Assembly: GCA_950295325.1 (NCBI GenBank)
Contig: OX485809.1
Location: 33,728,001-33,792,000, forward strand
Source of the DNA: Polytrichum commune
Lineage: Eukaryota; Streptophyta; Polytrichopsida; Polytrichales; Polytrichaceae
DNA: 64,000 nucleotides
Direction: 5' to 3'
Part shown: in pieces, positions 1-64,000 of the stretch
How the letters are laid out: every line of letters begins with the position of its first letter
How positions within the stretch are numbered: position 1 is the stretch's first letter
Notes under the pieces: model-generated
What the model saw: only the letters and a program-made list of their open reading frames with translations
The model's database searches: none
Told to the model about the DNA's origin: nothing
Position numbers and translations under genes: made by a program

Positions 1-690
1 GGAAGTGGAGCTCAGCCTTAGGCCGATACCACATGAGTGGCAGCCTGGGAGGAGGTAAAGCCTAGGGTAAAGCCTAGGGTGGGGGGTGGCACGTCAGCCG
101 CTGCCCCTGACCCCCACCACACTCTGCCGGGGAGTGAGGGAGCTCGGAGTAGGAGCGGGGAGTGAGGGTGCTGGAGGAGACGCCATATGGTGGTCCCGCC
201 ATCTGATGTGGCACGGCAGGTGAGCGCTGCCAGTGTATTTTCCCTGGTAGAGTCTCCCTGCCGCTCGGGGATGCCACTGGGGATAGCCTCTCACATGCCT
301 GCCCTTGGTGTGGTAAGTGGCAGGTGGGCTCGGCCAATGGGGGCAAGCAGTACGGCCTGCCTACCCCCCATGTGGTACCCCCCTTAAATCCGAATATGGA
401 GGCAACAGCGATATGGGGAAGGAGAGATCTATTGGCACAGAAGCAGATCTGAGGGCCAGAGATGGAGATGGAGATGGAGATGGAGACCTTTGCTTCCAAA
501 GTGAGACAAGGAGATGTAACGCAATTCGACCCTCTACCTGAGGAAAATATGGGTTTAATTTTAAGAGAGGCTCCCAAACATAATATGGAGATGGCCGACA
601 TGGTGATTGGAGTACAATAAATCTCCCGCTGAAGTACGCATCCGTTTAAGTACACATCCCCGGTAAAGTGTGCAAATTTCTTTAACAGAA
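1..690. other. Unassigned stretch with a GGAGAT microsatellite
   Basis: No gene recognised. A short run of GGAGAT hexamers lies near 463-486, and a small duplication of the AGCCTAGGGT type near 59-80. A 193-codon open frame on the minus strand (655-74) covers part of the stretch, but its Ser-Ile repeat is just the hexamer translated and nothing else in it resembles a known family, so it is not called as a gene. Confidence 0.5.
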
Positions 691-699
691 ATCAGGTTT

Positions 700-1184
700 C
701 ATATTTTATTGTTTGAACATGTCATGCAAAGTCATTTGCCACGTACGCATGAACTTTTTTACGGTTGACATTAATTGACAGTTTGTTAACGTTTCGTTGA
801 AACGTCTCAAACGATGGGCGCAATTCATCATACATCTGCCCACCTTCCGTTTGAACATCGGAGCAAAGCAATTGGTCGTTGATGTTGAGGACAATGCTGT
901 CTAGAGCTTCAAAGCCTTTGAAGTTGGTAGCGCTTTCGGAATCAACGAATGTCTCGATAGGCTGGATTTCGTTGCAATTTGCTTTCCCAATTGTCCCAGA
1001 CTTTTTGGATGGCGCCTCCACTGAATTCATACTCCCGCCCCAAGTTCAGCTTGCTCAACTTTGCAATTATTTCACATCGTTGGGCTTCAGTCAAGTGGGT
1101 TGCCTCAAGTAACATCCGTTTCTCATTGCTATTCATCGAATCATAGGGTCTAGAAAGCGATATGAGTAAGTATGCACCTACCAA
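700..1184 (-). pseudogene. Pogo/Tigger-like transposase N-terminal relic
   Basis: The minus frame 1184-942 contains LTEAQRCEIIAKLSKLN followed by GAIQKVWDNWE. This reads like the helix-turn-helix DNA-binding segment at the N-terminus of pogo/Tigger-type DDE transposases. The coding trace moves to a second minus frame (1030-722) that carries a NFKGFEALDSIVLNINDQ segment, so there is a frameshift near 1000. No DDE catalytic region follows and no terminal inverted repeats were found, so this is an isolated N-terminal fragment. The family call rests on motif recall, not alignment; a Tc1-like helix-turn-helix protein is the main alternative. Confidence 0.45.
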
Positions 1185-1990
1185 CTAAGTGCGTACTTAA
1201 GCAGGAGATTATTGTACTAGTTGAGGAAAGCCAACAAGCTTCTAAGCATACACTCAACTTGTTTTACACCAAGATTGGTGAGACCCTCCCGAGTAATGTA
1301 GAAACAAATTTCAAGGGTTTTTTCATTAGGAAGGATGCCATTCCTTTCAAGGTGGATTCCCACAAGCTTATTGCATGTTTTGCCCTCTTAAAAGAGCAAC
1401 TTTTGATTGCAAGGTTTATAGGTCAAAAACCCAATCCTCAAGGTTTAGGGTTTTGGTTCAAACCTTAAACCATGAGTTTAGAGGATGCACCCTCACAGTG
1501 TTTAGAAAGGTGGGCAAAGTCTACTTCCTTCTAGTTAGCGAAGAGAAGGAAACATTGCATCATGCACTTATGCTCTCTCCATTCAAATCCAAGTGGGGAA
1601 CATGTATATTGCAAAGTTGGGTTCCAAGCTTCAACCTGGATAACCCTAGTACCCACCATGGGTATGTCTTGGAAATCTTACCTATGAACACCATGATTAG
1701 GCTTATGTCATAGCGGAATCCTTGGGTGAAGTTATAGGCATGGATACCTCCAAAGACACATCAAAATATCCAAGGTTTTGCATCAACCTTAAGGTTAGTG
1801 AGGGGTGGTTACATGTATCGCCCTCGGATTGAAGGAGGGCATCCTCCCAACTCAAGAAATGCAAGTTGACTACGACAATTTCCCATTAAGATGTAGAGCT
1901 TCCTTAAGTTGGAAATATAGAGCATGCGACTATAGTGAGATCCAAAAACTACAATACAAGGGTTTGAGTAGACCATACTTTCCCAAGTAG
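1172..1990 (+). pseudogene. LINE ORF1-type DUF4283 protein, broken over three frames
   Basis: Three successive plus frames read as one DUF4283 domain, the gag-like domain of plant L1 LINE ORF1 proteins. 1172-1468 gives the start, including LLIARFIGQKPNPQGLGFW. 1375-1713 continues with CTLTVFRKVGKVYFLLVS and WVPSFNLDNPS. About 1710-1800 continues in a third frame with IAESLGEVIG, the usual turn before the last strands. 1805-1990 returns to the first frame with VDYDNFPLRCR, where a CCHC zinc knuckle normally starts; here its cysteines are mostly lost. There are therefore at least two frameshifts and a stop. It overlaps the opposite-strand pogo relic by a few bases. It could belong with the ORF2 relic near 5.2-6.9 kb, but no reverse transcriptase lies between them. 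Confidence 0.6.
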
Positions 1991-3510
1991 TTCACTTAGT
2001 GCATTTTAAAAACGACGTGCGGCATAATATAGGGAGGATTAAATTCGTTTGACATAAAATCTATAAAATATTTGTAAATAATGAAAGGTCCATTAAAAAA
2101 GACATCCCATTATAAGTAAGGTAGATAGGTTTAAAAGGTGGGCCATTCTTTTTTTTTTGTAAAAATAATATAGGTGTCGCGACCCTTGCTATCTCCCCTT
2201 AACTTATCTTCACAGTTTTGCAACTCTAGTAGGCGTCACGAGCGCTCACCCTACACATCCCACACACGCACATGATTAGCTCCCCATACCAACCTCCAAG
2301 CTCATAGTTTAGTTACCAAACCTTCCTACACATGCATTCGGGATTTTCCTCTTAGTAAGTAGCCAATGGTTAGGTGCGAACTTTCATTCATGTCCATCCA
2401 ATCTTGAGTTGATCATCGCGTTATCGGAGCAACACTACAATAGCCCGGAGCATACCTGGTAACTTCCCGCCCATGTCGGGCCAATGCCCGTGGAGGTTAC
2501 ACTGTTGTGTAGCGGGAAGGGTCGGTCGGTTGGCCTCCACCTATAAGCCTCTAGGACTTTGGGCAGGGTCCCTACCCCACCGTCAAGTAACCTTTTGTCT
2601 CTCTCCTAAGAATTGGGGCCATGTAGACGTTTTCCCTTAGCCGTTGGGGTTGGAGCCCCCTAAAAGCTTCAAACCTTCATAACTTCATTGTCCAATCTCC
2701 GATTTATCAAGCGACCACTCCATTGACATTTACTATTTGCGTAGATGTTGATAGACTCCTCATTTGCCCCATTCATGGAAGGATTTTAGAAGTTATGGTT
2801 GTCCTAACCTTGGCAGTCTTGGGCACCACTCCCGGGTCATTGTTGTCCCATCACAACACCCCACTCAAATTGCCATATCTCATAGCTCACACCTCCAATT
2901 AGGGAGTTCTTGAGCATTCTAGAATCTGGACACCATAAGTTACCCAATGTTGATGGCCTCATCCTTGTGACTCCTAGTTTCAATGGGTGGGAGGTGTTCT
3001 CAACGCCCGGGGCCCTCACCCACACTAGGATCACATGGCCCCTCTTACCCATGGCACCACAAATCTTGGGTTTCACTCCGGGGTCCCTCTTGTGCACATG
3101 GTGTTGTGAGAACTTCTCATGAAGAGGTGCGCAACAATAGGAGCTGAAAACAAGGATCCTAGGATATATATATTTAGTACCATCAATTTTGTACGCATGC
3201 TTCAGGAGGGATGGATAAAAAATGATTTAGGATCTCTCCAAACCATAAAAAAATTGGTCATTTCAGAGAATTAAGTAATTATAGGGAGTTTTTAATTCGT
3301 GCCTTGGAGGTATATATCCCTTTAATAAATACCCCTCCACCATATGTGGTGCATGAAAATCCTATAGAGTGACCTACCCGAGCATGCATTCGAACAAAAT
3401 GAAGGCAAAGAAATAGCAATTGACTAAGATGGCTATCAACAAATGCCATCAAAGAAACGTGCCATTAGGATACCTTCAATCATATAGACGATGACCTTCA
3501 ACAACATGCA
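1991..3510. other. Unassigned stretch
   Basis: No gene recognised. The part 2150-3120 is somewhat GC-richer and non-repetitive to the eye; short open frames on both strands near 2837-3122 are antisense to one another and match nothing I know. The rest is AT-rich. Confidence 0.4.
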
Positions 3511-3525
3511 TTTGAGTAGCAACAA

Positions 3526-4226
3526 GTGGAGAGATCAGCGGCATTAAGAGCCACTACATATAAGATGAGAAATATGGAAGGGTTTGGACAATCAACTAGG
3601 GTTTCAACTCCCGGCGCAACACCTAAAAGAAAGAAAGAGGTGACAAATACGAAGGTGTTAATCCTAAAGACAGGAGCAAAGACACATCAAAGGAGGCAAA
3701 CACAACATCTATACACACCAAGGAAACCTCGCTTACCAATGTCATGGTCGCAACAGATTTTTAAAAAATGATCTTGGAAGGTTGGCTAGCTCTTACCATA
3801 AGGAAGAAGTAGGTACTACTGATGAGCTACATAGAGAAACAAAAGTGGAATACCATATTACAGATGGCTTCCATCCAACTAAAATGGAACAACCAATGGC
3901 ATGGTCTCCCAAGCAGGTAGCGAGACAAAAGATGTCGGTCAACAATGAAGATGACCTATATTTTGATGACGAGGAGCTAGGGCCAGAGGACGTGAACAAT
4001 ATTGGTGTCTTCAAGATAGCAGAGGAGACATTTGGAGCTGTCGAAGATGAACCCGAGGGCTAGAATATATAGAATGAGAAAGATGAGGAGGGTGAAGATG
4101 AAGAAAAAAATGAAGATGGAGAAGGGGAGGTTAATGACGTGGATGCAAAAGTTGGGTGATGTGTATACGAGGCAAGAGAGGCGGAGTGTAAGGGAGCAAT
4201 GTTTGGAGCGACTCACGAAGCGATAA
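3526..4226 (+). pseudogene. Acidic/basic low-complexity coding-like relic
   Basis: Three short plus frames follow each other: 3526-3771 (basic, Lys/Arg-rich), 3782-4063 (acidic, with DDLYFDDEELGPEDV), and a tail around 4060-4140 that in the same sense would read as a Glu/Asp/Lys-rich run. The pattern resembles the charged C-terminal part of a LINE ORF1 protein after the DUF4283 domain, and it lies on the same strand between the DUF4283 relic and the LINE ORF2 relic. No domain is recognisable; composition and position are the only evidence. Confidence 0.25.
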
Positions 4227-4239
4227 AAGGCATGGAGGA

Positions 4240-5150
4240 TTGGCCAAGGGAGTAGATAGTGTCGTGACGTAGGCCGATTACTAGTTAAAATGTAGGCGTT
4301 AAGTTGTGTTGTTATTATTATTATTATTATTATGCATGTATGTAGATGGGAACTAATGTGATGTTGTATTAATCATGTTCTAGTTAGTTGTTTAGTTGAG
4401 AACCGGTCTTAGGTTCAAGACCAGGAGGACTTGGTAATTAGGACTTGTAGTTAAGGTTAAGGAAAATTAAGGTTGCTAGCAGCAACGGTGGCCATTACCT
4501 AGTTGTTTGGGTCCTTGATGCCCTAACTCTAATGATTTTCTATTGGCCGAAAGGGGCAAGAGGAAAGAGGATTCAAGGAATGGAAGAAAGGTAGTGGGTC
4601 ATTGTGAGTTGGACGTTTGGTGTTTGGAGGAGTTGGAGACCATGGGAGAAGTTTGGAAGAGTTTGGAAGCATTGACGACCTTGGAGAAGTTGGAGGCGTG
4701 AAAAGGAGATTAGAGGCGTTGAAGACCTTGGACATGCAGTGGAGATCACTGACAAAGCTTTGGAGACCACCGAAGACCATTGGTAAGAGGCCTAAGAACA
4801 TTACATGAGTGAATTGGGCTATAAGTGATGCAAGGGTGATGCAAGGAACTTGAATGATGAAAACAACAAGTGATGATGCATGAGTGGAGAAGTGAGATTT
4901 TTCTAGGAGATTCAATTACTAGAATAATATGAAATTCTCCAAGGTAAGGAAAATGGTTATATGTAACCACTTCATGCTTTTAACCTCGTGGAAATTTTTA
5001 TCACAATTTTGGTTGGTTCTAACGAAATCCTGAGGAAAATCAAGGATGCAATCCAAAACCATTTATAGTCAGGGAAGAAACAACCGACTTATACTATGGT
5101 TAGTTGGAGAATGTTGCATGAAAATCACATATAGGGGCCGTTTATTGGTT
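4240..5150. other. Unassigned stretch with a TTA microsatellite
   Basis: A (TTA)n run lies at about 4311-4332. The 4520-4800 part contains purine-rich GGAG-type repeats that give open frames on both strands (for example 4617-4808 plus and 4915-4529 minus); these look compositional. No gene is called. Confidence 0.4.
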
Positions 5151-6604
5151 GATCCTGAGGTGGTCAAAACTAGTAGACTTTGCAAGTAGATAGTTAGGGC
5201 AATGGAATTGTGGGAGGCTAACCTCTAGTTCATGCTTAGGTACGGGTTGGCTAGGTTCAATCGCAAAGAGGTAGAATACGGGGTTTTAGTCTGATTGGTT
5301 TATTAGTAAACAACACCAAGGTGTCTCCAGTTCCTAGGTCTAGGTGCACATAAGTAAAGCTTTGAAATCATGATATAAAGCACCTACCAATTTCCCCCTT
5401 GTACCCTTATGGAATTGTTGCACTTTGATGTTTGGTGGTCATATGGCGGCTCACAAACTTTACTGCAAAGGAATAGAGTGTGTGAACAACATTAGGGATA
5501 GTGAGCACCACACCTTTCTCACTTGGCACTATGCCCAGGTTAAGTTCAAGCTCATTGCGGTGGAGAACAAAGATTGGATCATGCTTCCGCCCAAGATCAT
5601 TAACAGATGGTGGCGCTTACTAAAAGATGACATGGAAGTTATTCCCTTGGGACAATGGGTGGGATTTTACTACGACGGTGCGGACAACCCAATTTTTTTT
5701 TGTTAAGGTGGTAGGAGGATTGTATCCCCTTTTAGCTTGCACCAAAACCATCTATCCATGCCTTTCCCTATCAAATGTTTCATGGTTGGCACTCACTCAA
5801 GATGCCTTAGCAAGTGATTGCACCCCACCAACATGTTTACCGGTTTTTTCCACCATGTTAAAATTATTCACACCACTAGGGGGCCAAAGAGGGAGGAAAT
5901 TACTGCTATGGCAAACTAGCCCCACTTGGTTGGGACCCTAAACTGGTGGCGATGGATTGAAGGTCTTTGTTTCCTTAACTATATCACAAAATTTGATTGA
6001 GACTCGGTTATCAATAGAATTCCCAGTATGATTGGGGCGGTGGACAAATGGCGATGTTACCTCCCAAGAAACTACATATTTTATTGGTTGCAAGTTTGGG
6101 ATCCGGCATGCTCTGGCAAAGAATCTACCTTCATGTGGTATATTTGGCACAAGGTTGTCATGGTCAATGAAGGGAGGGCATATATTGCACCAACATCCCT
6201 ATCTAAGCAATGTGTTTTCTTCCTCCTTAACATGAGTGAATCGGTTAAATATAAAATTTGGGATTGCATTCAAGCCCAAAGAATTTGACAGTGGGCCACC
6301 TTCATTATGCATGAATTATGTGGAGTCCAGAGTGGTAATTGTGATCACTTCTGTTCGAAACAAACTATCTTTGGGAGAGGATTCCTAAGAAGTTTGCCGG
6401 AAAAATCAAGATTTGGTATCTTCTCCGTGGCATCACTCTTTGGACTATTTGAATTGAGCATAATGATCAAATGTGCAACCAAAAACAAGGGCATGAGTTT
6501 AAGGTTAAACATCGCATTTGGAATGACCTCATTTTGTACACCGAAGTGGCTTGGGAGAGGGTGATTAAGTACATGAAGATTAATGCCTTGAAACATCCTT
6601 TATA
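5150..6604 (+). pseudogene. LINE ORF2 C-terminal fragment with zf-RVT domain
   Basis: This is the 3' part of an L1-type LINE ORF2, after the reverse transcriptase. The frame at 5425-5706 carries a linker with NRWWRLLKDDMEVIPLGQWV. The frame at 6028-6288 is the zinc-binding zf-RVT region, with VWDPACSGKESTFMW, IWHKVVMVNEGRA and VKYKIWDCIQAQRI. A TGA at 6286-6288 stands where the family has Trp (next residues QWATFIMHELCG). After a frameshift near 6375 another frame reads KIWYLLRGITLWTIWIEHND, the usual closing block, and ends near 6604. At least two frameshifts and several stops make it non-functional. Reverse transcriptase and endonuclease are absent, so this is a 5'-truncated or eroded copy. 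Confidence 0.75.
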
Positions 6605-6896
6605 AGCGTGACAACTTGAGAATCACTTGGAGCTGGAATCGTAAACATATGTAGGTAGTTTAGGCACTTTGGTTTGTTACTTGGTGGGCTAGGGGTTCTC
6701 CTTAGCTTGTGGAGTGGGGGTGGTCATTGGTTAGGTGGCTTGTCCGTGGTGGAGTTTGGATTTTGTTGTTACTCTTTACATGGTAATGTGACGTGTCTAA
6801 GGGGCTCTACCTCCCCTTGAAGTGGTTGCCTCTTACTCGGTTCTTAATGGATTTGGCGTTGGTTTCTTGGCCTTCTCTAATAAATAAATAAATAAA
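6605..6896 (+). mobile_element. LINE 3' UTR and (AATA)n tail
   Basis: The segment runs from the end of the zf-RVT coding relic to an AATA-repeat tail at about 6878-6896, the kind of simple tail left by target-primed LINE insertion. The stretch 6780-6877, with GTGACGTGTC, CCTCCCCTTGAAGTGG and the final TTGGCCTTCTCT, is echoed in reverse complement near 37300-37450, next to a second LINE relic. No target-site duplication could be assigned. Confidence 0.6.
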
Positions 6897-8534
6897 CGGG
6901 AATCCATTGACAAGATATAAATATAGGGTCCCATTGCTTTGTAAGAGTTTTTTGTTATTCTCTATTTTTCTATAAAGTTTGCAAGTATCTTTAGTCTCTA
7001 CACAATATGGATGCACTAGATGGCATCAACTATTGGGTGCAAGCACTAGAAGAAATTGTGTCCAAATGAACCCTGCCCTACTATGGCAGTCACCTCTCAG
7101 TTCACTACCACTTTTGACTGTCACCCTCAAATTCATTGCCACTTTGATGTCACCCACAGTTTTAGTGTCATTTTGATTGTAGACTAGGCGTCATTGGGTT
7201 AATACCAATTTTTTTCTAAATATTGTGTATTAAGGTACCATTGGTAATCGTCTTTGCTTCAGTGACCGATTAGTAGGCATTCTAGGTAGGAAGTTTCCAA
7301 TTGGTGGGTTTTCAAGTTCCTACATGTGGTGTGGGAACTCTTTACCTTCACAAGCACGTTGATGGCTTGCTTTCTATAAGCTTTGCCTAACTAAGGTTGG
7401 GGGGAGTATTATGGACACTTGTAGTGGGCACTTCCTACTTCTATAGTACATGTTATTGGTGATGATTATGCAAGGTGAATCTCAAGACTTCTCCTTCAGT
7501 GTCACCAATTGTGGCAACAAGCTTAGAGGTTGGGTTGCGGCGACAAGTGCTTGGAATTGGGAAGGGTGCTAAAGACCTAAATTGGACTCTCCAGGTGAAG
7601 AGAGTACGCTTTGAAGCTCCTTCTTGCTAGTGTCTCATTAATATGGGTGATGAGGCTTCTTGGCGTGAGTCTATTCTAGTGGTTGATTGTTATTGACCAA
7701 AATTAGGATCAACATGGGTGTGGTTTTTTTCCCTTTTCGTTAGTTTTCAACCAAGTTTCAAAGACTTGCTACCACTTCCTTCTCCAACTTCCAAGTTGAA
7801 TTTCTACATGAGAGTTGTGAGGAAAGGAAGGTTTTGTTTTGCTCGACTTACAAAGAAAGTACTAGCGACACCATTTTGTGTCAATGAATAGCATGGGATA
7901 GTCCAGGGTTGGAGCCCAGTGGAAGGATGTATGATTTTACATCAAACTTGCTCTAGGGCCTGTCGAGTGTTGCAAGGTGTTGTAGAAACAATGACTTTAA
8001 TGTAGAATATTGTAGAATTAGGGTTGTAGAATGTTGTGATGTCTTTTTTCGTTGCAACAATTTCTTTGGGTTCCACTTGTACCCCAGTAGTGACCCGGTG
8101 TGAACTGTGTTTTGTGCTTTGGAACACTTTATTGAGCTATGAATTCAACCCAATAAGTGGATAACCACACTTGGTAGCAAGGTTTTGGATTTTGGATTTT
8201 GGTTTTTAGGTTTTCAATGATCACACTTTTTAGGTTTTTAAGGTTATGTGTAATTTGCAAAATCAAGTGGCATCCTGTTTTGGGCTCTGGAACATTGTGT
8301 TTGTGGAGTTCTCAGTGGGTCGAAACCAATTTAGTGTCCCTCCCTTCTTTCCTTGTCAGATGCATAGCTTGGGATGCATAGTGTTTGTGCCGCTTGGGAC
8401 CCTTCTGCATAATAGCATCTGTTGTTGCTTAATGTGAAGCTTATATTTCTGCTCTTGTGCAGCAACTGCTTAGAGATCTAAGGACACAAATTCGGCTGCA
8501 GAGGAATGTGTGAGGCACAAAGAAGGAACATAAT
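6897..8534. other. Unassigned stretch
   Basis: Rich in T and G on the plus strand, with only short, unrelated open frames. No domain, TIR or long repeat was recognised. Confidence 0.4.
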
Positions 8535-8537
8535 TAA

Positions 8538-9531
8538 GGGGCGGTTTACACTATGGACCATGAAGTCGTCCCACGTAAGAGGCCTATTTTGCGTGGGACG
8601 ACTTCCATGGTCCGAGTTACTAAAATATTAGTTTTCATGGTTCATGGGCCCTTCACTAGGTGTAAACCGAATGTGGACCATGAAGAATGACCATGCACCA
8701 AAAAGTGGAGGTGCTGATTTTTTTAATAATAAAAAAAAATGCAGTTTTTGGAAAAAGTCAAGTTTGACCATTCTCAAGAGTTGATCTTCCAACCATTCCT
8801 CTTTTTCCTACTTCTTCCTTGCCTTCAAAAATTCCAACTTCAATAGTGGAAAGAGGAGGAGGAGGAGAAGGAGGAGGAGGAAATGCACTCAAAGAAGATG
8901 GAAGCAAACTAGGTCTCTGTAGCATTTATGAAATTGAATAATGAGGTCTGAAAATTGGAGCTGCCATTTCTTGCATCCACTCAAAATTTTGTGACCACTC
9001 TCCTTGTGACTCTCTTTGTGATCCCCCATCACCGCCATAACCCTCCATTTTCTACCTCAAAAATATCACACACTACTAGTTGAAGTACACCAAAACAGTG
9101 ATGAAATGAACAAATACAAACGATCCATTTCTTGCAAAAAAACGGGCCTTTTCTACTATGCTTTCAACCATAACGGATATATGTATTTACAGTATTACAA
9201 CCTTCTAACTGTAGCTGAAGAAAATCATTAATTAAGTCGGAAAAAAATCATTAAAAATAATAAAATTTTCATTAAAACGGCATTTTTCTTACATGGGCCC
9301 TTGCTATTTTTCCAAGACCACCTCTTTTGCTTGTCCCAACGGAAAACCCGTTGGACCATGGCAGTGGATAGAGTAGGCTTAAAAAAAAAATTTGTGGACC
9401 TCAACCTCCGTGGTCACTCTGCCATTTTTTCCTTGGTGTAAACCCAAGTCGTCCCGGGACGACTTCAACGTCCAATCACATCGCTTAGACGGCCGTGGGA
9501 CGACTTCATGGTCCATAGTGTAATCCGCCCC
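8538..9531. mobile_element. MITE family A copy 1, TIR element with TAA target duplication
   Basis: The left end GGGGCGGTTTACACTATGG is mirrored by CCATAGTGTAATCCGCCCC at the right end, and the inverted similarity continues through GACCATGAAGTCGTCCCACG. TAA lies on each side (8535-8537 and 9532-9534), a precise 3-bp duplication. A G-rich terminus and a TWA duplication are typical of PIF/Harbinger-type elements. At about 1 kb with no transposase it is non-autonomous. Subterminal blocks match, inverted, the three roughly 0.55-kb copies near 10.3, 38.4 and 41.7 kb. It carries a GGA-rich tract near 8845-8880. Confidence 0.8.
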
Positions 9532-9679
9532 TAAGTAGACAAAGACTTAATTTGTACACAATCAATTTCGGCTGTTGTAGTTGTTAGATTTCACTATTGT
9601 TTCGCTCTCGGTGATGTGTTGCTGTAGGAGACTGCGAGATTGGAAACAAACTCAAAGGTCTGCTTTATAAAAACTCATA

Positions 9680-10200
9680 AGAATATCCTCATCCATTTCT
9701 CTGACGCAACTCACATTGACAGCCGACAGTATTCTTCCAAGTTTTCTTTATATATATATATATATAATAAATTATAAATTATAAATTTGTTTTCTTGAGA
9801 CAGAAGGCCAACGAAGACAGCACCCTACTGGGAAATTTTTAGATGACAGCAAACGATGTTTACTTGTACAGAATATGAGCGTGTGTGAATTAAAAGCATT
9901 CCCTTATGGCCTTTAAACCATGTCATTAAACTTGCAAGTCAGGTAGCACATTTTTCTTGAATTTGTATGTCAATGTTTGTGCACTTTGTCACGTGAGACA
10001 TCACCATCCTCCTCGTCCATTACTCTGCCGCAGCTCAATCTAAGGAATTTCTCACATGACAGTAGAATTTCCCACTCAGTTTGATTCTGCAGTATATGAA
10101 CGTGTGCAAATTAGAGCTTTTGCCTATCATCTTTGCACTTCCTTGCTAAGCTTGAAAGTTAGGTGGTACATTTTCAACAACTGTATTTTGCAATTCCAAA
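9680..10200. repeat. Imperfect tandem duplication
   Basis: The segment around 9697-9975 is repeated, diverged, around 10009-10195. Shared blocks include the GAGCGTGTGTGAATTAAAAG type (again near 10098 as GAACGTGTGCAAATTAGAG) and AACTTGCAAGTCAGGTAGCAC (again near 10148). The first unit carries extra AT-rich sequence including a TA run near 9750-9765. No coding content was found in either unit. Confidence 0.5.
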
Positions 10201-10254
10201 CATCACCTCAAATGTTGTTGAAAGCGCCCTCGTAGGGATTGCCAATGTACGTAA

Positions 10255-10808
10255 GGGTTGTTTACACCATGGACCATGAAGTTGTCCCAAGGCCCTGTAA
10301 AATTTGTGAATGGTTGTTGAACTCAGCCTGGGACTGCTTTAGTTTACACTAAGGAAAAAATGTCATAGTGACTGTGGTATTCAAGGCCCCCTAAAAACAT
10401 ATTTGAAGGCCTACATTACCCACTGACATGGTCCAATGGATATTATGGTGAGAGAGACAAAAGAGGTGCTCTAATAAAAAAAAAGGCAAGGGCCCATGGC
10501 AAAGAAATGTTGTTATAACAAAATTTTAATGATTTTTTTCTAGAGAAGACAAAGAATTTGGTCAAACTTTATATTTTTCAAAACTTCATGTTTTGGACAT
10601 ATATTAAAAAAACCAACACAATCACTTTTGGGTACATGGTCATTCCTCGTGGTCCACATTCAATTTACATCTAGTGAGGAGTCCAAAGGCTTTGTAAATA
10701 TGGATTTTTTTTTTAAATCGGACCATGGAAGCTGGAGCATCAAGTCGGACCATGGAATAAGGCCATCATCCATGGTCCACCTTCGTGGTCCATGGTGTAA
10801 ACTAACCC
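10255..10808. mobile_element. MITE family A copy 2
   Basis: The left end GGGTTGTTTACACCATGGAC mirrors the right end CCATGGTGTAAACTAACCC. The flanks are TAA on the left and TTA on the right, so the target duplication is either diverged or one base shorter (TA). At about 554 bp it is the typical size for this family. Internal blocks such as GTCCCAAGGCCCTGTAAAAT and GGTCATTCCTCGTGGTCCAC recur in copies 3 and 4. Confidence 0.75.
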
Positions 10809-10811
10809 TTA

Positions 10812-13100
10812 GTGCACTTCCTACTCTAATTACCCTTGCATAGTTTCATATCAAGTCCAAGTATAATTGGATCATACCATATAACACTGCCTTAATATTT
10901 TCCCCATCAAGTAGAGATGAATGTTATACTAGGAATCACCGTGATGAAGTTCTAGCTAATTGGCACCAAGCCCCAACTACCCCTTACATGATGTTTGACG
11001 TCTTATTATAATGCATGCTCAATAGTTGTATCCTATCAGAGACACGAGCAAGGGCGGAAGTATATGACATGACCAGTTACATAGGCATGTATACAAGAAT
11101 TTTAGAATCAATTATTTGTGCTTATGTCTGTAGCACCCAAGTTTTATGATGTCCTAATATACTTCTATGGGGTGCATTGTAATGAGAGATCAAAGGCTTT
11201 ACAGACACAAGTCTTATGGATGTGATCTCAAAACAATTACATTACGAAAGGTATTGCAAAACCTTACATGTTACTTCGGATTGCTAATATCTTTATGAGT
11301 TGCCTCAAAGGCATTCAAACAAAATTCACAACAGTCACAAAAGTGCTTTTATGTTAGTATGTGGTGTTCCAAACTAGTGTATAATTTGTGTGGGGGAATA
11401 TGTATTATGCATCAACTGGCAGTGGAGTTTGAGGAGGCGCAGATTCGAGAACTAAGTCTTGAAGCATTCTTTTTGACGAGGAGTCACCACGAAAATATCA
11501 AAAAGCATGGCCAGAATCAGCATAGGCAACCGAATTTTGTAGTTGAAATCTCTGAAAATTATTGCACAAATCTCAAGCCACTATTTCTAGCCGAATTAAC
11601 TTATTTTCACCATTTTCCTACATCTACCTAATTTATTTTGGCATGCCCATGAGTGAAGCTAACAATGTTATGAAATCTTAATCCTAATCTTGCTCCCTAT
11701 GTCCTAAGTAAGTGATTTTGTACTCACAAATCATGCCCCTTTTCAATGCATTTTTGGCACTTGGCCTTGTGCCCAAAAAAAAACAATAAAAGAAAAAATA
11801 ACTAAATAAATCACGCAATGTTAGGAGCTTCGATTGTAGCAACTATTTGTTTCCACTGATGGTGTGCCTCTATCGTGGCTTCGACACCAATAGGTTGTTG
11901 CCACTTCCAATCATCGTAGAGTCAAAGACATCGGAGTCCTCTGCTAGTGGGTGGGGCCAAGGGTCAGCTTCGGTCTCGCTGTGCATGTCGGGTGTGGGGC
12001 CTCCACACTAGCAACATTGAAGAGGCCTTTTGGGCACTTTAATTTTTGTTTTCTTTAAAAAAAAAGTTGTTTACTCTCAAAGTGGCACATGTACTCCTAA
12101 ATTATTGAAAGTCCCTATCTATCTATCTATCTATCTATCTATATGCCAATATATGATTGGTTTATAAGTCTTGACTCAAGTAATTTCAACACATGTGCCA
12201 CTTAAATACCAAGCTCTTCACTTGCATCTTTAAGCATCTTTAACCAACAAAGTTTTTTGTTCTAGTACTTGTCCTCCAATGGCAAGAGGAAAGACAAGGT
12301 GGTGTCATATGGAAAGCCTTATAAGCATCACGGCTCTTTATGAAGTTTGGGAAAGTTGTTCATAACTTGGGCAGTGGGTGAAGGAAAAGTTTGAGTGCTT
12401 TACAAACTTCATGCCAATACGTGACCTAAACTTTACAGGAGAAAGGCGTCATAACATTACTTAGCACCAAGGTGGTGGACTCCTAAGATCGGGAACTATG
12501 TCAGGATCACCCCCCCCCCTTATGTTGGGTCACCCTTGCAAGATGAATAATACTTAGCCTAACTATTGTTCACTTCACAAGGGTGAACAACCAAGTGGGC
12601 TAGGGTTTGGTTACCACATCATGTTCTTCATACACATAAAAAGGCATTATCAACCTATCATTGCCAACAAGTTGCATGTCTCACTTCATGCGGTCCGTGC
12701 ATGTTGGCATAGTGTAGGTCAATTTTGACATATGTGAGACCGTGGTAGAGAATATGCATTGTTGGTTCCCCAAATCATAGTTAAGGGACAAAACGATACT
12801 TTCTAACTTCCCTAATATCACAAAGTGCACGTCATATTAAGGAGGTCCGCAGTGTTGACATGCATCTTCTTCTTGCTTCTCAACTCATTCCTTGGCATTG
12901 GTTTATTGAGCCTTGTGTCTCTACAGGTCATTCGTTTACTTATCGAAGAAACCTGAGTGTTTCTTAAACTCCGGGGCATGTGAGGTGGATTTCATTTCGA
13001 TTCTTTCCAGATCAAAAAAGGCAAAAAGAAAAAGAAAAAAAGAAGAAGGAAAGAGAGCATGTGCTGGGCTATGATGACATGGCACTCAAAGCAGTGTCGG
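10812..13100. other. Unassigned stretch with small microsatellites
   Basis: No gene recognised; the 90-codon frame at 11359-11631 matches no family I know. A (CTAT)n run lies at about 12117-12141 and a C homopolymer near 12511-12519. The block 11640-11705 (CCCATGAGTGAAGCTAACAA type) recurs diverged at 19885-19945, so part of this stretch is dispersed repeat. Confidence 0.4.
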
Positions 13101-13107
13101 GAGCAGA

Positions 13108-13550
13108 TGTTGGATCATAATAAGCGGTCGGGATCCACGTGGTTCCAAGTCCAACTGGTTGGTTACATGTTCACATCTTTCGGGCTTTCCTTTATTGACT
13201 TGAGATGAGAGGTGTTCTATAAATCGCTCTGAAGTGATCAATAACATTCCCTGAAGGCCTTCAACTTCAACCGCTTCATTCTAGCAGCTGCTTCCCCCTT
13301 CATCTCCCCTGCTCATGCATGCTGGGTCAATGATCAGGGAGAACCGGCAGTCAGTTAGTTACAAATGAGAAATTCGGTTGAGTTTGAGAAATAACTGGTT
13401 GAAGTAGTTCAAGACTGCAGGAAAATTACCCATCATTTTAGAGGAATTTAGAGAACATACCCCAGTTTAATAGAGGATAACTGGAGGATGTCAACATGTA
13501 ACTTAACCGGTTGGACTTACAAACAGTAGGATCTCAACCGATTATGTTAT
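13108..13550. repeat. Head-to-head pair of family E repeats (foldback)
   Basis: The left arm (13108-13300) read in reverse complement matches the right arm (13328-13550) for about 190 bases. Shared blocks are AACCGGTTGGACTT, CAACATGTAAC, TTTAGAGGAATTTAGA and GGTTGAAGT. About 30 bases separate the arms. The same unit occurs singly at 13898-14130, 20000-20192, about 24955-25130 and 62722-62960. Confidence 0.6.
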
Positions 13551-13897
13551 GCCCAAAAATCTCCCCGATCACTGTGTTGGGTTACCTGCTGCCGTTCAGA
13601 TGCAGATCCAAGGGCTGAAAGATGTCCATGGCAGGCGGTGGCTTATCACACATGGGAGTTCTAACTTCATTAACCAGCTGCAACTCAGGCTGCTTGAGGC
13701 TCAACACGTGCTTCCACGGCTGGTTTTTGGACAGGCTTTGGACTTTGAGCCGTGTTTTTTTCTTTTTGCTTTTTTTGCTTTTTCCAGTATTAATTGGCTC
13801 TCAGCTCCTCGCATGCCACACTGACAAACTCCCCGAGCTCATAACTTACTTATACTTGAGAATTAACATGGATGGTAGAACTATAAAGAGGCAAAGG

Positions 13898-14130
13898 GAC
13901 CAATGAACGGGGAGCACCAACCGCTAGTTGCAGATGAACCGGTTGAGTTTGAGGAATAACCGGTGGAGTTTGAGGAATAGCTGGTTGAAGTTCAAGACTT
14001 CGGGAACATTACCCACCATTTTAGAGGAATGTGTGGAATATACCTCAAAGTAACAAAGAAAAACTGGGAGGTATCAACATGTAACCGGGTGGACTTGGAA
14101 ACACTTGGATCTTGACCGATTATGTCCAAG
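13898..14130. repeat. Family E repeat, single copy
   Basis: It begins CCAATGAACGGGGAGCACC, a terminus also seen at 62722 and, in reverse, near 20178. It continues with two close GAACCGGTTGAGTTTGAGGA units and ends near ACCGATTATGTCCAAGAATC. It is in the same orientation as the right arm at 13328-13550. No coding capacity. Confidence 0.6.
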
Positions 14131-14149
14131 AATCTTCCCAGACACTGAA

Positions 14150-15800
14150 ACGGATGTAATAACGGTGAGAGGGAAGTAAGGTAGATGGGTTCGAATGGTT
14201 ACTTTTTCTAGCTAGCCCACTTTTCCTCCTAGGATAGGAAATGAAACATGTGATTAAGTATAAGATGGATAGTAAATTCAAATCGAGGGAGTGGCCGCTT
14301 TCCTTGTAATTTTTGAAGCTCATATGGATATCTTGTTCATTATCAAGTGAAAATTCTCGTGCTCAAAAAATGATCATGTAATCCCTCCCCCCTACCCCTC
14401 CAAAAACATTATGTTGACTAATTAATTTAAAATGGTTATCGTATTATGAGCATGCAATCCAACTTCTTAAACACATATCGTTTTGGTATCCGTTCTTTGG
14501 GGATAAGGTAGAAAAACCTTATTGTCTGATTTCCAATCCACTAGAGCATTTGCTAGCTCATATTAGGAAAAGTACAGATCACATTTTGCATCAAATTTTG
14601 GAGCCACACAATGCAAGTTCTATACTCTTGTGATTGATAAATCCATTTGAAAATCTTTGGGACCTTCCCCGTTTCATTTGCAATGTACTCCAAAGCATCC
14701 ACGAGCTTCTTTTGAGGAAATTTCGAAAAAGGGGGAAAATACACCCCTTTAAACTTGTGAGGACAATCCGAAAAGAAATGAGATCGACAACCTTGTGGTT
14801 GGGGTGATGGCCACTTCAAAAAAAACCACAGAGTAAGATTAAATGATGGCTAGAAAGGGGCCCACTAAGATGCACAAAACCAACTTTGGTGTGTCTAAAA
14901 TATTCCAAAAACGTCCTCTCAACACCAATGTACACCTACAACAAGGTCATGCGACTCTTTGAACTTGCCAATGTTATAGAGTGTGAGTAATGCTCCAAGT
15001 ATTGTGTTCAACTATATATTGCTTAATGAGAATGTTAATGCTTTATGATTGATACTTTCAATTACACAAGTGCCATATTTAGAGTATGAACCCTAAAACC
15101 ATGCACAGTTACTAAATTTGTCTTTCATCACTACTATGGTTACAAAAAATTGTGTCTTTAAGGCTTAAGGAATAAAAAATGTTTGCCACAAACTTATAAG
15201 CTCCCCCTCATAATACCAACTTTTGTATACCTTTACATACATATGCATGTTCTCATCTCTTGGACCAAATTTCAGCTAACAACAATTTAACTTGTACATA
15301 ATATTGAGCCAAATCCCATGAATGTAAGCCTCTTCAAGGGAACATAGACATCCTAAACTAAACAGAGGAGTGTTCAATTCACCACATGGAACAAAATAAA
15401 GTGGCAAAAAGTGGACACGTAAGATAGACAATCCTTGTTTGGTTGTTATTCATGTTGGGACACCTGAATTTGAATGATATGTGATTTGGTGTGGCTCAAA
15501 GAAAGGGATCTCAAAAAAAAAAAAAAAAAAAACATGTGCTTAAAAAGAAATTGGACTTTGTGCTCAAAATATGATAACTATTCTAAGTTCGATAGTCAAC
15601 ATAATTGGGGGGGGGGAGGGGTCTATACGATCATTTAATGAGCACAAGAATCTTCAGTTTGATAATGAACAAGATGTTCAACGAACTTCACAAATTATGA
15701 GGACCGTGGTTATGGCCTCAATTTCAATTTGCTAACCATCTCGCAAGGTAAGAAAATGAAAAAAACCAGTGAATGACCACCGCTGGTACACTAGACTAGG
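14150..15800. mobile_element. Long-TIR element (family F), non-autonomous
   Basis: The left arm (about 14170-14530) and right arm (about 15450-15780) are inverted diverged copies. CTCGTGCTCAAAAAATGATC on the left corresponds to GATCATTTAATGAGCACAAG on the right, and both arms hold a C/G homopolymer-rich tract (14388-14400; 15607-15619). Arms of about 300 bp around a 0.9-kb interior resemble Mutator-like elements, but no flanking duplication was fixed. The interior contains an 88-codon minus frame (14819-14553) with no recognisable domain. Related arms stand alone at 39765-40080 and 54420-54740. Confidence 0.5.
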
Positions 15801-16327
15801 AGTAATGCAATTATTGTGTGAACCCAAATTGGCTAATTGTACAAAACGGTGGGCCAAAATGATACACTGATAGGCCAGATGCAACAATTGCCCAGATAGG
15901 CATGTGTTCACACCGCGTGGGATCACTTTTGGGTGCCATTGAGTTAACCAATTTGTGTGGATTCGCATGCAAAGTAAGATATTTCGATGCTCCTATTAGG
16001 GAAACTCTATTGCACAAGCAGGTGGTTTGACCCACTACCCTCTTTGGGAAAATGTAGCTAATCATTTACAAGGAATCAATCTACAACTAACTTGCATTCC
16101 TCGCCATTTCCTCTACTCTATCTGTAAAAAATTAATGCACAAATTTTACGCCACTGTTTTTTTTCTTTTCGTCTTAGTTATTTCTATATTAGTAATGTTT
16201 CACATCCTAGGGGAGATGTGGGTGCATTGGCGAAAAAGTGAGCACTTCAAGTAAAGACCCATCTATCTACCTCTAGTTATGGGTCTCCATCACGGTCACA
16301 CCAGGCGATGTCCCTCTTATTAATTCA
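15800..16327. other. Unassigned stretch
   Basis: Only short overlapping frames on both strands; no domain or repeat recognised. Confidence 0.35.
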
Positions 16328-16787
16328 GGGCCACTTCACACACGAGCCAAGAGCCGTGACCATGAAAATTGTGAGAGCCTGAAAGAAAGTGTCCAAAGGC
16401 CGTCCCAACACACCTCCCAAATCATGTAGTCCGGTCACATACCCTCAAGTGTAGTATAAACTCATATGTGACCGGGCCCTCACATAAACCAACGGTTGTG
16501 AGCATTTGGAGTGGCACGGTCTCCCAATGGTTTTGTGTTAGGCCCACCTCCAAGAGGTGGTTTTTAAAAACAGTCCAAGCGACCATGAAACATGATCCAT
16601 TCGATGCCATGTAAGAATCCATGTAGACTTTACACCCGTCATCTTGCATTCACTTGTACACTCCGTTGGTCCGTCCCTCAAGCGTAGCGTGAAGGGAATT
16701 TGGAGCGGTGGCTCCGCCTTTTCCACCAATGAGAGTGGTTGAAGAGTCATGGTCATGGGCCCTCAGTCTCGTGTGTGAAGTGGCCCC
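16328..16787. mobile_element. MITE family B copy 1
   Basis: The left end GGGCCACTTCACACACGAG is mirrored by CTCGTGTGTGAAGTGGCCC on the right, with inner similarity through AGAGCCGTGACCATGA / TCATGGTCATGGGCCCT. At about 460 bp it has no coding capacity. Both flanks contain AATTCA (16322-16327 and 16788-16793), unlike the TAA seen around copy 5; it may be a chance match. Confidence 0.7.
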
Positions 16788-16793
16788 AATTCA

Positions 16794-17171
16794 TGAGGTG
16801 GAGTCATAAGTTAAGACCAGGAGGGAGAGATTTGTCAGTGTGGTGTGGGAATAAGTTACCAGTGGAGGGCCTGCCAATACATAAATAATAAATGGGGAGG
16901 AAATTAGGGTTCAAATTCCGAAGCCTGCCTGTTTGTCAGCACCCAATTTGGGGCCATAAAACACGCCATTAAAAGCACCCACCTCGCTTGGTGGTGGCCT
17001 TCAAGAAGGGGGTTAGTAGTACAGTCCAGGAATTGAATGCTAATCCAACTCCTCATGCCGTGGCCATCTCTGAGCCCTTGGATCTAGTATCTGGACGGTG
17101 AGGGCACTGCTGGCTACTGCAGCTGAGGAAGATCTTTTTTCTTTTTTCTTTTTTTCTTCTTTTGGCATGAA
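16794..17171. other. Unassigned stretch with pyrimidine tract
   Basis: No gene seen. A CT-rich tract of T and C runs lies at about 17134-17163, just before the left end of the family C element. Confidence 0.35.
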
Positions 17172-18259
17172 GGGCCGGTTCACATGAGGTCCCAAGTCCC
17201 GTTCATGTTAGCAAGTCCCATTCGTGTTAGCGAGTCCCAACATGGAGGTGAGGTCCCAACTTTTGGGCTTCGAGAAACGATGAAAATATGGTGAACTATG
17301 ATTACAGTTGGATTTTGATTATTTTATGGAAAATAGTTGAGGGAGTTGTGTTGAGAGTTGGGTTTAATTTGTTGTTCGACCCAACTCTCAACACAAGTCC
17401 GAAGCCTCGCCTCCATGAAGTGTTGCATGTTGTCATGTAAGGTTGAGGCATCTGTAACCAATCAAATAAGAGTGTGTATTTGTTTAGGAGGAGTAATAGC
17501 AGGGGGTTCTTTTGCTTGTGAAGAGAAACAAGTTCTAAGGAGAATGCAAAAAAAAAGAAAAAAGAAAAAAGAATCATGAATATGAAAATTGCTACAATTT
17601 TCAAGGTGGTCGAGTTAGGGTAACACATAGTCACTCTATAGGTTAACTCATAGTTGCTCACTAAATTCTAAAGTTGGGTTGTGAAAGTCAAAAGTCTTAT
17701 GATGGTAAGGTTGGAGGCATCTATAGATGATAAAGTAAGAGAGTTTGCGTCTAGTTCAGAGGAGGAGTACTAGCAAGGAATTGTTTCTCTTGTGAAGATA
17801 AACAAATTTTAAGGAGGATGCAAAATGATTTTTTATTTTTTATTTTTAATGAATATGGACATTGCTACAAATTTTGAAGCATGTAAAGTTAAAGTAACAC
17901 ATTGTCGATCTATAGGTTAACCCACAACCACTCATCTAAATTCTAATGCTTGGTTACGACGATTGTCATAACTCTTATGAAGGTAATTAATCACAAATTG
18001 CCAACACATACACTCCTTTTACCTGATGGATGTAGATCTCGTCTAGGTCAGCGTTACATGACCCTGGTGAGCAGTTGAATGAATATGGTCTACTATGGAT
18101 GCCTTTACCTTAGGCATCCATGTCATACTTGGGTCTGTGGACATGGGACCCTATGGGAAGTGGTGAGTCCCGACTTCCATGCTCTTAATAGCTGAGATTA
18201 CATGGATTAACCACAAGTGACTTGGTACTCAAGGCTTGGGATCATGTGTGAACCGACCC
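17172..18259. mobile_element. TIR family C copy 1, non-autonomous
   Basis: The left end GGGCCGGTTCACATGAGGTC and the right end CATGTGTGAACCGACCC form an imperfect TIR with GTCCCAAG / CTTGGGA just inside. At about 1.1 kb it has no transposase. The interior is largely a diverged tandem duplication of about 280 bp (17423-17700 and 17702-17985), with shared blocks around GAGGCATCTGTAACC / GAGGCATCTATAGATG and CTATAGGTTAAC. Open frames such as 17661-17302 minus and 17358-17579 plus lie inside this repeat and are not called. Confidence 0.6.
17346..17396. repeat. Perfect 18-bp inverted repeat (hairpin) inside family C
   Basis: TTGTGTTGAGAGTTGGGT at 17346-17363 is followed after 15 bases by its exact reverse complement at 17379-17396. 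The same motif occurs in the second family C copy as separated inverted copies (about 22243-22262 and 23128-23147), so here the two subterminal motifs seem to have been brought together by internal deletion. Confidence 0.75.
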
Positions 18260-18331
18260 TAGGTTAAGGTGAAATATATATTGTGATTCTCCCACCATGA
18301 GAAGGAATATTGAGAGCCATCACTACACACT

Positions 18332-18538
18332 GGATATTGTATTGAGTGTCGCTTACTATTTGGAAAGACACAAGGCTATAAGTATTTATTGTATATCTTA
18401 TTTTATGCCAACAAAGGTCAAATTGTTTGTTTGGACATTATAAAACATTAACATCTTTACTTGGTAAAGATTTGCATTAATAATTAAAAAAATAGCTTCG
18501 TGTAGTTCCAAATTGTAATTGATACTAAATGCAATATT
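18332..18538. mobile_element. Foldback MITE family D copy 1
   Basis: The unit folds on itself: GAGTGTCGCTTACTATTTGG near the left is mirrored by the AGTTCCAAATTGTAATTGATAC region at the right, and TTTGTTTGGACATTATAAAA lies centrally. About 200 bp with no coding capacity. Further copies are at 24546-24765, 38962-39175, 61150-61366 and 61570-61715. Confidence 0.6.
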
Positions 18539-18564
18539 TAATGTACTAGAAATGTGGTCTTGGA

Positions 18565-18711
18565 ACATACTTCATATTTGACACATGTAGTCACTGCAAT
18601 ATGGCCCCATTTACATGTGTCGAGTTTAGTCTACAATTGTCATAGATTAGACTCAACACATGTAAATGGGGTTATGTCATGACGATTGCATGTGTCAAAT
18701 GGGAAGTGTCT
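18565..18711. repeat. Near-perfect foldback, about 57-nt arms
   Basis: ATTTGACACATG at 18576 and CATGTGTCAAAT ending at 18700 close a foldback. The inner half is almost perfect: CCCCATTTACATGTGTCGAG against CTCAACACATGTAAATGGGG. The loop is about 11 bases (CAATTGTCATA). Outside the arms, CATACTTC and GAAGTGTC extend it slightly. It may be a very short MITE, and its transcript would form a long hairpin. Confidence 0.7.
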
Positions 18712-19999
18712 TCTAGGCCCCACAATCCTAGTAGTGCATGACCACCTTGAATGTAAGTCACTCCACACCATGGTTGTTCCAAATTTAATATAGCACGGAG
18801 TAGTTGACAATTAGGTGTGTGCGTGTGTGTGTGTGTGTGTGATGCCATGCCCACACTTACTGGTGGGCATAACTAGTGGACTATTATGAAATTCTCAAAG
18901 ATGATTGATGATTCAAATTTAAGATTGACTATGAAAAAATTCATTAAAATAATATTTTTAAAAACTATCATTTTTTTAACATGGTCACCTTATTTTCCAT
19001 TGAGAGAACTTATTTGGGTTCTCTTGCCACGAATCGTTGTTCATTTCTGGACATGTAGGATTCCATGTCACTCTCTCATCCATTTATTTTGACATGCTCA
19101 ACGCTCACACATGACATAACATTTCTCATCTCATGTGTTGTGTTCAGTTGCCTTGACTTCATATTTAGTATGAAGGAGTGGGATTCTAACATCCAGAGTC
19201 TTTATTCTTGAATTTGCTCCTAGGCTCACGAACACCACTCATCAGCTGGGTAATGTTATGAATCACTTCTATTTTTTGTGACCTTTTGAAAACGAAGTGA
19301 GACCGCCACTCATTTCTCCATCAACGAGCTATTTTAGAAAGCGGTGGTCATGGTCACCATGCACCAATGTAAATACTAAACATACCCTAGTATTAATTCA
19401 AGCCCATTTTTGTAAATCGACTCCAAAGACAAAGAAAGACATGTATTATCTTGGTCTGCATAACATTACATTATTCAACCATGTGGGTTGGTTCCATGAC
19501 CCTGGAATATGTCAATTATATTTCATGGGGCCCCTCGAACAAACTAGGAATATTCTTTCACTATTCATACATTCAGGTTGAACTCCAAAACGTGGGTGGA
19601 GTTATACTCGCAACACTATGCACATGAATTATTGTCAATCCCATGAATATTCCCAAGAAACATTGTTCATCCAATATTATTTCATAAGACTATTTTCAAT
19701 AGCCAAACTATCTTCAAAAATACCAACAATATTCTTACTATTCAAACCAACACTATTCATCATTTGTAGTAGCGTTGGTTTCTTCCTATTTTCTAAGCTT
19801 CTTCCCATGGAGATAAAATAGTGGAGGTCCATGTTAGATGCTAAATATACAATGAAACACAACCATACAACTGAAGAATGTTATGTGCCCATGGGTGAAG
19901 CTAACAATGCTAGGAAATCTTATTCGTGCTAAGTTGCTTCCTTAATTTGAAGTGAGGGCAAGTTCAATGTCTAGGGAGATTTTTGGGTGTAATTGATCA
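18712..19999. other. Unassigned stretch with a TG microsatellite
   Basis: A (TG)n run lies at 18817-18841. Next to it GATGCCATGCCCACACTTAC (18841-18860) matches the left end of the small TIR element at 44297, so one end of that family is present here. The block 19885-19945 recurs at 11640-11705. Short open frames at 19297-19581 and 19618-19821 match nothing known. Confidence 0.4.
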
Positions 20000-20192
20000 A
20001 AATCTTAGCGATTCCAAGTCCGACTGGTTACATGTTATGATCTTTCGGTTTTTCCTTTAGAGGTGTATTTCATAGATTCCTCTAAAATGATCGGAAATTT
20101 TCATGAAGTCTTGATGAACTTCAATTGGTTATTTCTCAAACCCAACCATTTCATCCATAACTAGCGGCTGGTTCTCCCCGTTCATTGGGCTA
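20000..20192. repeat. Family E repeat, reverse orientation
   Basis: It begins with TCCAAGTCCGACTGGTTACA and ends CTCCCCGTTCATTGG, the reverse complement of the terminus CCAATGAACGGGGAG seen at 13898 and 62722. Internal block CCTCTAAAATGATCGG corresponds to CCATTTTAGAGG in other copies. No coding capacity. Confidence 0.6.
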
Positions 20193-22161
20193 GTTTACAC
20201 TAGGAGTCAAGATGGAATAAAGGAATATGGAGTTAGAATCTCCAACCCTCATTTATCGGAAATCCATCCAATGGGCGGAAATCGATGGTAAGAAGACACG
20301 ATCATGCAAGCTTACATGGCAACTACCATGGGCCACCATGAGGAGATTTGATTGAAGAGAATCATCTCACATTCCAACACTTTCTATGTTTTCATTATCT
20401 CATTTGACCTTTAAATTGGGATTAAAGATCTTAATGTAGTATACATTGATAAGGCACATTAGTGATCTCACAAGCTCACATCATGTTCAATTGTAACATG
20501 TCACTCCACATCTGTCTATTGCACAACACATCCATAAGATGGATGTCTCCTCCGCCGTCTCGCCTTGTTTCTTCTTGCAAAAAAATTGTACAATTGGGTT
20601 GTTAAAGAGCAGTTTCAATGTTTACCATCAGGTCCACCATGTTATGGGATTGGTTAGTGAGTGGTACCTTGCTCTTTAGCTAACACCACCGTGGTCGTAT
20701 TCATTTCCACGATACCCACAACCAAGGAAATATTTGCACCACTGACGCATGCATGTAGCAATCTACGTGGGTTGGACCACTGGTAGGGATGAAGGGACAA
20801 GGGGATTGTTGTATGATGTTGTGAATTTGGAGTTACGGAAGCATGTTTGGTATTATCGGAATACTGTTACTTGGCGCATCATCGTGGCTCTTTGAATATG
20901 CCACATAGGCGCCATTCACAACCAATTCATATATGACATGAAGTGCACGCAATGTTGTTGATGAGGAGATTCAAGACCGATACTCACAACCTCCAAGGTC
21001 TAACATTGGTGCCAATTGACTCACCAAACTCTAGATTGGCATAATTTTGTGGTGCATTTGCAACTTTGACTGCTTTGAATGAAGTTTGAGACACCCAACA
21101 CCAACCACATGCAGATTGGGCAGTCATTTGCAACCAATGACAATCGCGTTGCTTAAACATATCTACATAGGGCGAATCATTTTCATTTTATGTTTTTGGT
21201 CATGAAGATTACGTCGTATTGGTCTCAAAAGCCTTGCATGTGCCATGTTAGTCGATAGACCCTCAATGCCAATTGCATGTGAATCCACAAGTGTGTCACC
21301 TACCCCACTACCTATTGTTGGATGTATGCCAATGTCTTCATGTATGCATCCCTCATCATCTTATCACACGCTCTCAAGGTGATGAAGATGAAGATGAAAA
21401 TGAGCCATGGGTTAATGGTGTTATATAAACTTGGGGATGAGTACATTTGAATAGTAAATAAACAAATAAGTAATCAACGTCATGCAATCCAATGTGAATT
21501 TGAGCCTGTTGGCCCTACCCTACTCAAGAATTCTCTTCATTCTTACCTACCTTGCGGTGGGTGGGCTCTTGACTTCCTACCTGCTTACCTAGTTTATCTC
21601 TAGCAAGTATAGAGAAGATTTCACAATGGGAATTGAACCACCAACCACTCCATTCGAAAATGGATACCTCTTCAATAACACTCACTAATTCAGGGTCATC
21701 TTGGACCTTCTGAATAGTAATGAAGTATCATGTGCAATAATTTTGAATCCAAGTGAGTTGTATGTCACAGATGGCAGTTTAGTGGTTAATGTTATTTTAT
21801 AACGTGCACCAAGTGCAATGTTTTGTGGTGTGTTATGAAGATATTCCCAAAATTGGGGGTTCAAATCTCATAGATGATGTGTAAGTGGATGACTTCTTAA
21901 ACCATGTACTTCAAGGCTAATATAAGCCAGTTTTAACTTTTGTAAAATTTTACAACGGATTGAATTTAACCAAAATACTACTAGAATGCTTCAAATGTTT
22001 TGTGGAGTGTACCATGTTTATAAAATGAGCTTGAATTTAGTTTTGATATGTCTTTTGGCATGTTCTTGCTATACGAATGAGTAAATTTTACATTTTCAGT
22101 ATGAAAGCTATTAGTGAAGCTTATTGTGGTCATTTTGGATCCGTTTTAATATGAGTAGTTA
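20193..22161. other. Unassigned stretch, possible tRNA-like promoter boxes
   Basis: No gene recognised. At 21771 TGGCAGTTTAGTGGTTAA resembles a pol III A box, and at 21857 GGGTTCAAATCTC a B box, but the spacing (about 85 bases) is longer than usual, so a SINE is only a weak possibility. The rest has no recognisable domain on either strand. Confidence 0.3.
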
Positions 22162-22389
22162 GGGCCGGTTCACATGGGATTTGAAGTCCCGGGTATGACA
22201 TGGATGCCTACATGGCAACACTTTTTGGAGGTGAGGCTTGGGACTTGTGTTGAGAGTTGGGTCAAGCAAAAAGCTATAGACCTCCCTCAATATAAGTTAA
22301 CATTTCGGAGCAAGGAAACTTGTAACACTTAGTGGGATAGCATGGAGAATTGTACTACTTACATGAATATTATTTATGTGACTTTGGAA

Positions 22390-22719
22390 TTAAAAACAAT
22401 AACACTTATAAAAAATAAAGGATGAAAATACATAAGATATGATGTCATCACACATCTCGACATAACGAAATAACAAATCTATAGTAGATTGATGAGATTC
22501 TTGTGCATGCCAAGATCCTATTTCCTTTTGAAGTATTTGGATGCTCTGGATGAGAGGTGTAACATCAATAGGTGTTTGTTCCAAAAATTGTTTCAAGGTC
22601 ACTAATGCATTGTTAACATCCTCAAATCCTACACTGTCTACCACCACATTACCAATTTGCATATTGTCAACTTCTTCAATGGGTTCATTGTCAGTTGCAT
22701 CATCTCTTTCATCAAGCAT
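22390..22719 (-). pseudogene. Pogo/Tigger-like transposase C-terminal tail
   Basis: A 109-codon minus frame. An acidic stretch (DERDDATDNEPIEEVDN) is followed by ALVTLKQFLEQ and, near residue 80, a SHQSTIDLLFR segment. An acidic linker, a helix around L-x-x-L-x-x-F and a terminal QSTI-type motif are what I associate with the tails of pogo/Tigger (DDE_1) transposases. The DDE core is absent. Its 3' end faces the left TIR of family C copy 2, as expected if that TIR belonged to the parent transposon. Resemblance by eye only. Confidence 0.35.
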
Positions 22720-22865
22720 GCCTATAATAACTTCCTTCTCAAAAGGTATGTAGGGATTGCTTAGATCGAATTGTAGTTCATAATTAATGAACTCATGTGC
22801 ATTTATAATGGGTTTAGTTTCACTCTTTGCATATATACCAATGCCAATTCTTCTAGTAAGTTAGT

Positions 22866-22893
22866 AGGGTTTAGGATTTAGGGTTAGGGTTTT
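22866..22893 (+). repeat. Short telomere-like TTTAGGG run
   Basis: GGTTTAGGATTTAGGGTTAG is a degenerate run of two to three plant telomere-type units inside family C copy 2. It is far too short to suggest a former chromosome end. Confidence 0.4.
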
Positions 22894-23268
22894 TGTCAAT
22901 TTCATATTGGTTATGAAATGTCCTAGCCTCACTTTCATCCAAATTAACACTTATCGAGGTGAACTCATTGAGAAGGGAGCATAATATTTATGAATTTTCA
23001 TAACGATTAACAATTAACACTTATTAGTGTATTTTTTTATTTTTTGGGGGAAGCGCAATTTTTCTTGACACAAATGCAATTTTACGACTTATCAGGACAA
23101 CACATATATCAAGGGTGTACTATAAACCCAACCTTCAACACAAGTCCCATGAGTTTTATTGCATAAAAAAATTAAGGTCACACTTTAATGAAAACTAACC
23201 ATATTTTAATGACTCCTTGAGGCTCAAAAGTTGGATCTTCACCTCCATGTTGGGACTTGCTAACTCAA

Positions 23269-23775
23269 GGGCCACTTCACACACGAGACCAAGAGCCCAT
23301 GACCACTACACTTCATGCATTCTCATCGGTGAAAAGGGCGGAGCCGGTCCAAGTTCACTTCACACTACGCTCGAGGGACCAACGGAGTAAATAAGTGAAT
23401 GCACGATGGAGGTAAAGGCCACATGGATTCCTACATGGCATTGAACGGATCACATTTCACAGTCACTTGGACTATGTTCAAAAACCACCTCTTGGAGGAG
23501 GTAGGCCTAACACGAAACCAAGAGACCATGACACTCTAGACGCTCACAACCGTTGGTTTAGTCTATTTCTATCATGTGTGAGGGCCCGCATGAATAAAAA
23601 TTCATTGACATAGCAAATTGGCTGAGGGCCCGGGTCACATATAACTTCACACTACACTCGAGGGTCCGTGACCACATTACATGACTTTGGAGGTGTGTCG
23701 GGACGGCCTTTGGACACTTTCTTTTGAGATCTCACAACTTCATGGTCACGGCTCTCGGCTCGTGTGTGAAGTAGC
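23269..23775. mobile_element. MITE family B copy 2, nested in family C copy 2
   Basis: The left end GGGCCACTTCACACACGAG and the right end CTCGTGTGTGAAGTAGCCT match family B. CTCAA stands on both sides (23264-23268 and about 23775-23779), compatible with a CAA target duplication plus chance identity. Inner blocks such as AGGCCACATGGATTCCTACA and GGCCTTTGGACACTTTC are shared with the copies at 16328 and 52893. Confidence 0.65.
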
Positions 23776-23819
23776 CTCAAGTGGGACTCGATTGAGATCC
23801 CATGTCGTAAACCGACCCT

Positions 23820-24545
23820 CCATATCCCCCCCCCCACCCCCCCACACACACACACATCCACATGGTGGGAGCCGTTGTGTTCCTTAGAAAGAAAGGAAGG
23901 GTCCGAAAATGGAGTTGATTCTCTCTTTGCAAGAAGTAAAAAAAATGGGGTCTCGATGAAATTTCCTCACTCGATCGAGCACGAAGTGGAAAGAGAGACC
24001 TGGCTATAAAGGGTTTGACTGTTAGTTGTAAACTGCACCCACGGTCCCCTTTATTACGGTGTCCCAGTCACCTGTACTAACTTATGATCTCACAGGCCCC
24101 TACTGCAGTTGGAGGCAGATCCAATCAATTTCCCAAATATAATACTTATTATGTTTGCCACCAATTCCCGTAAAAATATCCCATCCAACTTCCATGTGTA
24201 AAGTCGGGGATAGTTTATTTATCTTCCCATTTAGTGATCTTCACTGTGTAGCCGGCACATGGAAATGAAGGAGACCCCGAGCACTTGTCGTGTGTGTGTG
24301 TATACACTAACTCATAACTCTAGTGACATGGCTAATTTTCTAGTTCGATGGTAACTTATTATTACCGAGCATATGGAGGCATTGGAGGGGGTCATCAACA
24401 TGGGAGAGAGGGACATTTCATCCATCACATACAAGCAAGCATACTTCTCATCCATCCATCGACATAAAAACCATGACCATCTATACGTTTGTGGCCGATA
24501 TGTCTCATATGACGTGGACGAGAGTGATTCGAAGTATATAGAACT
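23820..24545. other. Unassigned stretch
   Basis: C-rich tract at 23827-23850 running into an (AC)n run. No gene seen; the rest is ordinary mixed sequence with a short GT run near 24290-24300. Confidence 0.35.
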
Positions 24546-24765
24546 ATACTAAATGCGATGTTGAGTGACACTTACTAGATGAATTTACACATGGGTATTT
24601 TTTTTACTGTTGATGTATATTTTTACCGAGTAAAATTATTAATGTTCTATAGTGTCCAAACAACCAATTTAATATTTGTTGGTAAAATACGAGATGTACA
24701 ATAAATAGATGTAGCGTTGCGTAATTTCAAATAGTAAGCGATATTGAATAAACTATTTAGTGTAC
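24546..24765. mobile_element. Foldback MITE family D copy 2
   Basis: It starts ACTAAATGCGATGTTGAGTG and ends with the mirrored AATAGTAAGCGATATTGAAT region. The central ATGTTCTATAGTGTCCAAAC block is the family signature. It makes up the 3' part of a 185-codon minus frame (25204-24647) that is therefore not called as a gene. Confidence 0.6.
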
Positions 24766-27115
24766 TTCCAATGTCAAATAAACCGAAAATAGTAGCATAC
24801 ATGTTGCATACTATGTCAAGGCTTTTTATGTTGGATGGACTAGAGATGCGTTCGTATGTGATAATTCCATTCCATCTCTCTTTAACAACATGAACGTCAA
24901 ACATGATACATCCAAGCCACTGTATGGGGAGATCTTTAACCATAATTGGTGGAGAGCCTAGTGTTTCCAAGACCAACCAATTACATGTTGACGTATTTTG
25001 GTATTCCATTATCATATTAAGAAGTGTTCTATAATCTACTCTAAAGGGATTGATAGTTTTCATGAAGTCTTGAATTTGAACTGGTAATTTCTCATACTCA
25101 ACCAGTTCATTTACAACCACCTTGAATAGTCCTATTAATGTGGACCACAATAATTTTCTAGAGCCCTCGCTAATTTTCACAATGAGAATGAATCCGGACC
25201 ACAATACTTTTCAACCCACGCTATATTCCCAGTAGAAATTTAGCGTGGGCCACAGTAATTGTTTCCACATAAACTTGACGTGGGCGATTCTTTCATTTTG
25301 AGTTACTCTTGTCATGTAACTGCTATTCAATGTGTTGGGGGGGGCGACCCGGGTCTTGGATCCACGTTAATTCCACGTTGACTAGAAAACTAACTAGTGT
25401 GGCCCACACTAGTTACTTCCACCTACACTAATAGGGGCTATGTAGTGTGGTAGTTGGTTGTCCATGTTGAATGTTGTTCCTCCGAGCAAGCCAAATCTTT
25501 TTTTATATGTTATGTTAAACCCTTGCACTGCAAGTTACTAATGAGATAGTGGGGGCCATACCAAGTGTAAGTGGAGGATACAGATACCCAGCAAGATCAT
25601 TCTTGGGTTCAGGACTCCCTGGGAACCACAATACTAGTAACACATAAGATAAGTTATAGATATATAGGTCTAAATTTATGTGCTAGCCTGCCTGCTCCCT
25701 CATCACATGAGGTCTAGTTAGATAATTAGATAATTAGATAATTTAGTGTGTGTGTGTGTACATTTGACACGGATGGTCATGTTGTCATCCAAGATGAATG
25801 TCAGAGCTTCATGATGACTTTTTTTTCATCCATCTTCCATAGACACCCTTCCGAGTTGTGCTTTACCACGACAAAACTTACAAGAAGTGAACACACAAAT
25901 TTTCCCAACCCCTTTCACACTTCACTAGATGTTTGGAACGTCCTCCACCATCAAAATCTGCGTTGTGTGTGTGTGTGTGTGTGTGTTTAAGGCTAAGAAT
26001 AAATAAGTTTTGTAGATAGTTGTTGATGTATGACAATAGTAGACTTTGTTTTAACATGAATAGATAGGCCTGATTTGGTTGATTCAACAATTACTCACCT
26101 ACTTTTGGGTTGATTTAGTGAATTTATGCCTCTAAATTGTTAGCTCCTCTTGTAAAAATAGACACCAAAGAGACTTGTGTCTAAATGAATTTGAATTACG
26201 GCCTCAAATTTATGATTTTTTAAAGATTTATTAGACAACATAATTGGGGGCACCTATGTGGCATTTCATGGCTCAATGTCCATGGACTTCATGTCGATTT
26301 GAGATTACTTCCAAAATTGCACGGAATTCATCATGGCTTCTGTATATGCATTTGCGGACATGCGAAAGGTTGAATTTGAGTAGTACAAGGTAGCTAATGA
26401 CTAAATAAATCTCATCTGCCAAATAAAGCTCGTCTATCTTATGAGTCCTGAGTAGATGGAGCTAAACTCTTTAATTCTAGTGTTGAACGTGCATACTCTT
26501 GCTATCATAACAATCTAGAATGATAATTGTTAGCAGTCGATATGAGATCACAACACATCAAAGTATGTCTTCTTTTGAGCTCTCATATCTTTTGCATAGA
26601 AAATCTAAGTTTTAATGGTAGACATCCGAAACCAAAATGGAAACTTGATGTTGAGGTGGTGGACGTTTTGAGCACATAGTCCAACCTCTTCTAGACACTT
26701 GTCTTTTTGGTGTATGTTCTTAGATCTACACCTAACCACACATCAATCAAATGCAAGTGTCCAAATTATTGCTATATTTTGGCACATCTACCTTAGTAAG
26801 ACGTGCACACATGAAGTTCCAAGGATCAATACAAAAAAAATGAAAAAATGAAAATTCAATGTTGGGTAATCTCACATAAATTTGAGCCCATTGGCCCTAT
26901 CATGCTCAAGAGTTCCCTTGGTGCAAGGTGGAGTTGATTGCCTATCTTATGGTAGGGTGGTTTTTGTTTGGAAAAAAACATCTTATTGTAATATGCTAAG
27001 TCGGTAGGGGGGAGGCCCCTGTAATGTGATAACTATAGAGACGTTACTCAACAAAGGGTTGAGTAATGTTTCATTGACAAGCATGTGTTTCTATTTTATT
27101 TTAAAAATCAATCTA

Positions 27116-27165
<50 letters not shown>

Positions 27166-28268
27166 CAAGGCCATGATATTAAACACTTTGTGATTAAAAA
27201 CTTTCACATTAGTCAACTAAAAATTGTTTTCTTTACAAATAGATGACAATACACTCAAGAGATCCTACATATACATACATGGAAAACGGTCATACTTTCC
27301 ATACTATATATGTAACGAGGATGTAGATGAAAGGTGCAAAGTAACCATGATTACAGTTGTGAATCACGTCTGTAACCCATGGTTAAAAATAGGGTTTGGA
27401 AAAACTTACCATAGGTAAGAACTCCAATATAAACCCCTGACCCTAAAAGAAGCCTCATTTTCTTACCATTCATGCAAGCGTAAGGTGGGGTGACTTTGTG
27501 CATACTCACTAGAATAGTAGATACGTGCGGAAAATGAGAGAAACTAGGAAGAATCATCAAGAGGAGTATTCTACTTGGAGTAACCTAGTCATGGCCAAGG
27601 ATCAGGTTTGAACACCCATATGTCATTTTGCACTGAGTATTATAATTTGAAATACTGCAATGCATTTGATGTTGTTTATATGTGTGCGACATGGATAACA
27701 ACTGGGTCTAGTTGTTATTTACCTCGTGTACGTAACAAATCCTCAAATGTTTGTTGGTTGGTTGCATGGGCACAGGTGAGGCAGGCCTTTCACACTCTCA
27801 ATACGAGGATATATTGTGATTATGACATTTTAAGCATTTCTATTTGTTGATGTTACTAGGAACATTTCCTTTGTAAGTACTCCATACATGTGGTGGATTA
27901 GATTTGTGTACTTTGTAATGAAGCAAGAAAATAGGTGATCAAACCTCAAAGGTACGGGACAAACAAACTTAAACATTTGTTGTTGGATACCATTTTATAG
28001 CGGAAGCCCTAAGTAAGGTCCATAGTCTTGCAAAGCAAAGTAGGTTACAACACAAAACATCCATGTTATACAACACATAGATAAGCATGATTGCAAACAA
28101 CTATACAATGCAAAATGCTATTGTGTAGCTACCAAGTAGGAAGATGCAAAGAAAATAGAAAGAGTCTTGTGAAAATTCCCACCCACCCACCCTTGCAATG
28201 AAGAAGTTGTTAAAGGATTTGGCCTTTGAAAAGCGAAAGTTAAAACTTTGTAAAACTTTTGAAAAGTC

Positions 28269-28299
<31 letters not shown>

Positions 28300-31200
28300 G
28301 CTATGGGTCAGATCTTAACCAACTGGCACCACTTAGTAATAGAGCGTGCCAATTTTTTTGACTGTCGGTAATTTCGAGACCTAGAAAAATAGAGCGTGTT
28401 TCAGTAATATATAATATATGGGTGTTTTTAGCACCCATTTCCATTTTTCTATCTGAAGAGGATTTTCAAGGTTCCTTAGATTATATGTAACGTACACTAT
28501 GTAAAATATTACTTGCATATTTGTTGGAGATTTGTATAAATCATCATGTATCATGTATAAACACACACCACACCCTTTAAGTGTCAATAGTTAACAACCA
28601 TTCTACTTTGTGAATCCGAGAGCACCATGTCTTCAATTGTGCATGATGAAGATATTGTGTTTATTCTGAAATATGATGTGCAGAAGTAAGTGTTTAGTTT
28701 TCTAACAATAACTTGTAACTCAAACCTAATTGTCCATAAACAATTAATTAAATTTGATTGAACAATGGATGGACAGTGATAAATAACCCCCCAACGAGGT
28801 TTGTCAACCTCATAAGGGGGTATCAGGGATGTTGGTCAACCATGGTCACATGCTTGTCCAACCCAACCTGGCACTAAGGTCAAAGATGGGTTGGAAAGTG
28901 CATCAACACATGAACGGAAGTGTGGGTCTTAGAACAAGAAAACGGTAGAACCATGAGGCTCTGTTCTTTATTATGAAAGACTACAATTGTAGTTGTCCAC
29001 TTTGCTCATGCCAATTCATGGCTATTCACTATACCAAACCTTTCTTGGATTTTGTGCACCTTCTTCTCAAATACGGATTAAGGATTGAAGCTACTCATTT
29101 ATCACCCAATTTTTTTCAAATAAATAATCAAGAACTACCGAAATAACTATACTTAACTAGACTTCTTTCAATGCATTTTAGGGAGCACTTATATATATAT
29201 ATAAACTATAGATAACATCCACATTAAATACAGTGGACCAAAAATAACAAGAACAAGAAACGTCCAAGTGTGAACACAAAGTGGTTAGGAGATTTGCTCT
29301 TGAAACGAAGAAGTTGATGCATAGTCTTTGTCCTACAGACAGAGCCAATAAACATCCACAAATGTTGTCATGCATTGTTTCCATTTTTTTAGATCATTTT
29401 ATCAAATTATTGCACAAACTATATATTGTGCAAAAAGGAACATGCCCCACATTTTCACATTTTATATATATCTTTGTAGTGAAAAGCTTGAGCTTCCCTA
29501 GCAATGTGCATGTATACATAAATATGTAGTTTAAAAAACATGCGAGGACAATGAGTTATCCATAAAGTAAAGCAAATGAAACCATGGGTTTATTCCCCAG
29601 CCCTAAGTCAACATTATGAGAATTAACACAAAGCCAGTCTAGTTTTCTTAATGCTTAAATTATTATACACAAAGATTTGTGTCACGCAATTAAAAAATTG
29701 GCTTTCTAGCTTGTCCTACTAAGATGGGTGGGTCAGGCTAGTTTTACATAAGTTGATTTGGAATTTAAGAAATTAGGAAATTAAGTCCTTATGTGCATAC
29801 CCTATTTTAGGTCTTAAAATACCTCAAAGTTTTTGAGATGAAAAGAGGAGGTCCCAAAAGTTTCACCCAACTTTTAAAATAGGCTCCAACACACAACAAG
29901 CTCACGAGCTCCTAATAGAAAGTGTTCTCGTTGAAAAAACAAATCAACGGTTTTGTCACTCTTTGAGGGAATTCACGAATAACCTCATTCTCTTGCAAGT
30001 TCCACATGGACATAACCCATATTCTTTGGAGATAATTGGGTTGACCCTTATTACAATATCAACATTCTTTTTATCAATTCCCATACGGTATTACCAACAA
30101 AAAATTGCATGGTTTATGGAAGTGGGTTTTCTCATTTTAGCGAATATGAAAGATAAATAAATGAATGATTTCTTTTTTGAAATCCCAATTTAAAGAATGA
30201 ATGGGGTGTATTGATATATAATTATATACTACACATAGTATGCCATGCACACAATATGTATAGCACAAAATGTCATGCCTAAATCACAACAATTGTTTTT
30301 GAATGCCCTCGCAATATATGTGCTAGCAAAATTATATCCTCAACAAATCTCCAGGAGCTCAATTGCACATGGAAGGCCAACTCATGTTGTGTTAAGTCAC
30401 ACTACAAAAAGTTACTAAAATGAGCAACTTATGACCTCCAAAAATTATTGTCATTTAAAGTGCTTTTGCATGAAATGTGAGAAAGTTTTTGTAGGCCAGT
30501 AATTTTTTTTAGATTCCAATAATTTAAATAATAAATTTTCAAAGTAAATTTGCAATATATAATGGGTCATTTGTTTTTAAATGTTTCCATTGCAAGGAAG
30601 TTCATAATTATCATTGTGTCTAGAGATATGAGGTCTAAAGAATGTCATGCATGACAAAGTATGACATGATTTTTTTTTATAACTTTCAAACTTCTTAAAA
30701 TGGATGCCAATGTTTTGGCAAATTTTCCCATTGTTTTGCCCAAATCCACTTGATATATCTTTCACAATCACTTGATATATCCATGTAGAGTTTTTTTCTT
30801 GTTAATCCACTATGAGGAATGATGACAAATAGTTCATCTTCTAGTTACATTCAACTCAACAATCTCCAAAGAACATGGGTTTAGTCTATGTGGAACTCGG
30901 AAGACAATGTCCTCAACGTGCTTTTTAAAGCACATATACATGTATACATGAGATTGCTAAAGAAGCTAATTTTTTTTACTACAATTCCAAACATGATAGA
31001 GAGAAATAGCAAGAGAGGGGAAAAATAAAATAAAATAATATAATATAATATGTTAGCAACTAGGTGGTGTGAATGCAGGACACATCACCATGGTCATAGC
31101 TATGAGATCATATGTGAACCCAAAACGGGTTTACTAAGCAGTGCTATGCTATTGCCTCAGGTGAGAGGTGGCCCCTATTGGTAACCAATAAGAATGTGCA

Positions 31201-31370
31201 TTGTTGGTCCAATTGGGGGAATATGAGTTTTGGTTTGGCAGTGTTGTGTATGTAAAGGTTAGGCGCTATGAGGGCATATTGTCTTGGCTTCTTGCAACCT
31301 ACGTTGGGTTCAATTTTCAGGGGGTGTCTCCATGAAGTTGTTTATCCCTTTATTTGAGCTAATTGAGTTG
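24766..31370. other. Long AT-rich stretch without recognisable genes
   Basis: No coding domain on either strand. A family E repeat lies at about 24955-25130 (TTCATGAAGTCTTGAA, CTCAACCAGTTCA). Microsatellites: (GT)n at about 25966-25985, (CT)n at about 27121-27162 and 28270-28298, (AT)n near 29192-29202. G homopolymer near 25337. The block 25727-25742 repeats TTAGATAA. Open frames of 60-80 codons occur at random. Confidence 0.4.
27121..27162 (+). repeat. (CT)n microsatellite
   Basis: An uninterrupted CT run of about 20 units. Another of about 14 units lies at 28270-28298. Both are in the AT-rich stretch without genes. Confidence 0.9.
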
Positions 31371-31379
31371 GTTAAGGCA

Positions 31380-32770
31380 TCATGTTGTAGTATTCATTCT
31401 TAAGATTTTTGTTGGTTTGTTTGCATGTGGTGGTTTTAGTGCTTGCTTAGGTAAGGAGTATTTGCATTTGGTGGTTTTCAAGGTTTTGTTTGTTGAGCAT
31501 GTGTAGTATGAGGTATTCAAGCGGATTGTTGCATGCATGTATGTTTGGGCATTAAAGGGATGTAGCATTGTTCGAATAGGTTGGTGATGTAGTTCATGTT
31601 GATGCATGTTGTGAGGATGGTGAGTGGTACACACCATCAAACATCTTTGAGGGTGTCCACCAATGGTTGGTATTTTAGTTTTTTCCCAATGGGTTGATGT
31701 GGTGGGTCATGATCCTAGCACAATGTGAATTCAATGAACTTTAAGCTCAAGTTTTTGGCTAGTATGATGTGTGGTTTTCTCGGGGGAGGTGGTGGTGATG
31801 ATAAGATGGTAGGTTTGAGTCTAGCGACACATTGGTATGGGCTTATGGTGCATAGGCATGTGTATAGCGATGCGGGGATTTTGTTGTATGGGGTGCTCCC
31901 TGTGTGAGTGTATGCTTGCATTAGGACGTGGCTCTCTTGTGAAATGGGAGAGGAGTCGTTTGTGTATTTGCCATAATGATTTGTTGTGTCTGATTGCTCA
32001 AATGTTGTTGAGGGTGATGTTCATGCATGTGGAGAGTAGGTAGAGGCATGTGCCAATTTCTTGTAGCGTGCAAAGGTTGCGAAAGGGGGGAGGGAAACGT
32101 GTGGACCAGATGGTGAGTTACGTTTGGTTGCCCATGTATTGTCTATATCAAAATTTTAGTATTCGTGTGATTTATGCATGTGTGCATTTGAGTGTGGATC
32201 AAAGCCATTTGAAGAGGGGGGAGTGAACTAGTGGATTGTTGAATCATTTTGCTACATATGGGTACTGAGATAGGATTTAGGTTGTGAGTTGGTGGGTGTA
32301 CGTAGGGTTTGCCACGTGTTGGATGGGTGTGGTATGGGGGTGTTATGCAAGGAATTTGGAGTGCCATAAGGGAATGGTATGCGCAATATGTATAATTGGG
32401 GTGGGTAGGAGGTGGGGTTGTTTGCACTGAACTTGGTGAACTTGTTAGCGGCGTCGTTGCCAAATATTCTTGAGTGTGGATGGATTTTTTGGAGTGTAAG
32501 GGGGGAAAATGTGTTGTGAAAGTCAACAAATCATGGGTTGTTTAAGTAATGGGAAGGTGGTTGTGTTGGGAGGAAGGTTGGCAAAGGTGATTGTGGGTGA
32601 GGTGGATGGAGTTGAGGTTGTGTGTGACGATATATGAGTGCATAGTGAAGTGGAGGGCGTTGTAGATGGTTGTTAGTTATGCGTGTAGGATATTTTGTTT
32701 GCCGGGGAGTCTGTGAGCGTGTTGGGGGTTGCCGGTGGGATGATAGATTGCCTCATTGAGGGGAAGGGGG
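31380..32770 (-). pseudogene. Decayed copy 3 of RNase H/RLE non-LTR retroelement
   Basis: Read on the minus strand across several frames, this follows the same order as the copies at 47.6-49.1 and 52.0-50.4 kb. Near 32735-32677 is RLPGKQNILHA, matching RLPGLQNILRAELMA of the RNase H domain. Near 32490-32430 is a K-I-x-x-H-S-R-I-F-G-N-D-A-A-N-K stretch, matching the last RNase H block. Near 32000-31960 is an R-H-N-K motif after a degraded zinc knuckle, and at about 31750-31715 LKFIEFTLC, matching the RLE block IQFIEFTYC. Many frameshifts and stops make it dead. The plus strand is G/T-rich here, as expected for an antisense copy of this A/C-rich element. Neither 5' nor 3' end was fixed, and the 3' hairpin seen in copies 1 and 2 was not found. 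Confidence 0.6.
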
Positions 32771-32796
32771 GGGGGGTGAAGGAGCCATTCATGTAG

Positions 32797-32799
<3 letters not shown>

Positions 32800-32828
<29 letters not shown>
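32800..32828 (+). repeat. (TG)n microsatellite
   Basis: A clean GT/TG dinucleotide run directly upstream (in element sense) of the decayed retroelement copy 3. Confidence 0.85.
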
Positions 32829-32829
<1 letters not shown>

Positions 32830-32830
<1 letters not shown>

Positions 32831-33622
32831 ATATGATGTATGAAAATGTGGGGCATCATGTTATTTGCGCAAGATATAGTTTGTGTGATGCATTTCTTTT
32901 TAAATTCTAAAAAAAAAATGTGCACATAGTGCATGACAATATTTGTAGACAATTATTTTAGTACCCACACTTATGTTCATCCGTTGATGCAACTTTCCAA
33001 CCCATCCTAGATCCTAACAATAGGCTAGAGACCAGGGCTGGTGCACCACCCTAACACCCTCATGAGGTTGGTAGAGCTTGTCATGATATGTTTATCCTTT
33101 CCATAGTGAATACATACAACAATGCATTTTTCAACATTACTTTATCACAATGAATCCATTCAACATACATAATAAAGAAGATTGTGGATTGACCAATCAA
33201 TACATATGACAAAATAATATGAATCTCATGAAAATATCATGAACACCTATTTATATTGGTATTTAAAATATAATAATTGGGATGTATTTTTTTATATATT
33301 CTAAATTGTAAAGATTAGAACATCTTTTACATCAACACACTTGTAGAAAAGATGATCATATTGTACAAAATAAATAAATATGTATGTCATATGTGATGAA
33401 ACACATTTGACCACTTTATTTGCTTTGTTCTTTATTTTGCAAGTTGGGATAACTTCCACACTTGCAAGGGTAGAATGGGTGCCCAAATCAAACACAATTG
33501 GCGGCTTCCAGGCATAAGGCAATGTGGGCCTTATATTGGGTCATCAGCATTAGCTTGATTCCCTTCCTATATTTATTTATGGTGGCTTCTTCTCTATAGT
33601 GCGTGGTGGTGTGACATGCTAA
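32830..33622. other. Unassigned stretch
   Basis: AT-rich, with a few short open frames and no recognisable domain or repeat end. Confidence 0.35.
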
Positions 33623-34083
33623 GGGTTGCTTTACACACAGACCAAGAGCCATGGCTATGGAAATCTAAGGGCCTTAAAATCATCCCAAGGTGGTACCATG
33701 GGAAATAGAAATCCAATGTTGCAATTTATGGGCTCTCAAGTTTGATTTAAAGTGATATTAAACCAAGTTGAGGGATCGTAACATGTGTTCAAGTTTGGAG
33801 TTATAGAATATTTTTAGAAGCCAATGAAAATATTGTGGAGAACCACGGATTTTAGTTTTGCATCAAACCCACCTCTTTTTGATGGGCCTGACACAATATC
33901 CAATAGACCGTAAAACACCATCCACTTGTTGCCATGTAGGATATCAGGTAGGTTTAGTGTCCAATTCGGAGATTTTTGGTCCTTGAAGCCTTCAAGGTCT
34001 AGTGTGAAGTGAACTTGGATAGTCTCCAACTTCTTGACCAATCACAGAGATTGTATGTCATGGGTTCAAGGGCCCTCATACCC
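33623..34083. mobile_element. MITE family B copy 3, degraded
   Basis: The left end GGGTTGCTTTACACACAGACC-like sequence follows TAA (33620-33622). Inner blocks GACCAAGAGCCATGGCTATG and AAGTGAACTTGGATAGTCTC are family B. The right end stops at a GTTCAAGGGCCCTCATACCC block followed by TTA, and lacks the usual GTGTGTGAAGTGG. Confidence 0.5.
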
Positions 34084-34239
34084 TTAGAAGGGTTCCTCGA
34101 CCCCTCGAGCAAGGCGTGTCTTCTCAGTTTCTTCACAATGGTTGGAAAGGTGGTTGGCCTTCTAACTCAAGTGGAGGCCACACATGTTCAAAAACGTCGG
34201 TTTTGAAACGGAGTTTCGTGAGCCAAGGTAATAAAGTAA

Positions 34240-34266
34240 TTAAAAAAAAAAAAAAAAAAAAAAAAA
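34240..34266 (+). repeat. Poly(A) tract
   Basis: About 25 consecutive A residues immediately before the foldback element at 34266. It could be a slippage-prone tract or an old retroposition tail; no retroposon body was recognised upstream. Confidence 0.7.
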
Positions 34267-34468
34267 CCGTGTGCCTAACTTTATGGAGCTTGGGTTCAAG
34301 GTTGGTCCCTCTCTTATTGGTTAGAACCATCCATTTCCAACTCGGATCCAAGATGGCATTTTTGCAAACCTGGACATTTATAATCAGAGTTGGAAACACA
34401 TGACTTTTTAACCCCATTAAAGAGGGACCGACCTGGAGACCCAACTCCTCAAAATTAGGCACATGTCA
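34266..34468. mobile_element. Foldback MITE family G
   Basis: GTGTGCCTAACTTTATGGAG on the left is mirrored by CTCCTCAAAATTAGGCACAT on the right. Further inside, TTGGTCCCTCTCTT mirrors AAGAGGGACCGA, and ATTTCCAACTC mirrors GAGTTGGAAA. Arms of about 80 bp enclose about 40 bp. No coding capacity; single copy in this window. Confidence 0.65.
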
Positions 34469-35340
34469 AGGCCCTGATTCTCTTACATTGGCTTACCGAA
34501 CTTTGTTTTGAAACCATCGTCTTCAAACATGTTTGGATGGCTTCCCGTCTTTCTGTCCAAGCCAGCAGCAAGCGCACAACTACGGACCTGTTTTGGACTG
34601 CCCCGTTTTAACTTAACTTAGCAACTTAACTAGCTGGGATGCAAAAACCCGCCCACCACAATTATCCTTTTATCTCATCTACATATTTCGTCGACTACTA
34701 ATAATAATAATACTAACACAAGACGAGACGACATGACTGGCTCCTCCTACGAAGTCGTCCTCTTGCAAGAAGCCTATTTGGATTGTTATTCCTTCAACAT
34801 CGTCAGCTAGAACACACACACACACACACACACTAAACACCAATGCACATGTTCCATTATATAGTGCCTATTAAGCCCACAATTAGCCCGTGTTTGTTTA
34901 ATCAAGCAGTCAGCAGCATGAGGTGCCCGATTAAGGAGGTTCTGTGGTCTCCCAGAAGGGACCGTCGACGGAGTCAAATATCATGCTTGCCTCTATGGCC
35001 ATGCATCATCTCCCATGACCGGCCACCTCACTAATCTTGGGAGTTCGACGTCTGCCTTTCTTAAGTTATACGTTGTGGGTGGGCAGGAGGGCTCGACTCG
35101 AATGTTGTTTATTCTTATTAATGGCCCTGCCCTTGTTTTGTGTCTCTGGCATTATATTAGCAGCTGCTGCTGCAGCCCCAGTAGTATTATAATAATAATA
35201 ATAATGTGAGTAGTGGAGGCAGGCTCAACAGGACTGGGCTGCCAGGCCTAGACGACGCTCACGCTTCAAATAAGGTCGCTAGAGACGCTTACCGCTTTGC
35301 AAAGGCTGGTTGGGCCTTATTTTGGAGTCCAATTGGATTA
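34469..35340. other. Unassigned, slightly GC-richer stretch
   Basis: (AC)n at about 34812-34832 and (TAA)n near 35189-35203. The stretch 34900-35160 has a 64-codon frame with no recognisable domain. No gene called. Confidence 0.35.
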
Positions 35341-36058
35341 AGGTAGAGGGTGCTTAAACCAACACTTTAAGCTATTGCACATACATATGGCTATGTGGTT
35401 GACATATAAAATATATATTCATATTAGCCTTTGGGCTAAACACAGGTATCAAGAAAGAAGAAATATTTCTAGTCTCAATTGAATATTTGATGAATATTCA
35501 AAGTCAAAACTACTAGCTTCCTTATACCAATCCATAGGCCCGTGTATGGCAACCTCGCATATGATGAGGACCTCCACCTTCATTGCCTAGAACCAACACA
35601 ACATAGTTGGGTACTAGACCCAAACTACATCAAAGCCCAAGTAGTAATGGTATGCAAAGCCACACGGCTACCTCCATGATCCCTCCCGGTTCGCTTGCAA
35701 AACCATCACCTTGCATCCCAGGAACTGACCCCCTTGCATCCCGGGAAATGACCCTTTTGTGCTTTGTCGGCCTACCTCCTTGGCATTGTGAATAAAATGA
35801 CTAGAATAGGCATTGACAAGCCACCCTAATCCCACCTTGAACCAACCCGAGATAGAGTGGAGCCCGTTACCTACCCTACATGAAGGTCATGGAGGCCGCT
35901 ATGAGGTGGCACCACTAATGGCACCTAAAACCGTCACTCCGTGGGCCCAGACACTCCTACACCGCCGGGTACGGTTCAAGGTTGTAGAGTGTTGGCAATT
36001 GGGAGGCGTTTATAGGTGTTGGTTTTGGATGGGGTGTTGGTTTTAGCACCCTCTACCT
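35341..36058. mobile_element. TIR family H element
   Basis: The left end AGGTAGAGGGTGCTTAAACC is mirrored by GGTTTTAGCACCCTCTACCT on the right, extending into CAACAC / GTGTTGG. TA lies directly outside each end (35339-35340, 36059-36060). About 718 bp. A second right end (GGAATTAGCACCCTCTACCT) lies at 37048-37067 without a left partner. Frames at 35607-35795 and 35813-36046 within the element are not recognisable. Confidence 0.6.
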
Positions 36059-37285
36059 TAGTGGTATGCAACATGATTGGCTTAGCAAGTTGGCTTAGAC
36101 ATGATGGAAACAGAAATATGACAATACAGTGCACATCGTGTGAAGTTTATTGACGAAGTCGCTTGACTTTCACCTTTTGAATACCTCCCTGACCAATATT
36201 TTTCCCACTGCAAAATTTTGTCCAGACACTCGCACAAAACCGTCCCTCATTTTTCGTCTGAAATCATTCCCTCTTTCTCTTACATGACGTTTACATTAGG
36301 GGTGTTGTGGTAGTGGTTTATTTTTTTAAAGTTATATCTCCATGGAGAGCCGTGATGAAAGTTGATTGTCCCCACCCCTACGACCACTCGTTACCCCATC
36401 GACCCCCTTACTATGCGCGATGAACCACCCTTGGTGTGTTTGTTCATGCTCATGTGGCAGCACTAGAGAACTTAAAGGGCCAAGGTCTAGGGAGATAGTT
36501 GAGGAAGGAACCGTTTTTACCACTTCAACCCAAAGCCAACAAGGATAATAACTACTTCACTTTCCTCTCAAGCCGAAGACTTGAACCAATCATATATTTG
36601 TGGTTTAAAAGAACGTGACCCCACCATCAACCACAACCACAAGGATTCGCGCAAGACAAGTGTGAATGGGTTTTATTTATAGTTATGGTTGATTAAAGTG
36701 GTTAGTTAGAACCAAAACCACGACCATGACCACCTCTGTAGTGCAAATGACCCTTGAAAAATATTTCCCACCTTTGCTAGACCGCCCTGCACTAAAACCA
36801 ACACTCCACCCAATGAAAAATTTAAGCCCTTGTAACTTTTGCATGCATGATCTTAATGATATCATATACAGAACCCAACCATGGCTACGTTATGACGCTT
36901 GCCCAAAGCCAACCATACATTCTCCCAAAACCTCCTTGTATTTCACCCAAATTCATCCCCACTTTGTGCCGGACACATTCAAATAGTTTGAAGTGCCCTT
37001 TGATCACGGGATTAGGAGGCTTGCATAGAGGACACTTTTGAACAGGGGTTGGAATTAGCACCCTCTACCTTAAGTCAAAAATTTCCAATACTAATCCCAG
37101 TGTCAATTTGTCTAGAAAATTAAATGTACACACTATAGTGTAATTGCTTACATTTTCACCTTGGGGTAGTAGTGGTGTGGGCCAACTCAAAAAGGTGAGC
37201 AGATAGTCATGGTCGGATGAGGACACACATGCGGCACAAAATCTTCCCAATGTTATAAACTTGATGATTGAAAAGAAAAGAAAAG
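36059..37285. other. Unassigned stretch with a solo family H end
   Basis: No gene recognised; many short frames on both strands. The only repeat identified is the family H right end at 37048-37067. Confidence 0.35.
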
Positions 37286-37289
37286 AAAT

Positions 37290-37900
37290 TATACCATTTT
37301 TTCAAGATAGATGGCCAACCAAGCAATGCCAAATGACTCAAATTACATAACAAGGAGAAGACACACCCACTTGGAAGGGAGGTACACATGTCACACCGCC
37401 ACGTTAAAAGTAAGAACAATAACCAAAATAACAAAGCAATGCCAATAAAACAAAAGTAACCATAGCCACCACCCAAGGACAACGTCTGGGCCACCAAAAG
37501 AACAAATGACAATACTTATTCTTGCAAAGAATTGCATGAGCTTCCCACATTTAATTCAAGTCATTGAGAACGTTGACTTGTGAAATCAAATTATTCCTTA
37601 TAAGTTTGAAGGGGGAGGGGTGTTCCCACATCGCTTTACCATACATCACAAACTCTTCCCAAATGAGATGATTGACTTTGATGGCATACAAAGTGTTGTC
37701 AACATGCCATGATAAATTTGCAAAGCAACAATATAAATAATATTAATATAAATAATAGATCAAGGATCTGAACTAGTTAGCACCGAAAGGTCCAATGTTA
37801 CTCCAAACCTCCCAAAGAGAGTGTAAACAAATCCAAAGTACAAAAAAACTCACTCATTTGCCGTGTTTACATCTTTGAATTAAAAGGTGGTAAAAAACTA
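37290..37900 (-). pseudogene. Second LINE ORF2 3' fragment and 3' UTR
   Basis: On the minus strand about 37715-37540, one frame reads AIKVNHLIWEEFVMYGKAMW and then, after a stop, MWEAHAILCK. These match the closing blocks of zf-RVT LINE proteins and align with FKVKHRIWNDLILYTEVAWE of the relic at 6.5 kb. Downstream (37500-37290, minus) is a diverged version of the same 3' UTR, with GTGTGACATGTGTACCTCCC and TTGGTTGGCCATCTAT. Upstream sequence to about 37900 is not recognisable. It is a short, decayed 3' end. Confidence 0.5.
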
Positions 37901-38374
37901 CCGAAAATAACAACAACATTTGACAGGAGGCCATGAATCCAAGACTCAAGCTAGTTATGGAATAGGCATATAAGGTCCCAATCAATACTTGCAAAGTCAC
38001 CTTAATTCCACCAACTAGTTTAAATTTGTAAAAAAATTAGCTTCTTGTTTTCAATTAAAAAAAAATAGAACGCCCTGGCACCCAAAGAATATAGATTTTT
38101 TATTTCCTAAAATGGGCACTTCAGGGCCAAACGATTTGCACTTTTGTGCATAAGAAAACTAATAGATAAAGATGGGACAGGTTTAACTGTTACAACTGCT
38201 TCAGGAATAGATCCCCAAAGGCTCATTGCGTAGGAGGAGAAGTAGGACTAAGTTCGTTTTATACCATGTCCCGTTATCAAAGGCTTGTAGAAATTGATAA
38301 GTATTTTTCTTGGTCATGGTCTTTGGACTGCCAATCATGACCACGAGAAATCCTAACTCAATTTCTTCATGGCC

Positions 38375-38398
38375 TTGATCACATGTGTAAACCGGCCC
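38375..38398. repeat. Solo right end of a family C-like TIR
   Basis: GATCACATGTGTAAACCGGCCC matches the right terminus of family C. It ends at the TAA (38399-38401) where family A copy 3 begins, so two termini abut on one TAA. No left partner was found within 1 kb. Confidence 0.45.
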
Positions 38399-38401
38399 TA
38401 A

Positions 38402-38940
38402 GGGGTTGTTTACATCATGGACCGTGAAGTTGTCCTAAGGCCTTGTAAAATTTGTGATTGGTCATTGAACTCGTCCTGGGACCACTTTGGCTTACACCAA
38501 GGAGAAAATATTAGAGTGACCATGGAGTTTGAGGTCCCCAGAAGATATATGTAAATGCCTACATTATCCATTGACATGATCCAACGGGTTTTGTGTTGGG
38601 AGAGGCAAAAGAGGTGCTCTTGTAGGAAAAGGCATGGACCCATGGTAGAAAAATGTTGTTATAATAAAAATTTAACGACATATATAAAATTTTGAGGAAG
38701 AGTAGATGAAGACAAGAAAATGGTCAAACTTGAATTTTTCAAAATTGCCATTTTTGGGCATATATATTAAAAAAATCAGCACATTTATTTCTTGTTGCAT
38801 GGTCATCCCTCTTGGTCCGCATTTGGTTTACACCTAGTGAGGGGCCCAAAGGCTTTGTGAAATGATTTTTTAAGAATCGGACCATAGAAGTCGGACCATG
38901 AAGTCATATCATGGAAAAGGCCATCTTCCATTATTCGGGG
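38402..38940. mobile_element. MITE family A copy 3, right end lost
   Basis: It starts GGGGTTGTTTACATCATGGA after TAA and shares internal blocks (TCCTAAGGCCTTGTAAAAT, TGGTCATCCCTCTTGGTCCG) with copies 2 and 4. The right end breaks off after a GGAAAAGGCCATCTTCCAT block and lacks the terminal TGTAAAC...CCC. Confidence 0.6.
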
Positions 38941-38961
38941 AATCGCTCAAAAAATAAACTA

Positions 38962-39175
38962 CACTGATTGTCCTGATTGGTGTGTGTTTCCATTAAGAGC
39001 AACTCAATGCTATAAATATTTAATGAGAATGTGACAGTCTACCAAACAAAGTCATTGATGTTCTATAATGTCCAAAAACTTATTGAACTTTTGTTAGTAA
39101 AAAAAAATGAACTCATGAGTAAGACATTATTGCACAATGTAACTCTAAATAATAACACACACTAATTGGGATAAT
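38962..39175. mobile_element. Foldback MITE family D copy 3
   Basis: Contains AATGCTATAAATATTTAATG, GATGTTCTATAATGTCCAAA and the mirrored AACTCTAAATAATAACACAC end. About 210 bp without coding capacity. Confidence 0.6.
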
Positions 39176-39265
39176 CGATGTATTAATCAAGAACGGTGTT
39201 TCTTGCACGGGTCCAAGAGGTAGTACCCATTACATTTTAGCAAATTATTCACTACATAAGGCTTG

Positions 39266-39746
39266 GGGCCGCTGTACACACAAACCAAGAGTTGTGATCA
39301 TGAAAATCCTAAGGGCCCTTGAGAGTCATCCAAAGGCCGTACCATGGAAACACAAAAACTATTTTTGCAATCGATGGGCTATTGAGCTTAGTGTAACCTA
39401 AAAGTGGACCATGCCATGGGATTGTAACACATTCGGGTTTGGGTTCCTACCTCAACAATATAATATTTCTACGAGTCAATGACAATCTAATTGATTGCCA
39501 CGGTCCTTAGTTTTACATGAAATTCGTCTCTTTTTGACATGCCTAATGCAATATCCAATATTAGACCATACAATATCATCCACTTGTTGTCGTTTAGGAC
39601 TCCATATAAAATTTTCATCTATCCAAATTCCTCAAACCTTCAAGGTCTAGTGTAAAGTGAATTTGGACTCTCTTTGGCTTCTCAACCTATTGCATAATTT
39701 GTATGTCACGGAACAAGGGTCCTCAAGCTCAAGTGTCAAGTGGCCC
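39266..39746. mobile_element. MITE family B copy 4, diverged
   Basis: The left end GGGCCGCTGTACACACAAACC-like sequence and the right end AAGTGTCAAGTGGCCC are degraded family B ends. Inner blocks AAGGCCGTACCATGG and CAATATCCAATATTAGACC match the copy at 33623. Confidence 0.55.
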
Positions 39747-39764
39747 TTAGGCTTCACTACACGA

Positions 39765-40080
39765 TTCCAATTGCTAAGGCGCACGGGTTTTAAACGGTTA
39801 CTTTTTCCCAACTAGCCCGCTTCTCATAGGATACGAAGCACACTATTAACACAAGATGGTTAGCAAATCCAAATGGAGGTTGCAACCACCTTCCTTGTAT
39901 TTTTTACTCCACATACAAATATCAAAGTGAGGATTCTCGTGCCCATTAGATGGTCATATAGGTCCCCCCCCCCAATTATTGTGACTATTGAGCCTAGAAT
40001 AGTTATCATACTCTACACATGCAATCCAATCTCTTTTAAACACGTATCTTCTTTATAGTTGTTCTTGGATATACTACACC
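39765..40080. repeat. Family F arm, solo
   Basis: A diverged copy of the left arm of the long-TIR element at 14150-15800: ACGGTTACTTTTTCCCAACT, ACAAGATGGTTAGCAAATCC, a C run at 39966-39974, and CATGCAATCCAATCTC occur in the same order. No inverted partner nearby. Confidence 0.5.
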
Positions 40081-40286
40081 AAATCACATAATGTATCACT
40101 CAATGTAGGTGTCCAATTAAGATAATCAACCAAATGAGGTAGTCTAACTTGCCTTAATACTCTCCTTGGGTAGGAGGCAACTCATGAGTGGGATTTGGAA
40201 GAGGTTGTAGCCTAACATGTGTCATGTTTATAGTAGCTCCAACCATTTATGCCTACGATTAGGACTAACATGTGAATCTAGACTAA

Positions 40287-40444
40287 TAGCCCACCCACAC
40301 CTATTGGTGCAAGCCACCAACAAACATCTCCTACCAACATGGACCACTTTTAGCTCCAAATTGACTTGTGAGAGGCACTAGATGCCACCAATGCTGGTAG
40401 AACTTGTTCATTGGTATCCCGCACCAACAAGTGTGAGTGGGCTA
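40287..40444. mobile_element. Small MITE with TAA target duplication
   Basis: TAGCCCACCCACACCTATTG on the left mirrors CAACAAGTGTGAGTGGGCTA on the right, and TAA stands directly outside each end (40284-40286, 40445-40447). 158 bp. The ACACCTATTGGTG block links it to the TIR elements at 43626 and 44297. Confidence 0.65.
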
Positions 40445-40447
40445 TAA

Positions 40448-41738
40448 GTCACCAATGCATGAGATAGATAGAGAGAGAGAAAGTATCTTGCATCTTGCTT
40501 ATCTCATGTTTGTTTGTGTTCAAAGGGAGAATGTTGCATCTAAGGTTTGGAGCATCTTATGTAACTTATCTTGCTGCCTATACATTGCTCAAGGGATCAG
40601 GAAGCTCAAGACAGGCAATTGCATGAAGACTCAAAAGCTCATAGTGAGTCACATAAGGGAGATGGTTCTTCTTCTTCTTCTTCTTCTAGTACAGTAGTTA
40701 GCACATTTTTTCCTAGGATTTCAACACTTAACTTCCTCAAGTGTATCGTGGTTTTATTAGCTCATCCAAAAACTCCACTTTTTAGATCTCAATTTGTATT
40801 GTATCTAAAAGAAAAGTTGTTGCTAGTGATTTTAAGATCACATCGATACGGTAGTAGTATTTACCAATGTTCACGATTTTCTTATAATCAAATTAGAATT
40901 ATTAATATTCAAGAAATTGTGGTAAATACATGAAATAAAGTCATGGTCCAAACTTTCAAGGTTACATTAAGAAAATATTTACACGTTGACGTAATAAAAA
41001 AAGTCCATAAAAAACCGGCAATTTTCAAACAAAATGATAATGAGTTATTTTATATAGTAACGTATCAACAAAGGGAAAGCTAGTTCATTCTTGACTTTAA
41101 AAATCTCTTGTGAACAACCATCTTTTCATACTGGAATGGGATCATCGCCATGGACAAGAATGTTTTCACGAGGAACACAATGATACCTATCGTGACCTCC
41201 CAACACCTTCTTTTTGGATGAATTTGGCTTCAAGAGTTGTTTATAAGCCCCGAACGGACCTCTCCAAAGGTTAAGGATTCATAGAAAACAAACTCTCAAA
41301 GATGGATCAAAGCCCATGGTTTCGTCTCTCTTTGAGGGACTTTACTCACAGCTCTTGTCAATTGAACACACGGGTGTCTAAGGTTTTCTTCGATCCATAG
41401 CTAACCATACCACTAAATTATAGGTGTTCGATTGAGACGAGTGATTGAGATAGGCAGGTTAATTAACCAGAGGTACCTCAAGATATCATGTGAGCACAGA
41501 AATCTCAAGTAAATTGTGCGACAAAGATGAATTCATCTTGCCACATAGTGGGAGTCTGGTTTTGATCTTCAGCACGTTAAAAGAATACAGTGACGACACA
41601 TCGATCCACTATAATTTCTATAGATGTCGTCTGTGTATCACAGTACAGTCAACTTGCATGTATTTTTCCATGAATACAATTTCTATGGCCCTTTCACACA
41701 CACTCTCACACACACACACAGACAGAGCAGAGCGAGAG
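40448..41738. other. Unassigned stretch with CTT microsatellite
   Basis: (CTT)n at about 40668-40686 and an (AC)n run at about 41697-41720. A 120-codon frame at 40571-40933 contains the serine run made by the microsatellite and matches nothing known. No gene called. Confidence 0.35.
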
Positions 41739-41739
41739 A

Positions 41740-42290
41740 ACCCTGGACCATGAAGTCGTCCCCAAGGCCCTGTAAAATATGTGATTGGGTGTTGAATTCG
41801 TCCCCAGACCGACCACTTCAGTTTACACTAAGAGAAAAATGAATGTCACACTGACCGTGGAGTTCGAGGTCCCCAAAAGGCATATTTAAATGCCTACACT
41901 ATCATCCACTATTATGGTCCAACATGTTTTGCGATGGGAGAGGCAAAAGAGGTGCTATGGCAAAGAAATATTGTTATAATCAAATTTTAATGAAATTCTT
42001 AACAGGGAAGAGAAGATGAAGACAAGAGAATGGTCAAACTGGACTTTTCATTTCATTTTTCAAAACTACCCTTTTTGAGCACATATATATATATATATAT
42101 ATAATTAGCTCATTCACTTTTTGACGCATGGTCATTCCTCTTGGTCCGCATTCGGTTGACACCTAATGAGGGGAGGGGGAAAGACTTTGTAAATTGATTT
42201 TTCAAGAAACTGGACCATGAAGTTGGACCATGGGGAAAAGGCCTTTTTTCTTTCCACAGTCGGTCCATGGTGTAACCCGGCTGCCGTTAG
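41740..42290. mobile_element. MITE family A copy 4
   Basis: It starts at a degraded left end with TGGACCATGAAGTCGTCCCC and ends with GGTCCATGGTGTAACCCGG. The internal blocks of copies 2 and 3 are present in the same order, with an added (AT)n run at 42084-42102. The terminal bases are too degraded to define a target duplication. Confidence 0.6.
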
Positions 42291-43625
42291 TGGGTATTCT
42301 TACCACCCATGGAAGGAAACACGTCTGCACCGAGGCAGCCAATATCCACAAGCACCATAAAGGTTCATGGTGCACCATAAAGGATACCATTCATGAACGT
42401 TTTCCTTCCCACCTTGAGCTAAAAAGCAACACACTTGCACTTTGACTAACTTAACTTAGTTGCTTGTCTTACATGGAAGCGAAGGAGGTTGTGTAGACTA
42501 GCTAGGGACCTGTCCAGCTCTTAATGGGCAGTTAAGCTGAAGAACTCCGGCTTCTTAACGTAGTTACAAAGATAGACCGCTGGCCAGCCCCGGGGTTAAA
42601 AAGCATATGAACTATAAGAGAGGGAGGGACGCTCGTCACCCTACTCCTCCTCCTATTTCCTTCCACTTGGGGAGTGGCTACAACCAAGGCCCTCCAAGAA
42701 CCCAGTGCCCAACCCTTATCACTGGGGGGCAAGCAATCAGGCCGAAGCCAGAAGGGAAATACAAACAAAAAGGAGGGCCGGGAGACACTCTAGTAGCAGC
42801 CTAGGGACCCCTGATCTGATGTCCACCTAGGACAGAAAGGATGCCAGTTCACCTTCCCTTTGACACGTCATATCGAGGCCCAAATATGGGGGCGCTAGAC
42901 AATGTAGCAAAAAGGAAGGGGGCGCCTTCTTTGGCAGAGGGACCAATTGTTGGGCTTCAAAGGGGGTGGCCTACTTCCTTCCTCCCTAGCTATAGCCTTG
43001 GCCCAACCTAAAAGGCCTCCCCAAATGTGCATTGTTGGCCATCTTTGGATATTTGTGTCTCCCTCAAATTAGTAGTTCTTTAATCCGCCTCTTAATTGAA
43101 GGTGACACACCAGCCTTTGCAGAAGTGGAGGTGGCCACGCACACCCGAACCCCGGAGGTCTTCGTAAAAAGCCACCAAAACCGACCCGAGGTTTTGAGGA
43201 TCGCGGTCACATTCCTATGTGCGAATGAGTCGCCGTTTTTCATTAGTTTAGTGTCATGTGTCGGGGTCGAAGGGTCTCACACTTCAAAGTTTACTAGTTA
43301 ACAATTACACCAAAATATTGATTCTAAACGTGTGCAAACTTGATATTGCATTCTTGGTGGCTCCCAAAATGGGTGGGCATGTGTTTCCCCCCATCATTTT
43401 TCAAGAGCTTGCAATTTGATGGGGAGGCACACCCCCATTCCCAACTGTATGTTCAATAGATAATCAACCTTTTTTAGCTCCCATAATGCTAGGAGGTGAT
43501 GGATGGGGGAACTGGCGGTTTTACAGTATGTGTGGCCAGAGAGAGAGAGAGAGAGAGAGCCTAGCAAGTTCCACTTCAATGACTCGTGCTTGAAATTTTG
43601 GCTCCACTCAATTTAATAATACCTT
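42291..43625. other. Unassigned, partly GC-rich stretch
   Basis: 42480-43300 is GC-richer than its surroundings and has open frames on both strands (42607-42804 plus, 42768-42532 minus, 43032-43301 plus), none recognisable. (AG)n at about 43538-43558. No gene called. Confidence 0.35.
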
Positions 43626-44225
43626 CCCCACACCTATTGGTCAACGGTAGGCTCCCACCAATATGGGAGACTTTTCCGTTGCTTTAAGCAAGCGTTTTGG
43701 ATGTAACATACATGAGTTTCAACCTACATGGTATTCATGAAAACGTCATATGGCACGCAAAAATGTCGCAAATGTTGTTTTTCCAAATACAAGGAAGGTG
43801 TGTTGTATTGATCTTTGGAGGCAGTTTTTGCCAACTACATTTGGATGTATTTACAAGATGCTAGTAGCATGTGCAAGTGATAACAAGAGAATAAGTGTTT
43901 TTATATCATGAATGTTGTGTTCTACATTGTTATTTCAAACATTCTTGATAGCAATCAAAACATTTTTATTTAAAAACACTTATTCTATATCTATGAACTT
44001 GTGCCCATAGAAAAGTAGTTTCAAATGCAATTTTTTTTCCAAAGTTGAAGTGCACTCCACAATATTAGAAATTGAGTTTGCCTTGGGAAAAATAAACCAT
44101 CACATGTGAATGTGATGTTTTCACAAATACTTTGTTAGTTGTTCATTGGTTAAAAGCTAATCGACAAGTCCCCCATATTGGTAGGAGCCGTCCGTTAGTT
44201 GTTACTACAAGTAGGTGTGGGGAGG
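43626..44225. mobile_element. TIR family J element
   Basis: CCCCACACCTATTGGTCAAC, GGCTCCCACCAATATGGGAG on the left is mirrored by CCCCCATATTGGTAGGAGCC and GTAGGTGTGGGG on the right. The interrupted TIR is about 70 bp and the element about 600 bp, with no coding capacity. Related to the small elements at 40287 and 44297 through the ACACCTATTGG / CACACTTATTGG core. Confidence 0.6.
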
Positions 44226-44296
44226 ATATGTGTTGTCAAACTACACTGCTTATGATATTTACAAGGGCCTCGACTAGATGCCTATAAATCTCAAAG

Positions 44297-44508
44297 TGAT
44301 GCCATGTCCACACTTATTGGTGGGCATAGCCATTAGATAACTTCCATCAATATGAGTGCCTATTTCATTTGCTTTTTGCCAACAAATGGGTAAAACTTTT
44401 ACCATGTTACATCCAATCATTGGCTAAAAGCGACCAAAACTACATGTATTGTTGGGAGTTGTCCACTTGCTATGCCCATTAATAAGTGTTGGCATGGCAC
44501 TAGAAACA
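44297..44508. mobile_element. Small foldback TIR element related to family J
   Basis: GTGATGCCATGTCCACACTT, GTGGGCATAGC on the left is mirrored by GCTATGCCCATTAATAAGTG, TTGGCATGGCAC on the right. About 210 bp. Inner arms AAAACTTTTACC and the GGCTAAAAGC block are at its centre. It ends just before the A/C-rich retroelement region. Confidence 0.6.
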
Positions 44509-44648
44509 CCACTAGAAACACAATGGATGCATCAAGCACAAACTATACCAACACTAACCCCCACAATCTCCCTTAAATACCTACATAAATTCATACTCCA
44601 CAACATAACCAAACTCAAGCACATAACACACCCCAATGCATACACTTA

Positions 44649-44990
44649 ATGACAAACGATGAATTCAAACATTACTATGACACACCCACTAAAACAATCC
44701 AAGCCGCCCTAGATCAAGCTCGAGCTCTCTTTTGCGAACCACCGTGTCATAACCCATGCCTAAATAACTGCCCAACACATACCTTACCAAACATCCTAAA
44801 AAATGCATACAAAATACAAAACCACCACATAGACACAAGCTTAAGAAGGCACAATGCACACCCTCCCACACCTCCACCACCGGAATACCCAAAGCCACCT
44901 TCGTATACACAAAGAAACCACATACAATATTGTGAGGCCAAACCGCCCACCCTTAAGCGTCCTAGTCCGGGTGAGGGTATGGTGATCACA
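44649..44990 (+). pseudogene. Cys-cluster ORF fragment of the retroelement
   Basis: The plus frame from 44649 begins in A/C-rich coding style, with TPTKTIQAALDQARALF followed by C-E-P-P-C-H-N-P-C-L-N-N-C, four cysteines at regular four-residue spacing, then HTLPNILKNAYKIQNHHIDT. A proline-rich part follows. Beyond about 44990 the frame stays open to 45209 but no longer looks like the same protein. I do not recognise the domain; the regular Cys spacing suggests a metal-binding knuckle. Composition and position link it to the retroelement. Confidence 0.35.
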
Positions 44991-45269
44991 TTCATATTCA
45001 TCCTAGTTTACCCTTCCTTCATCACTCATCCCCATGACATCACACATACATTGGGTCACACCAATTTATTCCATATTATGAGTACAAGCGTTGATAAACG
45101 CTTTTATCCATTGGTACTATCTTCACATCCTCTATCAACTTCCCACACAATTGCACCCCTGATTACACAGAGAGCTAACTACCTAGTTAACCCATCCATC
45201 TTAACTTAAGGTACTAGACCTAACTAACCCCTCCTTCTAACTGCCCCTTAATCCAGCTGCTCCTTAGTA

Positions 45270-45865
45270 TAGCTACTGCCTCGGCTAACCTTAATAAGCT
45301 GGTCTCAGTCCCCTTAGTAAGTTGGTCGCAACTAACCTTAATAAGCTGGTCTCAATCCCCTTCGTAAGCTGGTCTCAGTCCGGCCTTCGTAAGTTGGTAT
45401 CAGTCCCCTTAGTAAGCTGGTCGCAGCTAACCTTAATAAGTTGGTCTCAGTCCCCTTCGTAATTTGTCGCAGCTCCTTAGTAACTCTGTTGTCGCAGCTA
45501 ACCTTAATAAGTTGGTCTCAATCCCCTTAGTAATATGTCGCAGCTCACCTTTATAAGCCGGTCTCAGTCCCCTTAGTAATCTGGTCTCGGTCCCCTTAGC
45601 AACTCTGCTGTCGCAGCTAACCTTAATAAGTTGGTCTCAGTCCCCTTAGTAATATGTCGCAGCTCACCTTAATAAGCCGGTCTCAGTCCCCTTAGTAATA
45701 TGGTCTCGGTCCCCTTAGTAAGCAACTGTCAGTCCCCTTAGCAACTCTGTTGTCGCAACTAACCTTAATAAGCTGGTCTCAGTCCCCTTAGTAACTCTGT
45801 TGTCGCAGCTAACCTTAATAAGCTGGTCTCAGTCCGGCCTTCGTCCCAGCTACTGTCGTAGCACC
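45270..45865 (+). repeat. Minisatellite of about 22-50 bp units
   Basis: A tandem array built from the core CCTTAATAAGCTGGTCTCAG alternating with TCCCCTTAGTAA, TGTCGCAGCT and related spacers. The CTTAATAAG/GGTCTCA core occurs about nine times; a shorter sub-unit of about 22-24 bp (CTTAGTAA + TGGTCTCAGTCC) underlies it. The array lies inside the A/C-rich element region. It is not a CRISPR array: spacers are themselves repeats. Confidence 0.8.
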
Positions 45866-46519
45866 CTCTTAATCAGCTAATTTTCTAAGCTCCCCCTAAT
45901 CAACTCTATTCTCTAAGTTCCCTCTAATCAACTCTATTCTCTACCACACTACACAACACACACACACCCACCCACACACACCCACACACAAGAGAGAGAG
46001 AAAAAAAAATGAGAGAGGAGGAAGGAATGAGAGAGGGCATCCCACAACCACAACCCCCTTAACCTTTTCCTACTTAGTAGGACCTTATCCTATCCACTAA
46101 CACCTCACCCCCTAAACCAACACGAGCATGTTCTAATTCAAATATTTAAATCAAAGGCCCTTCCCCTTGCTTCCTCAAACACTACTCACTCAACCAAAAC
46201 ACTCCCTAATGTTGCTAAGCTTCTAATTAACCACACAAATAGGCTTAAGGCCTAAACATAAATCCACACCAAGCCTCACTCTTTTTATACTTTTAATTAT
46301 TTCAATAACACCCCAAATGCAATCCTAAGTAGATTCTAAGCATAAAACAAATATGAGCAACCATTTTGGGCTCATAAATATCCAATACATTCTATACTAA
46401 AAGACCGCCCCCACACTTACAAAGATAAAAACAAAATTACAAAAAAATACACATCCTACCTTTGTCAATGGATACTCCCACACGAAACCATATACAACAA
46501 GTGGCTCCCCCAAAAAGAC

Positions 46520-47440
46520 TTGTTCCCATGGAACAATCAAAACACCATGAACCACAACATTCTACTCCTAACACAATATTATACTCACAAACAAAATCAA
46601 CACTTTACCAACATCTTACAACTACACTTCAATGTAGAACAACTAAGAGACACCATATACATTCCCCCGCCACAAGTCATACCCTTACATCATATCCATA
46701 TCAACGAATGTAACCTAGATAATGACATCGCCTGCACTCAAAATAGCATCCAAAACCAACATGATGTATCACACATCTACGACAATGACGGCCGCCATTT
46801 AATTGCCATCCCCAAACAAAGATTGCAATGGTTATGAGAACAATACCAAAATGCATTAAGCAAACCACACAATCTAGAACCCCCCACACAATCATTCAAA
46901 AAAGAAGTTGTATGGTTATACCAACGATACAAATATAGACTATCCAAAAATGACCCCCTCAAACTCTCACAATATACACTCCCAAATGCCATCCTTGAAC
47001 ATATCATTGACTCCTTCCACATCACACATTCATACTTCTCATCACCAGTCACATGCCCTATCAAGCTAAGACAATTTTCCTCCACATTCTCCCGAGACAA
47101 AGTTTTCGGGTCAATAGGAACGGTATTCCAACATAAATAGACAGGTAATGGGTATGTCCATCCACATACAGAAAATGACACCCAACAAGCCCTCCATTGG
47201 GCAAGACTTGCAACCCAAAACAACCCAGACACAATTACAATACTTATAACAACTGATCCAAATTGGTATCAGAACCTCGACCCCCATGAAGGTCCTTTCC
47301 CGGATTCACACGTCATCACATACTTTAAAGCGGACACCATTACATATGATGAACCCACGATACCACCATAACTACAAATTGAACCTCGAACAGAAAGCCG
47401 TGACATTAGGATATTGTGTATACACCACAAAACCATGTCC
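46520..47440 (+). pseudogene. Retroelement linker with PCIF1-methyltransferase-like region
   Basis: The plus frames give a linker with QLRDTIYIPPPQVIP and then, about 46985-47440, DKVFGSIGTVFQHK, a TAG (47138-47140) where Trp would fit, a VHPHTENDTQQALHWARLA block, then ITILITTDPNWYQ and GPFPDSHVI. The order FGS-x-G-x-x-F, a site where PCIF1-like enzymes have NPP[F/Y], a long helix, then hydrophobic residues ending in an aromatic strand, resembles the PCIF1 cap-adenosine methyltransferase fold. Here the NPP-like site reads HPH, so activity is unlikely. The resemblance is by eye. It ends before the RNase H domain. Confidence 0.35.
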
Positions 47441-47467
47441 CTCGGACCAACATGATACGCATGTCGC

Positions 47468-48112
47468 ATGAACATTATTGGCAAATCTTTACAAATACCC
47501 ATTATATTCAACACAACCGCACCACCCACACCAATAAACACCTCAGTAAACCGTAGTAAGAACTGGTCTCAACTCACACATCTGCCCCCTCCACCCCCTC
47601 CACCCCTGACCCAAACTACCAATATCCCACCAATCACAAACCATGACATATGCCTACCCCTCAAATACCCACCGCAATTTTGTTATTATACCGATGGGTC
47701 ATTTATCCCACCCAAAGCAATAACCCAATAACATTGGAGAAGAGAAAAGGCAGGATACGGTATATATAACCCTTTTAAAAACCTTAAAATTGCAGAGAGA
47801 CTACCAGGACTCCAAAATATACTACGAGCAGAACTGATGGCTATTCATCACACTTTATGCCTCCTCACTACCACATACCGAAATGTACTAGCACACATTT
47901 TCACAGATTGCCTTAATGTTTTATACCTCCTGAACACACAAACAAAACACCCAACCTCACACAACAATCACCTAGACAAAAAAATACTTGAATCTATAAT
48001 TACGATGTTACAATCCCGTACACAAACCACCACACTACATAAAGTCAAAGCCCACACGAATATAAGTGGCAACGAACAAGCGGACAAATTAGCCAAATGG
48101 GATGTGAATTAG
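47468..48112 (+). pseudogene. RNase H domain of retroelement copy 1
   Basis: After a Pro-rich spacer, YYTDGSF (about 47694-47714) gives the first acidic residue, RAELMA (47825-47842) the Glu, IFTDCLN (about 47895-47915) the second Asp, and GNEQADKLAK (about 48067-48096) the last Asp. All four catalytic acids of the RNase H fold are therefore present. A stop after the first block (AITQ*) and a frameshift break the frame. RNase H would remove the RNA template strand during element cDNA synthesis. Copy 2 aligns closely throughout. Confidence 0.75.
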
Positions 48113-48413
48113 ACCATAAAGATGCCATAGCAACGTATGAACATGCACACCCCACGCCATACTACCTTCAAAAAGGTTGGTGGCACTCAATGCAAGAAAC
48201 ACCAGACAAAGGCCCCATCCGACACCTTGGTAAATACATCATTAAATATGACAAAAAGCATAACCTATCCCTCATAGCAACCCAAACACACCAATTACAC
48301 AAATGGCTAGACAACAAAGATATTGACAAAGCATTACAAGTGACTTCTGGAACAATCCAGTCATCACAGATAAACAAAAAACATACCTAGTAAAATTCCG
48401 AACCGGACAATAT

Positions 48414-49101
48414 ATGGGACATGCTCTGAAACAACTCTTCTTTGGTAGAAACGCATACCCATCCAATACATGTCCTATTTGTAACTCACAAGAAGCAGAC
48501 ACATGGCTACATGTACTCCTAAAATGCAAACAACAACACATCCACGTGCTCATAACAAATAGACATAACAAAGCGGTATGGGAAATACGCAAACTTCTCG
48601 TCTCAAACAAAGTCACAAGACATTACATACTTATGAATGCAAGCACATACAATGAACTACCCCAAGAAAACACAGTACCAACATGGTTACTACCATGCAC
48701 ATGTGAAACGGGCTCGTAGTCATGCTCGTGTGAAAATACGGGCGTTATTTTTTCTTTTTTTCTTTTTTCTTTGCACATGTGACACCCAAAGATGCCACTA
48801 TAACGCTAGGCTCAAACCCGACATACTATGCATCTTAGGCCACCCATACAACTCCTCACCACCAGAAACACCTACACCAACAATTACTATACAATTCATT
48901 GAATTTACATACTGCAATGACAAGTTCTATGCTGAAACAAGAGAGCGGAAAATTACAAAATATCAACCACTCATCAACGATATCATAGCAAGAGGTTGGA
49001 ACATAGCTCCACTTATAGTACTAGCATCAGGTGCCAGAGCCACAACTCACATCCCCTCGATGAACGAACTCGAAACAAAGCTTAAACTCCCTACATTATA
49101 A
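48414..49101 (+). pseudogene. Zinc knuckle and RLE domain of retroelement copy 1
   Basis: CPICNSQEADTWLHVLLKC (about 48471-48527) is a C-x2-C-x9-H-x4-C knuckle, followed by an R-H-N motif (48561-48569). The RLE follows: LKPDILC (about 48811-48831), IQFIEFTYC (about 48889-48915) and a K-x-x-K-Y block. Together these are the hallmark of restriction-like endonucleases of early-branching non-LTR retroelements, which nick the target DNA. A 65-bp insertion (48707-48771) splits the domain and shifts the frame; without it the frame reads through to CDTQRCH. The plus frame ends at 49101. Confidence 0.75.
48707..48771 (+). mobile_element. 65-bp insertion with 11-bp target duplication
   Basis: TGCACATGTGA occurs at 48696-48706 and exactly again at 48772-48782. 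The 65 bases between start with AACGGGCTCGTAGTC and end in a T-rich pyrimidine tract. Copy 2 lacks the insertion and its protein runs PCIC...CHCNARF through this point, so this is a true insertion. A long perfect duplication and a simple-sequence tail suggest target-primed retroposition of a very short RNA or SINE fragment. Confidence 0.8.
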
Positions 49102-49380
49102 ATTAGGAGCACATTCAAACAAATCAATATAATCGCCATAGAATACGCACACTCAATATTAATCCATAAAAGACGAATAGAAAATAGACAATCACATACT
49201 TACAAAATCATATTTAAATCTTATGAACCCAACACACCCTCCTCCCCCCCCCCGGTTAACCGGTAAAAACATTAGTTACTAACATAGTGTCTACTCCCTG
49301 CAAAGGGTGAAGTAGTATTACATCCAACGCCTCTACCTTGGGGTATGGCCACGGATGTCCTACGAACAAACACTTTATTC

Positions 49381-49425
49381 ACTCCGGCCCCCTAGCCGGG
49401 ACCGGAGTTCTTCATCTTCTGTGGG
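49381..49425 (+). repeat. 3'-terminal hairpin and tail of retroelement copy 1
   Basis: ACTCCGG (49381-49387) and CCGGAGT (49402-49408) pair, as do the inner CCC and GGG, giving a GC-rich stem with a short loop, followed by a TTCTTCATCTTCTG tail. The same hairpin with the same preceding CACTTTATTCAC / CACTCTATTCAC block ends copy 2 (50117-50144, minus). Confidence 0.7.
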
Positions 49426-50095
49426 CATGGCATGATACATCCAATTATTGCCGATTTGATAATATTCGTCAACATAAGAAAAGAAAAAAAGTAAGAAGAA
49501 AGTATAGATATTATATGTTTTCTTTTTAGTATGAAAGAGGAAAATATATTGACCATACTAATGCCAAATGCCATTTGTTTACATTTTAGTCAACTTGTGG
49601 ACCATTGTGTAACATAGGCATACACCTCATAAAATTCTTGAACATACTCATGCCAAGATATTAGTAAGCGCTTTTGAACGCCACAATGTCACTAATGACG
49701 AAGTTGTTGATCATTAATATAACCTAGCATATGCCTTAAAATAGGATACGTGACACAATTACGCATGTGACACTAAATGCCATAAATGATATGGCGGCCT
49801 CCCTAGAATGTTGGTTTATATAGACGGGGGCAGCCCCAAAAATTAGTTGTGATCTAAAAGTCCATGTGCACAGTTCTCACAACCATGATGATCATCTTTA
49901 TAGTTGTGCAAATGAACTCTACTTTAATTTCTTGCTGCACTTGGCATTGTCCCATGTTGAAAGTGTTCATCTTTTGTACCTTTGATTGCTCACTCCATTC
50001 TTTGATTGTTGGCTTTCCTTAATCTACATCGAGATTACATTCACTACACTGATCATCCCAATTAGTGCATGTTAGTCAAAGTTATGCAGTGCTAT
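49426..50095. other. Stretch between two convergent retroelement 3' ends
   Basis: No gene. Pieces of family D are present: GACACTAAATGCCATAAATG (49770-49790) and GTTATGCAGTGCTATAAGTA (50081-50100). Copy 2 of the retroelement thus seems to have inserted into or beside a family D MITE. Confidence 0.45.
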
Positions 50096-50096
50096 A

Positions 50097-51955
50097 AGTA
50101 AGATAGATAGATAGAAACTCCGGTCCCAATATAGGGGCCGGTGTGAATAGAGTGTCCGTTCGTGATGCCAACAATCCCATGTCCATAGGACATGGGGAAG
50201 CTGGGACAAAACTACTCTCCTCTTCCGAGGATGGACACTATAATAACCAAAAAACATGGGTCCAGCAAGGCCCACTAGGGTGAATAGCGTTAAAAGTATA
50301 AGGAGTGGGTGTAATGTGAGGATGTAAGCGAGGTGATGATTCTGTGGTAGGTTGTACCAACCTAGCGGCTCCAATCCCTCATATGATTGGGACATAAAAA
50401 CTAATGAAATAAATCTAATCTAATTGTGAGTTTAGAGTGTGAAGTTTTGAGTTATGGAGGGTCTAGATTTTGTGGGAGCGGTTGGTGGTTTTCAATCCGC
50501 CTTTTATGGAGGAGGATTGACATGGCATATTGAATTGCGATGGTATTAATGGTTTTGAAGGTATGTTTGATGGTAGCCATGGGTAGTTTGAGGTTGGTTT
50601 CAAGAATTTCCATAGATGGGGTGTGGGCAGTAGCTCTGGCCCCAGCTGTGATGACAATAAGCGGTTCGATTTTCCATCCTCTGGCAACGATACTATCAAT
50701 TAGAGGCTTATATTTGTGATTTTTTGCTTCAGTGGCTTCTGAGGAAAATCTATCATTGCAGTATGTGAATTCAATAAATTGTATGGTGAGGTTAGGGTCA
50801 ATGTCAGTGGGAGGGTTGCTTTGACATGGTAGTCCTTTTACACAGAGTATATCTGGCCGAAATCTAGCGTTACAGTGACACATGTTTGTGCTACATATAC
50901 AAGGGAGGAGCCAATTGGGAACAGTATTTTCGGGGGAATTATTATTGAAGGTACCGGCATTCATGAGAGTAAAGCATCGGGATTTTTCAGACGAGATTAG
51001 GAGCTTCCTAATTTCGCCAACTGCTTTATTATGTCTTTTAACTCTAAGTGAATGTATATGTTGTTGTTTACATGTAAGTAGAACGTGGAGCCAAGTGTCT
51101 AGTTCGTTTGAGTTGCATATAGGACACATAATAGAAGGGTAGTGTTGGGGACCGAAGAACAGTTGCTTCCTAGCATTGCCCATGTATGTTTCTGTGCGGA
51201 ATTTAATAATGCAGGATTTTTGTTTGTCGGTGATTAAGGGATTTGTCCAAAATTCATTGGATAGTTCTTTGTCTATGTGTACATTTTCTGTCCATTTTGA
51301 AGTATTGGGGCTTTGTGTGGCCATGAGTGCTATATTGGTTTCCCTATCATATTTTATAATTTGTTTGTCTAAGAATCTGACAGGACCTTTATCTGGGACG
51401 TCCGTCATGGAGGCCCATACGTCTTTTTGATAATAGTATGGGGTGGCGTGGGCATGTTCATATGAGTGAGTAGCAATACGGTGTTCTAATTCTAACCCTT
51501 CTTTTGCTAGTTTATTTGCTTTTTCATTACCTTCAATGTTAACGTGTGCTCGAACTTTGGAAATTGTGATTGGTTGTGTACGGTTTTGAAGGATTTGTAC
51601 CATGGAGTTGAGTGTGACTTGGTCTGGGTGACTATTATGAAGGGTGGGATGTTTAATTTGGGTGTTGAGTAGATAGAGTACGTTTAGACTGTCTGTGAAT
51701 ATGTATGCGGGTTCATTAGGAAATTGTGTATTTATTAGTGTTAGTGTTTGGTGTAGAGCCATCATTTCTGCACGTAGTATGTTTTGGTGTCCATAGAGTC
51801 TTTTGGCGATATTTCAGCCTTTGGGACTGTAGATACCGTAGCCAGCTCTTTCTCTTCTCCATTCGCTAGGGGCAATTTCTTTGGGTTTTATAAAGGAGCC
51901 ATCAGTGTAGTAGCTGAATTGGGGGTGGAATTTAAGGGGTAGGTTTATCAAAGAA
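50097..51955 (-). mobile_element. RNase H/RLE retroelement copy 2, 5'-truncated
   Basis: On the minus strand the element starts abruptly at about 51955, just before the first RNase H block (LPLKFHPQFSYYTDGSF), and runs through RNase H, zinc knuckle and RLE to a 3' UTR with the GC hairpin at 50144-50117 and a (CTAT)n tail (50116-50099). 5' truncation plus a simple-sequence tail is typical of target-primed reverse transcription. No target duplication could be fixed because the 5' flank is A/T-rich. The sequence is better preserved than copies 1 and 3, so this is probably the youngest of the three. Confidence 0.7.
50452..51955 (-). pseudogene. RNase H - zinc knuckle - RLE protein of copy 2
   Basis: From 51765 (Met) to 50452 the frame is open for 437 codons; the same frame continues upstream to about 51950 through one TGA, after YGIYSPKG, to the first RNase H block. 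In the numbering from 51765, RNase H contributes D25 (IFTDSLN) and GNEKANK at 79-85, where the usual last Asp is N84. C214, C217, H227 and C232 form a C-x2-C-x9-H-x4-C knuckle; R244-H245-N246 follows. A second Cys cluster (C289, C291, C296, C298) precedes R303-P304-D305, E332 (IEFTYC) and K348/K351-Y352 of the PD-(D/E)xK-type endonuclease. With one stop, a 5' truncation and no reverse transcriptase it cannot be autonomous. Confidence 0.8.
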
Positions 51956-52254
51956 AAAGAAAATGATAAAAAAATATCAATATATTTACATTGATTTGAA
52001 TGCAAGCCCTTTGCCATATGATTTATGTCTTTAAAAATACAATTTTGGACCCATGACTACACAAACTCAATTTCAATTCTTCACAAAAAAACTTTCATAT
52101 GTGTGTCAAGAGCCTTCTCAAAAGCTCCCTCTTTCTCCAACCACGAAGGTTCCATGTCCCATGAATCAAAATAGTTGGAACCTCTTTTGGCTTTATGAAG
52201 GCAATTTGAGTTTTAAAAATAGGAATATAATTTCATGGTCATTGGCCAAACTGT
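51956..52254. other. Unassigned short stretch
   Basis: AT-rich at its left end, where the retroelement is truncated; nothing else recognised. Confidence 0.35.
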
Positions 52255-52889
52255 AAAGGCATGTTTACGCAAAAGCCATTTGGCCATGGCTCTTGATAAT
52301 CCTTGAATTCTATTGATTGATAATTGTCACCCCCCAAGCTTTAGGTTTACGTGAGGGTAATTTTGGACTACAACCCTTAACATTTTGAGTGGATAAAATT
52401 CCTACATGGAATCCCCACATGACAAGTATGGATGATGTTGGTTGGGGGTTACATGAGAATCTTCTAGGACAACTCTTGAAGGTAAGCATGACGAAATGTG
52501 AGGCAAGAATTTGGGTTTACACTAAGGGCATGTTTACACCAAAGGCGTTAGGCCATGGCTATTAAATAACCATGGTACCCCGCTTTTTGGATGAGACCAT
52601 AGAGAAGTCCATGGGCTATATAGCCCAAAGTCTTTTGGAGATCACAAGCCCTTAGGGCATGTTTACACTAAAGCCAACATGCTACTGCTCTTGAAAGTCC
52701 TTGAGTTCTTAGTGGTTGAGAGTGTCACGCCCCCCCGCTTTAAGTTTACATGACGGTAGTTTTGGGCCACAACCCATGAAAAATCTACATAGAATCCCAT
52801 ATGACAAGTATCAATAATGTTGGTTGAAATTATAGGGAATTTTTTGGGACAACTCTTGACATTAGGCATGACAAAAGTTGGGTTTGCAA
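52255..52889. repeat. Tandem pair of family K repeats (MITE-like)
   Basis: Two units of about 250-270 bp, 52255-52525 and 52655-52889, share GGCATGTTTAC at the start, the GTCACCCCCCAAGCTTTAGG / GTCACGCCCCCCCGCTTTAAG block, ATGACAAGTATGGATGATGT / ATGACAAGTATCAATAATGT, and the end TTGGGTTTACACTAAGGG / TTGGGTTTGCAATAAGGG. A shorter related block (52526-52654) lies between. The GGGCATGTTTACACC end resembles those of families A and B. Confidence 0.55.
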
Positions 52890-52892
52890 TAA

Positions 52893-53494
52893 GGGCCACT
52901 TCACACATAAGCCAAGAGCCGTGACCTTGTAATGGTGAGGACCCTTGACTCTCATCCAAAGGCCGTACCATGGGTGTTGGGAAAGCCGTTTCATGTAGTC
53001 ATGGGCCCTCAAGTATAGTGTGAAGTGAGAATGAACCATGTTGCGGGACCATTGTATATTTTGTTGGCGGAAAAAAGAGGGGAGGCTTTGGTTTAATATA
53101 ATATGTCCGAAACTCCATCAATTTGAGAGAATTACTTGGTGGTGTTTGTTTGTCTTGGAATCTATCCTAGAATCTATTATGGAATTTGCCCTATGATTTG
53201 TCTTGAAATATGTCTTGTTGGCAAAAAATTTAAAAAGTCATGGTCTCCCGGAATTTGCGTGAGGCCCACCTCTTGGAGGTGGGCTTGACGAAAATTCCGG
53301 GAGACCATTAAACCTTATCCATAGTCCGCCATGTAGGACTCCATGTAGACTTTTCATCCATGAAGTCTTCTTTGGGCCTTTAGGCCTTCACCTTCATGTG
53401 TGAAATGAACTTGGACGGTCTCCACCCTTTCGACCAATGAAAGCTCTTAGATTGCAAGGATCATGGGCCTTCAATCTTGTGTGTGAAGTGGCCC
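52893..53494. mobile_element. MITE family B copy 5, intact ends with TAA duplication
   Basis: The left end GGGCCACTTCACACATAAG and the right end CTTGTGTGTGAAGTGGCCC are well paired, and TAA lies directly outside each (52890-52892 and 53495-53497). At 602 bp it is the best defined family B copy. An inner inverted repeat (TCTCCCGGAATTTGCGTGAG and the mirrored GACGAAAATTCCGGGAGACC) lies at about 53243-53308. The G-rich end and TWA duplication suggest a PIF/Harbinger-type non-autonomous element. Confidence 0.8.
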
Positions 53495-53497
53495 TAA

Positions 53498-54419
53498 GGA
53501 CTTGTGCCCTCCAAAAGACTTTGGGCTTCTCTATGCTCTCCTCCAAAAGGCAAGGGTGGTTGCCATGGCCCCCCTCATGATGCCTCCAGTGCAAACTGGC
53601 CCTAACGGAAGCAGTAGAGTGGCCCTCCAGAGACAGTTGGTTGAGAATTCCTGTTGTGGGCAGCCAAGCTAGAGTGTCTCCGTTCCGGCAATGAATGCGA
53701 GCGCAGTCTTTTGCTTTTGCAATTGTGCAGGCGTGTTGTGAGGGGGTGTGGCCCAATTACAAGTGGTGGAAAAGGCTTTCCACCGGGGAAAGGCAAGGCA
53801 AAAAAGGTCAGGAGGGAGGAAGGAAAGGCGATCGAATCCTGGAATCCTGCCATTTCTGTAGATCCACCCCACTTGAAAGTGCTTAATAGCAGCCGCAGCA
53901 GCCCCACCTACGCCGCGTCTCCGACGCAGGCCCAAATATATACACCTCCTGGCACAGAGGTGGGATTTTATTATATGCACATGAATAAGCTAGATAGATA
54001 GATTGAGGAGGGATAAAACTACTCCACACTTTCCTCGGAGCTCAGTGCACTGCCAGTCCCGGATGGATCCCGCACCGATTTCCAAACCGCGGGTCTAATA
54101 TACTTCACCAGGAGTCTACACAGTTTACAAAGGAGTGATCTACACAAGGAGTCTAGACGAGTAGTATCTACATTGCGATTCTGCAGGCTGCTGCGGTGCG
54201 GCGTTTGCCTCTCTTAAGAAACTTACCTCCTGGAGGGTATTACTAATCCGAGCAGATTTTAGGGACGCTCCTCATCTCACATGAGAGAGAGAGAGAGAGA
54301 GAGCGCTCAAACCTTTGAATGCTTGGGCTGGGTGCACAGGTAATCTCATGGATGAAGAAGAGGTTCCAGTAAATAGAAGCCTCTTAAAGGTTGACAGCCC
54401 TTGTTTATTCACTTACTTC
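53498..54419. other. Unassigned GC-richer stretch
   Basis: 53590-54310 is GC-richer than its neighbours and has open frames on both strands (53654-54001 plus, 53980-53669 and 53756-53394 minus) that overlap each other and match no family I know. (GA)n at 54283-54302. A small gene or exon cannot be excluded. Confidence 0.35.
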
Positions 54420-54740
54420 CATATTTGAGTGGTATGTGAATTGGTGTGGCTCCAAGAACGGATACTAAAAAGACACGTGTTTGGAGGAGATTGGGCATTT
54501 GCTCAATATTTAATACTCATCATAGGCCCAACATTTGATATATTGGGGGGGGGGGGTGGGAAGAGGGATGGCACTTGTATGACCATTTAATGAGCATGAA
54601 AATCCTCATTTTGATAACGATAAAATATTTATGAAGTTCAAAAATTATAATGCAAATGGTTTGGTAAACAAGACATGGCTGAGGCCAAACATTATAAGGA
54701 CACAACTTAGAGTTGGCAAAACTATGTTGCACTGATTGTG
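54420..54740. repeat. Family F arm, solo
   Basis: Same order as the right arm of the element at 14150-15800: GTATGTGAATTGGTGTGGCT, a G run (54545-54555), GACCATTTAATGAGCATGAA, TTTGATAACGATAAAAT. No inverted partner within 2 kb. Confidence 0.5.
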
Positions 54741-55630
54741 TGTTTCATATCACTTTCAAGCTGTGGAAGGCTTAAAATGTTTGTTTAAAACATGGTTTGT
54801 GAAGGGTCCCCAATGTTTTCACCTTCACCTTCCATGAACTCATGGTACAATTCCAACGAGAGGGAAGTTGTCGCATACGAGCGTACCTTGCATCCATCCA
54901 ATTTAAAAAAAACCCGGACCCCTATAAGTTCGTGGCCAAATTCATCTTAATTGACTCGGACTAGACTAATCTGATGTCAAAATACACCAAGCAAGGAAAG
55001 CTACCGGGCTTCATATATACATATTGTTTCAGGGCTTTTATGTTGTATGATCTGGGAGGTATGTTATGCTCGTTTGCGGCAACTCCCTCTTGCCACGAAT
55101 GCATGGTCCAAAGCTCCTTGCCCTTTACAAGGAAAGTAAAATGATGAATCTCCCATCCTATCCGGCCCACGTATATAAGATCCCTATGTATATAGTATCC
55201 TGTACTGCACTAACTACTACTGTATAGGTAGCTAGGTACCTGTGTTGAAAGAGAGGAGAATTTGGGCAGTGGATTGCATAACGGTAGAGGACCGGGACCA
55301 GGGAAGCTGCTCCAGGGTGGGTCCGGCCAGTGCTGCTTCGGAGCTCCAGGCTTTGGACTCACTCGTATTTAATGTGCACTCCCACTGCCTATTTTGGGGA
55401 ACGGGACAGGGTGCTGCTAGGCTCGGAACAGGCTCGGTGGCCGGGAGCAGGTTCGGGCGTGGGGTGGGTGGGATTCATTGTCCCCCCGGAGGAAGGGACA
55501 ATGGTGGTTTGACACTCTCTGCGGCAGCTTCGGCAAGGTTTTTCACTCACTTCCACAGCACTCCAAGCTGCTAAAACCCTGCCATGCTCCAGGTGTCGAT
55601 CTTCGAGTCAAGAATCCCCCCCCCCTCCGG
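54741..55630. other. Upstream region of the CRF gene
   Basis: No separate gene recognised. 55240-55600 is GC-rich, with overlapping frames (55242-55574 and 55330-55512) that look compositional. A C run lies at 55617-55625 just before the TATA box of the CRF gene. Confidence 0.35.
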
Positions 55631-55636
55631 TTGGTG

Positions 55637-55644
55637 TATATAAG
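55637..55644 (+). promoter_or_regulatory. Probable TATA box of the CRF gene
   Basis: TATATAAG lies in a GC-rich setting about 520 bases upstream of the CRF start codon. It would place transcription start near 55665-55675 and give a 5' leader of about 490 nt. Confidence 0.45.
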
Positions 55645-55722
55645 GGGCATCCGTCGTGCTCATGTCTCTGCTCTCGAGAAGTTAGTTGAAACGGGGAGGT
55701 GGAGCCGTGAGTTAGATACTGC

Positions 55723-55824
55723 ATGAGGAAGGGGAAGGAAAGCCAAGGCAGGAAAGAAAGGGAGAGAGAGCGTCAGAATTGGAAGACGAGCATTAGCCAT
55801 TTAACACTTGCTCGAAACTCCTGA
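55723..55824 (+). promoter_or_regulatory. Upstream ORF 1 in the CRF leader
   Basis: ATG at 55723 opens a 33-codon Arg/Glu/Lys-rich frame ending TGA at 55822-55824. A second, very short uORF (55869-55889, six codons) follows. If the leader is unspliced these would reduce initiation at the CRF start. Confidence 0.35.
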
Positions 55825-55997
55825 GAGCTTGAAGATTGGTGTTGGGTCCCAAGAGCGTGGGTTTCTGGATGAAAGCTTGTCAACTTTGAGGTATCAAACC
55901 CCCGAGCATTGCAAGTTTGAACACCCAACTCGAGTTCCAGTGTTAAGTGGGCCGTAGGGGAGGAGGGGAGAATCGGCCTCTGAGGGAGTGGACAGCC

Positions 55998-56075
55998 ATG
56001 GATGTTTTAGTGGAGTTTTGTCGTTCTTCTGCCTGTTTTCCAGTGTCAACTCGTGCTTTTGGTAAACAAGTTTGA
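55998..56075 (+). promoter_or_regulatory. Upstream ORF in the CRF leader, good context
   Basis: GCCATGG at 55995-56001 is a strong initiation context. The frame encodes 25 residues and stops at TGA 56073-56075, about 90 nt before the CRF start. A CCTGTTTTCCAG sequence at about 56031-56042 could be a splice acceptor, in which case a leader intron would remove some uORFs. Confidence 0.35.
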
Positions 56076-56164
56076 CCGACGATACAAGCAGCAGCAGGTG
56101 TAGGTGGGTAATTAGGAACACAGGAGCATTTGCACTTCTGTATTGTGAAGCACTTCGCAGCACA

Positions 56165-57844
56165 ATGCCAGGCACTATATCTGTTCCCAGGCCATTTTAC
56201 CCCTCGCTAAAAACGACTCTGGCGGCTTCGACCAAGAGTTTAAAGCGAGAGAGTTGGTCCTCGTCGGATGATGAGTGGACGACCAAAAGTCAAGTTTGTC
56301 CTAAGAGAGTGCGAGTGATTTGCACGGACCCGGACGCCACGGACTCCTCGAGTGATGATGAGGATAGCTTCCGTCACAGTCGTCTAATGAGGAATTCGAG
56401 ACGGAGGCTAGTGCAGGAGATCACTTTGGAAGCAGAGTCAGCGGTGCCCTCGTCGGAGAGCGAGGAGGAGGAGCCCGAAGTGCCAAGCTACCACAGCGTC
56501 TTCACTGCGCAAGCGATGCAATGCTCACTCAACTATGCGAGTCCCATCGACAGTGAGTCCGTCTTAAAGTCCCCCGGTTTCTACGATATCCCTGCCTGGA
56601 GGCCAAAGAAGGTTGGCGGCATTGTGTCCGAAAAGAAGGCAGCAGTCTTGAAACAAGCCAAGAAGTCGGAGGTTGCACCTCCTGCTACTCAGGCTAGCGC
56701 ATCAACGAACAGTAATGCCACAAGTGCCACAGCGCAGAAGCCTGCTCCCGTACTTGCGAACAAAACCTCGCCTTCGAAGTCTTCGTCCGCGCCCAAGGCT
56801 GTGACGAAGACGGGAGACAGCGGGTGCAAGACGCACAAGTACCGAGGTGTGAGGCAACGGCCATGGGGAAAGTGGGCGGCTGAGATCCGGGATCCGTCCA
56901 AGGGGGTGAGGCTATGGCTGGGGACTTACGACACAGCGGAGGAAGCTGCGCAAGCATATGACAAAGCTGCTAGGGAGATCAGAGGGCCCCAAGCTCATAC
57001 CAATTTCTCAGGGCTGGCGAACTCTTGTGCCACTTCGGGGTCGACTAAGGTGGCGAGGAAGGCCGAAACAACGACGCAAAAATCTTCCGCAGAAGCAGCA
57101 GTGAAGAGGGGAACTTCGAGTCCTAGCAGCACGAGGGTTGAGACTGCGAAAGCCTCCGGGAAGCCCATGTGCGCTGTCGAGGTTGAGGTTTTGACTCCCA
57201 AGATGAGCGAGGATGAGGAGAGAGCGCAAGCTAAAGCAGCAGAAGACACTTTTGTAGTGATGAATAGCGAGAGGGAGGAGGAGGAATCCGATGTGAGCAT
57301 GTATGGAAATTTGAGCGAAGAATGTGGTTTCTTTGCTTGCTCGCCTTCGTCCGTGTTGGACGGGTGTCCGTCGGTAGATTCCGAGGAGTCCCCATGCTCC
57401 AGTGTGGAGGACATCGCAGAGGCATTTTGTGTAACGTCCGGTGAGGTGGACGATGCTCTCGCGCAGTTGGACGCAGACAGCCGGTCGTCGGAGGAATGCA
57501 TTGCACCCGAAATCACAGAGGACACGCAGTTCCTGTGCAACGTGGTGGGAGATTATCGAGAGAGCTTGTCAGATTCGGACTCGCAGAGCGAATTTTCTGA
57601 AAGCCTGGGTGCTGAGGACCTTCCTCAGGACAGCTTGAAGGAGTTGCAGGGTTGCGACCTGGGTTTAGAGTTTATGTCGGACGATTTTTTGTTCGATATT
57701 CCGGGAGGCGATAGCGGAGATTCAATCCTGGATTTCGCAGCTGGTTTCGAGCTGCTGGGCGACGACATTGGCGACATGGGCTTCGACGTGCAGAGCGATG
57801 CGGCCATGGACTGGTTGAATGGCGCCGATGTCCTCGTGTCCTGA
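56165..57844 (+). CDS. AP2/ERF transcription factor, cytokinin response factor (CRF, ERF group VI) type
   Basis: A nuclear DNA-binding protein of 559 residues on a single exon. The start is the first ATG of the frame (MPGTISVPR); the frame is open back to 56072 but without ATG. Residues 46-66 ([20 protein letters not shown] and on) are the CRF/TEH domain that defines this group and mediates protein interactions. Residues 225-281 are one AP2 domain ([38 protein letters not shown]) with the ERF-type Ala and Asp, expected to bind GCC-box-like DNA. SPSSVL at 393-398 matches the SP[T/V]SVL putative MAPK site of CRFs. The C-terminus (about 470-545) is acidic with aromatic and leucine residues ([10 protein letters not shown]), like an activation domain. 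At 559 residues it is longer than typical seed-plant CRFs, with Ser/Ala/Lys-rich linkers. It is isolated among repeats, with a TATA box at 55637 and a uORF-containing leader. Family call secure; exact orthology not. Confidence 0.93.
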
Positions 57845-60800
57845 ATGATAGATCCCAAACACCTATTACAGTTTTGACCTATATTTGTACCATGCAAACA
57901 TTTTATCATTTGCCACCCCATTGCTGGACCACCGTCAGATTCTGATGGCCCACCCTACGGCTGTGTCAACAAGCCCCCTACAGATTTGGGGCCGCGAGGT
58001 TTATGGACCGAAGTGATCATGCCCTGATCACCGGCTTCTTGACGATTTGTACTTCGAGCACTCTCCGAATCAATGTCCCGGGTGGGGGAAGAGTTTAGGT
58101 AAGAGGGGGATTTAATACAATATGATACGTAGACATGTTTTTTTCTGCGACCGCTTGCATGCTTGTATGCTTCTGTTACTTATCTGGTTCCCGCATTCGT
58201 AACAGAAGCTTACAAACGTGTGCTTGTCGAGAAATGAGGGCATTTGTGGCCATATCTCTTGTGTTCATCACAGTAAGAGAATATAGAAATTGGGGTTCGT
58301 GGGGGATGTGAGATCATACCCTTCTCCTGGTGTACGATACTATTAAAAAACACATTCAATCTTTGAGCTGTGGACTCGTGTTTGTGATACTCGCGAAGCA
58401 TTTCATTTTCATTTTTCGAAGCGCATTTCATTATTCCAAGCTACTCCCACGTTTCCTTGTAATGTGTGTTGAGAACCATAACTGAAACTTCTGGAGCATC
58501 CTTCCAATGTTCACTACATTTCATTCCCAATCTGCCTGGCAGAAACTTTCCAATTTGCTTGTACTTACTTTTTGAGGTTGGCATCAACACTGGGCTCTCT
58601 CGTTACACGTCGTCAGAATATCTTCGGCCAATGAGGGCCCCTGTGAAAATGGAGCTCAAAGCGTTTTCTGACTTTACGGTTTACTACACCAAAGATGTCA
58701 TTATCCGCTATGCATGGGAGGCCTTGCTTGGGAAAAAGAGAAACTTGCAACAGTGGGGACGTCTCGATTAGAGACCAGAACCACTGGCACAATACAACAG
58801 ACGGTGTGGTCATCTGAGATCTTTAGTATGATATTTGCCGAGCCATTCGGGAATGAATATATACTCTGCAAGTACATCATGGAGGACGATCAATCCCCAC
58901 ACTTCCTTTGTGCAATCAGGTCACAGTGCATGTACCTCTTCCCTTGACCGCTCTTTCCAAGTACGCCTCATACTGTGGGACTCTTCTTTAACACAATTAT
59001 ATTAATGGTAACAAACAATGTTTTTCACTGCTATAAGTTCCTGACCTTGTCATTATTACAAAGTGCATCTCTTTCATTTCGTTATGAACAACATTCTATT
59101 TAGTGCACATGATCCTTTACACCCCTTTTGAAAAAAATCCAAGTCTCTGATTTTTGTGAAGTCCATTCTTATCATTATATCCACATGAGGGTGCAATACT
59201 GTTCTTATAGCTAGCATATTTGCAAGGCAATGGTCAACACCACCAAGCTGAAAGCAATCACAATGATGTACATTCTATGACAGCAAGTGAAACATAAATG
59301 AGCCCACTCATCAACACTTCGTTGTACACTTCTCGCCACGTTACTGGAGGGTAAGTGAGTGTCACAGTAGAGCACCTAATGATAACATCAATACCTTAGT
59401 TACCAGCTCCCCCAAGTTTATTAAAAGCTCCAACGAGCTGTGAATTGATCATGATAGGTGGCGTCAAATCGCATATGATCAATTGCTATGAGATTCAAGG
59501 CAACAGCACCGTATAAATAAATTAAATCTAGTGAAGACGAGGCCGGGGCCAGTGTGGTCGATTTTAATATGATAATACTCTATGTTCTGCCTTTCAGGTG
59601 TGTTAAAAGCTTGGGTGCCAGTCCTAAACCCTGACACATGTCTGCAATGGAGCATGACATACACTGCCTCCTTACCAAACAAGGGTGATAAGTTACATAA
59701 ATTTCTTGGCAGCTGAAGTGAAAATTATATGCTTGGTGACAAACATGGTCTCTGTGGGCTCACGTCGCATATCTAGCCATCATTCCTCAGATTCACTTTC
59801 TTAAAACGTGGAGGGGATTTTCAGGGCTATGCAGTGTTTGTTTGGATGTTTTTGGACCTACTGGGTAGCTTGTTTTTGAGCAATTGAGGTTTATTTTACA
59901 TCATTTCTTTATTCACTGGGAAACTTGTATTTTACCCCTACTCAATATCATCCATGGTGTAAAGATGTCTGTGAGGGCACCAGAATTCCATACCATTTAG
60001 TGGGAGCAAAAGAAAGGATTGTATGTTGATTAACATTTATTCTTCACTTGTCCAAAGATGGGTTAGGCTCCAGTGGCCATGATATATATATATATATTTT
60101 TTCAAAGGATTGAGACATAAATGGAAGCGGAGGTGCAAGCAAAGACTTCAAGAAGACCTCATTATTACATTCTAAAGTTTGTATCAGTCACCTACCCACC
60201 CATTCACTTCAGGTTTCGATACAATTGATTGCTGGAGAGGGGGGTTATGTGAAGTTGATGACCCCTCTTTAATCTGCCCAAGTGTTGGGAATTAGCACGA
60301 GCTTGTGGCCCCGACAATTGAGTTCCATCGCCAACTGAGCTCACGAATACAACAAAACATGTACATGCAGACCTACTGTAAGCATCAACAGTTACAACTT
60401 TTACATTTCTAAAAATGAAGTAGGATCATTGAATGACATCGGAGTGGACGGCGTGCAAATTTCAGGGTTGGCCATGCTACTTGAAACCAGCGTGTGAGTA
60501 AGTTAAGATTGGGTTGTCTGATATGGGATTTGATGTTGGACGCTCATTTAATGGGTGACGGCTACTAAATTGCATAAGGTGTGGTTCAGTGGCTTTGCGC
60601 TCCCACTGCTCTTTCACCTACTTATTCTTACTGATATTTCATATCTTGAAGGCAAGTCAAAGTATGTGTAGTAAGCTTGATAAGTGTATATGATTACGGG
60701 ACATCGCCATATATACACCCCGAAGTTGGAGGGTGGGCCCTAGCTAGTCTCCTACTCCAGATCATTTCTGGTCTGGATTAAAAGCTCCAGTCACACAAAT

Positions 60801-61149
60801 ACAGTCAAGCCGATAGCTTATGATAAGTATTTTCCCGGCTGACAAGGTTGCGCGATTTAACTTATTATGTGTCAAGCCACGGTCTGACACCCTAATCATA
60901 GGTCATAACTTCAGGTCAAATAAAATGGTGGGAAACCACATAGGTATCGGCCTTCGACCTGCCTTCTGAAGCATAGGAATTGGCGAAATGTTTAACTATT
61001 TGTTTTTGCAGTGGATATGCCTTGAAGACAATTTGAGATATTTTACTATTGCACAATTGTGACAGTTCTAAATATGCTATCAAACTCATGTCGGAATTGA
61101 AAAATAATAAATAAATAAATAAATTTGCTCTCAAGCTCAAATTCCACTT
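57845..61149. other. Downstream region of the CRF gene, no recognised gene
   Basis: The first few hundred bases are probably the CRF 3' UTR, but no clear AATAAA-type signal decides its end. A 101-codon frame at 58466-58771 and others (58714-58947, 59682-59479 minus) match no family I know. (TA)n near 60082-60097 and (AAAT)n at about 61105-61122. No TIR pair or domain recognised. Confidence 0.4.
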
Positions 61150-61366
61150 CACCGTATATGGTGTTTAGTGTCACTTACTATTTAGAGTTACACAGTGCTA
61201 TAACTAGTTATTGAGAATGTAAAAGTTTGCCAAGCAAAGTTGTTGATGTTCTATAATGTCCAAACAACCCATTCAACTTTTGTGAGTAAAAATTGAAGTC
61301 AAGAGTAAGAAGTTATTGCAATGCGTTATTCCAAATAATAACATACACTAAATGCCATAAATGGTG
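61150..61366. mobile_element. Foldback MITE family D copy 4, best preserved
   Basis: The end CACCGTATATGGTGTTTAGT mirrors ACTAAATGCCATAAATGGTG. Next inside, CACTTACTATTTAGAGTTAC mirrors TTATTCCAAATAATAACATA, and GTTCTATAATGTCCAAACAA lies centrally. About 217 bp, non-coding, able to fold over most of its length. Confidence 0.7.
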
Positions 61367-61569
61367 TAGATATGTAGAAATGGAGCTCTAACAACAAAGT
61401 CAAGATTCAACCAGGGAGACTCGATTCGGACAGTGTATCTTGCCCGAGGAGACTCAAGCCCAATGGGGTTGACGTTCATTTTCTTTTCTATGTTAAAAAA
61501 GAAAGAAAGAAGAGTCATGCATTGCAAACTATAATTGTGACTTAAAGATGTATCTGATGTTGCCCTTAG

Positions 61570-61715
61570 TGACCTACACTAACTATCGTGTCTAGGGTCA
61601 CTTATTATTTGGAATTATGCAACACTACATCTATTTATTGTATATCTTATACTTTACCAACAAATGTCAAATTGGTTGTTTGAACATTATAGAACATTAA
61701 CAACTTTATTTGGAA
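61570..61715. mobile_element. Foldback MITE family D copy 5, truncated, inverted to copy 4
   Basis: GTCACTTATTATTTGGAATT, TTATTGTATATCTTATACTT and TTGTTTGAACATTATAGAAC are the family blocks, in the opposite orientation to the central block of copy 4 about 400 bases away. The far arm is missing. Confidence 0.6.
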
Positions 61716-62721
61716 ATTGTTGTGATCACAACGTTTGATTGCAATAAAGTGTAAGTCATTGCTGTGTGTGCATTGCACTGAGCTGAAGGTGAGCTAGGCA
61801 CAAACATTATCCATTACAAAAATCCAAACTTTCCATCATACTAATGCAGATTATCTTCACTCACACATCTGTCACCCACTCACTGGACTGATATTCACAC
61901 ATACAAATATGCCACAAGTTTCATTATTTAAGTGCCTTCTTATATTTTGACAGGCTTGAAATAACAAACCCTTCAAGAATAGAGTTTGAGAGAGTATGTT
62001 TTAGGCCTCTGCCTGCTCAAAAGTGAGTGGCGTTTATCTGTGAAATTCTCGTTGATTCTTTTGCATAGTAAGGAATGAACTAAAAGCACACATGTGACCC
62101 TTACCAGCTCATAAGGCCAATTCCATCCACTGGGTGTGGACAAAGCATTGATGAATAAAATACATCCTTCAATAGTTTGCCCTCTTCAATCAGGAACACC
62201 ATTGATAGATTGATTGAATGTATGAAGAGTTGCGTGGAACAAAATGGATTCTTCGTAGATGTGCATTAATTAAGTCCCGTAAGTTAAAAAAAACGACTGC
62301 AAGCTTTCATTATGCTCAGTACCTGTGTAAGTACTGCGGGCTTACCTTGCTTATTATTTTAAGAAATTGTATCCTATGCCCACGAGAATGATTAGAGTGG
62401 GTTCAAAAGTACAATACGTATACAATAACTTAAGTATATATGTTTGCATCTGTGACCACTAACTTCTTGTCATAAGTTTACATCTGATTGAATACACAAG
62501 TCCTCCTGCACAGAGTTCAGCTGCCCCATGGCCAATTACCTGATTCTATAGTACCTATTTGACACTGGCATCAGTGTCTCCAGGAATTGTAATGGCTTGG
62601 ATATGGAAATACATCTGTAGTGTTTGCTTTTGTGAAGCAACTTTCACTGCGCAGGCTCGGGCTTCATGGCGCCAGGTAAACTGACTCGAGCCTCTCTGTC
62701 TGTAGGTTCATGGTCGATTCA
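61716..62721. other. Unassigned stretch
   Basis: AT-rich with no long open frame, domain or repeat end recognised. Confidence 0.4.
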
Positions 62722-62960
62722 CACCAATGAACGGGGAGTACCGAACTTTAGTTATGAGCTAGCCGAATTTTTTTGGAGATTTCCGAATGAGTTCGCAATG
62801 ATTCGGACGAGGTACCGACTTAAAATTATTAAGGTCGGAAATTGACCGGTTCAAATGAGAAAAGATCGGCAATATAGCCGGTTGAGGCATCATATTTTAG
62901 GATATTTACCGAGCCAATTTTAAAATTTTAGGCAAGTAGTCGAAGGGACTAGGGATAGGC
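62722..62960. repeat. Family E repeat, diverged copy
   Basis: Starts CCAATGAACGGGGAGTACCG and contains GACCGGTTCAAATGAGAAAA and GCCGGTTGAGGCATCATATT, in the order of the copy at 13898. The right end is unclear. Confidence 0.5.
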
Positions 62961-63325
62961 CGGAAATTTTAACTAGGGTAATACTAGAGTCATGACTCAT
63001 AAGGTCAAGAACCATGGAGGCTAATTAATTTGGGGTTGGTTCCGTTCACTGGGCCGATTAGGGTTTTGAGGCTCTAAGCACCCAAGGACCCTCTCTCACG
63101 AGTATAAGGAGTTTGCGTCCCTTGTGCAAAGTATCCCACTCCTCTACTGGGATTTCTCTCTGTGCTCTTTCGATACTGCTCTTTCGCTTTTGTTTGTTTC
63201 TGCATCCACCTGCGATCTAGTTGGAGACATATGTTTCGGAGGTCCAGTTCGAAGGTCTAGTTCGGAGGTCCAGGGTGAAGGTCAAGTTCGGAGGGCCAGT
63301 TCGGTATGGCGATCCACTGATCATC
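62961..63325 (+). other. Upstream region of the hAT fragment
   Basis: No gene called. A short tandem run of GGTCCAGTTCGGA-type units of about 13-16 bases lies at about 63238-63306. The CT-rich part at 63140-63200 could be leader sequence, but no promoter is evident. Confidence 0.35.
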
Positions 63326-63775
63326 ATGGCTTGTAAGCGTGAATTTCTACCTTTCAAACTACAAGTCACCACAGAATGGGGAGATAAGACTTATAGAGAT
63401 TTATGGGGCATGATCACATGGAATCATTCTTTGCAAACCCGATATCCTAATTTGCTTGTCCTTGTTGATTTGGCTAGAGTACAATGTGTATCAACATCCA
63501 CTTGTGAAAGGGCGTTTAGTGTCCAAAATTTAATAAAAACACGAGTGAGAAACAAACTTGGAAGTAAAAATTTGAAAGCTATGTTTAGAATTGCTTTGGA
63601 GGGACCAGATGAAAACTTTGATAATATTATTGAAGAGGCAATTCCTTTGTTGAAAACTGGAACCAAATACCGGTTTTTATATGTTAATCCTTCACGTTAT
63701 GTGTCTTCTGTAAATGACGCATCTTGTTCAATAAGTTCAACTATGTTTTCTAATTCTGAGGATACGGATGTTTAA
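63326..63775 (+). CDS. hAT transposase C-terminal fragment (dimerisation region)
   Basis: From ATG 63326 there are 149 codons to a TAA at 63773-63775; the frame is also open back to 63221. EWGDKTYRDLWGMI, YPNLLVLVDLARVQCVSTST and CERAFSVQNLIKTRVRNKLG are the C-terminal hAT dimerisation blocks, of the subgroup annotated as zinc finger 862-like in animals and plants. The catalytic core and BED finger are missing, so this is a 3' remnant. The frame has no stop or shift, so it is younger than most relics here, or expressed as an exon of something larger; I see no evidence for the latter. The tail is Ser/Asp-rich. Confidence 0.6.
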   Translation: MACKREFLPFKLQVTTEWGDKTYRDLWGMITWNHSLQTRYPNLLVLVDLARVQCVSTSTCERAFSVQNLIKTRVRNKLGSKNLKAMFRIALEGPDENFDNIIEEAIPLLKTGTKYRFLYVNPSRYVSSVNDASCSISSTMFSNSEDTDV

Positions 63776-64000
63776 AAGTTGCATGTATTGTTGTTTTAAC
63801 TAGCCTCTAAATAATGTATGAACCCTTTTTGGATTTATATATTTTTTAAAGGCTAAATCCTTGGTCCCAAGTTGGTGGGGGCTTGGCAAGGTTCAAATCC
63901 TTCCAAGGACACTTGGATTTTCTATCAACACAAATTCACCGCTTTAAAAGGATAACACCAATTTTTTTTACAATATTTAAAAAAGAAAATCCGACATACA
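63776..64000. other. Window end, possible SINE-like promoter boxes
   Basis: At about 63873-63892 TTGGTCCCAAGTTGGTGGG resembles a pol III A box, and GGTTCAAATCC at 63891-63901 a B box. The close spacing is compatible with a tRNA-derived SINE head, but no tail or duplication is visible before the window ends. Confidence 0.25.

Follow-up and report, generated by a model that had tools for sequence, protein, structure and literature searches.

What kind of element left behind, in the genome of the moss Polytrichum commune, a frame that joins RNase H blocks, a zinc knuckle and the motifs of a restriction-like endonuclease (RLE)? The sequence-only reading of the window, by which we mean the whole analysed stretch of 64,000 nucleotides, had proposed a Dualen/RandI-like or new RLE lineage from this 3' end. 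Dualen is described, in the available text of Kojima and Jurka 2015 (PMC4640811), as the group that has both an AP-endonuclease (APE) and an RLE, and the host listing in the available part of Elliott and Gregory 2015 (PMC4438587) gives Dualen/RandI from green algae only. In the accessible text of a 2022 review of land-plant elements (PMC9033089), the LINEs are L1 and RTE and the word Dualen is absent. Our own literature search found no report of a Dualen or other dual-endonuclease element in a land plant, which is weak evidence, as unrelated papers crowded the results and subscription papers mostly lay outside. For the genomic part we searched 407.8 Mb in 64 contigs, of which C1–C7 together hold ~406 Mb; the window lies on C7.

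Copies in the window

The feature had been placed at 50452–51955, as a 437-codon frame with an upstream extension. Both parts are present as described (frame at 50452–51765, −; extension to 51945), the limits agree with ours to ~10 bases, and the RNase H blocks, the knuckle, R-H-N and RPD/IEFTYC/KxxKY were each found at the place implied. The Pfam RNase_H profile scores 26.6 bits on the 437-aa frame, slightly over its cut-off of 25.8. Judged from its sequence, this copy A (Table 1) is what remains, after 5' truncation, of a LINE whose 3' end codes for RNase H, followed by a CCHC knuckle and RLE motifs. It corresponds to residues 2080–2576 of the full-length ORF2 and carries one in-frame stop within the RNase H part, located in the extension between YYTDGSF and RAEMMA. 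The last ~140 nt of its 3' UTR align with the corresponding ends of the intact copies L009 and L010.

A density of at least three copies per 20 kb had also been claimed, and tblastn with the intact ORF2 indeed places three within ~20 kb. Copies B (44506–49191, +) and C are older than copy A. Inside copy B we found a PF12237 match, containing one stop, at 46859–47266. The insertion that splits this copy holds a degenerate minisatellite of CCTTAATAAGCTGGTCTCAGTCC-type units at 45239–45835.

Other searches with the window gave RNase H in all five rows of a PHROGs search, plus two weaker families, while no Rfam family reached its gathering score in the window and viral contigs searched with peptide patterns of the window protein gave no match. 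The clearest host gene of the window is an open 590-codon AP2/ERF-like frame at 56072–57844 (+), with the domain recognised by eye. A further frame at 63221–63775 (+) resembles, by eye only, the dimerisation region at the C-terminus of a hAT transposase.

Table 1. Element copies and their parts in the window, with the basis of each assignment.
Feature	Position	Strand	Basis
Copy A, 5'-truncated (RNase H, linker, CCHC knuckle, RLE, ORF2 C-terminus)	50455–51945	−	tblastn of intact ORF2, 87% identity; Pfam RNase_H
CCHC zinc knuckle C-x2-C-x9-H-x4-C, residues 214–232 of the 437-aa frame	51070–51126	−	invariant in 15/15 copies
RHN motif ahead of the RLE core, residues 244–246	51028–51036	−	invariant in 15/15
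RLE core motifs RPD, IEFTYC, KX2KY, residues 303–352	50710–50859	−	motif reading, 15-copy alignment
Copy A 3' UTR with terminal (TATC)n tail	50101–50451, left end approximate	−	alignment with L009 and L010
Copy B piece 1, ORF2 residues 1521–1661, after RT	44506–44930	+	tblastn 40–51%
Insertion splitting copy B	44931–46375	+	gap between the two ORF2 tblastn pieces
Copy B piece 2 (PCIF1-like domain, RNase H, knuckle, RLE), broken frames	46376–49191	+	tblastn 52–65%
Copy B 3' UTR, terminus CCGGAGTTCTTCATCTTC (end approximate)	49192–49420	+	by eye, likeness to other copies' 3' ends
Copy C, old decayed RNase H–RLE remnant	31610–32683	−	tblastn 24–36% identity, E 5e-19 for linked pieces

The full-length element, its reverse transcriptase and its nucleases

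When we searched the window protein against its own genome, we obtained 96 scored matches among 6256 candidates, 84–100% identical, and three of them sit in open frames of 2625 aa (L009, L010 and L013). These three are intact, full-length copies of 12.0–12.7 kb with an ORF1 ahead of an ORF2 that has 2576 aa from its first ATG and contains the reverse transcriptase (RT). Their ORF2s differ at only 20–32 of 2576 residues, and at 3–5 nt in the last 1548 nt of the reading frame; the element is recently active in this genome. Other families have ORF2s of 2854 aa (L015), 2853 aa (L016) and 2568 aa (L017). The set assembled for RLE diversity comprised 12 loci, of which the frames of 10 are listed (L026 and L035 were unused); the broken copies L018 and L020 were left out of the counts. 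ORF1 of the L009 copy has at least 721 aa and may be longer, as it begins close to the edge of the sequence examined. It matched nothing significantly in Pfam, and we infer a gag-like role for it.

ORF2 is arranged as leader, 2A-like motif, APE, RT, PCIF1-like domain, RNase H, knuckle and RLE. In the L009 protein, Pfam detects RVT_1 at 1073–1338 (2.2e-29), PCIF1_WW at 1822–1915 (5.1e-8) and RNase H at 2090–2230 (5e-13), while two APE families match weakly and below cut-off at 455–702. The ORF2 of L015 has the same domain order, with an APE score of 25.5 against a cut-off of 24.5 bits and RNase H at 1.5e-14; Exo_endo_phos is above cut-off in L015 and L021. Across six aligned ORF2s, which amount to about three families since three and two of them are near-identical, the APE residues N458, E487, D614/N616, D673 and SDH 697–699, the YADD of the RT and the RNase H residues D2094, E2139, D2164 and D2223 are all invariant. 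We take these to be the catalytic residues.

Compared as a whole with the PDB, ORF2 had five R2-type best matches (9nl3, 2.6e-30; 9dou, 3.7e-30; 9nl2, 2.3e-29; 8gh6, 5.7e-20; 8ibw, 9.9e-19), and L1 chains were absent at E≤1. As the control we took an L1 RT of this genome (L036), which matched L1 ORF2p chains with E-values from 7.5e-45 to 1.7e-43 and R2 with 3e-16. An RT placed within L1, RTE or an LTR retrotransposon had been named as an outcome that would speak against the Dualen-like proposal; in this comparison, which took R2 and L1, the RT is R2-like by score and the L1 control behaves. We therefore rejected an L1 element. L036 itself (G000:C5:10509800-10514600) is an L1-type LINE with APE, RT and zf-RVT. 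Of 322 candidates found in a zf-RVT search 150 were scored, and 141 of these matched; ordinary L1s thus coexist with the Dualen-like lineage in the genome.

For the RLE we aligned the window copy with 14 others from the genome. All 15 keep RHN and the CCHC residues, 14 keep PD and 12 keep KxxKY, the remaining three frames breaking earlier. Because they are near-invariant over the aligned copies, the motifs are not due to chance, an explanation that conservation and selection over the copies rule out. A degenerate pattern for FIEFTYCND had 571 exact matches in the genome and none in the reversed control. The dN/dS ratio of the RLE is 0.093–0.17 in 6 of 10 pairs, with dS saturated in the other 4, and that of the APE is 0.09–0.18 (3 pairs); dS between families is often >1, which makes those ratios rough. 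Judged from such ratios of about 0.09–0.18, both endonuclease regions are under purifying selection.

The available text of PMC5678591 gives the marks of LINE RLEs as CX2-3CX7-8HX4C, RH, a PD core, KX2KY and GXW, with RH important in R2Bm for binding and cutting DNA and the first K of KX2KY as the catalytic lysine. Held against these marks, the moss element has RH, PD, an acidic residue and KX2KY, and its knuckle spacing of x9 is one longer than x7-8; in the aligned copies GXW was not seen and RGW stands instead. Neither an RLE-only profile nor a longer RNase H–RLE profile matched an R2 chain at E≤10. A PD-(D/E)xK fold missing after the knuckle had been named as another outcome against the proposal; window sequences were modelled for this, and confidence was low. 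Modelled from its sequence alone, the 437-aa protein gave nothing informative (pLDDT 34.4). A model of the RLE part, built with three window-only rows, reached a mean pLDDT of 38.5 and has the order strand-strand-helix-strand in residues 126–215, in a block of pLDDT only 40–60. With this low-confidence model Foldseek returned 304 matches at E≤10, none of them at E≤0.001; among the best 50 of the 304 rows, 36 belong to cap-snatching endonucleases or L proteins of arenaviruses and bunyaviruses, and one to an R2 protein. As the rows are mutually related and the model is poor, we regard them as only a hint. The assignment as an RLE is drawn from the motif set and from selection.

The PCIF1-like domain, the 2A-like motif and the element ends

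Between RT and RNase H lies a domain that resembles PCIF1, the cap-adjacent m6Am methyltransferase. PF12237 matches all four members tested, L015 (47 against 31.1) and L019 also match in full, and the profile was above cut-off at all 150 places scored, out of 697 candidates; the PDB entries of PCIF1, 6irv and 6irx, were matched weakly (0.018–0.082). In an alignment that left out L029, L032, L033 and L034, all 10 sequences keep the FG(S/A)(L/I)G segment, a further likeness to PCIF1. The difference lies in NPPF, the catalytic motif of PCIF1, which is absent from all 10 sequences and is replaced in the element by HP(H/P)(N/T). With dN/dS values of 0.12–0.22 (6 pairs) the domain is under selection and therefore does something, and methylation by the usual mechanism is unlikely because the catalytic motif is changed. 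Our guess from the sequence is that it may bind caps or RNA, which we consider more likely than methylation. No report of PCIF1 fused to a retrotransposon or transposon was found in the literature, which is weak evidence of absence.

Near the start of ORF2, by eye, the peptide GDIEPNPGP occupies residues 228–236; the motif stretch in L009 reads LELLKCGDIEPNPGP. Searched as a DNA pattern, GD(I/V)ExNPGP has 256 exact sites in the genome and none in the reversed control, and its synonymous codons vary. When the two middle codons were freed to GD(I/V)xxNPGP, the number rose to 425, again with a control of 0, and 169 of these sites lack the canonical Glu. Among the matches listed it is replaced mostly by Gln, His or Lys, and the young L016/L017 family has Lys at this place. 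For the neighbourhood of the motif we compared 45 of the 54 canonical sites on C1, as listed, with the listed matches of the RLE, PCIF1 and the window protein. At least 33 of these 45 sites have an RLE or a PCIF1/C-terminal match downstream on the same strand and, among the matches listed, 0 of 45 have one upstream. The leader before the motif is nearly unconstrained (dN/dS 0.75, from the one pair L009 and L017), and the ratio falls to about 0.1–0.2 behind the motif, as would be expected if the leader were shed. From these sequence features, the ribosome probably skips at the 2A-like motif.

Two further loci carry more than one NPGP site: L021 (C2:36079300-36083300) has two, and L022 (C1:71598000-71604000) has three, of which one reads GAIHTNPGP. 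The sequence that follows the sites is similar (YTQRQKQYFI..TL.LKP type), and it seems that in these families an N-terminal module was duplicated along with its 2A site.

All three full copies whose ends we examined terminate in (TATC)n and are flanked by a 12-nt target duplication, at unrelated sequences. The duplications are TGGCCCCATAGG for the copy at C1:17946376-17959077, TCCATTCTTAAC, with two bases overlapping the tail, for the copy at about C2:42781488-42793454, and TTTGAATTAGGA for the copy at C5:35125263-35137752. A duplication was defined as the 12 nt after or at the tail end that recur upstream of the element. The searches tolerated two mismatches, at which level 50, 23 and 91 of 200 shuffles matched likewise, and the evidence for the duplications is consequently that all 12 nt are identical in the sequences themselves, a match for which simple arithmetic gives an expectation of ~0.0005 per 4-kb stretch. 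The constant length fits a fixed spacing of two cuts by one protein, at a small number of sites (n=3).

A 22-mer from the 3' end of copy A has 848 exact matches genome-wide and none in the reversed control. As it is commoner than the RLE motif with its 571 matches, SINEs or 5'-truncated copies may share the tail. In the 3' UTR of L009 and L010, ~280–385 nt before the tail, we noticed a stretch GGTTGGTTGGTACAA ... TCGAACCCGGAAC that is tRNA-like on the reverse strand, by eye, and is perhaps an old SINE.

At the other end, the L011 copy begins within the 5' UTR of the L037 copy and is hence 5'-truncated, and L014, of which one end was aligned, has no shared 5' region there. The L012 copy (L012:1490-3478) has a 5' UTR unlike that of L011 and L037 upstream of a sharp junction, GGTGCT(A/G)GGACATC. 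The two elements with these unrelated 5' UTRs are otherwise nearly identical, and both 5' UTRs lie inside target duplications, which looks like an exchange of the 5' leader. A splice-donor-like GGTAAGT stands in the shared part just 3' of the junction.

Classification, alternatives and meaning

With APE, RT, RNase H, CCHC knuckle and RLE motifs in one full-length ORF2, the Dualen/RandI-like assignment first made from the 3' end gains support, and we conclude with high confidence that a recently active non-LTR retrotransposon of the Dualen/RandI type left this 3' end. APE and RLE in one element are common to both (PMC4640811, available text), as are RT and RNase H. Both also end in a 3' repeat tail other than poly(A), which is (ATT)n or (CTATTT)n in algal RandI (PMC3747384, available text) and (TATC)n in the moss element. 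Compared with described Dualen elements, the host here is a land plant, a PCIF1-like domain without NPPF is placed between RT and RNase H, and 2A-like motifs occur near the start of ORF2. Kojima and Fujiwara reportedly found, in 2005, a cysteine protease domain in the Chlamydomonas Dualen, and it is uncertain whether this domain is defining. Pfam scans of our ORFs at E≤1 to 5, a weak test, detected no protease.

R2 and the other RLE LINEs share with the moss element the CCHC, RH, PD and KX2KY motifs and have the closest RT among solved structures. They differ in that the element adds APE and RNase H, has a knuckle spacing of x9 and sits at three unrelated sites with 12-nt duplications. In APE-type LINEs with 2A motifs, namely L1Tc of trypanosomes and elements of sea urchins (PMC4981915, available text), D(V/I)ExNPGP stands in frame with the retrotransposon proteins, as here. 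The moss element has an RLE too, some of its families have two or three NPGP sites, and the canonical Glu is missing from a large part of the sites, as counted above. The sequence-only reading had further compared the element with the L1 and RTE LINEs, with AP-endonucleases, that are usual in seed plants. That comparison is probably not applicable, because the genome contains dynein heavy chains (13 matches to the family, 12 of them over cut-off, at 8 places), which point to a spore-bearing land plant as the probable host. To our knowledge flowering plants and conifers are without dynein heavy chains; cycads and Ginkgo keep motile sperm and have very large genomes.

The element could be a plain APE LINE, of the I, Tad or L1 group, that carries RNase H and, towards its C-terminus, a CCHC knuckle; the part beyond the knuckle would then be no nuclease. 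APE and RNase H are clearly present, profile and fold searches gave no proof of the RLE, and a CCHC knuckle occurs in APE LINEs as well (PMC5678591, available text). Against it stands the ordered series RHN, (R/K)PD, E and KX2KY, which is the signature of LINE RLEs and is kept over families at low dN/dS where this is measurable; the RT, moreover, falls on the R2 side and not with L1, and 37 of the best 50 Foldseek rows, none significant and from a low-confidence model, are cap-snatching endonucleases, L proteins or R2. We consider such an APE-only element improbable. Somewhat less improbable, yet still unlikely, is a new lineage in which RLE and APE were joined independently of the algal Dualen. 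The extra PCIF1-like domain, the 2A motifs and the undetected protease would suit an independent origin, but the same set of APE, RT, RNase H and RLE in a host of the green lineage makes common descent simpler. Those four domains stand in the same order in algal Dualen.

That the copies come from an alga, a fungus or another contaminant in the assembly is suggested by the green-algal host listing (PMC4438587, available part) and is hardly credible to us. All seven large contigs carry copies, and one copy in the window lies beside a plant-type ERF frame; contamination was rejected on these grounds.

For the Dualen-type element, the following course would be consistent with its sequence. ORF2 would be read as one long frame in which the ribosome skips one bond at GDIExNPGP, which would shed the fast-evolving leader and release a protein of ~2340 aa with APE, RT, PCIF1-like domain, RNase H, knuckle and RLE. 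In target-primed reverse transcription, the two endonucleases would each nick one strand, first and second, ~12 nt apart, the RT would start on the (TATC)n 3' tail and RNase H would clear the RNA template. That both nucleases cut, and that they divide the strands between them, is our inference. Going further, one may tentatively propose that a Dualen lineage survives in land plants other than seed plants, with single or tandem 2A skipping that has replaced protease processing, a PCIF1-derived domain without NPPF that grips the capped RNA of the element, and APE and RLE sharing the two strand cuts; we regard this combined proposal as possible rather than probable.

Dualen elements link the LINEs that cut with an RLE to those that cut with an APE. 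If the proposal is true, the moss element would be a living intermediate of the switch from RLE to APE in LINE evolution. It would extend the Dualen lineage from algae to land plants and would add a cap-methyltransferase-like domain to a LINE. Because the lineage has hundreds of copies, some of them young and intact, and both nuclease regions are under selection, it becomes testable how the nucleases divide the two strands and why both are retained.
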